In this document: one piece after another, positions 1 through 48,883 of the stretch
How positions within the stretch are numbered: position 1 is the first letter of the stretch
How the letters are laid out: each line of letters begins with the position of its first letter
Assembly (NCBI RefSeq): GCF_013036045.1
Contig: NZ_WTPX01000020.1
Location: forward strand, 1-48,883
Source: Alienimonas chondri
GTDB lineage: Bacteria; Planctomycetota; Planctomycetia; Planctomycetales; Planctomycetaceae
Length of the DNA stretch: 48,883 bases
Reading direction: 5' to 3'
Notes under the pieces: model-generated
What the model saw: the letters and a program-made list of their open reading frames with translations, nothing else
Told to the model about the DNA's origin: nothing
The model's database searches: none
Translations under genes and position numbers: made by a program

Positions 1-106
1 TGCCTAGAGTGGTCGTCAGACCTCCTCGCAGACCCCCGCCGCCCCCGGTCGTAACGGACCGGGGGCGGCGGGGGTCTGCGAGGAGGTCTGACGACCACTC
101 TAGGCA
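1..106. repeat. 106-base inverted repeat (50-bp perfect arms, 6-nt loop)
   Basis: Bases 1-50 are exactly complementary to bases 57-106, leaving only the loop GTAACG (51-56). The stem is very GC-rich towards the loop. It lies downstream of the minus-strand sulfatase, so in RNA it would be an enormous hairpin 3' of that gene, but any U-tract would lie beyond base 1 and cannot be seen. Perfect arms of this length are normally unstable in bacteria. The left end coincides with the first base of the window, so the arms could be longer, and a fold-back assembly artefact is possible. Confidence 0.9.
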
Positions 107-174
107 ATCGCGGTCGGCTTGTCCGGGGGAACCCTGATTCCGTCCAAGGGGAACGACTGCTGGTCACGTCGCGA

Positions 175-1878
175 TCAGCCGCCGGCCCGCTTCACGCCCC
201 CGTCTTTCTGGCGCTCGTAGCCCTGCCGGGTGGCGTACGGCGGGTTGTCGAAGGTGTCGCCTTCACCGGTCACCCGCGGGTCGCCGGTTTCTTCGAGGTG
301 CCGCATCAGCCGAGCGGACAGTCGCTCTTTCGCCTCCGCGTGCGCCGGGTCGTCGGCGAGGTTCGTCATCTGATGCGGGTCGGCCTTCACGTCGTAAAGC
401 TCTTCGCCGGGACGCTTGAGGAAGCCGAGGTCGAACGCCCGTTTCGTGACTTCGTCGTCGTCTCGGTGTTCGATCATCCAGCGCTTCGTCGGACTGGCGT
501 CGACGTCCGCGAAGGCGGCGCGGGTGTTGCCGCCGAGGGCGTTCGCGTTCGGCATCTCGCCCGGTTCGCCGTACCCGGGGGCGGTGCCCTGCGGCCAGCG
601 CTCCGGGTCGAAGTTGCGGATGTAGAGATAGTCGTCGGTGCGGATCGCCCGCTGGGGGTAGGGCAGATAGTCGGTGCGGGCCGCGGCGACGTGCCGTTCC
701 CGCCCGAAGTACGCGGCGTCCCGCTCCTCATCCACGCGACCGGCTTCGTCCGTAACGAGCACGGAGGCCAGGCTGCGGGCGGACATCCCGTCCGGCGGCT
801 CGACCCCGGCGATCTCCAAGAAGGTCGGGGCGAGGTCCGGCAGGATGACGAAGTCCGTGACGACGCGGCCGTTCCCGTCGGCGCCCGCGGAGACGCCCGG
901 CCCGGCGATGGCCAGCGGGACGGCGACGCCGAAGTCGTACAGGTTCGTTTTGCCTCGCGGAAAGCCGGGGGCGCCGTGGTCCCCGCTGACGGCGATGATC
1001 GTGCTGCTCAGTTCGCCGCGGTCGTCCAATTCCTGCAGCAGCACGCCGAGAGCGGCGTCGAAGGCCATCACCTCGCCGAGGTAATCCGCGAAGTCCTCCC
1101 GGATCTCCGGCACGTCCGGCAGGAAGGGCGGCAGCTTGCCTTTGAGGCTGTCCGGGTCGATGTCCCAGATTTTCTTGCCGCTGCCCTGAACCCAGGTGCG
1201 GTGCACGTTGGTCGGTCCGAACCAGTAATGCCAGGGCTTGCCGGACTCGTCGGCGTCCTTCAGGAACATGGTGAAGTTGTCACGGACTTCCTTGAGGAGC
1301 TTGCCGCCGGCGTCGGCGGGATCGTCCGCCTTGGAGACGACGCGGGAGAACCCGTTGAACTTCCCGCCGGCCTTTTCGTAGCCGGTGCGTTTCCCGCCGA
1401 AGGGGGCGTCGTTGGGCGTGCCGGGACTCCACACTTTGTACGTCTGACCGAGGTGATAGCCGTCCGCCTCAAGGGCTTCGGGGTAACTCGTGATCGAGCC
1501 GTCCCAGATCGCTCCGTTCAGAATCGCGCCCATCCCGGTCGTGTAGAACGGCCGGCCGGTCAGCAGGGAGCTGCGGCACGGCGTGCAACTGGGGGCGTTG
1601 ACGTAGGCGTGCGTGAACAGCACGCCGGCCTTCGCGATGCGATCGAAGTTCGGCGTTTCAAACCCCGCGGCCTTGCACAGATCGTTGCGGGCGTCGCCGT
1701 CGAGGGCGGCATAGGCGCTGGCGTACCGGCCCCAGTCGTCCGCGAAGGCGAACAGGATGTTGGGCCGCTCCGCGGACTCAGCGGCGGTCGTTGCAGCGGC
1801 GACTTTCTCGGCCCCGTCCGGCTGTGCAAACAGCGAACCGGGGGCGAGCAGCAGAACAGCGAAGGCGACGGTACGCAC
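175..1878 (-). CDS. Secreted sulfatase (sulfamidase-like, formylglycine type)
   Basis: A 567-residue exported sulfatase of the alkaline phosphatase-like fold, predicted to hydrolyse sulfate esters or N-sulfates of polysaccharides outside the cytoplasm. A signal peptide covers about residues 1-18. The metal-binding Asp pair is in FADDWG (about 47-48). The formylglycine signature C-T-P-C-R is at 98-102, fitting C-x-P-x-R, and a further metal site is in SGDHG. The start is GTG with a GGAG-type ribosome site about 9 bases upstream. The C-terminal third (PTKRW, ELYDV, GDPRVTG) matches the sulfatase at 29942, so the two are the same subfamily. The substrate cannot be told. It faces away from the neighbouring genes and appears monocistronic. 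Confidence 0.93.
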
Positions 1879-1934
1879 GGCGAATCTCTCCGGGGACGAG
1901 GCGATCTGATTGTGCTGCCCCGCCCGCGACGCCG

Positions 1935-2279
1935 CTACCGAGCGTCGTTCAGGTCACTCCGCCGCCGCTTGTTTCCCCGCCGTCGGTCTTCCGCGAGCAG
2001 TGCTTGATATGCCGCCCGACGTTCTGCCTCCGTACGATCCGGGTCGAGGTGCGGGGGCGGGGGCAGGACCCACGCCGGTCGCGGGCGTCGCTTCAAAGTT
2101 GGGTGAGGACGGCCGGACTCCGGCGGGCTGGGGAGCCGCTGCGAGAGTTCCGGACGGAGTCGCCGAAACAACTCCATCAGCCGAGCCGTTGACCGAATCG
2201 GGTCCGCCACTGGCGGAAGTGCGGTCGCCTCGGCGTCGGAGCGAGGGCGCCGTAGCGGCTGGGAAGGGCGTTCGGTCAT
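1935..2279 (-). CDS. 114-residue Pro/Arg-rich protein coupled to a nucleotidyltransferase
   Basis: A small basic protein of unknown function. Its ATG overlaps the TGA of the upstream nucleotidyltransferase (ATGA), which strongly suggests translational coupling and is the main reason to call it a gene. The sequence is rich in Arg and Pro (for example [21 protein letters not shown]), with a possible helical segment around 85-105 ([17 protein letters not shown]). No enzyme motif, signal peptide or membrane segment is visible. Other frames across this GC-rich stretch are also open, so coding status is not certain. It could be a partner or regulator of the nucleotidyltransferase; that is inference only. 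Confidence 0.5.
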
Positions 2280-2803
2280 GCATCCGTCCCGTCGCGTGAC
2301 GAGGATGAATAAGGCTCCGCGTCCGCCGTCGCTTCCAGCGCGGCGATGTCGGCGAGATCCTGAGGCCGACCGGCCGCTCGCTTCATGGCGATCAGGTCGT
2401 CGCGGGCGATCAGGCGGACGACGCCCGCTTCCTCCTGCCGTCGCCCGGCGTTCGAGACGATGGCCCGGTAGTCGTCGGAGTCTCTGAACATGAGATCAAT
2501 GATGAGATAATCACGCCCCAACGTTTTCATGAACCGGCGGAGCGTCACGCCGCTTTGCGAGAACGTCCAGGGCTGGGCGCTCTCGAAGTATCCGACGGAC
2601 TCGATCACTTCGGCGGCGGCCTCGACGGATTCCGGCAAGGTCAGCAAGTCGATGTCTTCGGTCGCCCGGGGTCGGGCCAGCAACGACACCGCCAGTCCGC
2701 CGACGACGCAGTAAGGTACGCTCGCCGCCTCCAGCGCGTGAACGACCGCGAAGAACTCGTTGTAGATGTCGAGGGGAGGGGAATCTCCGTTCGGTAATGT
2801 CAC
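2276..2803 (-). CDS. Small nucleotidyltransferase (pol-beta/AbiEii-like fold)
   Basis: A 175-residue protein with the minimal nucleotidyltransferase core: VVGGLAVS (G35, G36, S40), then the catalytic DID (D50, D52) and a third acidic position in LIIDLMF (D103). Families with this pattern transfer NMPs to protein, RNA or small-molecule targets and include the toxins of several toxin-antitoxin systems. The open frame continues far upstream, but that part is antisense to the lutA-like gene. The GTG at 2803, preceded by CGGAG, is the sensible start. It is divergent from the lut operon and overlaps the next gene by four bases. The C-terminus (LIARDDLIAMKRAAGRPQDLADI) is typical of the AbiEii/DUF6036-like branch. 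The target is unknown. Confidence 0.85.
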   Translation of the reverse strand: MTLPNGDSPPLDIYNEFFAVVHALEAASVPYCVVGGLAVSLLARPRATEDIDLLTLPESVEAAAEVIESVGYFESAQPWTFSQSGVTLRRFMKTLGRDYLIIDLMFRDSDDYRAIVSNAGRRQEEAGVVRLIARDDLIAMKRAAGRPQDLADIAALEATADAEPYSSSSRDGTDA

Positions 2804-2965
2804 GGGGAATGCTCCGGGAGGGGGCCGGCACGGATCAGTCGACGGCCAGCCTATCTTGACCGCGGGAAGCCGCGTCGACTCGGCGGACTGCAACTGCGGG
2901 GCGGCGATCGTATGATCTCGAGTCGATCCGAGTATCCTTCCTTCCTCTTGCGAGACCGGCCCCCC

Positions 2966-3727
2966 GTGCGCGTCGGCCTGTTCATTCCCTGCTATGTCGA
3001 TCAATTCTACCCCCGCGTGGGCGCCGCGGCGGTGCGCGTGCTGCGGCGCTTCGGCGGGCCGGACCTGACCTTGGAGTACCCTGAGGGTCAGGTCTGCTGC
3101 GGTCAGCCGATGGCCAACGCCGGTCTGCCCCACGAATCGAAACCGCTCGCGGAGACCAATCTGCGAACCTTCGCGGAGTTCGACGCCGTGGTCTGTCCCA
3201 GCGGCTCGTGCACCTCGATGGTGCGGAATCACTACGGGCCGTTCCTCGAAGGTCAGCCCGGGTTCGAGGAACTCAAGGCGAAGACGTATGAGTTCTGCGA
3301 GTTCCTCACGGACGTGCTGAAGGTCGGCAGCCCGAGCGGCCGGTTTCCCCACAAAGTCGGCCTGCACCCCGGCTGTCACGGTTTGCGGGAACTGCGGCTG
3401 GGCAGCGGCAGCGAACGAAACGTCGAACCCTTCGACAAGGTGAAGTCCCTGCTGACTGGATTGGAGGGCCTCACGTTCAGCGAACCGGCTCGCCCCGACG
3501 AGTGCTGCGGGTTCGGCGGCACCTTCGCGGTCAACGAAGAGGCGGTCAGCGTGATGATGGGGCAGGACAAGATCGCCGACCACAAACAGGCCGGCACGGA
3601 AGCGCTGGTCAGCCCGGACATGAGTTGCCTGATGCACCTGGAGGGGGTCCTCCGCCGCGGCGGCGACAAACAGACCCGCGTGCTGCACGTCGCCGAAGTG
3701 CTGGAGGAAGCGACGCGGGAGACGTGA
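2966..3727 (+). CDS. lutA: L-lactate oxidation Fe-S protein LutA-like (CCG domains)
   Basis: The Fe-S/CCG-domain subunit of the LutABC lactate dehydrogenase system, which oxidises L-lactate to pyruvate at the membrane. Two cysteine-rich CCG modules are visible: IPCYVD followed by VCCGQPM, and HPGCHG followed by ECCGFGGTFAVNE. The preferred start is GTG at 2966, giving MRVGLFIPCYVD, which matches the usual family start and gives 253 residues. An in-frame ATG at 2912 would add 18 residues. It is first in an operon with lutB (58-base gap) and lutC. The divergent region 2804-2965 should hold the promoter; no clear regulator site was seen. Confidence 0.92.
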   Translation: MRVGLFIPCYVDQFYPRVGAAAVRVLRRFGGPDLTLEYPEGQVCCGQPMANAGLPHESKPLAETNLRTFAEFDAVVCPSGSCTSMVRNHYGPFLEGQPGFEELKAKTYEFCEFLTDVLKVGSPSGRFPHKVGLHPGCHGLRELRLGSGSERNVEPFDKVKSLLTGLEGLTFSEPARPDECCGFGGTFAVNEEAVSVMMGQDKIADHKQAGTEALVSPDMSCLMHLEGVLRRGGDKQTRVLHVAEVLEEATRET

Positions 3728-3785
3728 CGATCTCCTGTTTCGCACGGTTCTAGAGTTCACTGATTCGCCTTCGCCGCCCGCCCTG

Positions 3786-5249
3786 ATGAAAACCGCCGAG
3801 CACCCCGATCGCGCCCGCGCCTTCGTCGCCGACGACGCCCGCGCCCACTGGCACGACGAATCCCTGTGGTTCGTCCGCACCAAGCGCGACAAACAGGCGC
3901 ACTCCGTCCCCGAGTGGGAACGCCTGCGGGAGCTGGGTAGTCAGATCAAACGGCACGCGATCTCCCGCTGGCCGGACTATCTGGAGGAGTTCGAGAAGAA
4001 CGCGACCGCTCTCGGGGCGAAGGTCCATTGGGCCGCGAATGCGGAGGAGCACAACCGCATCGTCCTCGGCATTCTTCAGGAGGCCGGCGTCGAAAAGGTG
4101 ACGAAATCGAAATCGATGCTGACGGAGGAGGTGCACCTCAACCCGCATCTGATTCGGAACGGCATCGAAGTCACCGATACCGACCTCGGCGAGCGAATCG
4201 TCCAGCTGCGGGAGGAAACGCCCAGTCACATCGTGCTGCCGGCGATTCACCTGAAGCGGGAAGACGTCTCGGAGACGTTCAATCAACACCTCGGCACCGA
4301 GGCCGGCAACGCCGATCCGGCGTACCTCACGGAAGCCGCCCGCCAGCACCTGCGGGAAAAATTTTTAGGGGCCGAGGCGAGCATCACCGGGGTGAACTTT
4401 CTCGTCGCGGAGACCGGCGGCTTCGTCGTCTGCACGAACGAGGGCAACGCGGACCTCGGCACGAGCCTGCCCCGCTTGCACATCGCCTGCACGGGAATCG
4501 AGAAGCTGGTCCCCCGGGCGGCGGATCTCGCGGTGTATCTGCGTCTGCTGGGACGCAGCGCCACCGGTCAACCGATTACCACCTATACGAGTCACTTTCA
4601 CGGCCCGCGGCCGGGCGGGGAACTGCATATCGTGCTGGTCGACAACGGCCGCAGCGATCTCGCGGACGACCCGCAGTTCCGGGACATTCTCAACTGCATC
4701 CGCTGCGGGGCGTGTATTAATACGTGTCCCGTCTACCGGCGCAGCGGCGGGCACAGTTACGCCGCCACCGTGCCCGGCCCGGTCGGCAGCGTGTTGAACC
4801 CGTTGCACGCCCTGACCCCGATGATCGCGGGAGAGGACGCCCGCGAGGGCGAACGCGGCGACGCCCACGGCTCGCTGCCCTTCGCGTGCAGCCTGTGCGG
4901 CAGCTGCACGGACGTCTGCCCGGTCAAGATTCCGTTGCACCATCAACTGCTGGCGTTGCGGAAGACGGTCGGCGACCGCGGATTGCTGCCGTGGGGAAAA
5001 CGAATTCAGATGAAGGCCGCCAGCACGCTGCTCAATTCGCCCAAGCTGTTCGGCGCCGTGGGCAAAATCGCCCGCAAAGCTCTCCCCGTGCTGCCGAAGA
5101 TGGCGGTTTATAATCGCCTCAACGCTTGGGGCAACGGCCGCGATCTTCCCCCGGCGCCGCCCAAAAGCTTTAAGCAGATGTGGCGTGACGAATTGAAGGC
5201 GGAATCGGCGCAGCCTTCGTCAAACGGGGCGGGCGACGCTCCACGCTGA
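3786..5249 (+). CDS. lutB: L-lactate oxidation ferredoxin-like subunit LutB
   Basis: A 487-residue LutB-type protein: an N-terminal LUD/DUF162 domain (about 60-290) followed by two 4Fe-4S ferredoxin motifs. The first cluster site is C304, C307, C310, C314 (CIRCGACINTCPVY); the second is C368, C371, C374, C378 (CSLCGSCTDVCPVK). It carries electrons from lactate oxidation towards the respiratory chain. The C-terminal tail beyond 400 is helical and ends in PPKSFKQMWR, as in other LutB proteins. Length and domain order are normal. It sits between lutA and lutC on the same strand, so co-transcription is expected. Confidence 0.95.
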   Translation: MKTAEHPDRARAFVADDARAHWHDESLWFVRTKRDKQAHSVPEWERLRELGSQIKRHAISRWPDYLEEFEKNATALGAKVHWAANAEEHNRIVLGILQEAGVEKVTKSKSMLTEEVHLNPHLIRNGIEVTDTDLGERIVQLREETPSHIVLPAIHLKREDVSETFNQHLGTEAGNADPAYLTEAARQHLREKFLGAEASITGVNFLVAETGGFVVCTNEGNADLGTSLPRLHIACTGIEKLVPRAADLAVYLRLLGRSATGQPITTYTSHFHGPRPGGELHIVLVDNGRSDLADDPQFRDILNCIRCGACINTCPVYRRSGGHSYAATVPGPVGSVLNPLHALTPMIAGEDAREGERGDAHGSLPFACSLCGSCTDVCPVKIPLHHQLLALRKTVGDRGLLPWGKRIQMKAASTLLNSPKLFGAVGKIARKALPVLPKMAVYNRLNAWGNGRDLPPAPPKSFKQMWRDELKAESAQPSSNGAGDAPR

Positions 5250-5301
5250 CGGCGCTTCGCGGGCCCGTCGCTTCGTTTTCCTCGCAAACGTTTTACGCTC
5301 C

Positions 5302-5955
5302 ATGAACTCCCCCGCCGCTGAGCCGTCCGTGTCCGCCACGCGAACCGCCCTCTTTAAAAAGCTCCGCGGGCGACTGCTCGAAGCGGTCGAACTGCCGGAC
5401 CTCAACGCCGAGCAATGGATTCGCTATGACGACCCGCTGGCCCAGTTCGAAGAGGTTTTGGGGGCCGTCGGCGGAACGCCGGTGCGGGTCGCGGATCTCG
5501 CCGCGGCGAATGCTCATCTGAAGCAGTTGCCGGTGTGGGCCGAGGCAAAGCAAACCGTGTCGCTGGTCGACGGCTTGGGCGAGACGACCGAGGGGCTGAG
5601 CGCCGTGCCGGACGTCCACGAACTGGCCGGCGTGGACGTGGCGGTGTTTGACGGGCTGTTCGGCGTCGCGGAGAACGGGGCGGTCTGGCTCGACTTCTCC
5701 CACTCCGATCACCGCGGCCTGTGCGTGATCGCCCAGCATCTCGTGCTGGCCGTTCCGGCAAGCGAGATCGAGCATACGATGCACGAAGCCTACGCCCGCC
5801 TCGCGGACGCCGACGGTTCTCATCGCCAGAAGTTCGGTCGCGGCGGCTTCGGAATGTTCGTCTCCGGTCCCAGTAAAACGGCGGATATCGAACAGTCCCT
5901 CGTGATCGGCGCTCACGGAGCTCGGTCGCTGACCTGCTACCTGTTGGACGGGTGA
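5302..5955 (+). CDS. lutC: Lactate utilisation protein LutC (LUD domain)
   Basis: A 217-residue LUD (DUF162) domain protein, the third component of the LutABC system. The family hallmarks are the central GLFGVAENGAVWLDFS, the segment CVIAQHLVLAVPASEI, and the C-terminal SGPSKTADIEQSLVIGAHGARS. It lacks the ferredoxin domain of LutB, as expected. The ATG at 5302 lies 52 bases after lutB. The adjacent potassium channel is convergent. No lactate permease or LldR/LutR-type regulator lies next to the operon in this window. Confidence 0.93.
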   Translation: MNSPAAEPSVSATRTALFKKLRGRLLEAVELPDLNAEQWIRYDDPLAQFEEVLGAVGGTPVRVADLAAANAHLKQLPVWAEAKQTVSLVDGLGETTEGLSAVPDVHELAGVDVAVFDGLFGVAENGAVWLDFSHSDHRGLCVIAQHLVLAVPASEIEHTMHEAYARLADADGSHRQKFGRGGFGMFVSGPSKTADIEQSLVIGAHGARSLTCYLLDG

Positions 5956-5986
5956 ACGCGCTCGCCAATTCCTGCGAGCCAGATGA

Positions 5987-6580
5987 TCAGCGGTCCTCGC
6001 CGTCCGGTTGGTCGATCAAGCCGTCGCCGAGGCTGCTGTCGGATTCGTCGACCGTGGTCTTCGCCCACTTCTGCACGAAGTCGGCCACCGTGGACGCCAG
6101 GATGCCCAGCACGAGATAGCCGACGAACGTTTCCAGGCAGGCCATAAACCGCATCACCCCCCGCGGCTGTAAGTCTCCGTAGCCCAACGTGGTAAACGTC
6201 ACGACGGAGTAATACAGCGCTCCCCCGAACGTCGTGACCTTCCCCTCCGGCGAGACGGTCGTGTCCGCGATGAAGCTGCTGATGTCCGTCGCCTCGCTCG
6301 TTCCATAGGTCTTATAGATCACCGCGAACGCGCAGAGCAGCAGGGCGAGGTTCGCCGCCGCCATCGCCGCCTCCGCCCAGAAGCGTCCCAGGCCGGCGTA
6401 GAGGTTTCGCAGTCGGGAGAGCAGCAGGTAGAGAAACGTCCCGCTGAACAGCACGCCGAGGCCGCAGGTGACGACATCTCGCGGCATCCCCGCGGGGATC
6501 ACGGAGATCAGCCCCATCCAGACGCCTCCGAACAGCAGGAAACTGGCGAACAGGCCGAACGCGGAGGCGAACTTATACAT
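5987..6580 (-). CDS. Potassium channel-like membrane protein (TTLGYGD filter)
   Basis: A 197-residue integral membrane protein with a K+ selectivity filter, TTLGYGD, in a pore loop preceded by GGALYYSVVTF. About four membrane segments are visible: two N-terminal helices (about 5-33 and 36-56), an outer helix (about 75-95) and the inner helix after the filter. This suggests an ion_trans_2-type channel with extra N-terminal helices. No RCK/TrkA regulatory domain follows; the C-terminus is a short acidic tail. I chose ATG at 6580 (MYKFASAF), because the longer frame to a GTG at 6706 adds an Arg/Pro-rich stretch without domain sense. No strong Shine-Dalgarno is seen at either start. Confidence 0.85.
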   Translation of the reverse strand: MYKFASAFGLFASFLLFGGVWMGLISVIPAGMPRDVVTCGLGVLFSGTFLYLLLSRLRNLYAGLGRFWAEAAMAAANLALLLCAFAVIYKTYGTSEATDISSFIADTTVSPEGKVTTFGGALYYSVVTFTTLGYGDLQPRGVMRFMACLETFVGYLVLGILASTVADFVQKWAKTTVDESDSSLGDGLIDQPDGEDR

Positions 6581-6856
6581 GACTGCGAAGCGGGAGGGAG
6601 ATCGTCGAATGCGGGACGCGGGAGCGCACCACGTTGATCGTCGGTGCGGCTGAACGACACCGGGACGGCCCCCGGAGCGCTCGGGGGAGAACGCCCGGCG
6701 CCGCACTTGGAAAGATCAAGGAATTACGATGTCGGCGGTCGTCGGAATGAGCGGGCGATTCGCTGACAAGCCGTGCCGTTTGGGCTAGGATTGAGGGTTC
6801 CTCGCGGTCCGCCTCCGTCGGGGAGCGCCGCCCCCTTTGCCCCGAAGCCCCGTCCG

Positions 6857-8374
6857 ATGCGCCTCCTCCTGATCAGTAGCGAGGCCGTTCCGTACAGCAA
6901 GACCGGCGGGCTGGCGGACGTCTCGACGGCGCTGGCCAAAGCGCTGGCCTCCGCGGGGCACGACGTCTCCCTGATCCTGCCGCATCACGTCGAGGTGCAG
7001 GAGAAGAACAAACGCCCGCCGCTCAGCTTGGACGGCCCTGCGTTTCCCGTCCGCATGGGCGATCGCACGGTGCAGGCCCGCAGCGGATGGGACGTGCTGA
7101 AAGCGCCCGGTCCCGCGGGCGAACCCCGTGAGGTGCGGGTCTTGTTCGTCGATCAGGCCGATTACTTCGACCGGCCCGGCCTCTACGGCGACCCCGTCGG
7201 CGACTACGAGGACAACGCGGAACGATTTATCTTCTTCAGCCGGGCGGCTCTCGAACTGGCCCGCCTGCTCGCGTTGCGGCCGCACTGCATCCACGCCAAC
7301 GATTGGCAGACGGGCCTCGTCCCGGCGATGTTGGAGGACGACTACCGCGGCACGCCCGGCTTTGAATCGACCGGCAGCGTCTTCACCATTCATAACCTCG
7401 CCTTTCAGGGCAGCTTCCCGCATTGGGATATGCGTCGGACGGGGTTGGATTGGGACCGGTTCCACTACACGCAGTTGGAACATCACGGCCGGCTCAATTT
7501 ATTGAAGGCGGGCATCGCGGCGGCGGATAAGGTCACCACTGTCTCGCCGACGTACGCGAACGAGATCCGCACCGAAGCGCTGGGTTACGGACTCGAAGGC
7601 GCCCTCATCGCCCGCGGCAGCGACCTCTCCGGCGTGCTGAACGGCGTGGACCCCGCCGAGTGGAGTCCTGAAAACGACCCCTATCTCGCCGCGAACTACA
7701 CCGCGGAGAACGTCGCGGAAGGGAAGGCCGCCTGCAAAGCGGCGCTGCGTCAGGAATTAAAACTGAAGACGCCCGCCGCCGGCGAGCCGGACCCGCCGCT
7801 GTTCGGGATGATCTCCCGGATGACCGATCAAAAAGGCTTCGATCTGATCGCCGGCTGCGCCGAGGAGCTGATCGCGACCGGCGCCCAGTTCGCGTTCCTC
7901 GGCACCGGCGACCCGCGCTACGAAGGGTTCGTCCGGCACCTGTCGAACGAGTACAGCGGACAGGTGGCCGGCGTGGTCGGGTTCGACAACGGCCTGGCGC
8001 ATCGGATCGAAGCGGGCTGCGACGCCTATCTGATGCCCAGCCTGTACGAACCTTGCGGGCTGAACCAGATGTATTCGCTCGCCTACGGCACGGTCCCGGT
8101 CGTTCATGCGGTCGGCGGCCTGGCCGACACCGTCGTCGATGCGACGCCCGACAACCTCGCGAACGGTTCGGCGAACGGCTTCGTCTTCACGCAACCGACG
8201 CCGCCCGACCTGTGGGAAGCGGTCAGCCGGGCGGCGGAGTGTTATCGCGACGCCCCCGCCGACTGGGCGAAACTCGTTCAGAACGGCATGGCGGCCGACC
8301 ATAGCTGGGACGCCTCCGCCGCCGAATACCTTCAGCTTTATCAGGCCGCAGCCGCCCGCCACGACGGCGCCTGA
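6857..8374 (+). CDS. glgA: Glycogen synthase (ADP-glucose type, GT5)
   Basis: A 505-residue bacterial glycogen/starch synthase that transfers glucose from ADP-glucose to growing alpha-1,4-glucan in the cytoplasm. The ADP-glucose-binding K-T-G-G-L is at residues 15-19 (SSEAVPYSKTGGLADV). The GT-B C-terminal half carries SRMTDQKGFDL and the catalytic-loop motif SLYEPCGLNQMYSL. The ATG at 6857 gives the canonical start MRLLLISSEAVPYSKTGGL; an upstream in-frame ATG at 6773 would add a proline-rich leader and is not preferred. It is followed by a GH57 enzyme and a GalT-family enzyme, together an alpha-glucan cluster. The 276 bases to the divergent channel gene must hold both promoters. Confidence 0.95.
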   Translation: MRLLLISSEAVPYSKTGGLADVSTALAKALASAGHDVSLILPHHVEVQEKNKRPPLSLDGPAFPVRMGDRTVQARSGWDVLKAPGPAGEPREVRVLFVDQADYFDRPGLYGDPVGDYEDNAERFIFFSRAALELARLLALRPHCIHANDWQTGLVPAMLEDDYRGTPGFESTGSVFTIHNLAFQGSFPHWDMRRTGLDWDRFHYTQLEHHGRLNLLKAGIAAADKVTTVSPTYANEIRTEALGYGLEGALIARGSDLSGVLNGVDPAEWSPENDPYLAANYTAENVAEGKAACKAALRQELKLKTPAAGEPDPPLFGMISRMTDQKGFDLIAGCAEELIATGAQFAFLGTGDPRYEGFVRHLSNEYSGQVAGVVGFDNGLAHRIEAGCDAYLMPSLYEPCGLNQMYSLAYGTVPVVHAVGGLADTVVDATPDNLANGSANGFVFTQPTPPDLWEAVSRAAECYRDAPADWAKLVQNGMAADHSWDASAAEYLQLYQAAAARHDGA

Positions 8375-8387
8375 TCGATTTCATGCC

Positions 8388-8411
8388 GCGAACGCCCCGC
8401 GGGGCGTTCGC
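8388..8411. terminator. Perfect 24-base palindrome between glgA and GH57
   Basis: Bases 8388-8399 are the exact reverse complement of 8400-8411. The stem is strong but not followed by a T-run (next bases CGTTCCCATC), so it is either a weak or Rho-assisted terminator, or an RNA processing/stability hairpin within the operon. Confidence 0.35.
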
Positions 8412-8449
8412 CGTTCCCATCTCCCATCGCTCTTCGACCCTCGCTCACG

Positions 8450-10675
8450 ATGACGGCTCCCGCGCACCTGGCGTTCGTCTGGCACCAGCACCAACCCTAT
8501 TACCCGGACGACGTCGCCCGCGAGAACCTCATGCCCTGGGTGCGGTTGCACAGCACCAAGGATTATCTGGGGATGGCTCTGCACATTAAAGAAGTGCCGG
8601 AGTTCCGCTGCGCGATCAACCTCGTGCCGAGTCTGCTGGTGCAGATCAACCAGTACGTCGAGGGGCGCAGCGACCGCCATCTGGACGTCTCGAAGCTGCC
8701 CGCCGACGGGTTGGCGGCGAATGACGCGGCCTATCTGATGGATAACTTCTTCATGGCGAACGCGGAGACGATGGTTCGTCCCCACGCCCGCTATCGGGAG
8801 CTGCATGAACTGCGCGGGTTCGGCTCCAGCAGCGCCGAGGAAGCCGCCCGCCGGTTCACCGAACGCGACGTGCGGGATCTCCAGATCTGGAGCAACCTCA
8901 CCTGGGTGCACGAACTCGTCTTTGAGCGGGACGACGACCTGCGGGAGTTCCGGGAGAAGGGCCGCCACTGGACCGAGTCCGAAAAGGAGTGGTTCTTCGA
9001 GCGTCAACGGGAACTCGTCGCGGAAGTGATTCCGCTGCATAAAGAGTTGTCCGACGGCGGACAGGTGGACCTCACCACCACGCCGATGTACCACCCGATC
9101 CTGCCGTTGCTATGGAATAAAGAGAGCGCCCACGAGGCGATGCCCGGCTGCCCGCTGCCGCAATATACGGAGCGGTATGAAGAAGACGCCCGGGAGCAGA
9201 TCCTCCGCGGCGTCGCCTATCACAAGGAGCAATTCGGCAGCGCTCCCGCCGGCATGTGGCCCAGCGAGGGCAGCGTCTCGCAGGCGATCCTCGCGGAGAT
9301 CGCCGCCACCGGCGTGCCCTGGATCGCCACGGACGAGGAGATCCTCGCCCACAGCACCGGCGGACTCGTCAGCCGGGACGGCCGCGGACATCTCAAGAAC
9401 CCGGACAAGTTGTTCCGCCCCTGGGACTTGAATGCGACGCTTCCCAACGGCGACCCGCTGCGGGGCGTCTTCCGGGATCACGCGATGAGCGACGGCGTCG
9501 GCTTCAACTATCAACGGATGGATCCGCACGCCGCCGCCCACGATCTGCTGGGCAAGGTGGACGGCATCCGCCAGGCGGTCGAAGCCGCCAACGGCGGCCG
9601 GCCGGCGTTGGTGCCGGTGGTGCTCGACGGAGAGAACTGCTGGGAGTACTACCCGGACGGCGGCGTCGGCTTCCTGCGGACGTTGTATCGGGAGTGCGTC
9701 AACCACCCGAACATCCAGCCGGTGCGGATCTCCGACCACATCAAAGAGCACCCGCCGACCGACCGGGTCGATCGCCTGTTCGCCGGATCGTGGATCAACC
9801 ACGATTTCTATATTTGGATCGGTCACAAGGAGGACCGCGACGGCTGGGACCGCCTGCACGAAACCCGCGAGTATCTCAAGACGGAGGAGGCGAACGGCGC
9901 CGACCCCGACAAGGTCGAGCAGGCGTGGGAAGAGCTCTATATCGCGGAAGGATCCGACTGGTTCTGGTGGTACGGCGACGACCGCAGCAGCGGACAGGAC
10001 GACCTGTTCGACGACCTGTTCCGCCGTCACCTGCGGAACGTTTATAAGCTGCTGGGCGGCGAGGCGCCCCCGAACCTCGACGTGCCCATCACGAACGCGG
10101 AGCCGAAGCAGACGCATACGCTGCCCACCGGCTTCGTGTGCGCCCATCCGAACGGGCGTCGGACCTATTTTGAATGGGTCAGTGCCGGCCGGTACGCCCC
10201 CGGCAACGATCGCGGCACGATGGCGATCGTCACCGAGGGACTGCTGAAAGAGGTGATGTTCGGTTTCGACCTCACCCCCGGCGCCTTGGAGCAGGGGGAC
10301 GGCAACTTCTGTCTGCGAGTCGATACGAACGACCGAGCCGCCGACGCCCTCGCGGGACTCGATGAGCTTCGCATTCGCTTCCAGCAGCCGGACGAGACGG
10401 AGATCCGCGTCACGGGCCTCGCCGACGGCGAACCGATCACCGAAGTGATTCGCGACGGCAAGACGTTGAAGTCCGCGGAGCCGCAAGCGGGGCTGGGCGA
10501 GATCTTCGAACTGGTCGTGCCGCTGTCGGACCTCGGCGTGGAGCCCGGCGAGCCGGTGCACTTCGCCGTCGAAGCCGTCCGCGGAGACGCCAGCGAGGAC
10601 CGCGCCCCCCGCGAGGGCAGCATCCGCCTCGATTGTCCCACCGCCGACTTTGAACGCGAACGCTGGCAGGCGTGA
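8450..10675 (+). CDS. GH57 family alpha-glucan hydrolase/transferase
   Basis: A 741-residue GH57 enzyme of the COG1449 branch (alpha-amylase/alpha-mannosidase-like), with no signal peptide, so cytoplasmic. GH57 region 1 is [10 protein letters not shown] at the N-terminus. The probable nucleophile E273 lies in [10 protein letters not shown], followed by the branch-typical ATDEEIL (D295). The probable acid/base D393 lies in [17 protein letters not shown] beta-rich region after about residue 560 resembles the extra C-terminal domain of this branch. With glgA 75 bases upstream, a role in trimming, transferring or degrading intracellular alpha-glucan is likely. GH57 also contains 4-alpha-glucanotransferases and branching enzymes, so the reaction is not settled. 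Confidence 0.9.
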
Positions 10676-10676
10676 C

Positions 10677-10771
10677 GTAGGGTCCGCTGTGCGGACCGTG
10701 TGCGCCGGCCTGTATGGCCGGCTTCGCCCCAACCCGACATCAACATCGACGGTCCACATAGCGGACCCTAC
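10677..10771. repeat. REP/MITE-like palindromic element upstream of galT-like gene
   Basis: Imperfect inverted repeat: the arm at 10677-10697 begins GTAGGGTCCGCTGTG, and its partner at 10751-10771 matches in 19 of 21 positions when reverse-complemented. An inner hairpin GCCGGCC/GGCCGGC lies at 10704-10710 and 10716-10722. It starts two bases after the GH57 stop and ends seven bases before the next ATG, filling almost the whole gap. The layout resembles dispersed non-autonomous palindromes; copy number cannot be judged from this window. Confidence 0.75.
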
Positions 10772-10778
10772 AAACAGC

Positions 10779-11837
10779 ATGAGCGATCTCCGTAAAGACC
10801 CCGTTACCGGCCGCTGGGTCATTATCGCCCCGGACCGGGCCAAGCGGCCGGTGCACCACGAGCCGGTGTTCCGCGTCGCCACGGACCGCTTGGACCCGTT
10901 CGCCGAGGGGAACGAAGGCCTGACGCCGCCGGAGATCCTCGCCGTCCGCCCGCCCGGCAGCACGCCGAACGGGCCGGGTTGGAAGGTGCGCGTGGTGCCC
11001 AATAAGTTCCCCGCGCTGCGGACCGACGAGGAACTCAAGAAGCGGGGCGTCGGCCTGTACGACACCATGACCGGCGTCGGCGCCCATGAAGTCGTCATCG
11101 AGTGCCCGCACTACGAGGAAAGTCTCGCCCGGCTCCCCGAGGACAACGTACGCGCCGTGCTGGGCGCGTATAAAGATCGTCTGCTCGACCTGAAACGCGA
11201 CGTGCGACTGGTGCACGCGTTGATCTTTAAGAACAAAGGCGCGCTCGCCGGCGCGAGCCTGGAACACGCCCATAGCCAACTGATCGTCACCAGCGTGGTG
11301 CCGATCAGCGTTTGGGAGGAGATGACCGGGGCGTTGGAGTTCTACAACTACCGCGGCCGGTGCGTGTATCAGGATTTGCTCGATCAGGAGCTGGAATCAC
11401 GTGAGCGGGTCGTGTTGGAGACCGCGGACTACGCGGCGGTCTGCCCGTTCGCGTCGCGGTTTCCGTTTGAGACCTGGATCATCCCCAAGCACCAATCCAG
11501 CCACTACGAGACGAGTTCGAACGAACAGATCGCCGCGCTGGCCAAGGTGTTGAAGACGACGCTGGCGAAGCTCGAACTGGCGCTGGACGATCCGCCGTAT
11601 AACTACGTGCTGCATACCGCTCCGTTCGATACCCCCGAACTGCCGCATTATCGCTGGCATTTGGAAGTGTTCCCCCGATTGACGCGGGTCGCGGGCTTTG
11701 AATGGGGCAGCGGGTTCTATATCAACCCGGTTCCCCCGGAAGAGGCCGCGGAGTTCCTGCGCAGCGTGGACGTGCCGATCAACTACGGACAGGACGCCGA
11801 CGACGGCGAGTCCGTGCAGGTGCGGAAGGCGGGGTGA
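10779..11837 (+). CDS. galT: GalT-family nucleotidylyltransferase (hexose-1-phosphate)
   Basis: A 352-residue HIT-superfamily enzyme of the galactose-1-phosphate uridylyltransferase family. The active-site H-A-H-S-Q is at H163-Q167, with H165 the expected nucleophile that is transiently nucleotidylated. Also visible are the N-terminal [18 protein letters not shown], the [12 protein letters not shown] segment and the C-terminal HWHLEVFPR-like [12 protein letters not shown]. The usual motif is HPH, so the HAH variant is a small deviation. No galK or galE is nearby; the neighbours are glycogen synthase and GH57, so ADP-glucose phosphorylase/adenylyltransferase activity (known for plant GalT homologues) is an alternative. 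The ATG at 10779 has no obvious Shine-Dalgarno, since a palindromic repeat ends seven bases upstream. Confidence 0.88.
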
Positions 11838-11881
11838 CGGGCGGTCCCGCCGGCGTTCGCCGCGCTTGGCCCCCGCACGCC

Positions 11882-11916
11882 AGAAGCCGCGACGTCCCGG
11901 GGACGCCGCGGCTTCT
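11882..11916 (+). terminator. Stem-loop downstream of galT-like gene
   Basis: AGAAGCCGCG (11882-11891) pairs with CGCGGCTTCT (11907-11916); after one mismatch the stem continues with CGTCCC/GGGACG. It lies about 45 bases after the galT-like stop and is followed by only a few T residues (CTCTGTC). It separates this gene from the convergent Gly/Tyr-rich gene and may serve both. Confidence 0.45.
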
Positions 11917-11936
11917 CTGTCGCTCGAACGAACGTC

Positions 11937-11985
11937 GTTCAGTGGTAGTCGTTCAATGGTAAGCGACTCTCGTTTAGTGGTGGTC
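11937..11985. repeat. Three degenerate 14-base repeats at the 3' end of the Gly/Tyr-rich gene
   Basis: Copies of the pattern GTTYARTGGTRRKC lie at 11937-11950, 11951-11964 and 11972-11985. The third overlaps the last codons and stop of the minus-strand gene. The other two lie just downstream and look like decayed tandem duplications of its end. Confidence 0.6.
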
Positions 11986-12369
11986 GTGGTGGCCGCCCAA
12001 GCCGCCGTGACCGCCGAAGTGTCCCGGGCCGTAGTAATCAAAATGACCCGACCGGTGGAGCACCGGACGCCCGTTGATGACGTCGATGTGGGAGGTGTCG
12101 TGGTACACGCTGGTCCCGCCGAATCCGCCGTAGTAGCCGCGATTCAACCCGCCGCTGTAGTAGCCGCGGTTGAATCCGCTGCCGTAGTAGCCGCGGTTGA
12201 AGCTGTTGCCGTAGTAGCCGCGGTTGAAGTTGCTGCCGTAGTAGCTGCCGCCGTACGCCGGGCGACCGATCTGCAGGCTGAACCCGCCGGCTTCGGCGGT
12301 GTTGGTGGAGCCGAAGGCGAAGCAGCCGGCCAGCATGGCCGCGGCGGCGGAGGTTTTGATGATGCTCAT
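11974..12369 (-). CDS. Secreted Gly/Tyr-repeat, His-rich-tail protein
   Basis: A 131-residue exported protein of unknown role. A signal peptide covers about residues 1-27 (hydrophobic core, ending NTAEAGG); a Cys at 16 is not in a convincing lipobox. The middle is a tandem array of nine-residue units of the form NRGYYG(x)(x)F at about 40-85. The C-terminus is Gly/His-rich, ending GGHHDHH, which could bind metal. The low-complexity Gly-Tyr pattern resembles structural or adhesive surface proteins, but no family assignment is possible. AGGA lies about 10 bases before the ATG. The gene is convergent with the galT-like gene. Confidence 0.75.
   Translation of the reverse strand: MSIIKTSAAAAMLAGCFAFGSTNTAEAGGFSLQIGRPAYGGSYYGSNFNRGYYGNSFNRGYYGSGFNRGYYSGGLNRGYYGGFGGTSVYHDTSHIDVINGRPVLHRSGHFDYYGPGHFGGHGGLGGHHDHH
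12115..12252 (-). repeat. 27-bp tandem repeats coding for nine-residue Gly/Tyr units
   Basis: About four and a half in-frame 27-base units within the Gly/Tyr-rich gene, each coding a version of NRGYYGxxF. Recurrent blocks of CCGTAGTAGCCGCGGTTGAA or close variants are visible on the plus strand. Such arrays change length by slippage. Confidence 0.8.
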
Positions 12370-12796
12370 CGGAGGGATCCTGTGGGAGGGTCTGGAGAGG
12401 TGCGGGAGGGCCGTGAGAGCGACCGGCGACTCGACCCTCGGTCGTCGTCGGCGATTGTCAGAAATGCATCTGCCGTGCCGCAGCCGTCAAAATCCTTCGC
12501 GCGGCTAGGAAATAGGCCTACAGCCTATCTTTCCCGAAAATCGAATCGGCAGCGGGCGTCTCTTCTTCGCACCAAGTGTCGTCAATGTGGGTGCGCTTTT
12601 GCCGGGTGCGTGCCATGGAGAGCGACGCGGCCCGTCGGAGATAAGGGGAAGGAACGATCTCCCCACCCTCCCGGTGAAACGGCGCCCGTGTCGCTCCGGC
12701 ACGCGAACGCCGGCTGAGGTCGGTCGCGGGGGGCGGGGCCTCCGGTTAGCGTTTTCTCGTCCCCATTCCCGCTCGATTCCCAACCGAGACCGGACC
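12370..12796. other. Non-coding gap between divergent secreted-protein genes
   Basis: No convincing gene lies here; the open frames are GC-driven and have no family features. It should hold the divergent promoters of the Gly/Tyr-rich gene (minus) and the 277-residue protein (plus). A stem-loop with paired ATAGGC/GCCTAT arms lies near 12508-12533, and a weak sigma-70-like box pair reading leftwards is at 12462-12490. Confidence 0.6.
12462..12490 (-). promoter_or_regulatory. Possible sigma-70-like promoter of the Gly/Tyr-rich gene
   Basis: Reading leftwards, TTGACG (12485-12490) is followed after exactly 17 bases by GCATTT (12462-12467). The -35 is close to consensus but the -10 is poor, leaving a leader of roughly 85-90 bases before the ATG. 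In a GC-rich genome this is suggestive only. Confidence 0.25.
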
Positions 12797-13630
12797 GTGA
12801 ACGCCGCCGCTCTTCTCATCCCGCTGCTCGTCGGCACGCCGCAGGAGGCGGACGATCCACTCGCGAAGGTGACGGCAACGCTGGAGCAGGCCCGAGACGC
12901 CTACGCGGAGGCCGTCGACGCGGCCCGCGACGACGTGATCGAGGATCTGAAACGGGCGTTGGACGATGCGAAGCGGAAAGGGGCGCTCGGATCCGTCGAG
13001 GATCTCCTGGATCAGCGCCGCGCGTTTCTCAACGAGGGGACGCTGCCGAAGTCGGTGAACACGCGAGCCTACGAGCGCGTTCTCAGTATCGAGCTGGTCA
13101 AACTGGAGCGGGCCTACGAAGCGGCCGTGCGAGACGCCGTGCGGCTCGACCGGATCGGGGATGCGAAGCGGTTGAGGGATGAACGGGACGCCGTGCGGGC
13201 GAAGCCGTCGATCGCGGGGCGGGCGATGGCGGCGGATTACGTCGTCACACAGGGGGCGAAGGCGTCGCTTCCTCTGGAATGCGGGACGAAGTTTCTCTGG
13301 GACCGGCACTACGTGCTATACGACGTCCCGGACACCCTCCCGGTCCGGCGATTCGCCCCGATGTCCGAGGGGAATCGGGGTTCGGTCGTCATCCAGGTCC
13401 GGCGGCCGGGTCGAGTCTACGTCGCCATGGCGGAGTTCAATCCGATGAACAAATTTCCGCAGTCGACGAAGGAGTTCGAGGCCGAGGGCTGGACGAAGAC
13501 GAAGGTGTCCTTCATGCATTCCGCTCCGTCAGAGAAAGCGAAGCTCGCGGTCTTTTACAAGACGTTCCCCGCCGGCAAGCACGAGATCAAACGCGTGAAC
13601 TACACCGGCCCCACCGTGCTGCTGCCGTGA
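12797..13630 (+). CDS. Secreted coiled-coil protein of unknown function
   Basis: A 277-residue protein starting at GTG 12797, with a short hydrophobic N-terminus (AALLIPLLVG) likely to be a signal peptide. Residues about 20-140 are strongly helical and charged (VTATLEQARDAYAEAVDAARDD, then ERVLSIELVKLERAYEAAVRDA), consistent with a coiled coil. The C-terminal half (about 150-277) is beta-rich, with SVVIQVRRPGRVYVAM and KLAVFYKTFPAGKHEIKRV, suggesting a carbohydrate- or ligand-binding-like module. No catalytic motif is recognised. Long open frame, start position and amino acid composition support a real gene; function unknown. Confidence 0.75.
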   Translation: MNAAALLIPLLVGTPQEADDPLAKVTATLEQARDAYAEAVDAARDDVIEDLKRALDDAKRKGALGSVEDLLDQRRAFLNEGTLPKSVNTRAYERVLSIELVKLERAYEAAVRDAVRLDRIGDAKRLRDERDAVRAKPSIAGRAMAADYVVTQGAKASLPLECGTKFLWDRHYVLYDVPDTLPVRRFAPMSEGNRGSVVIQVRRPGRVYVAMAEFNPMNKFPQSTKEFEAEGWTKTKVSFMHSAPSEKAKLAVFYKTFPAGKHEIKRVNYTGPTVLLP

Positions 13631-13690
13631 CTTGGAGCGGGTTCGGTCATCGGACTTCGCCGCGGTTCGGCGAATCGGACGGTCACGTCG

Positions 13691-14206
13691 TCACCAATCG
13701 AAATCAAGAACCTGTCGGCACTGCTCCGTCACGGCCCCGGACATCCACATTTCGTCGCCGAATCGTTCCGTACCGAGATTCGCTATCAGTCCTCCGCAGG
13801 AACTGATCTCCACATGGACGGCGCCGGACTCGGCGCGAACGTTGAAGGTGTATTTCGGAGGGCAGGGCATCACCAAACAATCGCAAACCAAACTCGGACA
13901 AGGCTCCGCGAGCAGGCCGGCGAGGACTTGTCGTGAGACATCGGGGGCAAGGGGGCGTTCGTCCCAGTCCGGTCCCCAGCACACCGTTCCGCTGACTGAG
14001 ATGTCGTCATCGCCGCCGATCTCCTCGATCAAGTCGCGGAACGTCGGGCGGTCCGGGGCGATTCTGCTGCGACAGTTGTTCCCCTCAAACGATTCCGGGG
14101 CGATCACCGACTGCCGGGCGGAAGACGCAGGGAGCGTCGTCGGATCGGCTGTCACGAGCGCGAAGGCGACGAGGCTCGCGAGCACAGTTGAGAGAATCCA
14201 CTTCAT
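13691..14206 (-). CDS. Secreted cysteine-containing protein, unknown function
   Basis: A 171-residue protein with a clear signal peptide (MKWILSTVLASLVAFALVTA). The mature part has seven cysteines (NNCRS, TVCWG, EPCPS, LVCDCLVMPC, SSCGG, EQCRQ region), consistent with an exported, disulfide-stabilised domain. No known motif is visible. The C-terminal part (YTFNVRAESGAVHVEISSCGG) looks beta-rich. It converges on the 277-residue protein gene with a 60-base gap and lies upstream of the amidohydrolase gene on the same strand with a 98-base gap, so it is probably an independent unit. Confidence 0.7.
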   Translation of the reverse strand: MKWILSTVLASLVAFALVTADPTTLPASSARQSVIAPESFEGNNCRSRIAPDRPTFRDLIEEIGGDDDISVSGTVCWGPDWDERPLAPDVSRQVLAGLLAEPCPSLVCDCLVMPCPPKYTFNVRAESGAVHVEISSCGGLIANLGTERFGDEMWMSGAVTEQCRQVLDFDW

Positions 14207-14304
14207 TGAACGCTCGGGATCGACTTCGGTCGTCGGGGATCGTCCTACTGATCGATGAGAACGGTCAAGACGGGATTTCCTCCCGGCGTTTTATGAGACC
14301 TCCG

Positions 14305-15534
14305 TCACGCCCTCGTCGCCAGCCGGACCGCGGCGCCGAGCAGCACCTTCGTACCGATCGCCAGGCAGCGTTCGTCGATGGAGAATTTCGGGTTGTGCAG
14401 CGGGTAGTCCGGGCCGTCGATCGGGGCGCAACCGAGGCGGAACATCGCCCCGGGGGCGTAGTCCAGATAGCCGCTGAAGTCCTCCCCTCCCAAGCTCGGC
14501 CGATCGAGGCGGGTGATCGCCTCCTCGCCCAGGAGGTCCGCCGCGGCGGCGGCGAGGGCCGCGGTGCAGCCGGGATCGTTCGTCACGCCGGCCAACGCCG
14601 CGACGAATTTCGGTTCGATACTCACCGCCCGGGCGGCGCCCACGCCGGCGCAGGCCTCCGTGACGGTGCGGAGGATCGTATCCCGCACCGCGGGGTCGAA
14701 GGTGCGGAGGGTGCCGCGGAGTTCGGCGCTGTCCGGGATGACGTTCGGCGCGGCTCCCGTGTTCAGCATCCCGAACGTCAGCACGGCCGCTTGCTGCGCG
14801 TCGTATCGACGGGGAACGAGGCTGTAGAGCGTGTTCACCAGCGAGCACGCCGCCGCGAGCGGGTCGCGGCTTTCGTGCGGTCGGGCGGCGTGGCCGCCGC
14901 GCCCCTTGACGTTGACGTGCAGTTCGTCGCAGAACGCCGTCAACGGGCCGTCCTTCACCCCCACCTCGCCGGCGGGGAAGTGCGGATCGACGTGCGCGGC
15001 GAGCACATGCGACACCCCCTTCATCGCCCCGCGTTTGCAGAGCCAGTGCGCCCCCTTGCCGTTCTCCTCGGCGGGTTGGAACAGGAACCGGAGCCCGATC
15101 GGCGGGCCGTCCCAGTCGGCGGCGACTTCGCCCGCGGCGAGGGCGGCGAAGAGCGCGAGGCTGGTGTGGGCGTCGTGCCCGCAGGCGTGCATCAACCCGG
15201 GGCGATCGCTGGCGTAGGGCACGTCGGCTTCTTCGCAGACCCGCAGGGCGTCCATATCCCCGCGGATCGCCACCCGCAGGGCATCGGGCGGAAGTTCGCC
15301 GAGGTCGACGTCGCAGATCGCCCCCGGCACGTCGCCGAAGGTGCGGGGGGAGTGGCCGGCTTCGGTCAGCGTGTCCGCGACGAACGCCGTCGTGCCCCAT
15401 TCCTCGCCGCTGGGTTCGGGCGATTGGTGCAGATGTCGACGCGCTTCGATCTGCCGTTCGGCGAGAGCCTCCACCCGCGACCAGAGTACCGCGGCGAGGT
15501 GGGGGACATTGTGGGCGAGGTCGGGGTATTGCAT
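14305..15534 (-). CDS. M20D-family amidohydrolase/peptidase
   Basis: A 409-residue cytoplasmic metal-dependent amidohydrolase of the M20D (IAA-amino acid hydrolase/hippurate hydrolase) family, which cleaves N-acyl amino acids. Motifs in order: ARRHLHQSPEPSGEE, IRGDMDAL, HACGHDAHT (the Cys-Gly-His-Asp metal/catalytic site), LFQPAEENGKGA, AAHVDPHFPAGEVG, and SLGGEDFS near the C-terminus. There is no signal peptide. The ABC sugar importer begins upstream on the same strand and its permease ends 82 bases before this start, so co-transcription is possible but functionally unexplained. Confidence 0.92.
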   Translation of the reverse strand: MQYPDLAHNVPHLAAVLWSRVEALAERQIEARRHLHQSPEPSGEEWGTTAFVADTLTEAGHSPRTFGDVPGAICDVDLGELPPDALRVAIRGDMDALRVCEEADVPYASDRPGLMHACGHDAHTSLALFAALAAGEVAADWDGPPIGLRFLFQPAEENGKGAHWLCKRGAMKGVSHVLAAHVDPHFPAGEVGVKDGPLTAFCDELHVNVKGRGGHAARPHESRDPLAAACSLVNTLYSLVPRRYDAQQAAVLTFGMLNTGAAPNVIPDSAELRGTLRTFDPAVRDTILRTVTEACAGVGAARAVSIEPKFVAALAGVTNDPGCTAALAAAAADLLGEEAITRLDRPSLGGEDFSGYLDYAPGAMFRLGCAPIDGPDYPLHNPKFSIDERCLAIGTKVLLGAAVRLATRA

Positions 15535-15616
15535 CGCTGGAGTCTACAGGCGTCGAACGGTCCGTCGGGACCGGGAGTCCCCCAGCCCCGGTCTCCGGTG
15601 CTCGCTTCTTGGGCTC

Positions 15617-16603
15617 TCACCCGCCGGACCGGGCCCGGGCGCGGTCGGCGGCGACGGCGGCGACGATGATCGCTCCCAGCGCGATCTGTTGGACCGGGTT
15701 GCTCCAGCCGAGTTGAAAGCCGCCGCTTTCGATCGCCGCGACGATCGCCACGCCGGTGAGGGTGCCGAAGACTCCGCCGCGGCCGCCGCTCAGCGAACCG
15801 CCGCCGATCACGACCGCGGCGATCACCTGCAGTTCCATCCCCAGCCCGCTGGTGGGGCTACCGGCGTTCAATTGGGAGAACTGCATGACGCCCGCGGCCC
15901 CCGTCAGCAGACCGCCGAGGGCGTAGACGAGCACCTTCGTTCGCCCGACCGAGACGCCGCACAGCCGAGCGGTTTTCTCGTTCGACCCGATCGCGAACAG
16001 GTGCCGGCCGAAGACCGTCAGCCGCAGGACGACCGCCACCGCGATCGCCAGCCCCAGCAAGACCCACGCCCCGCCGGGCAGGCCGAGGACCAGCGAGTCG
16101 TTCTGAATGGAGGTCAGCCGGCCGAGCCAACTGGGGATGGCATCGCGACCCGGGCGGACGGTGGTTTCCTCTGCGACGATCTTCGCCGCCCCCTCGAACG
16201 CTCCCAAGGTGCCCAGCGTGACGACGAACGGCACCACGCCCAGCGACGCGATCAGCACGCCGTTCAACGCCCCGCAAGCCGCACCGCAGGCGACCGCCAG
16301 CAACATGGCCGTCCCCGCGGAGCATCCCGCTTTCAGCGAGGCGGCGAGCACCACCGCGCACAACGCCAGCATCGTGCCGGCGGACAGGTCGATCCCGCCG
16401 GCGGCGATGATTACGGTCATGCCCAAGGCCGCCACCGCGACCGGCAGGACGTCCTGCACCATGACACGGAGATTGCGGACGGTGAGGAAGGTCGATTCGC
16501 CGTCCTGCTGCCAGTCGAAGAACGCGAACCCCGCGATGATCCCGATGAGGGCCAGCGCCGGCCCGGCGGTCGTGAGGGCGGAACGAAACGAAGCCCACTT
16601 CAT
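15617..16603 (-). CDS. Ribose-type ABC transporter permease
   Basis: A 328-residue multi-spanning permease of the RbsC/BPD_transp_2 family, the membrane channel of a carbohydrate importer. About 8-10 hydrophobic segments are visible, with the family signatures GMTVIIAAGGIDLSAGTM and the cytoplasmic loop FAIGSNEKTARLCGV. The start is ATG at 16603, which overlaps the stop of the ATPase gene (ATGA); the longer frame reaching 16753 is antisense-like Arg-rich sequence. Third gene of the binding protein-ATPase-permease operon. The sugar cannot be told; ribose, xylose, galactose or inositol systems share this architecture. Confidence 0.93.
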   Translation of the reverse strand: MKWASFRSALTTAGPALALIGIIAGFAFFDWQQDGESTFLTVRNLRVMVQDVLPVAVAALGMTVIIAAGGIDLSAGTMLALCAVVLAASLKAGCSAGTAMLLAVACGAACGALNGVLIASLGVVPFVVTLGTLGAFEGAAKIVAEETTVRPGRDAIPSWLGRLTSIQNDSLVLGLPGGAWVLLGLAIAVAVVLRLTVFGRHLFAIGSNEKTARLCGVSVGRTKVLVYALGGLLTGAAGVMQFSQLNAGSPTSGLGMELQVIAAVVIGGGSLSGGRGGVFGTLTGVAIVAAIESGGFQLGWSNPVQQIALGAIIVAAVAADRARARSGG

Positions 16604-18147
16604 GAGGTCTCTCCCGCAGTCTTCTGAGCGGTTTGCTCGGGTGAAACGTCGCCGGCCCCGATCGCCGTCGCCATCGCGGTCTCCGCGGTCCATTGATCGG
16701 CGTCGCGGACCGCGACGAGTTCGCCGCGGCTCATCACCGCGACGCGGTCGCACACGGCCAGCAGTTCCGGCAGATAGCTGCTGACGAACAGGACGGCTTT
16801 GCCCTCCGCGGCGGCTTCCCCCATCAATCGGTACAGGTCGCTTTTGGCGCCGACGTCGATGCCGCGGGTCGGTTCATCGAGCAGCCAGACATCGTTTTGC
16901 TGATGCAGCACACGCGAAACGGCGACCTTTTGCTGGTTGCCGCCGCTCAGTTCGCCGACCGTCTGCCGCGGGCCGCGGGCCTTCACGCCCAGCCGTCGGA
17001 TCAGCCCCTCGGCGGCGGCGTTCGGGGCGGCCGGATTGAGGAAGCCGCCCCGCGACAGCGGGGAGAGCCGGCCGAGCGTCGCGTTCTCCGCGATCGTGCG
17101 GTTCAGCATCAATCCCTCGCCGGCCCGGTCCTCCGAGACGAAGCCGATCCCGCTCCGCACCCGTCCCCGCGGCCCGGCTCCGGGGGGGGAGGCGTTTACC
17201 CGCACCGTTCCGGAGCGAACCGCGTCCAAGCCGTAAATCGCCCGCACCAGTTCCGTGCGACCCGCTCCGATCAAGCCGCTGACGCCGAGGATCTCACCTC
17301 GTCGCACCTCCAGCGAGGCGCCGCGCGGCGTGCCGTCGGCGCCGGTGAGGGCGTCGATCGTCAGCAGCGGTTCGCCGGGCGTGTGCGGCACCTGGGGGAA
17401 CAATTCGTCCACCTCGCGGCCGACCATCAGCGAAACCAACTGCGGTTCCGTCACGTCTTTCAATTCGCCCGAACCGACCGCCCGGCCGTCGCGGAGCACG
17501 GCGTAGTCGTCGCAGATCGCTCGGACTTCTTCCAGAAAATGGCTGATATAAATGACGGCGGCGCCCTCCGCGGTCAGCGTGCGAATGACGGCAAACAGCG
17601 CCTCCGCTTCCTTGCGGGGCAGGGAGGAAGTGGGTTCGTCGAACACCACGACCCGGGCCTCGTCCAGCACGGCCCGAGCGATCTCGACCACCTGCCGCGT
17701 GCCGACCGGCAGTCGGCCGACCGGCGTCCGCACGTCGAGCGATCCGTGCCCCAGCTTCTCCAGCGCCGCCCGACAACGGCGGCGTTGTTCGGTCCGACTG
17801 AGCAGCCCGAAGGTCGACCGCTCGCGGCCGAGCATCAGGTTGTCCTCGACGGAGAGGTCCGGGGCGAGATTCAATTCCTGATAGATCATCGCCACCCCCG
17901 CCGCCCGCGCGGCGGTCGGCCCGTTCGGAGCGTAGGGCGAATCGGCGAAGGTCATTGTCCCCGCATCCGGCCGTACGGCGCCGGCGAGAACCTTCATCAG
18001 CGTGCTTTTCCCAGCGCCGTTCTCCCCGATCAGCGCCAGCACGCGCCCCGGCTTCGCCGCCACGTCCACGCCGTCCAACGCCACGGTGGGGCCGTAGCGT
18101 TTGGAGACGCCGTGCATGGTCAGTAGCGGGGCCGGCATCGCGCTCAC
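16600..18147 (-). CDS. Ribose-type ABC transporter ATPase (two ABC domains)
   Basis: A 515-residue RbsA-type ATPase with two fused nucleotide-binding domains that powers the importer. Domain 1 has Walker A GENGAGKST (41-49), Q-loop MIYQELNLAPDLSVEDN and Walker B VVVFDEPTSSL. Domain 2 starts near residue 250, lacks a standard Walker A (GLIGAGRTE) as is usual for this family, and has the signature ELSGGNQQKVA and LLDEPTRGIDVG. The GTG at 18147 overlaps the TGA of the binding-protein gene (GTGA); an ATG three codons downstream is also possible. Overlaps on both sides indicate tight co-translation. Confidence 0.95.
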   Translation of the reverse strand: MSAMPAPLLTMHGVSKRYGPTVALDGVDVAAKPGRVLALIGENGAGKSTLMKVLAGAVRPDAGTMTFADSPYAPNGPTAARAAGVAMIYQELNLAPDLSVEDNLMLGRERSTFGLLSRTEQRRRCRAALEKLGHGSLDVRTPVGRLPVGTRQVVEIARAVLDEARVVVFDEPTSSLPRKEAEALFAVIRTLTAEGAAVIYISHFLEEVRAICDDYAVLRDGRAVGSGELKDVTEPQLVSLMVGREVDELFPQVPHTPGEPLLTIDALTGADGTPRGASLEVRRGEILGVSGLIGAGRTELVRAIYGLDAVRSGTVRVNASPPGAGPRGRVRSGIGFVSEDRAGEGLMLNRTIAENATLGRLSPLSRGGFLNPAAPNAAAEGLIRRLGVKARGPRQTVGELSGGNQQKVAVSRVLHQQNDVWLLDEPTRGIDVGAKSDLYRLMGEAAAEGKAVLFVSSYLPELLAVCDRVAVMSRGELVAVRDADQWTAETAMATAIGAGDVSPEQTAQKTAGETS

Positions 18148-19205
18148 TCCGCGACCGGCGGGTCCAGCAGCGCGGCGATCGCCGGATCGTCGAGATTTTC
18201 CGGGGTCGCGACGGAGACGCCGGTGTCGATGCGGGCGTCCACCTCCTCGCCGTCGATGTGGGCGACGAGCGTGCGGACGGCCCGGTCGCCCATCCCGACC
18301 GGGTCCTGCACGACGATGCCGTCCACACTGCCGTCCCGCAGGCCGGCGACCAACGTTTCGTTCGGATCAAAGCCGACGAACGACACCGTGTCCGTCAGCG
18401 ACAGTTCCTTGAGCGCCCGATGCACGCCGTCGGCGTTCGGCTCGCAGACCGCAAAGATTCCGGCGGGGCGACCTTTAAACTCGCCCTCGAAGCGTTGCAG
18501 AACCTGCGTCGCGGCGCCGAGGGACGACTCCGGCGTCGTGCCGGCGTACTGATCGGCGGAGAGGATCTCGACGTCCGGGTGATTCTCGTTCAGTTCGGCG
18601 AGGAAACCTTCTTCGCGTTGCTCCGTCGATTCGCTGCCGGCTTTATATCGCAGCAGGATGACGGCCGACTTGCCCTCGCCGGAGGAGGCCTCCATGGCCT
18701 CGACGAGCCGCGTTGCCGCCTGGCGACCGCCGACGAAGTTGTCGGTGGCGACGAAGGAGACCGTCTCCGCTCCCTGATCCGCGGCGTCGGTGGCGAGGGC
18801 GGAGTCGAAGATCACGACCGGCACGCCCTCGCCCGCGGCGCCGGCGACAGCGTCCACCAGCCCGCCGCTGTCGTTCGGCGCCAGCACGATGCCGTCCACG
18901 CCGCGGGTGAGGAAGTTCTGCACCACCCGAATCTGCCCGGCGGTGTCGCTCTCCTCCTGCGAGCCCTTCCATTCGATCTCGATCTTGCGTTCCGGCGTGG
19001 AGAGATCCTCCGCCGCTCGCTGGGCGCCGGCGTGAACGCTCTTCCAGAACTCATGCGTCGTGCCCTTGGGAATGACGGCGATCTTGAGGGTCTCAGCGGC
19101 CGCCGGACCGTCGGAGGTGTCGGCGTCGTTCGAGGAGCAGCCCACGGCGAGACCGAGCAGCAGCGCGGCGATCGGCAGGACGGCGAGGCGGGGGAGGCGA
19201 GTCAT
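18144..19205 (-). CDS. Sugar ABC transporter substrate-binding lipoprotein
   Basis: A 353-residue periplasmic-binding-protein type I (ribose/galactose-like) solute receptor. The signal peptide ends in a lipobox, GLAVGC, so it is probably a lipoprotein. The fold begins LKIAVIPKGTTHEFWKSVHAG and includes GVDGIVLAPNDSGGLVDAV, PVVIFDSAL and AVCEPNADGVHRAL, all typical of Peripla_BP_4. The start is ATG 19205 directly before the signal peptide; an upstream extension to 19373 is not credible. First gene of the importer operon; a promoter should lie in 19206-19363, shared with the divergent MFS gene. Confidence 0.93.
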   Translation of the reverse strand: MTRLPRLAVLPIAALLLGLAVGCSSNDADTSDGPAAAETLKIAVIPKGTTHEFWKSVHAGAQRAAEDLSTPERKIEIEWKGSQEESDTAGQIRVVQNFLTRGVDGIVLAPNDSGGLVDAVAGAAGEGVPVVIFDSALATDAADQGAETVSFVATDNFVGGRQAATRLVEAMEASSGEGKSAVILLRYKAGSESTEQREEGFLAELNENHPDVEILSADQYAGTTPESSLGAATQVLQRFEGEFKGRPAGIFAVCEPNADGVHRALKELSLTDTVSFVGFDPNETLVAGLRDGSVDGIVVQDPVGMGDRAVRTLVAHIDGEEVDARIDTGVSVATPENLDDPAIAALLDPPVAE

Positions 19206-19363
19206 GAGCAGAGATTCGTGGCGAGTGCGACGGGGCCAGTCTCCGAAGCGGACGGCGGCCTCGGCAAGCGAGTCCGCGGCGGTTCGCTCCGCAAGCGGTT
19301 CGTCCGCGAACCGGCGGCCTCTTTCGGGTACCGTCCGCCGCGCCGACCTGCCGAACGCCCCGC

Positions 19364-20746
19364 ATGAACTCATCCGAATCGCCCGCCGCTTCGCTCACGC
19401 GGGATCGTTCATTCTGGGGGATGCTGGTCACCCAGTTTCTGGGCGCCTTCAACGACAATCTGTTCAAGCAACTCGTGCTGCTGGTCTGTTTGGACTACGC
19501 GCTGCGGACGGGCGACGACCGTCAGTTCATGGCCCAGGCGATGTTCGCGGTGCCGTTCATGTTGCTGTCCGGTTTCGCCGGGTGGCTGTCCGATCGACTG
19601 TCCAAACGATGGCTGATCGTCCTCTGTAAAGTCGCTGAGATCGTCGTGATGCTGTTGGGCGCCGCGGCGTTCTGGATCGGCGGCGATGACCTATCGGCCC
19701 TGCTGTTACTGCTGTTCGGAGTCCTGGCGCTGATGAGCGCCCAGAGCGCGTTTTTCGGTCCGCCGAAGTACGGCATCCTGCCGGAGTTGTTCGCCGATCG
19801 TGACCTGCCCAAGGCGAACGGGCTGATCCAGATGACCACCTTCCTGGCGATCATTTTCGGGACGGCCTCGGCGGGGTTTTTGAAGGATCAGTTGGCCGGT
19901 CGGCTCTGGATCATCAGCGCCGGCTGCGTCGTGATTGCGGTGATCGGAACGACGACCTCGTTGTTAATTCGTCGGACGCCCGTTGCGGAGCCGGACGCTC
20001 GATTCACCCCGTCCGCCCTCTTCGTGCATCACAGCCTGTGGGAGACGCTGCGGCGGGATCGCCTGCTGTTGCAGGTGCTGATGGTGAGTTCGCTGTTCTG
20101 GCTGGTCGGCGGATTGGTGCCGTTGGCTGTCAATGCCTTCGGGAAAGTGCAACTGGGATTCAGCGATACGGGCACCAGCGTGCTGCTCTCCTGCACCGGG
20201 TTCGGCATCGCCGCCGGTTGCGTCCTGGCCGGCAAGCTCTCGGGGGAGCGGGTGCGTTACGGGCTGGTGTCCATCGGGACGTGGGGCATCGTCGCCAGCT
20301 TCGCCGTGTTGGTGGCGGTCGGATGGTTCCACCCGCCAGTGGAGGCAATGGGGGCGGCGGACGGCGCGGACGGGGCCGCCGCGGGGGCCGGCTTCGGCGA
20401 GGCGCCGGTTGAGATCGACTTCTATCGAACGGCCGTCTGGTGGCTCGCGGCGGCCCCGATGACCACGCTGGGCGTGTTCAGCGGGCTGTTTGCGGTCCCG
20501 TTGCAGGTGGCCCTGCAGACCCGTCCGCCGCGCGATCTCAAAGGGCGCATGATCGGGGCGATGAACCTTTTCAACTGGATCGGGATCGTCTTGTCGTCGG
20601 TCGTATACTTCGGACTGACGGCGACCGTGGCCGCCGGCGGTCATTATCACTGGGCGTTCGCCGTCGCCGGGGCGCTGCTGATCCCCGTCGGATTGTTCTT
20701 TCGCCCGTCGCCCGAAACGCAACGGCCGGCGTCCGTGAATCCGTAA
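19364..20746 (+). CDS. MFS transporter, lysophospholipid transporter (LplT)-like
   Basis: A 460-residue, about 12-helix MFS protein. The N-terminus FWGMLVTQFLGAFNDNLFKQ and the loop MSAQSAFFGPPKYGILPEL are hallmarks of the LplT/Aas-associated group that flips lysophospholipids across the inner membrane for re-acylation. No acyltransferase/acyl-ACP synthetase domain is fused at the C-terminus and none is next door, unlike many relatives. A Gly/Ala-rich loop (around 325-350) separates two helices. The ATG at 19364 fits the family start. It is divergent from the sugar importer and convergent with nadE, 31 bases apart. Confidence 0.88.
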   Translation: MNSSESPAASLTRDRSFWGMLVTQFLGAFNDNLFKQLVLLVCLDYALRTGDDRQFMAQAMFAVPFMLLSGFAGWLSDRLSKRWLIVLCKVAEIVVMLLGAAAFWIGGDDLSALLLLLFGVLALMSAQSAFFGPPKYGILPELFADRDLPKANGLIQMTTFLAIIFGTASAGFLKDQLAGRLWIISAGCVVIAVIGTTTSLLIRRTPVAEPDARFTPSALFVHHSLWETLRRDRLLLQVLMVSSLFWLVGGLVPLAVNAFGKVQLGFSDTGTSVLLSCTGFGIAAGCVLAGKLSGERVRYGLVSIGTWGIVASFAVLVAVGWFHPPVEAMGAADGADGAAAGAGFGEAPVEIDFYRTAVWWLAAAPMTTLGVFSGLFAVPLQVALQTRPPRDLKGRMIGAMNLFNWIGIVLSSVVYFGLTATVAAGGHYHWAFAVAGALLIPVGLFFRPSPETQRPASVNP

Positions 20747-20777
20747 GCACGACCCGTCAACGCGAGGCGTCCGCCGT

Positions 20778-22829
20778 TCAAATCTCCTCCAGCCACGCCG
20801 ACGCTTCCGCGTCGCTGGGCATCCGCCAGTCGCCGCGGGGGGAGAGGCTGACCGTGCCGACCTTCGGGCCGTCGGGCACGCAGCTGCGTTTGAATTGGTT
20901 CTGGAAGAAGCGCTTGTAGAAGGTCCGCAACGTCTCCCGAATGACGGCCGGTTCGTAGCTGCCGCGGAACTCCGCCCGGGAGGCCATGTCGAGGATCTTC
21001 GCCGGGCCGAAGCCGTTGCGGACGACGTGATAGAGGAAGAAATCGTGCAGTTCGTAGGGACCGAGCGCGTCCTCGGTGCTTTGTGCGATCGCGTCGCCGG
21101 TCTCCGCGTCGGAGCGGGCAGGCAGCAGTTCCGGGCTGATGACGGTGTCCGCGATGCTGTGCAGCGTCTCGCGGGCCGGGCCGTCGAATTCTGTATCGGC
21201 GGCGTGCCGCACGAGGAACGCCACCAGCGTTTTCGGAATCGAGCAATTCACGTTGTACATGCTCATGTGGTCGGCGTTATAGGTGCACCAGCCGAGGGCG
21301 AGTTCGCTCATGTCGCCGGTGCCCAGCACGAACCCGCGGCTCATCAAGAGAAAGGTGCGGATGCGGGCCTGCACGTTTTCAAACGTGAGGTCGCCGGCAC
21401 CGGGGTCGATCTCCGTCAGCTTCGCTTCGAACTCCTCCATGTCGAGGGTCGCCGGGTCGATGCCGAACGGTTTATGCCCGATGCCGCGGAAGGCGTCGAG
21501 ACATAATTGTCGAATATCGATCGTGTCCGCGGTCACGCCGAGTTGTTCCATCAAGGCGTCGGCATTGGTGCGGGTGCGGTCGGTCGTGCCGAACCCGGGC
21601 ATCGTCAAGCCGTGAATGCGCTCGCGGCTTTGGCCCAAGCCATCCAGCGTTTTGCAGGCGACCAGCAGGGACAACGTGCTGTCGAGGCCGCCGGAGACGC
21701 CGATTTGCAGCGGCGTCGTTTCGCCCAGTCGAGACAGGCGCTTCGCCAGACCGCAGCATTGAATACTGAAGATCTCGCGGCAGCGTGCGGCCAGTTCCGG
21801 GCCGCTGCGGGGGACGAACGGCGTGCCGTTCACGACCTCCTTTGGAGCGGCGGCGGGGGAGATCGGCGCCTCGACGGTGCGGTTCTCAAAGGAGCCGACG
21901 CGGCGGTCCGCCTGGAAACTGGTCATCACTCGGCGGTCGTGCAGCAACTTCGGGAGATCCACTTCGGCCGAAACGCCGACCGCTCCCCGCCAGCCCGTGC
22001 GGTTCTCGTGATCGCCGAGCATGTAAGAGTCGCCGCGGGCCAGCAGGCCGCCGTTGGAGGCGATCAGGCACTCCCCGCCGAGCACCAGGTCGGTCGTGCT
22101 CTCCGTCGGCCCGGCGCCGGCGTAAACATAGGCCGCGACGCAGCGGGCGCTCTGGCCGGTGACCAACTGACGTCGATATTCGCCCTTGCCGACGGTCTCG
22201 TTCGAGCCGGAGAGGTTCAATAAGACCGTCGCCCCGGCGAGCGCCTGAAACGCGGACGGGGGGCAGGGCACCCAAAGGTCTTCGCAGATCTCCACGCCGA
22301 TGACGGCCCCGGGGACCGGCTCGCCGTCGCGAACGCACTGAAAGAGCAGATCGATGCCGAACGGTACGTCCTCGCCGCCCAGCCGCACCGTGGGCGGTTC
22401 GCTGCCGTCGGCGCCGGTGAATCGCCTCGGTTCATAGAACTCGCGGTAGCCGGGCAGGTGCTGCTTCGGCACGACGCCCAGCACCCGCCCGCCGCCGAGG
22501 ACCGCGGCGCAATTATAGAGACTGTTCCCGACGGCCAGCGGCAGCCCAACGGCGACCAACTGGTCCGGGGTCAACGTCTCCGCCGCAACTCTCAACAGCC
22601 CTTCGATCGCCGCGTCCAGCAGCGGGCGTTGGGTGAATAGGTCTTCGCAGGTGTAGCCGGTCAGAGCCAGTTCCGGCAGCACGACGACGTGCGCCTCACC
22701 CAGCGGTTCGAGCGTCTTGAGGATCTCCGCGGCGTTGGCGACCGGATCGGCGACGTGCACGACCGGCGCGGCGGCGGCGAGACGCAGGACTCCGAACGAC
22801 GGAGCGCCGTGGGGCAGATCGGCGGGCAT
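20778..22829 (-). CDS. nadE: Glutamine-dependent NAD+ synthetase
   Basis: A 683-residue two-domain enzyme that makes NAD+ from deamido-NAD+, ATP and glutamine. The N-terminal nitrilase-like glutaminase has the catalytic triad E53 (LPELALTGY), K122 (PKQHLPGY) and C182 (GVEICEDLW). The C-terminal synthetase has the PP-loop SGGLDS (379-384) and LTMPGFGTTDRT, GTGDMSELALGW, and FKRSCVPDGPK near the end. The ATG at 22829 gives the normal family start (MPADLPHGAPSFGVLRLAAA); the frame upstream to 23006 is antisense to a small plus-strand gene. Length and motifs are complete, so it should be active. Confidence 0.96.
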   Translation of the reverse strand: MPADLPHGAPSFGVLRLAAAAPVVHVADPVANAAEILKTLEPLGEAHVVVLPELALTGYTCEDLFTQRPLLDAAIEGLLRVAAETLTPDQLVAVGLPLAVGNSLYNCAAVLGGGRVLGVVPKQHLPGYREFYEPRRFTGADGSEPPTVRLGGEDVPFGIDLLFQCVRDGEPVPGAVIGVEICEDLWVPCPPSAFQALAGATVLLNLSGSNETVGKGEYRRQLVTGQSARCVAAYVYAGAGPTESTTDLVLGGECLIASNGGLLARGDSYMLGDHENRTGWRGAVGVSAEVDLPKLLHDRRVMTSFQADRRVGSFENRTVEAPISPAAAPKEVVNGTPFVPRSGPELAARCREIFSIQCCGLAKRLSRLGETTPLQIGVSGGLDSTLSLLVACKTLDGLGQSRERIHGLTMPGFGTTDRTRTNADALMEQLGVTADTIDIRQLCLDAFRGIGHKPFGIDPATLDMEEFEAKLTEIDPGAGDLTFENVQARIRTFLLMSRGFVLGTGDMSELALGWCTYNADHMSMYNVNCSIPKTLVAFLVRHAADTEFDGPARETLHSIADTVISPELLPARSDAETGDAIAQSTEDALGPYELHDFFLYHVVRNGFGPAKILDMASRAEFRGSYEPAVIRETLRTFYKRFFQNQFKRSCVPDGPKVGTVSLSPRGDWRMPSDAEASAWLEEI

Positions 22830-22920
22830 GAGCAATTGGTCTTTCGCGTTCCGGGCGGGGCGCAGATGATACGGGGGCTGCGCTCGAATTCGCGGGCGCT
22901 TCGCCCCTCTCACGGAAGAG

Positions 22921-23238
22921 ATGCTGATGTCCGTCCTTTGCGCGGCCCTGCTCGTCGTCGCCTCGCCCGCCGCTCCGGTGGATGAGGACGCGGCGTTGAT
23001 CGTCACGATTCCCTACCCCGTGACGGATCTGACGAACGGCGACGCGGAATCGCTCGGCTCGCTGGCCGACGATGTCGTCGCCGCACTCGATCGCGACGCT
23101 TGGGCGACGTTCGGCGGACGTGGCCGCATCAGTCTATCCCATGGACCCGACGCTCTGGTCGTGCGGCAAACGGCAGAGCATCAGCGTGAGATCTCCGCCT
23201 TCCTCACGAAGCGCCGGCGGGCTCTGGAGGCGGATTGA
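22921..23238 (+). CDS. Small secreted protein with a VVRQT-type domain
   Basis: A 105-residue protein with a signal peptide (about 1-20, ending SPAAPV) and a single domain. The segment ITIPYPVTDL... LVVRQTAEHQREISAFL resembles a short module seen in planctomycete exported proteins, where a YPVxDL strand is followed by a W, a Gly-rich turn (GGRGRIS) and LVVxQTxxxHxxI. Its function is not known. An ATG six bases downstream (M3) is an equally good start. It is divergent from nadE with a 91-base gap. Confidence 0.65.
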   Translation: MLMSVLCAALLVVASPAAPVDEDAALIVTIPYPVTDLTNGDAESLGSLADDVVAALDRDAWATFGGRGRISLSHGPDALVVRQTAEHQREISAFLTKRRRALEAD

Positions 23239-23301
23239 AGGCCATGCCGCGCGCGATCTGGGTAGGCTGAGCTGTCCCCGGTCGCTCACCCCCGTGGTTC
23301 C

Positions 23302-23670
23302 ATGATCTTCGTCACCCTGCAGTCCGGCCCGCTGGTGTGGGCGATCATCAGCGTGGGGAACGTCGCCCTGATTTGGGGGATCTGGAACTTCGCGGTAGGA
23401 CGGAACCGCACGACGCTCACGCTGCAGTTATGTCTCGCGGTCGTGCCTGCGGCGTTGGGGGCGCTCGGGGCGTTGCTGGGGTACCTCGACTGGATGGCGA
23501 TCGCCGCCTCCACGGCGCCGCCGAAGCCCTCCGAGTTCGCCGCGAAGATCTCCGCCGGCCTGCTGAGCGGCCTGTGGGGTGGCGGGCTGACGGTCCTCGC
23601 CGCGGCGCCCGGGATCGCGGCGTTGTCGCGGCATGCGGCGCGATGGTCGGAGCCGCCGCCCTCGACCTGA
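23302..23670 (+). CDS. Small inner-membrane protein, unknown function
   Basis: A 122-residue protein with three probable membrane helices (about 10-32, 41-64 and 85-108). There are few charged residues in the helices and a basic loop GRNRTT between the first two. It vaguely resembles short MotA/ExbB-like or generic small membrane proteins, but no diagnostic motif is present. It lies 63 bases after the VVRQT-type gene and about 100 bases before the methyltransferase/ATP-grasp gene on the same strand. Confidence 0.6.
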   Translation: MIFVTLQSGPLVWAIISVGNVALIWGIWNFAVGRNRTTLTLQLCLAVVPAALGALGALLGYLDWMAIAASTAPPKPSEFAAKISAGLLSGLWGGGLTVLAAAPGIAALSRHAARWSEPPPST

Positions 23671-23769
23671 TTCGCATTGATCGCGTGGCGACGCGCTTGG
23701 CAAACCGGGCGCGGATAGACACGCTCCGCCGTCGGCCGTTCCCCCACAGACCGCTTTCCACGCCAATCG

Positions 23770-25731
23770 TTGTCCGCTGACCCGAATTCGTCTCTCACTG
23801 CTCAATCTCTCTCCGCTCAGCCCGCCGCCCCGAGTCGACGGACGCTGGGGCCGGTTCAGGATCTCGAACGACACCTGCCGGCCGAGTGGTGGCGAGGACT
23901 GTTCAATTCGTTGTATTTGAAGACGGACGGGGACGTCGTCGAGGACGCCGCGGCGACGGCCCGGGAGATCGACCTGCTGATCGACGCCGCCGGGCTCGAA
24001 CCCGGTCAGCGAATCCTCGACCTGTGCTGCGGACAGGGCCGACACCTGATGGAACTGGGGCGGCGTGGCTTCACGCAACTGACGGGCGTGGATCGGTCGC
24101 GGTATCTGGTGCGGTTGGCCCGGCGGCGGGCGGCGGCGGCGGGGCTGGCCATCACGCTGCGCGAAGGAGACGCCCGCCGGTTTCGCCTCCCGGAGACCGG
24201 CTACGACCGCGTGATGCTGCTTGGCAACAGCTTCGGCTACTTCGAACAGGCTGACGACGACCGCGTCGTACTGGATCGCGTCCTGGCGGCGCTCGCCCCC
24301 GGCGGATCGCTGGCGATGGAATTGACCGACGGCCGGTGGCTCGCCGAAAACTTCGAGCCGCGCAGCTGGGAATGGATCGACGGGGATCACCTCGTCTGCC
24401 GGGAGCGGACGCTCTCCGCGGTCCGGGATCGGCTCATCTGCCGCGAGGTGGTCGTGCACGCCGAACGCGGGGTGATTGCGGACCAGTTCTACGCGGAGCG
24501 CCTTTATACCCCCGAGGCGATCGCCGCCCTGTTGCGGGACGCCGGGTTCGCCCGCGTGCGGCACCACGGGGCCGTCGAGGCGACCAGCGAGCGGGGCGAC
24601 CTCGGCATGATGGCTCGGCGGTTGGTGCTCACCGCCGACGCGCCCCGCCGACCGGCCGCGCCGGCCGGGACGGTCCCGGCCGTCCGCGAGGTCACCGTCC
24701 TGATGGGCGACCCCCGCCTGCCGGACTCCGTTAAATTGGAGGGCGCCTTCAATCAGGAGGATCTGGATACGATTCAGAAGTTGAAGGACGCCCTCGGCGA
24801 GTTAAAGGGGTATTCGTTCACGTTTAAGAACGATCATTCGAAGCTGATCAGCGATCTGCAAAGCGATCCGCCGGAATTCGTCTTCAACCTGTGCGATGAA
24901 GGGTTCGAGAACGACGCCCTCAAGGAACTGCACGTCCCGGCGCTATTGGAGATACTGAACGTGCCTTATACGGGCGGTCCGCCGGCCTGCTTGGCGGTCT
25001 GCTACGACAAAGCGACGGTGCGGGCGGTGGCGGAGGATCTGGACGTCCCCGTACCGGCCCAGACGATCCTGGAATACGACGATCAGGCCGCCCACCTGCC
25101 GAGTACGTTCCCGGCGCTGTTGAAGCCGGCCCGCGGCGACGGGAGCATCGGCATCACCGCCGGCAGCGTGGTCAACACGCCGGACGAAATCCTGGTCGCC
25201 GCCGACCGCATCCGGCGGGAGTGGCCCGGCCGGGCGATCCTCGTTCAGGAATTTTTGACGGGCCCGGAATATACAGTGGGGGTGATCGGCAATCCCGGCG
25301 TGGGAGTCACCGTGCTGCCGGTGTTGGAGGTCGATTATTCCGACCTCCCGGAGGGCCTGCCGAAAATCCTGGGCTACGAATCGAAGTGGGATCCGGAGTC
25401 GCCGTACTGGACCGACCTCAAGTTTCGCGAGGCGGAGCTGCCGGAGCCGGTGCGACGGGCCATGGTGGACCACACGCTGAAACTGTTTAGTCGGCTGGAC
25501 TGCCGCGACTACGCACGCATGGACTTCCGGTGCGGGGCGGACGGCGTTCCCCGGTTGCTGGAGGTCAATCCGAACCCCGGCTGGGTGTGGGACGGTAAGT
25601 TCAATCTCCAGGCGAGCCTGGCGGGCTACGACTACGCCGACTTACTCCGCATGATCCTGGAGGCGGCGTTCGATCGGCTCGAAGCCGACTTCGAGAAAGG
25701 CTCCGCCCCGCGGTCCTCGCCGTCCTCCTGA
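23770..25731 (+). CDS. SAM methyltransferase fused to D-Ala-D-Ala ligase-like ATP-grasp
   Basis: A 653-residue two-domain protein. Residues about 40-290 are a class I SAM-dependent methyltransferase: motif I is ILDLCCGQGRH (82-92), the acidic loop is TGVDRS, and LGNSFGYFEQ and LAPGGSLAMEL follow. After an Ala/Pro linker (about 290-305), residues 306-640 form an ATP-grasp ligase like D-alanine-D-alanine ligase: FVFNLCDEG, PYTGGPPACLAVCYDKATVR, LLKPARGDGSIGI, VQEFLTGPEYTVGV and metal-binding EVNPNPG. The start is probably TTG 23770, because no ATG/GTG precedes the first domain. The fusion suggests ligation and methylation of one product, such as a peptide or amino acid conjugate. It is followed by a cupin and a DUF4261-like gene. 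Confidence 0.9.
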   Translation: MSADPNSSLTAQSLSAQPAAPSRRTLGPVQDLERHLPAEWWRGLFNSLYLKTDGDVVEDAAATAREIDLLIDAAGLEPGQRILDLCCGQGRHLMELGRRGFTQLTGVDRSRYLVRLARRRAAAAGLAITLREGDARRFRLPETGYDRVMLLGNSFGYFEQADDDRVVLDRVLAALAPGGSLAMELTDGRWLAENFEPRSWEWIDGDHLVCRERTLSAVRDRLICREVVVHAERGVIADQFYAERLYTPEAIAALLRDAGFARVRHHGAVEATSERGDLGMMARRLVLTADAPRRPAAPAGTVPAVREVTVLMGDPRLPDSVKLEGAFNQEDLDTIQKLKDALGELKGYSFTFKNDHSKLISDLQSDPPEFVFNLCDEGFENDALKELHVPALLEILNVPYTGGPPACLAVCYDKATVRAVAEDLDVPVPAQTILEYDDQAAHLPSTFPALLKPARGDGSIGITAGSVVNTPDEILVAADRIRREWPGRAILVQEFLTGPEYTVGVIGNPGVGVTVLPVLEVDYSDLPEGLPKILGYESKWDPESPYWTDLKFREAELPEPVRRAMVDHTLKLFSRLDCRDYARMDFRCGADGVPRLLEVNPNPGWVWDGKFNLQASLAGYDYADLLRMILEAAFDRLEADFEKGSAPRSSPSS

Positions 25732-25769
25732 TTCGTCGCCCACTCGTCCGCCAGACCGTACGCCCTCCC

Positions 25770-26249
25770 ATGACCCCCGCCGATCTTGCCCCGCACCCCG
25801 AAGGCGGCCGATTCCGGGAGGTGTTCCGGTCGGCCCGCACGCTCCGCGGCGCCGGCCCCGCGGGCGGCGATCGGTCCGCCTGCACGCATATTTATTTTCA
25901 CTTGGCCGCGGGAGAATCGAGCCGTTGGCATCGGGTGACCAGCGACGAGGTTTGGAACCTCTATCGCGGCGCCCTGCGGCTGTGGGTCTGGGACGAAGGC
26001 GAAGAGGACGGGCCAATCTCAATCGACCTGACGGCCGACGAGGGCCGGTTCTGCCACGTCGTGCCGGCAGGCGTCTGGCAGGCGGCGGAACCGTTGAGCG
26101 GGGAGACTCTCGTCGGCTGTACCGTCGCCCCGGGGTTCGACTTCGCGGACTTCACCATGCTGCACGAGGGCGATCCGGCCGCGGATCGCCTATCCATTTT
26201 GCACGCGGATCTCGCCCGCCTGCTCGCTCCTGCTGGATCGAAAGACTAA
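25770..26249 (+). CDS. DUF985 cupin-fold protein
   Basis: A 159-residue single-domain RmlC-like cupin of the DUF985 (Cupin_5) family. It has HPEGGRFREVFRS at the N-terminus, then THIYFHLAAGESSRWHRV, DEVWNLYRGALRLWV, CHVVPAGVWQAAEP, and the typical ending LVGCTVAPGFDFADFTM. The reaction of this family is not established; sugar-nucleotide epimerase-like folds are related. It begins 38 bases after the methyltransferase/ATP-grasp gene and ends four bases before the next ATG, so it is probably part of an operon. Confidence 0.9.
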   Translation: MTPADLAPHPEGGRFREVFRSARTLRGAGPAGGDRSACTHIYFHLAAGESSRWHRVTSDEVWNLYRGALRLWVWDEGEEDGPISIDLTADEGRFCHVVPAGVWQAAEPLSGETLVGCTVAPGFDFADFTMLHEGDPAADRLSILHADLARLLAPAGSKD

Positions 26250-26253
26250 CGCC

Positions 26254-27351
26254 ATGCCGTTGAAAGGCTTATTCACGCAGTCCGCCGCCGTGTTGCTCGA
26301 ACGGCCGGTGTCGCTGGACGCGGTCGCGGAACTATTGGGCGGCGAAGAGGCCGGAGTGCAGCGGGTGGAGGGCGATCCGCTGAGCGGGGACGACCCGGGC
26401 CTCGTGCGGCACCCGGCAGACACGTACGGGCCGCGACTGCTCGTGCCGTTCCCGCCCACGCACCCCAACGGCGAGATGCCCTCGGCGGACCGGGGCGTCG
26501 CGGCGGTGGATGTGGCGACAGTCCCCTGGCCGGACGACATGGGCGATCCCGAGGACGCGCTCGACGGCCGCATGGCTCTGTTCGCCGCGTGGGCCGGCGG
26601 GCAGTTCGGCCCGGGCGCGTTCCCGGACAATCTGGACAGTGCCGTCGAACAGGCGTGGCATTGGCCGGAGGCGAAAACGATCGTCCCCAGGCATCGGGCG
26701 TTCCTGCGGATCCTCACCACCTACGCCGTCGGCAGCGAGGCCGACGACCCGGCGCTGCCGGACGATTACAGCCCGCTGCACGAACTGACGTTCGCCACGT
26801 TCCTCGCCGATCGATTCCTCGATCTGCCGAGGGCGCTCGCCTACTTCAACCCGACCGGCTGCACCGTCTGGCCGAAGGACTCGTTTCGGGAGACGATCGC
26901 CTTCCATCAAACGCACCGCGTGCCGCCGTTGCCGCTCTGGGCGAACGTGCGGTTGATGAAAGCGGACGCCTTCTTGAAAGCCGAAGGCGTGGATGAGAGC
27001 GGATGGAGCGTGATGGACACCGTCGGCAACGGACAGCTCGATCTGCCGGACGTCGAACTGATCCTGCGTGAGGACCGCTGGGATCTGAACGACGCCGACG
27101 GCCTGCTGCGGAACCTCTCGCTGGAGTTGCTCGGCGGTTGGCCGGTGAAGACCGGCGACGTGGTCCCCGGCCCGGCGCCCGCCGATGCCAAGCCGGGCAG
27201 CGGACCGCCGAGCGTAGAGGTCCCGTGGCGAGTGACGGTCTGCGAAGACGGCGTCTCCGCCCCCCCGCGACCGACGATCCGCCTGATCGCCCAAGACGGC
27301 AGCGAACCCCCCGCGGAGTTACTCCGCGTCCGCCACCCCCGGCGAGGGTGA
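26254..27351 (+). CDS. DUF4261-like protein
   Basis: A 365-residue cytoplasmic protein with the layout of DUF4261: an N-terminal GLFTQSAAVLLERP strand-helix, a central PEAKTIVPRHRAFLRILTTYAVG, then RALAYFNPTGCTVWPKDSF, PLPLWANVRLMK and SGWSVMDTVGNGQLDLPDVEL. The family has no settled function. The last 60 residues are low-complexity (Pro/Gly) and then a short beta-like segment. It starts four bases after the cupin stop, implying translational coupling. Its stop lies nine bases before a palindromic repeat that separates it from convergent genes. Confidence 0.75.
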   Translation: MPLKGLFTQSAAVLLERPVSLDAVAELLGGEEAGVQRVEGDPLSGDDPGLVRHPADTYGPRLLVPFPPTHPNGEMPSADRGVAAVDVATVPWPDDMGDPEDALDGRMALFAAWAGGQFGPGAFPDNLDSAVEQAWHWPEAKTIVPRHRAFLRILTTYAVGSEADDPALPDDYSPLHELTFATFLADRFLDLPRALAYFNPTGCTVWPKDSFRETIAFHQTHRVPPLPLWANVRLMKADAFLKAEGVDESGWSVMDTVGNGQLDLPDVELILREDRWDLNDADGLLRNLSLELLGGWPVKTGDVVPGPAPADAKPGSGPPSVEVPWRVTVCEDGVSAPPRPTIRLIAQDGSEPPAELLRVRHPRRG

Positions 27352-27360
27352 ACGTCCCGG

Positions 27361-27482
27361 AGCCCCGACCGTCAGGGAGCGGGCCGCTCGTCCGCGACCG
27401 ACGACTTCTTCGCCGTGCCGTTTGATGTTGGGGCGTCAGCGGTCGAACCTGAGAGAGCGGCCCCTCCCTGACGGTCGGGGCT
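27361..27482. repeat. 122-base palindromic REP-like element
   Basis: The left arm 27361-27389 (starting AGCCCCGACCGTCAGGGAG) is matched by its reverse complement at 27455-27482: the outer 19 and inner 9 bases pair perfectly with one bulged C at 27380. A 65-base loop lies between the arms. The element begins just after the DUF4261-like stop and covers the last third of the convergent DUF6915-like gene, whose stop codon lies in the left arm. No transposase is nearby, so it is presumably mobilised in trans or relic. Confidence 0.85.
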
Positions 27483-27845
27483 CGGAACGGCGCCGTTCGT
27501 CACTGCCCGCGACGACGGGCGAAAGGGCGTTCGCAACATCCACGGCTGCATTTGCAGGTTCGTCAGCCAGTCGGCGACGGTGGGGATGCGGCCGAGGTCG
27601 TCTTTGACGTGCTGTTCGCCGATTAATCGCGTCGGCACCCGCTTGCCGTCGCTGTTGGTGAGGGTCACACCGAAGAGTTTTTCCGCGAGGAAAATCCCTT
27701 CGGAGTGATGCCGCAGCGCCCGATGCCGCAGGTCAGGCAGGTGGGCCTTCGACTCGTCGAACCAGCTATGCAGTTCGAGGTAGTCGTCGGCGACGCCCCC
27801 GAACAACCGGGCGCTGCGTTCGGCGTGGTGGAAGGGGTGGGCCAT
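27372..27845 (-). CDS. DUF6915-like protein with repeat-derived C-terminus
   Basis: A 157-residue protein. The first 105 residues match the DUF6915 pattern: MAHPFHHAERSARLFGGVADDY, WFDESKAHLPDLRHRALRHHSEGIFLAE, NSDGKRVPTRLIGEQHVKDDLG and ADWL. It may bind metal through its many histidines; the function is unknown. From about residue 120 the frame runs through a palindromic element, so the tail (PSPDRQGGAAL... DERPAP) is encoded by repeat DNA. ATG 27845 is the natural start; it lies eight bases after the upstream paralogue gene. Third gene of a minus-strand operon. Confidence 0.8.
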   Translation of the reverse strand: MAHPFHHAERSARLFGGVADDYLELHSWFDESKAHLPDLRHRALRHHSEGIFLAEKLFGVTLTNSDGKRVPTRLIGEQHVKDDLGRIPTVADWLTNLQMQPWMLRTPFRPSSRAVTNGAVPSPDRQGGAALSGSTADAPTSNGTAKKSSVADERPAP

Positions 27846-27852
27846 CGGCGGG

Positions 27853-28515
27853 TTAGTTCTCTCGTCCAAAGAGCCGCTGGAGCAATGCGACGAATGGGCT
27901 CCGCTGCCGTGGCGGGGGCGGCCGGTATCCGGGCGGGAACCGAGGGGGGAGGTCGCTACGCCAGATTTCCTCCGGCTTGTCCACGTCGCGGAGGTCCGTG
28001 AATCGACCGGTCGCGAGGTCCGCCTCGAACGCGCCGAACAGCAGGAACGGCCCGTTGCCCCAACCCGGATGCCCCAGATACCGGCCGGCGAGTTCCTCCG
28101 CGAATCCTTCTAAAGCGACCGCGGCGTGCTCGGTCGGCCCCCACAATTCCCCTTCGGTCGCCCAATCATCCGCAATCGCCTGCCCGGCGTCGGCAGCCGC
28201 GAGGCGGGCAATCAGCGTTTCGGGGGACAATTCCCCATCGCTCGTCAGCCCGGCCTCGAACCGAGCGAACCCCTCGTCGTTCCCGCCGTCGAAGGAGATC
28301 CGCGCGGCGTGCACGTCGATTCCTCGCAACCAGTCCAGCACGCGTCCCGGGTCGCCGGGGCGCTCGCGGGACAGCGTCGCCGGGTCGAACGCCGTCGCGG
28401 TCCGGCCGGGACCGTCCGGGCCGGCCGTTGGGTGATAGAGAAACGGGTCGCCTTCGATCACCCGATCCGGGTTCTCCGGCGGTTCGTCTGCTTCGAAGTT
28501 GCACCAGTAGGGCAT
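27853..28515 (-). CDS. Acidic cytoplasmic protein, tandem paralogue 2
   Basis: A 220-residue protein of unknown function, related to the adjacent upstream protein. Both begin MPY, have a DPATL segment, then an RISFDGGNDEGFARFEAGL block (RIQYDGGWDEGFAHFDAAL in the paralogue), and end with an FGAFEADLATGRFTDLRD block (FGAFTADLATGALTDLKD in the paralogue). The overall charge is acidic, with a Pro/Arg-rich C-terminal extension (FPPGYRPPPPRQR) that the paralogue lacks. There is no signal peptide or membrane helix. Its start lies 10 bases after the paralogue stop, and its stop eight bases before the DUF6915-like gene. Confidence 0.75.
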   Translation of the reverse strand: MPYWCNFEADEPPENPDRVIEGDPFLYHPTAGPDGPGRTATAFDPATLSRERPGDPGRVLDWLRGIDVHAARISFDGGNDEGFARFEAGLTSDGELSPETLIARLAAADAGQAIADDWATEGELWGPTEHAAVALEGFAEELAGRYLGHPGWGNGPFLLFGAFEADLATGRFTDLRDVDKPEEIWRSDLPPRFPPGYRPPPPRQRSPFVALLQRLFGREN

Positions 28516-28525
28516 GCGGGCGCCT

Positions 28526-29056
28526 CTACTCGTCGTAGGACTGATGGACGACCGCGTGTTCGTGCGGTTCGGCGTCCTTCAGGTCGGTCAGGGCGCCGGT
28601 GGCGAGATCCGCGGTGAAGGCGCCGAACATCTCGTACTCGCCGGTGCCGTAGCCCTCCATCAACAAGCTCACCGCCAACGCATGGGCGAGTTCATCGAGA
28701 TCCCCGTCCCCCTTCGTCAATCGACCGGCGACGGTCGCCGCGTCGTCGGCGGTTCCGTCCGGGGCGAGGGCGGCGTCGAAGTGGGCGAATCCCTCGTCCC
28801 ATCCGCCGTCGTATTGAATACGAACGTCCGAATAGCCCAACGATCGCAGCTTTGTCACAAGACCGGACATGTCGTCGCCCTCAAAATCGAGCGTCGCGGG
28901 GTCGAACGATTCGCCCTGCACGAGACCCTCGGGACCGTCGTAGTAATCGAAGCCCTTACCTGCGACCGTTTTATCCGGATCGACGGCGCCGGGCAGGTCT
29001 TCGGGGTCGCTGTCGTATTCTTCGGCGATTCCCGCGGGGACGTGCAGGTAGGGCAT
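28526..29056 (-). CDS. Acidic cytoplasmic protein, tandem paralogue 1
   Basis: A 176-residue acidic protein of unknown function and first gene of the three-gene minus-strand operon. The start is ATG 29056 (MPYLHVPAGIAEEYDSD); an upstream frame to 29155 adds Arg/Cys-rich sequence that overlaps the divergent gene and is not preferred. It shares the DGG(W/N)DEGFA(H/R)F block and the FGAFxADLATG block with the next gene. The separation of these blocks by a helical region (VAGRLTKGDGDLDELAHALAVSLL) suggests a small alpha+beta fold. The pattern of duplicated small acidic genes next to DUF4261/DUF6915 genes recalls immunity-type clusters, but no toxin is visible. Confidence 0.75.
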   Translation of the reverse strand: MPYLHVPAGIAEEYDSDPEDLPGAVDPDKTVAGKGFDYYDGPEGLVQGESFDPATLDFEGDDMSGLVTKLRSLGYSDVRIQYDGGWDEGFAHFDAALAPDGTADDAATVAGRLTKGDGDLDELAHALAVSLLMEGYGTGEYEMFGAFTADLATGALTDLKDAEPHEHAVVHQSYDE

Positions 29057-29139
29057 CGGTTTCGCTTTCGAGCGGCGTGGGGCGAACGATATGGGGCGAA
29101 CGATGTGGCGGAAGAAACGCGACGCCCCACAATCCTCGC

Positions 29140-29790
29140 ATGTCGTCCCCCGCACAACCCGCGACCGTTCCCTTCGATCTCCGCTCGCTGACCGCGGCGG
29201 AGGTGTACGCGCTGCTCACCCACGCCGTCGCCCCGCGGCCGGTGGCCTGGGTCAGCACGTTGTCGAAGGACGGCCGACCGAACCTCGCCCCGTATAGCTA
29301 CTTCAACGTCGGCGGTCAGAACCCGCCCAGCGTCGTGTTCGCCCCCAATACGACCGGCGACGGCGGGGAAAAGGACACGCTGCGGAATATCCGCGAGACC
29401 GGCGAGTATGTCATTAACATCGCCTCCCGGGAGCAGGCCGCCGCGATGGCCGCCACCGCCGTCGATCTCCCGCATGGCAAAAGCGAGTGGGACGCCGTCG
29501 GACTCGAATCCGTTCCTTCTCAGTCCGTGACGCCGAGCCGCGTTCGCGGCTGCCCGTTCGCCCTGGAGTGCCGGCTGCATCAGATCGTGTCCCATGGCGA
29601 GGGACCGGGGGCGGCGAACTACGTCATCGGCGAAGTGACGGTCGCCCACGTCGATCGGTCGTTCTTGAACGCGGCGGGCGAGGCGACCTCGTTGGACAGC
29701 GCCGTCTGCGGCGGCGTGGGGCGGTTGGGCGGCGACTGGTACGTCGACGCCCGCGGCGAAGCGTTGTTTCAACTCGGTCGGCCGGACTGA
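29140..29790 (+). CDS. Flavin reductase-like FMN-binding protein
   Basis: A 216-residue protein of the flavin reductase/FMN-binding split-barrel superfamily (the branch with conserved RPVAWVST, PNLAPYSYFN, PPSVVFAP). RPVAWVSTLSKDGRPNLAPYS and DTLRNIRETGEYVIN are diagnostic, and the C-terminal GEVTVAHVD and GRLGGDWYV fit the branch. It probably binds FMN and may reduce flavin or act as an oxidoreductase partner; the substrate is unknown. The ATG at 29140 is chosen because the upstream frame overlaps the divergent paralogue gene. It is monocistronic by position, followed by a 151-base gap before the sulfatase. Confidence 0.9.
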   Translation: MSSPAQPATVPFDLRSLTAAEVYALLTHAVAPRPVAWVSTLSKDGRPNLAPYSYFNVGGQNPPSVVFAPNTTGDGGEKDTLRNIRETGEYVINIASREQAAAMAATAVDLPHGKSEWDAVGLESVPSQSVTPSRVRGCPFALECRLHQIVSHGEGPGAANYVIGEVTVAHVDRSFLNAAGEATSLDSAVCGGVGRLGGDWYVDARGEALFQLGRPD

Positions 29791-29941
29791 TCGGTCGGCC
29801 GGACTGAACCGTCTTCAAAGTGAAGCGGGAGCGGTTGGGCGGATCGGGGCGGCTCCGGGGAACGGGCGTCCCGCGACCGTTTGCACCGCGGGGCGGGGGT
29901 TCGCACACTCATTTGCCCCGCCTGATGTTTGAGGTTCGCCG

Positions 29942-31468
29942 ATGTCCCGCACGTTGTTCGCCGCCGCTTTGCTCCTCGGCGCCGCCTCGGCGGCGACGGC
30001 CCAAGATCGCCCGAATATTCTGTTCGTGATCGCGGACGACTGGGGCTGGCCGCATGCCGGCGCCTACGGCACGGATTGGGTGAACACGCCGAACTTCGAC
30101 CGCGTCGCGGAGCAGGGGGCGTTGTTCAAGAACGCCTTCACCAGCAACCCCAAGTGCAGCCCCTGCCGGGCTTCGATCCTCACCGGCCGGAACAGCTGGC
30201 AGACCGGCGAAGCGATCAATCACTTCGGCGTGTTCCCGAACACCTGGCCGGTTTACCCGGACCTGTTAGAAGCCGGCGGTTATAAGATCGGCTACACCGG
30301 CAAGGGCTGGGGGCCGGGCGATTACGAAGCCGGCGGATTCACGCGGAATCCCGCCGGCCCGGCGTATCAGAAGGTGCGGACCAAGCCGCCGGCCAAGGCG
30401 ATGTCCTCCATCGACTACGCCGGCAACTTCGCCGCCTTCCTGGACGAACGGGAGACGGAAGCCGGCGGAAACGCCCCCAAGCCGTTCCACTTCTGGCTCG
30501 GCACGCAGGAACCGCACCGGGCCTACGAACTTGGCAGCGGCGTCGCCGCGGGCAAAAGCCCCGCCCGGGTCGACGTGCCCTCATTCTACCCGGACACCCG
30601 CGAGATCCGCGAAGACCTGCTCGATTACGCCGTCGAAGTGGAGTACGTCGACAGCCACCTCGGCCGGGCCCTCGAACTGTTGGAGGCGAAGGGCGAATTG
30701 GCGAACACGGTCGTCGTCGTCACCAGCGACCACGGCATGCCGTTCCCCCGCGTGAAGGGACAAATCTATGAATGGGGCTTCCACGTGCCCCTCGCGGTGA
30801 TGGGACCGGGCGTCGCGGCGGGCGACGGGCTGGCGGACGGCCCGCGAACCGTCGATGACTTTATCAACGTGCGGGACTTCGCCCCGACCTTCTTGGAACT
30901 GGCGAATCTGCCGCGGCCGGAGTCCTTCACCGGCCAAAGCATGCTGGATCTATTGACCGCCTCCGAGGGCGGCAAGCTGCGAGAGGGACCGGACGAGATG
31001 CTGGTCGGCAAGGAGCGCCACGACGTCGGTCGCCCCGACGACGTGGGTTACCCCGTGCGGGCGATCCGCACGCCGGAATATCTCTATATCCGCAACTTCA
31101 CGCCGGAACGCTGGCCCGCGGGGAACCCGGAAACCGGCTATCGCAACGTGGACGATTCGCCGACCAAGTCCGCTCTCACGAAGCAGTTCAATAATTATTA
31201 CGCCCTCTCCTTCGGAAAGCGGCCTGCCGAGGAGCTGTATCAGCTCCCGCTGGACCGCGACAACATGCGGAATCTCGCCGAGGACGCCGCCCACCGGGGC
31301 GCCAAAACCCGGCTGAGAAATCGCATGTACGAACTGCTCGAAGCGGAGGGCGATCCGCGAATGACCGGCCGGGCGTGGGTCTTCGACGATTACCGCTACA
31401 CCGGCCGCGCCACCCACGGCTGGGAGGCGTTCCAAGAGCATTCCGAGATGGAATCCCAGTCGGATTGA
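29942..31468 (+). CDS. Secreted sulfatase (sulfamidase-like)
   Basis: A 508-residue exported sulfatase. The signal peptide covers about residues 1-20 (ending ATAQ). Metal-binding Asp32-Asp33 lie in VIADDWGW, and the formylglycine signature C-S-P-C-R is at 72-76 (KCSPCRASILTGR). GYKIGYTGKGWGPG supplies the Lys of the second sulfatase region, and VTSDHGMPFPR a further metal site. The C-terminus (ELYQL, GDPRMTG) aligns with the sulfatase at 175, so both may act on related sulfated glycans. It is flanked downstream by a stem-loop at 31481. No formylglycine-generating enzyme or anSME is in the window. Confidence 0.95.
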   Translation: MSRTLFAAALLLGAASAATAQDRPNILFVIADDWGWPHAGAYGTDWVNTPNFDRVAEQGALFKNAFTSNPKCSPCRASILTGRNSWQTGEAINHFGVFPNTWPVYPDLLEAGGYKIGYTGKGWGPGDYEAGGFTRNPAGPAYQKVRTKPPAKAMSSIDYAGNFAAFLDERETEAGGNAPKPFHFWLGTQEPHRAYELGSGVAAGKSPARVDVPSFYPDTREIREDLLDYAVEVEYVDSHLGRALELLEAKGELANTVVVVTSDHGMPFPRVKGQIYEWGFHVPLAVMGPGVAAGDGLADGPRTVDDFINVRDFAPTFLELANLPRPESFTGQSMLDLLTASEGGKLREGPDEMLVGKERHDVGRPDDVGYPVRAIRTPEYLYIRNFTPERWPAGNPETGYRNVDDSPTKSALTKQFNNYYALSFGKRPAEELYQLPLDRDNMRNLAEDAAHRGAKTRLRNRMYELLEAEGDPRMTGRAWVFDDYRYTGRATHGWEAFQEHSEMESQSD

Positions 31469-31480
31469 GCCGCTGTTCCC

Positions 31481-31503
31481 GTCGGCGGTGATCCGCCGCC
31501 GAC
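31481..31503 (+). terminator. Stem-loop after sulfatase 2
   Basis: GTCGGCGG (31481-31488) pairs with CCGCCGAC (31496-31503) across a seven-base loop, 12 bases after the sulfatase stop. The tail ATCTGATCGTTCTGATC is only modestly T-rich, so this is a probable but not strong terminator. Confidence 0.45.
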
Positions 31504-31558
31504 ATCTGATCGTTCTGATCTTCACCCCACCCCCGTTCCCTCTCACGAAGTCGACACC

Positions 31559-31846
31559 ATGAGTCTCGCACCTCTGCTGTCCGTCCCGGCTCTCGTCCCC
31601 ATGCTCGCCCAAGTTGAGCAGGAAATCGGCGTCGGGGGCGCCGTCGGCGGGGGCCTCTGTTTCCTGCTGATCATCGCGTTCGCCATTCTGAGCCTCGTGG
31701 CCTTCGTCTGGGCGATCGTCGATATCGCCAAACGAGAGGATTTGGACGGGACGATGAAGCTCGTCTGGATCCTCGTCGTCCTCTTCACCGGCGTGCTGGG
31801 CGCCGTGATTTATTACTTCGTCGGTCGCAGCCCGAAAGTGGGTTAG
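31559..31846 (+). CDS. PLDc_N-type small membrane protein
   Basis: A 95-residue protein with two membrane helices. The C-terminal half, FVWAIVDIAKRED... KLVWILVVLFTGVLGAVIYYFVGR, is the PLDc_N (phospholipase D N-terminal) pattern found in many short bacterial membrane proteins of unknown role; no catalytic HKD domain is present. It lies 90 bases after sulfatase 2. Its TAG overlaps the stop of the convergent phosphatase-like gene (TTAG shared), so the two transcripts meet exactly here. Confidence 0.88.
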   Translation: MSLAPLLSVPALVPMLAQVEQEIGVGGAVGGGLCFLLIIAFAILSLVAFVWAIVDIAKREDLDGTMKLVWILVVLFTGVLGAVIYYFVGRSPKVG

Positions 31847-32598
31847 CTAGAGAGCCTCTTGGTCGAAGGGAAGTCCGTCCGCAGATCGGCGAACGCCTCC
31901 AACGTCGCCCGTTGGCGGGGGAGCAGGCGGACGTCGGGGCGGGCGGCGGTTACCGCGTCGACGGCGTCGGCCGCGGTCGTCGCCCGGCCATGACTCAGCA
32001 GCCACGCCGCGGCGATCAGTCCGGTTCGCCCGCGGCCGTTGGCGCAGTGCACCAGCGCCGGCGGCCCGCCGGGCGGGGGCAGCACCGAGACGAGTTCCCC
32101 CAACGCCGCCGCGTCCGGCGCGGCGGCGTCGAGAATCGGTCTGCATTGATAACCCGGCCGTCTGGAAACCGCCCGCGGGTCGCGGAACTCCGCGGTCAGG
32201 TCGAGGATTACTGCCTCTTCGTCACTCTTCATCTCGCTGGGGAACTCGCCCGGCATCGGGCGCCGGCTGAGAAAGAGGTTTTCTTCAAGGCGGTCCCAAG
32301 CGCCGCCGCCTCCGCCGAGCCGCCGGTGGGCGTGCCACGCGGCGAGGGCGAAAAGCGTGTACGGGGCGAAGAACGCCGCGGCGACGGGATTCCGTGACCC
32401 ATCCGACCGCTTTCCGAACCAACCTGGGCGCCCGGCGAGATAGATCGTCGCCACCCCCGCGAACGCCGCGGCCGGCCACAGCAGCGCCCACCACAGGCCG
32501 CCGCGGGTCGCATGCAGACCGCACGCCGCCGCCGCCCCGCCGAACGCCAGCGGATAGAGGAATCGGCGGGCCGGATCGACGTGCGTCTTCACCCTCAA
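31843..32598 (-). CDS. Membrane-attached dual-specificity/tyrosine phosphatase-like protein
   Basis: A 251-residue protein with an N-terminal membrane region (two or three helices in about residues 13-90) and a C-terminal cysteine-based phosphatase domain. The P-loop is HCANGRGRTG: C185 nucleophile and R191 in the CX5R motif. The upstream D (ILDLTAEFRDP) region supplies the probable general acid loop. It could dephosphorylate proteins, lipids or sugars at the membrane; the target is unknown. The start is probably TTG 32598; a GTG six bases downstream is possible. It is convergent with the PLDc_N gene and follows the M28 peptidase by 20 bases, so may be co-transcribed with it. Confidence 0.85.
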   Translation of the reverse strand: MRVKTHVDPARRFLYPLAFGGAAAACGLHATRGGLWWALLWPAAAFAGVATIYLAGRPGWFGKRSDGSRNPVAAAFFAPYTLFALAAWHAHRRLGGGGGAWDRLEENLFLSRRPMPGEFPSEMKSDEEAVILDLTAEFRDPRAVSRRPGYQCRPILDAAAPDAAALGELVSVLPPPGGPPALVHCANGRGRTGLIAAAWLLSHGRATTAADAVDAVTAARPDVRLLPRQRATLEAFADLRTDFPSTKRLSS

Positions 32599-32618
32599 GC
32601 CTGTTTCCGAACCGGGGG

Positions 32619-33650
32619 TTATTCGCCGTCGACCGCCGGCTGCACGCCCGCCGCGAGGGCGACCAGCTCCAGCGCCGCGGACGCGGCCCGAGCGTGATAG
32701 TCCGCGTCCACGACCGACGGCAGATCGTCGGCGTTGTGATAGAACGGTTCCGTGTCGGCGCCGTCATACAGACCCACCGCGGCGTATCCGGCTTTCTCAA
32801 ACGGCAAATAGTCGGTGCCGTAGAGCTTCCCGCGGCTCACGCCGAGGCCGTAGCGATAGACGATCTGCTCCAATCGATCGCCCCACTCCCGGGAAGCGGC
32901 GTCGTTGGCCGGGGTCGAGAGTCCCTGGTCCGATTCGACGTAAATGCTGCGCCGTGCGCCGACGGCGTCCGGGGCGGCGGTGATCGCGGGGAAGTTCGGT
33001 TCCGGGGCGTCGCCCTCGGGACCGGGCGGCGAGGAATGGCCGACCATGTCGAGATTCATCATTAAAACGACGTTCGTTCCGGCCGCTTCGAGTTTCTCCG
33101 CGTAGGCTTTGGCGCCGATTAAACCCTGCTCCTCTCCGCTGAACAGCACGAACCGCACGGTGCGGGCGGTCGGGACGGAGGCGAGGCGGCGGGCGACCTC
33201 CAGCACGGCGACGGTCCCGGTGCCGTTGTCGTCCGCCCCGGGGGCGGGACCGCGGGCGTCGTCGTCGTCTTTGTTCCGAGAATCGAAGTGCGCCCCGAGC
33301 AGCACGATTTCCTCCGGCTTCGACGTGCCTCGCTTCGTCGCGACCACGTTGAACCGGGTGGTGCGGGCGACGGGGAATTCCTCCAGCGTCACGTCTTCGT
33401 AGCCTATCTCGCGGAACCGGTCCCGGAGGGCGCGGGCGACGTCCACGTTCTGGGCGCTGAGGGTGTGCCGCGTCGGGAACGACGTGAGCCACCTGAGATC
33501 CGCGGCGAGCCGCTCCGGCGAGGCGATCGGCGCCTTCGGCACGCTGGAGGTCGCGACGATCGGCGGCGGCTCCGACTGAGCGGAGGCGGGGGGGAGAACC
33601 GTGGTCGCACAGGGCAACACGAAGGCGAACGGCAGCAGGCGGCGGATCAT
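32619..33650 (-). CDS. Secreted M28-family metallopeptidase
   Basis: A 343-residue exported di-zinc aminopeptidase-type enzyme (peptidase family M28). The signal peptide is about 1-24 (ending ASAQ). Metal and catalytic elements in order: LLGAHFDS (His/Asp), GADDNGTGT (bridging Asp), FSGEEQGLIGAK (catalytic/metal Glu pair), NLDMVGH (Asp), and the late His of EPFYHNADD. The insert rich in Asp (RNKDDDDARGPAPGADDNG) is normal for this family. It probably releases amino acids from peptides outside the cytoplasm. It is in line with the membrane protein gene upstream (9-base gap) and the phosphatase downstream. Confidence 0.93.
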   Translation of the reverse strand: MIRRLLPFAFVLPCATTVLPPASAQSEPPPIVATSSVPKAPIASPERLAADLRWLTSFPTRHTLSAQNVDVARALRDRFREIGYEDVTLEEFPVARTTRFNVVATKRGTSKPEEIVLLGAHFDSRNKDDDDARGPAPGADDNGTGTVAVLEVARRLASVPTARTVRFVLFSGEEQGLIGAKAYAEKLEAAGTNVVLMMNLDMVGHSSPPGPEGDAPEPNFPAITAAPDAVGARRSIYVESDQGLSTPANDAASREWGDRLEQIVYRYGLGVSRGKLYGTDYLPFEKAGYAAVGLYDGADTEPFYHNADDLPSVVDADYHARAASAALELVALAAGVQPAVDGE

Positions 33651-33659
33651 GCCGGCAGT

Positions 33660-34148
33660 CTAGCGTTGGGCTCTGGGAGAGTAGGGATCGTCAGGCTTCG
33701 GTTCGTTCGCCTCGAACGCGGCCCGGACGGTCGGTCGACTCAACACTACGATCGTGAACACGCCGACCAGCGTCCCGAACGGCACGTTCAAACATTCGAT
33801 CGCCGCGACGACCAGGCAAAACGTGCGTCCCCGCAGTCGGTGCAGGTTCCGCCCGGCCAGCGTCTGAGCGATCACGATGGCGAGGTTCAACAGGACCGCG
33901 ACGGCCCCGACCACCGCCACGAGCCAGAAGACGCCTTGCTCGCCCGCCCCCGCACCGGCGAACGTCAGGACCGCGGCGACCCAGGCGCCGCCCGCGCAGA
34001 TGCCCAAGGCCGTCATCCCCGCGGACACGTAGTGCAGGATCGAGAGAATCCGCAGATGTTCGCGGTCTTCCCTGGTCAGAGAACCCGAACGCTCCTCGAC
34101 GCTCGATATAGACCGCGTCGCTCTCGACGAGGCATCGAAATCGTTCAT
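33660..34148 (-). CDS. Four-helix membrane protein of a conserved unknown family
   Basis: A 162-residue inner-membrane protein with about four helices. It shows the layout of a widespread uncharacterised family: EHLRILSILHYVSAGMTALG, an alanine/glycine-rich second helix, NLHRLRGRTFCLVVAAIECLNVPFGTLVGVFTIVVLSRPTVRAAF. The function is unknown. ATG 34148 (MNDFDASSR) is used as the start; the frame back to 34247 overlaps terminator sequence. It ends nine bases before the M28 peptidase start, so the two are likely to be co-transcribed. Confidence 0.8.
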   Translation of the reverse strand: MNDFDASSRATRSISSVEERSGSLTREDREHLRILSILHYVSAGMTALGICAGGAWVAAVLTFAGAGAGEQGVFWLVAVVGAVAVLLNLAIVIAQTLAGRNLHRLRGRTFCLVVAAIECLNVPFGTLVGVFTIVVLSRPTVRAAFEANEPKPDDPYSPRAQR

Positions 34149-34244
34149 TCCACGGCGGGGCGCGTTCGGGGGGATGAATCGGAGACGCCCATCGCGGGCA
34201 GGCGGATCACGGCAAGCGACCGTGGAGCGTGGCGGCGGGCGCCT

Positions 34245-34285
34245 CAAAACAAAACCGTCCCGGCCGCGCGAGGCGGCCGGGACGG
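34245..34285 (-). terminator. Strong intrinsic terminator of the stress-protein gene
   Basis: CCGTCCCGGCCGC (34255-34267) and GCGGCCGGGACGG (34273-34285) form a perfect 13-bp stem with a five-base loop. Read on the minus strand it is followed by GGTTTTGTTTTG, a T-rich tail. It lies 50 bases after the stop of the minus-strand general-stress-like gene and before the next minus-strand gene. Confidence 0.85.
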
Positions 34286-34334
34286 CGGGTTCTCATCGGG
34301 CCGACGTTCGGTCGATCCCGAACGGGAGCGGGGT

Positions 34335-34961
34335 TCACCGCGGGTTCGTGGAACGCAGGTTCTCGGCGGTAATTTCCTCGCGGGTCACCGTGCGGCCGTC
34401 GGCGGTCAGCCGCTCCGAGGCGGTCGGATTGCTGGCGAAATAGGTGTCGCGGCGGTGGTAGTCGTAGGCGTTGGTTCCGTCGAGGATGCGATGGGCCTCC
34501 TCCCAGCGATCCGTGCCGCACTTCACGGTGACGATCGTGCGGCCGCTTTCAAACTCGCTGTGGTAGTAGTTCGCTTCTTCCTCCGGGATGCCCCAGCCAA
34601 CCAAAGCGCCGATCAGGCCGCCTGCGGCCGCGGTTCCCGCGGCGCTGGCGGCGACGGCAGCGAGCGCACCGCCCGCGATCACCGGGCCGACCGCCGGCAG
34701 CGCTCCGGCGACGATGCCCAAGCCCCACAGCGCCCCGGCGCCCAAGCCGGTCGCGGCCCCGGCGACGGCGCCCTCCTCGGCCATCGTTTCTTCGTTCTGC
34801 TCCGCGAAGGTGCCTTCCTGATCACGGGACGCGACGCCGATCTGATCATCGGAAAAGCCGGCCGCTTTCAGATCGCGGACAGCTTTCTGCGCTTCGGCGT
34901 GCGAATGAAAGACTCCGACCACGGTTTCGCGGGCGGTGCGGGTGGGGGTGGCGGTCGTCAT
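34335..34961 (-). CDS. General stress protein 17M/YflT-like protein with glycine-zipper core
   Basis: A 208-residue protein. The N-terminal half has the YflT-like pattern (VVGVFHSHAEAQKAVRDLKAAGFSDDQIGVAS), followed by a long Gly/Ala membrane-like stretch (about 68-135: AVAGAATGLGAGALWGLG... AAGGLIGALVGWGIPEEEA), which is a glycine-zipper-type insert. The end (ESGRTIVTVKC, EEAHRILDGTNAYDYHRRD) returns to the ferredoxin-like fold. Proteins like this are linked to stress adaptation and envelope association. ATG 34961 gives the usual MTTATPT-type start; an in-frame ATG at 34985 adds eight residues. A strong terminator lies downstream. Confidence 0.82.
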   Translation of the reverse strand: MTTATPTRTARETVVGVFHSHAEAQKAVRDLKAAGFSDDQIGVASRDQEGTFAEQNEETMAEEGAVAGAATGLGAGALWGLGIVAGALPAVGPVIAGGALAAVAASAAGTAAAGGLIGALVGWGIPEEEANYYHSEFESGRTIVTVKCGTDRWEEAHRILDGTNAYDYHRRDTYFASNPTASERLTADGRTVTREEITAENLRSTNPR

Positions 34962-35294
34962 GGTTGTTCTTTGCTGAGCGGACATTGATTGACCAAGCCA
35001 AGCGCTCGCCGCATGGGAGTGAAGCGTTTGCCTGACGAGGGATGAGGGTGCAGCCGGTATGCCAAATCGCGGAAACCGGCCTGACCGTCGGTTGATCCGG
35101 GGGATCGCCCGATAACCCCTTGCAGGAAGGGGTTCCGCATCGGTCGACTCGCGGTCGGATTGGTCGTCTGGCAGGCAGGGAGCGGACGGCGCCGGAAGGC
35201 ATGACCTCCGCATGAGCGCCGCGGGTTCGCGTTGCCGGTCGGCGGTTGGGGTACACTGCGGGGGCCCCGCAGCCCTTTCCCCCGCCGCCCGTCG
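34962..35294. other. Intergenic gap between stress protein and DUF1501 genes
   Basis: No gene is supported here; short open frames lack family features. A small hairpin, AACCCCTT/AAGGGGTT (35114-35134, five-base loop), lies near the middle. The promoters of the two divergent genes must be here, but no clear box pair was found. Confidence 0.6.
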
Positions 35295-36704
35295 ATGCAC
35301 CCGCTCGCCGCCCGGACTCGTCGTCACTTCTTCCACGACTGCGGCGTCGGCCTCGCGCCGATCGCCGCTGGGATGCTGGCCGGGGCGAACCGCTCCGCGA
35401 CGGCCGGTCCCTCGGTCACGCAGTTGGCGGCGACCGCCAAGCGGGTGATCTATCTGTTTCAGGCTGGGGCGCCGAGCCAGTTGGAGTTATTCGACAACAA
35501 ACCGGAACTCGCCAAGCGGGCCGGCAAGCCGATGCCGAAGTCCGTCACGGACGGCCTGCGGCTCGCATTTATCCAACCGGACGCCGCGGTCCTCGGTCCG
35601 CAGTTCGAATTCGCCCGCCACGGCGAGAGCGGCGCTGAGATCTCCTCCGCCCTACCGCACCTTCACAAAGTCGCCGACGACATCGCCGTCGTGCGGACGG
35701 TGCACACGGACCAGTTCAATCACGCCCCCGCCCAGCTGTTGATGAACACCGGGCACAACCTGCCCGGACGGCCGAGCTTGGGGTCGTGGCTCAGCTACGG
35801 ACTCGGCAGCGAAGCGGACGATCTGCCGGCGTTCGTGGTGCTCTCCAGCGGGGGAAACCTCTCCGGCGGGGCGGCGATGTGGGGGAACGGCGCCTTGCCG
35901 GGGTCTCATCAGGGCGTGCCCTTCCGCAGTTCCGGCGACCCGATTCTCCACGTCGCCCGGCCGCCGGGCGTCGATCGGCGGGCGCAGCGGGAGAGCCTCG
36001 ACCTCATCCGCGACCTCAACGTCCGTCATCAGGAGCAGGTCGGCGATCCGGAGATCGACGTGCGAATCGACGCCTACGAAATGGCGTTTCGTATGCAATC
36101 CGCCGCCCCGGAGCTCACCGACTACTCCGGCGAAACTACCGAGACGTTGGAGCTCTACGGCGCCGACCCGAACGACGGGAAGAAACAATTCGCGAACAAT
36201 TGCCTGCTCGCTCGTCGGTTGGCGGAGCGGGGCGTGCGGTGCATTCAGGTCTATCACGAAGGCTGGGATCACCACAGCAACGTGAAGGGCGGGGTGGAGA
36301 CCCAGGCGAAGAACGTCGATCAGGCCAGCGCCGCGTTGGTGGCCGATTTGAAACGACGCGGCCTGTTGGAGGACACGCTGGTAATCTGGGGCGGGGAGTT
36401 CGGCCGCACGCCGATGGTGGAGACCAGCGCCGCGTTGGGCCGCGTCGCCGGCCGCGATCATCACCCCGGGTGCAGTTCGATCTGGCTGGCCGGCGGCGGG
36501 ATCAAACCGGGGCTCACCTACGGAGAGACGGACGACCTCGGGTTCTCGATCGTCAAAGACCCGGTCGGGGTGCACGATCTGCACGCCACGCTGCTGCACT
36601 GCCTGGGCATCGACCACGAACGCCTCGCGGTGAACGTCGGCGGATTGGACGTCCGCCTGACCGGCGTGGAGCCGGCGAAGGTCGTCCACGGGCTGTTGGC
36701 GTAG
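35295..36704 (+). CDS. DUF1501 protein, Tat-exported
   Basis: A 469-residue DUF1501 family protein, very common in planctomycetes and related to the alkaline phosphatase/sulfatase fold. The N-terminus has a twin-arginine-like TRRHFFHDCGVGLAPIAAGMLAG, indicating Tat export. Family landmarks are VIYLFQAGAPSQLELFDNKPEL, HTDQFNHAPAQLLMNTG, GRPSLGSWLSYGLGS, WDHHSNVKGG, VIWGGEFGRTPM and GRDHHPGCSSIWLAGGGIKPG. These genes usually follow a PSCyt1/PSCyt2 gene; here none is adjacent, but one lies at the right edge of the window about 11 kb away. Function not established. ATG 35295 fits the family start. Confidence 0.95.
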   Translation: MHPLAARTRRHFFHDCGVGLAPIAAGMLAGANRSATAGPSVTQLAATAKRVIYLFQAGAPSQLELFDNKPELAKRAGKPMPKSVTDGLRLAFIQPDAAVLGPQFEFARHGESGAEISSALPHLHKVADDIAVVRTVHTDQFNHAPAQLLMNTGHNLPGRPSLGSWLSYGLGSEADDLPAFVVLSSGGNLSGGAAMWGNGALPGSHQGVPFRSSGDPILHVARPPGVDRRAQRESLDLIRDLNVRHQEQVGDPEIDVRIDAYEMAFRMQSAAPELTDYSGETTETLELYGADPNDGKKQFANNCLLARRLAERGVRCIQVYHEGWDHHSNVKGGVETQAKNVDQASAALVADLKRRGLLEDTLVIWGGEFGRTPMVETSAALGRVAGRDHHPGCSSIWLAGGGIKPGLTYGETDDLGFSIVKDPVGVHDLHATLLHCLGIDHERLAVNVGGLDVRLTGVEPAKVVHGLLA

Positions 36705-36707
36705 ATC

Positions 36708-36786
36708 TCGGCAGCCCGAGGCGCAAGCCGAGGTTGAGCGACATGAACCATGTCACACGGCCTCGGTTTGTGAAACGGGCTGCCGA
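36708..36786. repeat. Palindromic element between convergent genes
   Basis: TCGGCAGCCCG (36708-36718) is perfectly complementary to CGGGCTGCCGA (36776-36786). Inside, CCGAGG/CCTCGG and ACATG/CATGT (36741-36753) add further pairing. It starts three bases after the DUF1501 stop and ends eight bases before the stop of the convergent hydrolase gene, so it may act as a bidirectional terminator. Its modular layout differs from the elements at 10677 and 27361. Confidence 0.75.
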
Positions 36787-36794
36787 ACCGAGCG

Positions 36795-38144
36795 TTAGTC
36801 GGACGGCTCGGACTGGAGGCCGACCGTGTTGACGGCCCGCACGCGATAGCCGGCGGCGTCCCGCGGGGCGTCTTTCAATTGATACTCCATCCGCCGCAGC
36901 GGTTGGAGCGGCGTATCGCTGTACTGAAGGCCTTGGAACAGCGGTCTCCCGAACGGGTTCTTCGGCGCCTCCGGGATCTGTGCGACGGCCTCGCCGTCCC
37001 GCTCGATGACGAAGTACGCCACGCCGCTTTGGAGGTCGGCGTCGGCGTCCCAACGGAGCACGTTCTCCTCGATCCGAACGTTCGTCGGGGCCGGCGGCGG
37101 GGTGGAATCGGCGACGGACGCGTCGGCTGTATAAGTCATCCACGCGCGGGCGATCGCTTCGTTCGGAAGCCAGTTTGCCGCCAGCGGGTTTCCCTCATAA
37201 TCCCCGGCCGGGGAGGCGACCGCTCCCCGGACCTCCGCGAGCCAGACGCGATCAAGCGGCATCGGGCGGAGCGGGGCGCCGGATTCCTCCGGAAGTCGGG
37301 CGGACAGGCAGGCGTCGAACCAAGGGATCGCGAGATACCGCTGGTTACCGCATTCGTGGGCGGTGAGCGGGTCGATCGCGGTCGCGATCAATCCGCCGGA
37401 CCCGCGGACCTGCTCGAAGAAGGCGCGATTCGCCGGCCAGACTCGCGAAAAACGCCCATCCGTCACCGTCACGCCCTCTTTCGTTCCGAGATTGCACATC
37501 ACGGGGACCGCCAACGCCGCTCCCGGCAGGTCGAAGGGGACCGCCTCCGGCCGATTGGGGTCGGCTTCAAACGACGGCACGCCCGATCGCAGCCACGCCG
37601 CCGCGACCCTCTCCGGGTGCATCAGCGTCATGCCGCCCGCCCAAACGCCCCCCCCGCTGTGGCCCCACAGCGCCCAGGGGACGTGTGCCAGTTCCGGATG
37701 TCCCGAGGACTGACCGAGATCCCGCAGCGCCTTGAGGAACGCCTCGGACGAACCGTTCCGAGGGTCGCACCACTTGCGGCACTCCGCCTGTTCCGGCTGC
37801 TCGTACGCCGGCGCCAGCAACGCACAGCCGTGCTGCCGAGCCAAAGCCTGCCAGTGCAGGTCGAACGCCCCCGTCAGTCCCGATTTGCAGGAGCCGGTTC
37901 CGCACCCATGTTGATGCACCACGACGCCGCGGAGGGTCTCGACTCCCGAGGGGACCCAGAGGGTGTAACGGACGGGGAAGGCCAGACCGCCCGGCTCCGA
38001 CGACGCTTCATACCGGACGCGATAGATCGGCGGTTCGACGTCCGGGACCACGTCGTACGGCGCCTCCTGAGCGGACGCCTCGGGACCGAACGCGAGCACG
38101 GTCAAGACGACGACGGCGAGAGCGGCGACGGAACGAGCTTTCAT
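36795..38144 (-). CDS. Secreted alpha/beta hydrolase with C-terminal Fn3-like domain
   Basis: A 449-residue exported protein. ATG 38144 starts a signal peptide (about 1-25, ending SAQEAP); the frame to 38354 is rejected. Residues about 30-350 are an alpha/beta hydrolase with the nucleophile elbow GHSGGG ([14 protein letters not shown]), a [10 protein letters not shown] oxyanion-side segment and several Cys likely in disulfides. A late His in [12 protein letters not shown] may complete the triad. Residues about 365-449 ([20 protein letters not shown]... [13 protein letters not shown]) resemble a fibronectin type III module. It is probably an extracellular esterase; the substrate is unknown. 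Confidence 0.85.
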
Positions 38145-38483
38145 CAGCAGTCCTACGGGATCGGTCGACAGGAGAGGCGGTCCAGCGTACCGCGGCGTCC
38201 TTCCGACAAACCATCCGGCGAACGTTCGCTGCGAGCGGCCGCCGGGGCCGCGGTGCGAAGCGGGTGGAGGCGACGAAGCCGCGGGGCGACGTGGTGTCCG
38301 CACGCTCGAACCCCGTCTTGAGGGAAATCGGCTCCGATCGGTGACTTTTCTCAACGCCCGGGCGCCGGCGCGTTGCGAGCGGACATCGGCGACCTAGGTT
38401 CGTTCGGCCCCCAACCTTCTCGCTGAAGTTCCGCGAGACGTGCGATCGGGGGCGCGAACCCGCCCCGTTGAATAGCCCGGCAA
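38145..38483. other. Intergenic gap between hydrolase and sigma-54 activator genes
   Basis: No gene is supported. A small GC hairpin GCGGCC/GGCCGC lies at 38235-38251. Promoters for the two divergent genes should be here. I saw no -24/-12 (GG...GC) sigma-54 site with convincing spacing. Confidence 0.55.
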
Positions 38484-39890
38484 ATGCCCCAGACTCCCGA
38501 TCCGACCGGCTCCGTGCTGGTGGTGGAAGACGACGACGCCATCCGTGAAGGCATGGCCGATTTGCTCCGCGATCGCGGACATAAAGCCGACGTCGCCGCG
38601 GACCTCGCCGCCGCCAAAAGCCGGCTCAAAGATTCCAAGTTCGACGCGATCGTCTGCGACGTCTGCCTGCCGGACGGCGACGGGTTCGGACTCCTGGAAT
38701 ATACTCGTGAGCATCACCCGGACGTCGCCGTCCTACTGCTGACCGGCTACGGCACGATCGAGAGCGCCGTCGAGGCGATTCAGGAGGGCGCCGCGGATTA
38801 TCTCACCAAGCCGTTGATCCACGAGGAGCTGCTGCTGTCGCTGCGGAAGGCGCTCGCCTCCCGCAAGATGGTCGCGGAGAATAAGAGCCTTAAAGCCCAG
38901 CTCAACGAGCGGCACGGCCTCGGCCGGATCGTGGGCCGGGATTATCGCATGCAGCGGATGTTCGAGCTGATCGAATCCGTGGCGGACACCCGCACCACCG
39001 TCTTGATTCTCGGCGAGAGCGGCACCGGCAAAACGATGACCGCTCGGGCCTTGCACGCCGCCGGCAGCCGCAGCGGCGGGCCGTTCGTCGAGGTCGCCTG
39101 CGGAGCGTTGCCGGAGAACCTGCTCGAGAGCGAACTGTTCGGCCATGTGAAGGGCGCCTTCACCGGGGCCACGAACGATAAAGAGGGCAAATTCTTAATG
39201 GCGAACGGCGGGACGCTGTTCCTCGACGAGATCGCCACCGCCAGCCCCCGGCTTCAGGTCAAGCTGCTGCGGGCCTTGCAGGATAAGGAGTTCGAGCCGG
39301 TCGGCGGCACGAAGACGCACAAGGTCGACGTGCGGCTGGTGCTCGCCACGAACGCCGACTTGGAAAAGCTCGTCGCTGCGGGGGAGTTCCGCGAGGACCT
39401 CTATTATCGCATCAACGTCATCACCCTCACCCAGCCGGCGCTGCGGGAACGGATCGGCGATATCCCGCTGCTCGCCGAACATTATCTGAAGGTGTTTCGG
39501 GAGCAGACCGGCAAGCACGTCACCGCGATCGAGCCGGACGCGATGCGGTTGATGCAGCGGCATGCCTGGCCGGGCAACGTGCGCGAATTGGTGAACGTGG
39601 TCGAGCGGGCCGTCGTCCTGACTCGCGGCGAGACGATCGCCGTCGCCGATCTGCCCGAGAGCCTGAAGCGGGACGACCCCGCCCATCGCCCGCACGCCGC
39701 GGTCGCCGGCGGTTTGAAGAAGGCGATGGCCCCCGCGGAGCGGGACATCATCCTCGAAGCCCTGCACGCCCACGGTTGGAACCGGCAGGACACCAGCGCC
39801 ACGCTGGGGATCAACCGCACGACGCTTTACAAGAAGATGAAGCGCTACGGCATCAGCTACGAAGGCGAGATGGCTCGCGCGATGGCTTGA
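38484..39890 (+). CDS. NtrC-family sigma-54-dependent response regulator
   Basis: A 468-residue regulator with three domains. The receiver (about 9-125) has the acidic pocket EDDD and phospho-acceptor D59 (VCDVCLPDG), with T in LLTGYG and K109 in LTKP. The AAA+ domain (about 145-375) has Walker A GESGTGKT (177-184), the sigma-54 loop GAFTGA (224-229), LFLDEIATA and RINV. The C-terminal Fis-type helix-turn-helix is [15 protein letters not shown]. When phosphorylated it should activate RNA polymerase bound to sigma-54. No histidine kinase is nearby, so it is an orphan in this window and its targets are unknown. Confidence 0.96.
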
Positions 39891-40014
39891 CTCGGGACGC
39901 CGCGTGTTGCAGGGCGCTGCGCCCGGTCGAATGAATCGGCCGATCCGATTGCGTACGGCGCCGCTCGCCGGTAACTTTTAATAGTCGTCAATGTCGTTTC
40001 TTCAGGGGTCGTTC

Positions 40015-41298
40015 ATGTCCGCAAGCCGTCGTTCGTTTCTTGGCGCCGCCTCCGCGGGAGCGGCCCTGGCCGTGGGTTTGTCGAACTCAGCCCGTGCGGC
40101 CCGGCGGGACGACGAACGTGACGACGGCGTTCTCCGCATCGCCCTGATCGGCTGCGGCGGGCAGGGGCGTCACAACTTGGCGCGGATGTTCGATGCCGCC
40201 AAGAGCGACGACGTCCCGGCCGTGCGGGCCATCGCCGTGTGCGACGCGGATGCGGACCGCGCCGCCAGCGGCGTCGAACTGGCGAACTCCTTGAACGGCG
40301 GCGAGGGCTGTCGTTCTTTCCCCGACACCGCCGCGCTCATCGAAGCGGTCGGTGCGGACCTCGACGCCGTCATCGTCGCCACGCCGGACCATCAGCACGC
40401 CCCGGTCTCGGTTGCCGTCGCGGACGCCGGCTTGGCGGTCTACTGCGAGAAGCCGTTGGCGAACAGCGTTGCAGAGTGCGACGCGATCCTCGCCGCTGCC
40501 ACGCGGAACAATGTGTTGCTCCAGGTCGGTAGCCATGAACGCAGCAACCCGCTGGTTCGACGGGCCTGCGAATTGGTGCGGAGCGGGGCGGTGGGCGAAT
40601 TGAAGGAGATCGTCCTGCAGATGCCCACGGAGCAATCGCACCACCGGGCCGTCGCCGCCACGACCGCGGCGGCCCCGACCGTTCCGCCGCCCGCTTCGCT
40701 GGACTATGCGATGTGGCTGGGCGACACGCACGCGGTCGATCCCGGCCCGGCGACCTGGCCGGATATGAAATCGGTCGATCCGCAACTCCCTGGCTGGATG
40801 CCGCAGACCGGACCGCATTTCTGGTGGCGGTTCGTCAGCGCGTTCGGCGCCGGCGAGGTCACCGATCGCGGCGCTCACATCCTGGACATCGCCCAACTCG
40901 CCACCGGCCGCGACGACGCTCTTGAATGGAAGCCGACGTCCGTCACCGGGACCGGCGGCGACCGCCCCGGCGCCTTCTTCGACTCCCCGATGAAGTACGA
41001 CTTCCGGGTGACGTTCCCCAGCGGCCCGGACTACGTCGGCACCACCGAAGGCGAACGCGGCCTGCGATTCGTGGGCGAGAAGGGCGAACTATTCGTCGCC
41101 GTCCATGGCGGCAAGACGACCGCTGAACCCGCTTCCCTGTTGGAGTGCGAAACCGACGTGGATCTCGGCCGGACCGCCTCCCATCACGCGAACTTCCTGC
41201 GTTCGCTGACCGGCGAGGAAACGCTGTTCGCCCCCGCCCAAGCCGGTCATCGGACCGCCGTGTTGTGTCACCAGATCAACGACGCCCTCCGGGCCTAA
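40015..41298 (+). CDS. Gfo/Idh/MocA oxidoreductase with Tat signal
   Basis: A 427-residue NAD(P)-dependent oxidoreductase of the type frequently exported in planctomycetes. The N-terminus SRRSFLGAASAGAALAVG is a twin-arginine signal. The Rossmann motif is LIGCGGQGR, then PDHQHAP and the conserved CEKPLANS. The C-terminal half has GPHFWWRFVSAFGAGEVTDRGAHILDI, typical of this secreted group. Start: ATG 40015 is preceded by AGGGG at good spacing; an upstream ATG at 39991 adds eight residues. It probably acts on a sugar or sugar derivative; substrate unknown. It stands alone between a regulator and a convergent gene. Confidence 0.93.
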   Translation: MSASRRSFLGAASAGAALAVGLSNSARAARRDDERDDGVLRIALIGCGGQGRHNLARMFDAAKSDDVPAVRAIAVCDADADRAASGVELANSLNGGEGCRSFPDTAALIEAVGADLDAVIVATPDHQHAPVSVAVADAGLAVYCEKPLANSVAECDAILAAATRNNVLLQVGSHERSNPLVRRACELVRSGAVGELKEIVLQMPTEQSHHRAVAATTAAAPTVPPPASLDYAMWLGDTHAVDPGPATWPDMKSVDPQLPGWMPQTGPHFWWRFVSAFGAGEVTDRGAHILDIAQLATGRDDALEWKPTSVTGTGGDRPGAFFDSPMKYDFRVTFPSGPDYVGTTEGERGLRFVGEKGELFVAVHGGKTTAEPASLLECETDVDLGRTASHHANFLRSLTGEETLFAPAQAGHRTAVLCHQINDALRA

Positions 41299-41321
41299 GC
41301 GGCCTGCCGGGGATGCGTCGT

Positions 41322-42443
41322 TCAACGCCCTTCGGCGAGGGCGTCGACGCTCAGGGCGATCTCGCATGTGGGGCCGTCGTCCGCGACGATCTCCTGCGCG
41401 ATCGCCTCGTTGGCGGGCGCCAGCACGTCGAAGTGATCGGCGCCGGGGACGATGAACGTGTGCACCAACGGGTTGTCCGTCGCCTCAGCCAGTTCGGTGA
41501 TTGAACTCGCGTTGCCGAGTTCGCCTTCGATCAGGAACAGCGGGGTTCGGACGTCGTTCAGCCAATAGCCGGGCGAGCGGACGATTGCTTCGTCGGCGGC
41601 GTCCTGGGGGACGTGATAGATGTAGGAGCCGCCGTAGTCGCGAATATCGGCGACCGGTCCGAAGGCGAACGTCGCCCGGAAGCGATCGGAACGCTCCGTG
41701 ACCAGCGCCGCCAGCGTGCCGCCGGTGCTGTGCCCGCCGAGGTAGATGCGGTCTGCGTCGATCCCCGGCTGTCGGGCGAGGTATTCCGCGGCGGCGAGGA
41801 TGTCTTCGACTTCGCCAAGAAATCCTTCCCGCTGGCCGGGATTCGCGTTTCCGCCGCGGAGCGAGGGAAACATCATCACGATGCCGGCGTCGCGGAGGGC
41901 GGACGCGGCCTGATCGTTCTCCCGCTCCTGCGGCCCCCAGACCGGCCCGATCGTGTTGCTGTCCCCGCCGGTGATCCACACGATCGCCGGGCGTTTTTCT
42001 CCCGGGTCGATCGTGCCGTCGGCGACCTCCGCGGTCAGGTACGCCGGCAGCTCGCCGACCGGGGCGGGATAGCTCACCAATGCGAACTCCGAACCCGGCG
42101 GCGGTTCGGGCGGCGGTCCCGCCGACGGTTGCGGCGGGCCGAGTGTGGAGGCGTGGGCGGCGACGGCGGCCCGCAGCGATCCGGTTCGCTCGGCGACCTT
42201 CGCGGCCTGTTCCTGCCGCAGACGGGCCTCCGCCTCGACTTGTTGGTAAGCCGCGAGCATCAGCCCGCCGCAGCACAGAATGCACAGCACTAGCCCGCCG
42301 CCCGACAGGCCGAGGATCCACCAGCCGACCTGTGAGTTCGATTTCTTCCGCGGTCGCTGCGGCGATGAATCGCGTGGTCGTGACGCCTGCCGCCCGGAGG
42401 GGGCGGAGCGAGGGCGACGCGGAGGGAGGGAGCGATCCGACAT
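41322..42443 (-). CDS. Membrane-anchored alpha/beta hydrolase
   Basis: A 373-residue protein with a basic, Pro/Arg-rich cytoplasmic N-terminus, a single membrane helix (about 40-66: WWILGLSGGGLVLCILCCGG, Cys-rich) and an external prolyl oligopeptidase-like alpha/beta hydrolase. The nucleophile elbow is LGGHSTGGTLA, the oxyanion/HG-like segment is VWITGGDSN, the acid may be in LIEGELG and the His in VPGADHFDVL. It could be an esterase or peptidase acting on envelope or extracellular substrates. It lies 10 bases after the FtsQ-like gene, so both may be translated from one transcript. Confidence 0.85.
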   Translation of the reverse strand: MSDRSLPPRRPRSAPSGRQASRPRDSSPQRPRKKSNSQVGWWILGLSGGGLVLCILCCGGLMLAAYQQVEAEARLRQEQAAKVAERTGSLRAAVAAHASTLGPPQPSAGPPPEPPPGSEFALVSYPAPVGELPAYLTAEVADGTIDPGEKRPAIVWITGGDSNTIGPVWGPQERENDQAASALRDAGIVMMFPSLRGGNANPGQREGFLGEVEDILAAAEYLARQPGIDADRIYLGGHSTGGTLAALVTERSDRFRATFAFGPVADIRDYGGSYIYHVPQDAADEAIVRSPGYWLNDVRTPLFLIEGELGNASSITELAEATDNPLVHTFIVPGADHFDVLAPANEAIAQEIVADDGPTCEIALSVDALAEGR

Positions 42444-42453
42444 GCGGTTCAGC

Positions 42454-43485
42454 CTACCGGCGAGGCGTTGGCTCCCGCATCGCCGCGCGGAGCGGAAGGT
42501 GATAGACGCCGTCCCAAGCGGTCAGATCCGCCCACTCCGGGCCGCGGGTGCGTTCCCCGGCCAGCACGCCGGCTAGGTCGCGGGTCAGCCGCAGGCGTTT
42601 CGTGTCCGTCGCCAGCGCTCCCGGGTGCGACGTGCCCGGCGGGCGGCCCCACAGAATCCGCGAGCCGGCCCGGGTGACCAGTTCAAACCGCGGATCGCCG
42701 ACTTCCTGATCGTCGTCCGCGACGGGGGTCTGACGGACGCGCTCCCAGAACCGCCCGGCGCTGGCGTCCAACGGGCGAACGGCGGCGAGATCCAACCGGG
42801 GCCAGTCGCTCGCCAGCGCCGCGCAGACCGCCGCGGCGCCGGTCACCGCGGGATCAGGCCAGACCGTGCCGGCGGGGCCGGGCGTGGATTCGATCCCCGC
42901 GATCCGCGGCAGGGCATCGGCGGCGGGGCGGGTGAAGTCCGAGGGCGGCAGCAGCACGCCCGCGGCATCGATCGGGTACAGCCCGTCGCCCGCGGCGACC
43001 GCGGCGATCGGCGTGCGATAGCGGAGTTCCACCACCGCCGCCGCGGGCGAAAGCACCTCGACACGCTCCACCCCCGCCACCCACGGGTGCTTCGCGAAGC
43101 CGTCGGCCAACCGCCCGGCGAGGCCGTCCTCCAGCACGCTGACCGGCTCCTCGCCCAACACCGTTGGCACGAGGTTTGTCGGCACGACGATCGGCGGCGG
43201 CGGCTCCAACCGCACCCGGTCCGCGGTGAGCCGGTATTCGTCCCGGCTCGACAGGTCCGGCAGATGTTTCGCCGTGAACGGGACCAGCGCCGCGCACAGC
43301 GGGATCAGGCCCAGCATCAGCAGCCGGTGCGGCGTGAAGAACCAGCCCATCGCTCGCCGCACGCGGGACGGCCCGTGGGGCGATCCGTGCGAAGCGTCGG
43401 GCGAATTCCGGCGGGGAGACGGCTCTTCGTCGGCGGGTCGAGCGACTTTCGGCACGGGCGGGGCGGGGCGGGGGGAGCGAGCCAC
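42454..43485 (-). CDS. FtsQ/DivIB-like single-pass membrane protein
   Basis: A 343-residue bitopic protein: an Arg/Pro-rich cytoplasmic N-terminus, one membrane helix (about 47-70, FFTPHRLLMLGLIPLCAALV), then an external part. A POTRA-like segment (GRLADGFAKHPWVAGVERVEVLSPAAAVVELRYRTPIAAV) followed by DGLYPIDAAGVLLP is the pattern of FtsQ/DivIB, which coordinate septal peptidoglycan synthesis. Sequence conservation outside this stretch looks poor, so the call is by layout. GTG 43485 is preceded by GGGGGACGAAAGA. Function in division is inference; planctomycetes generally lack FtsZ. Confidence 0.6.
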   Translation of the reverse strand: MARSPRPAPPVPKVARPADEEPSPRRNSPDASHGSPHGPSRVRRAMGWFFTPHRLLMLGLIPLCAALVPFTAKHLPDLSSRDEYRLTADRVRLEPPPPIVVPTNLVPTVLGEEPVSVLEDGLAGRLADGFAKHPWVAGVERVEVLSPAAAVVELRYRTPIAAVAAGDGLYPIDAAGVLLPPSDFTRPAADALPRIAGIESTPGPAGTVWPDPAVTGAAAVCAALASDWPRLDLAAVRPLDASAGRFWERVRQTPVADDDQEVGDPRFELVTRAGSRILWGRPPGTSHPGALATDTKRLRLTRDLAGVLAGERTRGPEWADLTAWDGVYHLPLRAAMREPTPRR

Positions 43486-43606
43486 GATCGTTCTTTCGTC
43501 CCCCCGCCGGCGTCGGGCTTCGCCGAGACCCCCGCCCCCGCAGAACCGGACCGTCCCGCGATCCGGTCTCGCTCGGCCTTGATTCCCCCCGTGTGCTAGT
43601 CACCCT

Positions 43607-44038
43607 TTGTTCGTGATCTGGTCGCTGCTCTCGTCCGCCGTCCCGGATATCTCCTCCCGTGACTCGGGCGACCCGCTGCCGGTCTGCCCGGATACGCCGA
43701 ACTGCGTCTGCAGCGAGGACGGCACGCCGGAGGATCGCCGGATCGATCCGTTTCCCATCCACGGCGACCGGCCGGCCGCGTGGGGGGCGTTGAAAGCGGC
43801 GATCGCCGATCTCGGCGGCGACTTGCAGTCCGATGACGGAGCCGTGCTGCACGCGGTCTTCAAGACGCCGGTTCTGCGGTTCCCGGACGACCTGTTCGCC
43901 CGTCTGGACGGGGAGGCCGGCGTGCTGCACGTTCGCAGTTCCAGCCGCGTCGGGCGGAGCGATCTGGGTGCGAACGGCCGTCGGATGGAAAAGCTCCGCA
44001 CCGCCTATCTCAAGCAAGCCGGGGCGAACGATGACTAA
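43607..44038 (+). CDS. DUF1499 protein
   Basis: A 143-residue DUF1499 family protein with the diagnostic [14 protein letters not shown] segment and the ending FRSS-like [28 protein letters not shown]. The family is uncharacterised; the Cys pair could bind metal or be disulfide-linked. A short hydrophobic N-terminus may allow export. The start is uncertain between TTG 43607 and GTG 43613. It overlaps queC by eight bases, so it is likely co-expressed with the queuosine genes, although no functional link is known. Confidence 0.88.
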
Positions 44039-44753
44039 CGCATCGCCCGCGGTCGTGCTGCTCTCGGGCGGGCTGGACAGCGCCACGGCGCTGGCCTGCT
44101 GCGTTCGAGACGGGTTCGCGCCGCACGCCCTGTCGTTCGATTACGGCCAGCGGCACCGGGAGGAACTGGAGGCCGCCCGTCGCGTCGCCCAGGCAGGCGG
44201 CGTGGTGCGGCATGAGGTCGTCGATCTGAACCTCTCCGCGTTCGGCGGGTCCGCCCTGCTGTCCGGCGACGGCAGCGCCGATCTCATCGTGCCCAAGGAT
44301 CGCGGAGAGGCCGCCATGGCCGCGGAGATTCCGATCACCTACGTCCCCGCCCGCAACACGGTGTTCCTGTCGGTGGCGCTGGGGTGGGCGGAGGTTCTCG
44401 GGGCCAGGGATATCTATGTGGGGGTCAACGCCGTCGATTACTCCGGCTACCCGGACTGCCGACCGGAGTTCCTGCGGGCCTTCGAAACGCTGGCGAACCT
44501 CGCCACGAAGGCTGGCGTCGAAGCGGGGGCGGAAGGGGAGGGGCGGTTCTCCGTGCACGCGCCGCTGATCGATCTCACGAAAGCCGAGATCATCGCTTTG
44601 GGACTGTCGCTGAACGTCGATTACGGCCTCACCCATAGCTGCTACGACCCGGTGCAGGGCGACGCCTGCGGGCGGTGCGATAGCTGCCGACTGAGGCTGG
44701 CCGGGTTTGAAGCCGCGGGCGCGAGCGACCCCGTCCGGTACGCGGACCGATGA
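44031..44753 (+). CDS. queC: 7-cyano-7-deazaguanine synthase QueC
   Basis: A 240-residue ATP-dependent synthase that converts 7-carboxy-7-deazaguanine to preQ0 in queuosine/archaeosine-type tRNA modification. The PP-loop SGGLDS is at 12-17, [11 protein letters not shown] follows, and [10 protein letters not shown] and [18 protein letters not shown] are family-specific. The C-terminal zinc site is in [21 protein letters not shown] 44031 overlaps the DUF1499 stop, and the gene ends with an ATGA overlap into queE. Length and motifs are complete. Confidence 0.97.
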
Positions 44754-45466
44754 ACGCCCTGGCGACCGTCAACGTGGCCGCGGCGCCGTCGCTGCGGCTT
44801 TCGGAGGTGTTCCGCAGCATCCAGGGCGAGGGGGAACTCGCGGGGACGGATAGCGTGTTCGTCCGCACCGTCGGCTGCAATTTGCGGTGCCGGTGGTGCG
44901 ATACGCCGTACACCTCCCACCGGCCCGAACGGGGCGAGCGCGTGACGGTGGACGGCTTGCTCGACCGGATCCTGGAGGAAGACTGTGCCCACGTCGTGCT
45001 GACGGGGGGCGAACCGTTGCTCGCGCCCGGCGTCGTGCCGCTGACCGAGGCGCTGCGGGAACGCGGCCGACACGTCACGATCGAAACCGCCGGAACCGTG
45101 TTTCGGCCGGTGGCGGCGGACCTCGTTTCGCTCTCGCCGAAGCTCTCCAACAGCACGCCGGACGGTCGATGGTCGGTCCGGCACGAAGCGACTCGCGACG
45201 CCCCCGCCGTCGTCGCTCGTTTGCTGAGCGAATACGACTATCAATTGAAGTTCGTAGTCGAGGGCGAGGCCGATCTGCCGGAGATCGAAGCCTGGCTCGT
45301 TCGTCATGGCGGCGACCCGCTGCGCACGTTTTTGATGCCTCAGGCTCGCACCGCGGAGGAGTATCGGCGTCTCGCCCCGCGGGTCCGCCGTTTGGCGGAG
45401 GGACGCGGTTTCCGTTTCGGACCGCGGTTGCACGTCGCCCGTTGGGGGGACCGGCGAGGGGTCTGA
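44750..45466 (+). CDS. queE: 7-carboxy-7-deazaguanine synthase QueE (radical SAM)
   Basis: A 238-residue radical SAM enzyme that makes 7-carboxy-7-deazaguanine from 6-carboxytetrahydropterin. The cluster-binding C-x3-C-x2-C is C43, C47, C50 ([11 protein letters not shown]). Also present are [17 protein letters not shown] at the N-terminus, VLTGGEPLL, and IETAGT. The start overlaps the queC TGA (ATGA), indicating co-translation. queD, queF and tgt are not in the window. Confidence 0.97.
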
Positions 45467-45470
45467 CCGG

Positions 45471-45516
45471 CGCCGTCGTCCATCTCCGGTCGCCGAACTC
45501 CGGTCCGACGGCGTTT
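45471..45516 (+). terminator. Weak stem-loop after queE
   Basis: CGCCGTC (45471-45477) pairs with GACGGCG (45507-45513), followed by TTT. The loop is long (29 bases), with some internal pairing around CTCCGGT/ACTCCGG. It lies five bases after the queE stop; a plausible but weak terminator. Confidence 0.35.
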
Positions 45517-45597
45517 GACAGGGGAGCGGAAACGGGGTGAGGTCCCATTCGCGTCATTCGTCGCGTCTCCGCTTCACACAAGCCCCCTAACGCTCTG

Positions 45598-45834
45598 ATG
45601 CCCGGCAAGTTCGAGGTCTACACCGACAAAAGCGGCGAGTTCCGCTGGCGGCTCAAGGCGACCAATGGCATCACGATCGCCAGCAGCGGCGAGGGCTATA
45701 AAGCGAAGCGCGACTGCCTGAAGGGGATCGCCAGCGTGCAGAAGAACGCCCCGGAATCCCCGATTCTCGAGCTGGACTCCGCGGAGAACCGCACGCCCGT
45801 CACCGCCCCCAAGCCGAAGGCGGCCAAGAAGTAA
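45598..45834 (+). CDS. YegP-like DUF1508 protein
   Basis: A 78-residue protein consisting of one DUF1508 (YegP) repeat: FEVYTDKSGEFRWRLKATNGITIASSGEGYKAKRDCLKGI, then a basic Lys/Ala-rich tail. E. coli YegP has two such units; a single copy is common elsewhere. The function is unknown. It follows queE by about 130 bases on the same strand and converges on sulfatase 3 with a 28-base gap. Confidence 0.9.
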   Translation: MPGKFEVYTDKSGEFRWRLKATNGITIASSGEGYKAKRDCLKGIASVQKNAPESPILELDSAENRTPVTAPKPKAAKK

Positions 45835-45862
45835 ACCGGAAGCCGGGCGTGCGAGCCGCGAG

Positions 45863-47323
45863 TTATTCTTTCGGCAATCGGGCGATCGTGACGTCTTCGC
45901 CGGCGACCATCGCATCGCGATGGGCGGCGGCGAGGGCGCTCAGGCGTTCGATCACCTCCGGCCGCTCCGCGGCGAGGTCGAACCGCTCTTCCGGGTCTTC
46001 ATCGAGGTGATAAAGCAGCGGCGTCTCTCGCACGATCCGTTTGTTGGGGACGCCGTACCCGGTTCCGTATTCGCCGTCCGTGATGAAGTGAGCCTTCCAC
46101 GGCCCGCTGCGCACGGCGTACAGCTTGCCCTGGCGCCAATAGAACTGCTCCGTCCGCGGGCTCTCCCCCTCGGGCAGTTCGCCGGTGAGGGCCGGGGAAA
46201 GGTCGACGCCGTCCAGCGTGACGCCCTCCGGCAATTCTGCCCCGGCGAGGGAGGCGAAGGTCGGCAGGAAGTCCAGCGTGCTGCCCAATCCCCGCTGCAC
46301 GACGTTTGCCGGCACCGTGCCGGGCTGACAGCAGATCGTCGGCACCCGTACGCCGCCTTCGAACGTTCCCCCTTTGCCGCCCCGCAGCGGACCGGCCGAT
46401 CCGCCGGTCTGATGAAACGTCAGCCAGGGGCCGTTGTCGCTGGTGAACCAAATCTGCGTGTCTTCCTCGATCCCGGCCTCGCGGACCGCGTTCACCACGG
46501 CGCCGACGGAGCGGTCGATTTCCGTGATCACGTCGCCGTATAGACCGCGGGGGCTTTGGCCGTTGACCTCATCCGGCACGAACAGCGGGATGTGCGGCAT
46601 ATTGTGGGCGAGGTAGAGGAAGAACGGCCCCTCTTGATTGGCCTCGATAAACTTCACCGCTTCTTCGCCGTAGCGGCGGGTGATCGTTTTCTGATCGGCG
46701 GGCCGCTCCAGCGTTTCGACTTCGCCCTTCGCCGTCGACTTCAACAGCGGCACGTTGAAGTTCGCCGTGTCCCAATTTCGCCAGTCGCGGGTATTGCCGG
46801 CGATGCGATCCATATCATTGCTGTACGGGATGCCGTAATAGAGGTCGAATCCTTGAGCCGTCGGCAGATACTCCGGCAGATGACCGAGGTGCCATTTGCC
46901 GACGCAGGCCGTGGCATAGCCCTTCGTTTTGAGCACTTCGGCGATGGTCACTTCGCTTTGCGGGAGGCCGCGGGCGGAGTCCTGAAACAGCACCCGCCGG
47001 CTGCCCTGCTGGTCGCTCTGCATCGTGCCGCTGCGGACGGGGATGCGGCCGGTGAGCAGTCCGGCGCGGCTCGGCGTGCAGACCGGCGCGGCACAGTAAA
47101 ACTGCGTCCATCGCATGCCTCGCTGGGCGAGGTCGTCCAGGTGCGGCGTGGCGATCGTCGGGTGACCGAAGCAGGCCAGATCGCCCCAGCCCAGATCGTC
47201 ACAGAAGATCACCACGACGTTGGGCGGCCGATCCTGCTGAGCGTTCGTCGCTTCGCCGTCGCCGTTAGGCGGCGCGCCTCCGGGACCGACGGCGAGCAGG
47301 GCGGACAGCAGCGGAACGAGCAT
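45863..47323 (-). CDS. Secreted arylsulfatase A-like sulfatase
   Basis: A 486-residue exported sulfatase of the arylsulfatase A type. A signal peptide is about 1-18. Metal ligands D42-D43 lie in IFCDDLGWGDL, the formylglycine signature C-T-P-S-R is at 82-86 (VCTPSRAGLLTGR), and GYATACVGKWHLG is the second sulfatase region. TSDNGPW supplies a further metal site. It differs from the two sulfamidase-like enzymes here by the canonical C-x-P-S-R. It is divergent from a PSCyt1/PSCyt2 gene across a 116-base region that must contain both promoters. Confidence 0.95.
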   Translation of the reverse strand: MLVPLLSALLAVGPGGAPPNGDGEATNAQQDRPPNVVVIFCDDLGWGDLACFGHPTIATPHLDDLAQRGMRWTQFYCAAPVCTPSRAGLLTGRIPVRSGTMQSDQQGSRRVLFQDSARGLPQSEVTIAEVLKTKGYATACVGKWHLGHLPEYLPTAQGFDLYYGIPYSNDMDRIAGNTRDWRNWDTANFNVPLLKSTAKGEVETLERPADQKTITRRYGEEAVKFIEANQEGPFFLYLAHNMPHIPLFVPDEVNGQSPRGLYGDVITEIDRSVGAVVNAVREAGIEEDTQIWFTSDNGPWLTFHQTGGSAGPLRGGKGGTFEGGVRVPTICCQPGTVPANVVQRGLGSTLDFLPTFASLAGAELPEGVTLDGVDLSPALTGELPEGESPRTEQFYWRQGKLYAVRSGPWKAHFITDGEYGTGYGVPNKRIVRETPLLYHLDEDPEERFDLAAERPEVIERLSALAAAHRDAMVAGEDVTIARLPKE

Positions 47324-47439
47324 CGGCGAAACCTGGTGCGAAAGCGGGGCGAACCGGTCGAGGGTAACGGGCGATCGATGCGTCGCCTACAATCGCCGGG
47401 CCGACCCCATCGCTTCGACTGCTTCGACTCCGGCCGCCC

Positions 47440-48883
47440 ATGCCCGCTCCGCTGCTGCTCGCCGCCGTGCTGCTCGTCGCCGGCCCGGAAAACGCCCCCG
47501 GCGCTTCTCCGCAGGCCGCCGCGAGCTTCAATCGGGAGGTTCGCCCGCTGCTGGCCAAACGGTGTTTCGCCTGTCACGGCCCGGATGAGGAAGCGAACGA
47601 GAGCGGCCTGCGACTGGACTTGGCCGGACACGACGCCGGCGGCGAAATCCTCGCCCGGATTGTGACGGACGATGAATACACCCGGATGCCCCCGCCGGAG
47701 AGCGGCCCGCCGCTGAGCGACGCGGAGGTCGGCACGTTGCGGGCGTGGGTCGAATCCGGCGCCGAGTACGAACCGCATTGGGCGTTCGTCCCGCCGGAGC
47801 GACCGGACGTGCCGACTGAGCCTTCATCGGACGCGAGAGAGGGCGTCGAGCCGCCCCGCAATCCGATCGACGCGTTCGTCGATGCGAAGCTCGCCCCGAA
47901 CGGGCTGGAACGCTCCGCGGTCGCGGATCGGCGCACGCTGGCGCGGCGGGTCGCGCTGGATCTCACAGGCGTCCCGCCCACCCCGGAGGAGGCCGACGCC
48001 TTCGTCGCCGACGTCGCCCCGGGCGCGTACGAGCGGTACGTCGATCGGCTCCTCGCCTCGCCCCGCTACGGCGAACGCTGGGCGCGGCCGTGGCTGGATC
48101 TGGCCCGCTATTCGGACACCAACGGCTACGAGAAGGACCGCGAGCGTCCGATCTGGCCCTATCGCGACTGGGTCGTCCGGGCGCTGAACGACAACCTGCC
48201 CTACGACGAGTTCAGCATCCTGCAGATCGCCGGCGACCTGCTGCCGGGCGCCGGGATCGACGGGCAGATCGCCGCGGGCTTCCATCGCAACACGATGCTG
48301 AATGAGGAGGGCGGCATCGATCCGCTGCAATTCCGGCACGAAGCGGTGGTCGATCGCGTCGGCGTGACCGGCGTCGTCTGGCTGGGCCTCTCGACGGAGT
48401 GCGCCCAGTGTCACACGCATAAATACGACCCGATTACGCACACGGATTACTACCGTCTGTTCGCGCTGCTGAACAACGCGGACAACCTCACCGTGACGTT
48501 GCCGGACCCGCTCGTGGATGCGGAGCGCGACCGCATCACGGCGGAGGCCGACGCCCTCGAAGCGAAGCTGCCGGACGATTATCCCAGCGGGGTCGAGGAG
48601 TTCGCCAAGGCGTTTGAAGCGTGGACGAAGCTGCAGACCGCCGGCGCCATGCACTGGACGATCGCTGAGCCGACCGCCGCAACCTCCAACTCCCCGCGAT
48701 TGGAAGTCCTGGAGGACGGTTCGATCTTCTCGACCGGCGACATCACGAAACGCGATCTGTTCGATCTGACCTTCGATCTGGACGCAATGGATTTGCCGGG
48801 GCCGATCACCGGGGTGCGGATCGAGGCGCTGCCGGACGAACGCTTACCGGCCGGCGGACCGGGGCGGGTGTTCTACGAGGGGC
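47440..48883 (+). CDS. PSCyt1/PSCyt2 (DUF1549) cytochrome-type protein, 5' part
   Basis: A secreted protein running off the right edge; 481 codons are visible without a stop. A signal peptide covers about residues 1-22 (PLLLAAVLLVAG). The PSCyt1 heme site is C42-x-x-C45-H46 (RCFACHG). The DUF1549/PSCyt2 domain starts near NPIDAFVDAKL and includes RVALDLTGVPPTPEE, LLASPRYGERWARPWLDLARY and a second heme-type site C321-x-x-C324-H325 (ECAQCHTHKYDPI). After that comes a less conserved stretch; a DUF1553 domain is expected beyond the window. These planctomycete-typical proteins are usually followed by a DUF1501 gene, which may lie outside the window. ATG 47440 is the likely start. Confidence 0.93.
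   Translation, partial: MPAPLLLAAVLLVAGPENAPGASPQAAASFNREVRPLLAKRCFACHGPDEEANESGLRLDLAGHDAGGEILARIVTDDEYTRMPPPESGPPLSDAEVGTLRAWVESGAEYEPHWAFVPPERPDVPTEPSSDAREGVEPPRNPIDAFVDAKLAPNGLERSAVADRRTLARRVALDLTGVPPTPEEADAFVADVAPGAYERYVDRLLASPRYGERWARPWLDLARYSDTNGYEKDRERPIWPYRDWVVRALNDNLPYDEFSILQIAGDLLPGAGIDGQIAAGFHRNTMLNEEGGIDPLQFRHEAVVDRVGVTGVVWLGLSTECAQCHTHKYDPITHTDYYRLFALLNNADNLTVTLPDPLVDAERDRITAEADALEAKLPDDYPSGVEEFAKAFEAWTKLQTAGAMHWTIAEPTAATSNSPRLEVLEDGSIFSTGDITKRDLFDLTFDLDAMDLPGPITGVRIEALPDERLPAGGPGRVFYEG

Follow-up and report, generated by a model that had tools for sequence, protein, structure and literature searches.

A perfect 106-base hairpin at the end of an Alienimonas chondri contig is very probably a sequencing or assembly fold-back

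The contig end and its features

The window, that is the whole stretch of DNA analysed here, is the entire contig C113 (48,883 bp) of Alienimonas chondri, taken from a draft assembly (G000) of 355 contigs and 5,295,625 bases. It opens with a perfect hairpin spanning 106 bases and, since the window is the complete contig, this palindrome abuts a raw contig end. The initial annotation, made from the sequence alone, had described perfect 50-bp arms around a six-base loop, with the outer end lying exactly at the window boundary. Both points hold, as a check of the window sequence finds the two arms to be 100% complementary around a 6-nt loop and C113 physically ends at base 1. The features at this end are as follows:

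1–50, no strand assigned: outer arm, most likely made artificially by reverse-complement copying of 57–106, being its perfect complement and flush with the contig end
51–56, no strand assigned: loop, the turning point of the fold-back, as read from the sequence
57–106, minus strand: inner arm, native, the leader of a missing RseP-like gene, running collinearly into the alignment with a sister genome
175–1878, minus strand: sulfatase-like gene adjoining the contig end, given for context from its open reading frame and translation

We take the frame at 175–1878 to be sulfatase-like from its sequence. When bases 1–160 are folded as single-stranded RNA the structure reaches −145 kcal/mol with a z-score of −16.6, which places the hairpin far beyond chance, and the palindrome is the longest perfect inverted repeat in the 828 kb of the genome surveyed. 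The genome search for further copies of the arm that had been proposed at the outset was run over the whole genome and found none outside the palindrome. Similarly, 16-mers of bases 1–56 gave 0 matches in the other 85 contigs of the draft that were searched, and a reading of the arm as a member of a repeat family was therefore dropped.

Inverted repeats of other kinds do occur in this DNA. The window contains two internal imperfect examples with 23-nt arms, one at 10677–10771 (91% identity, 49-nt spacer) and one at 27360–27483 (96%, 78-nt spacer). In addition, short hairpin-like repeats between genes form three families, represented by L073:1224–1299, L013:17359–17512 and L024:8128–8185, which occur in this genus in many copies and on either strand; among the matches listed in the sister genome for the L013 query there are 65, nearly all to one stretch. 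These families look to us like real REP-type repeats, and they differ from the palindromes at contig ends, which are unique.

The sister genome and the gap at base 1

Relatives were sought among 40 genomes, including that of the window itself, and the only other genome of the genus was the sister G001, a single contig of 5,475,215 bp. A collinear match is shown for this sister only, the other genomes searched having given weaker matches. Window positions 62–5948 align collinearly with positions 5873–8 of the sister segment L024 at 78% identity, and the homologous site lies in the interior of the 5.48-Mb contig, near 135.9 kb. Only the inner arm is present at the collinear sister locus. Its alignment to the sister scores 44, above all of 500 shuffles (maximum 40), and the outer arm has no significant match to the sister sequence beyond the loop, with a score of 26 (shuffles: mean 20.3, maximum 36). 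Beyond the native arm the sister carries no palindrome; perfect inverted repeats in L024 5800–6000 have arms of at most 6 bp when loops of up to 40 are allowed. Instead, its sequence runs on into a 720-amino acid frame that starts at L024 5923 and that is, judging from its sequence, presumably an RseP-like protease.

A search with the RseP-like protein gave no match in the genome of the window, and the same search finds it in the sister. Since this gene is missing from the assembly, base 1 of C113 marks an assembly gap, and another contig of the draft, C70, picks up the gene order again just beyond the RseP-like gene. With the sister as a guide, the gap between C113 and C70 would be roughly 2.2 kb. 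The draft is 97% complete and yet lacks this site-2 protease gene, while the neighbours on both sides are present; the absence is most likely an assembly gap, lying between base 1 of C113 and base 1 of C70. The contigs are numbered by descending length in text order, and their lengths suggest that the numbering reflects length-ranked names from a short-read assembler.

Flush palindromes at other contig ends

A survey was made of 86 of the 355 contigs (827,800 bases, 165 ends), which were taken in number blocks together with C70 as the neighbour and C113 as the finding itself, with 7 long contigs represented by their left end only. A flush repeat was defined as a perfect inverted repeat with arms of at least 12 nt and a loop of up to 80, whose outer edge lies exactly at the contig end. 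Such repeats stand at 13 of the 165 ends (approximately 8%), against 0.12 expected from random cuts (Poisson tail about 1e-22), a null that ignores contigs breaking preferentially at real hairpins, so that more weight falls on the split in arm length and on the comparison of other ends with the sister. Setting C113 aside leaves 12 of 163 ends, and the twelve other flush repeats are of unrelated sequence. All four of the repeats with arms of at least 40 nt (50, 47, 43 and 42) are flush with contig ends; internal perfect repeats with arms of up to 33 nt exist in the genome, and none with arms of at least 35 nt was found internally in 828 kb of it or in 340 kb of the sister. The whole flush palindromes measure 41–153 bases, which is of the order of a short-read length. 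Two other drafts from the family had no flush palindromes at 27 ends (20 contigs), which would be consistent with the artefact belonging to this data set and not to drafts in general, a weak control given that about two flush ends would be expected there at a rate of 8%. Real repeats truncated where the contig stops may account for some of the 13, such as those at L013 and L136.

The sister comparison covered seven of these 13 ends and left out L148, L136, L143, L062, L064 and L142. Four of the seven (C113, L071, L138 and L073) are informative and support a fold-back. In L071, both arms at the right end align to one and the same set of sister bases, the outer one in reverse, and the encoded protein switches from a normal match to the antisense of itself. 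L138 ends inside a membrane-protein gene, and its outer arm reads as antisense to the coding DNA of that same gene. In both cases the sister gene is continuous where the outer arm is a reverse complement of coding DNA, and at two of the compared ends the outer copies corrupt gene starts. For L073 the sister has one arm only, and perfect inverted repeats near the site reach 8 nt at most. The L073 palindrome itself has an imperfect inner stem and perfect outer arms, as expected from these sequences if a natural imperfect stem had primed a copy. The comparison for L055 is supportive, but lies in low-complexity sequence, L061 has no syntenic hit in the sister, and at L013 the sister alignment ends short of the palindrome.

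A fold-back and its alternatives

We propose, with a probability of about 95%, that the 106-base hairpin is a technical fold-back of sequencing or assembly and not a feature of the genome. During library preparation the end of a strand would pair with itself at a short, naturally occurring inverted repeat within the GC-rich leader DNA, and filling in of the folded-back end would give chimeric fragments that run from real sequence into its reverse complement. If ordinary read coverage failed at the site, where the RseP-like gene is missing, fold-back reads would be the only ones to extend the contig in this GC-rich stretch and the assembler would carry them to the end of C113, leaving position 57 onward as real sequence and 1–50 as the copy. 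We infer from the contig ends the fold-back and fill-in step, the drop in coverage and the extension by chimeric reads alone; the copy may have been made in the library or in an amplification step. The proposal brings together a raw contig end with a missing neighbour gene, a turning point at the end of the sequence with an outer arm that is an exact copy, a single arm in an independent relative that lacks the palindrome, the reappearance of the signature at unrelated sequences of this data set (13 of 165 ends), and reverse-complement outer arms inside coding genes.

The initial annotation had left three readings side by side, namely a recent palindrome, a selected one (a giant terminator, or a recombination or replication site) and an artefact of fold-back reads. 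It is the last that gains, from the raw contig end, the recurrence at other ends and the sister without a palindrome, and nothing in the evidence favours the selected reading. That the leader of the RseP-like gene holds a genuine long palindrome, confined to this species and causing the assembly graph to branch at its outer edge, is very unlikely. A real inverted repeat would likewise stop a contig exactly at its outer edge, and internal perfect repeats with arms of up to 33 nt do occur in the genome; however, the sister lacks the palindrome, 828 kb contain no internal repeat of at least 35 nt, the same flush signature is found inside coding genes at other ends, and the outer arm would fall where, some 40 bases beyond the centre, the sister's gene begins. 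Were the palindrome genuine, its position downstream of the sulfatase-like gene might make it a giant terminator; the minus-strand bases after the hairpin, where the T run of a terminator would stand, lie beyond the contig end. A real 106-bp perfect palindrome that formed recently in this leader, is tolerated in vivo and halted the assembly is likewise very unlikely.

The position of the palindrome, at the extreme end of the sequence, also recalls the covalently closed hairpin end, or telomere, of a linear replicon. This has almost no chance of being correct, because the sister's single contig has the corresponding site in its interior, the same gene order continues on C70 beyond the gap, and flush repeats of unrelated sequence stand at twelve other contig ends; by synteny with the sister and C70 the site is not the end of a replicon.

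With the fold-back as our preferred explanation, the palindrome is true of the deposited sequence but very probably not of the genome, and there is no biological function to explain. Its sole import is a warning that perfect palindromes flush with contig ends in drafts should be compared with a relative, or with the reads, before anyone interprets them as terminators, telomeres or recombination sites. Interpretation should exclude bases 1–50 and perhaps some of the loop.

A narrow literature search found no account of flush palindromes at contig ends, and related artefacts have been described at the level of reads. In what it reports on sonicated libraries, one study found most artefacts to be chimeric reads containing inverted repeats, in which a part from the aligned strand is joined to one from the opposite strand, and proposed that they originate from strand pairing and end repair (PMC10908179). 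The chimeric reads of its PDSM model are alike in that a strand switches to its own reverse complement at a short inverted repeat of natural origin, and the pairing of single-stranded ends with end repair invoked there fits the present case (PMC10908179). They differ in being soft-clipped reads from human tumour DNA (PMC10908179), whereas here the chimeras are deduced from bacterial contig ends alone. The palindromic chimeras described for whole-genome amplification are likewise artificial palindromes arising from DNA preparation, although they were seen in long reads after amplification (PMC6218980), and there is no sign that the present sample was amplified.
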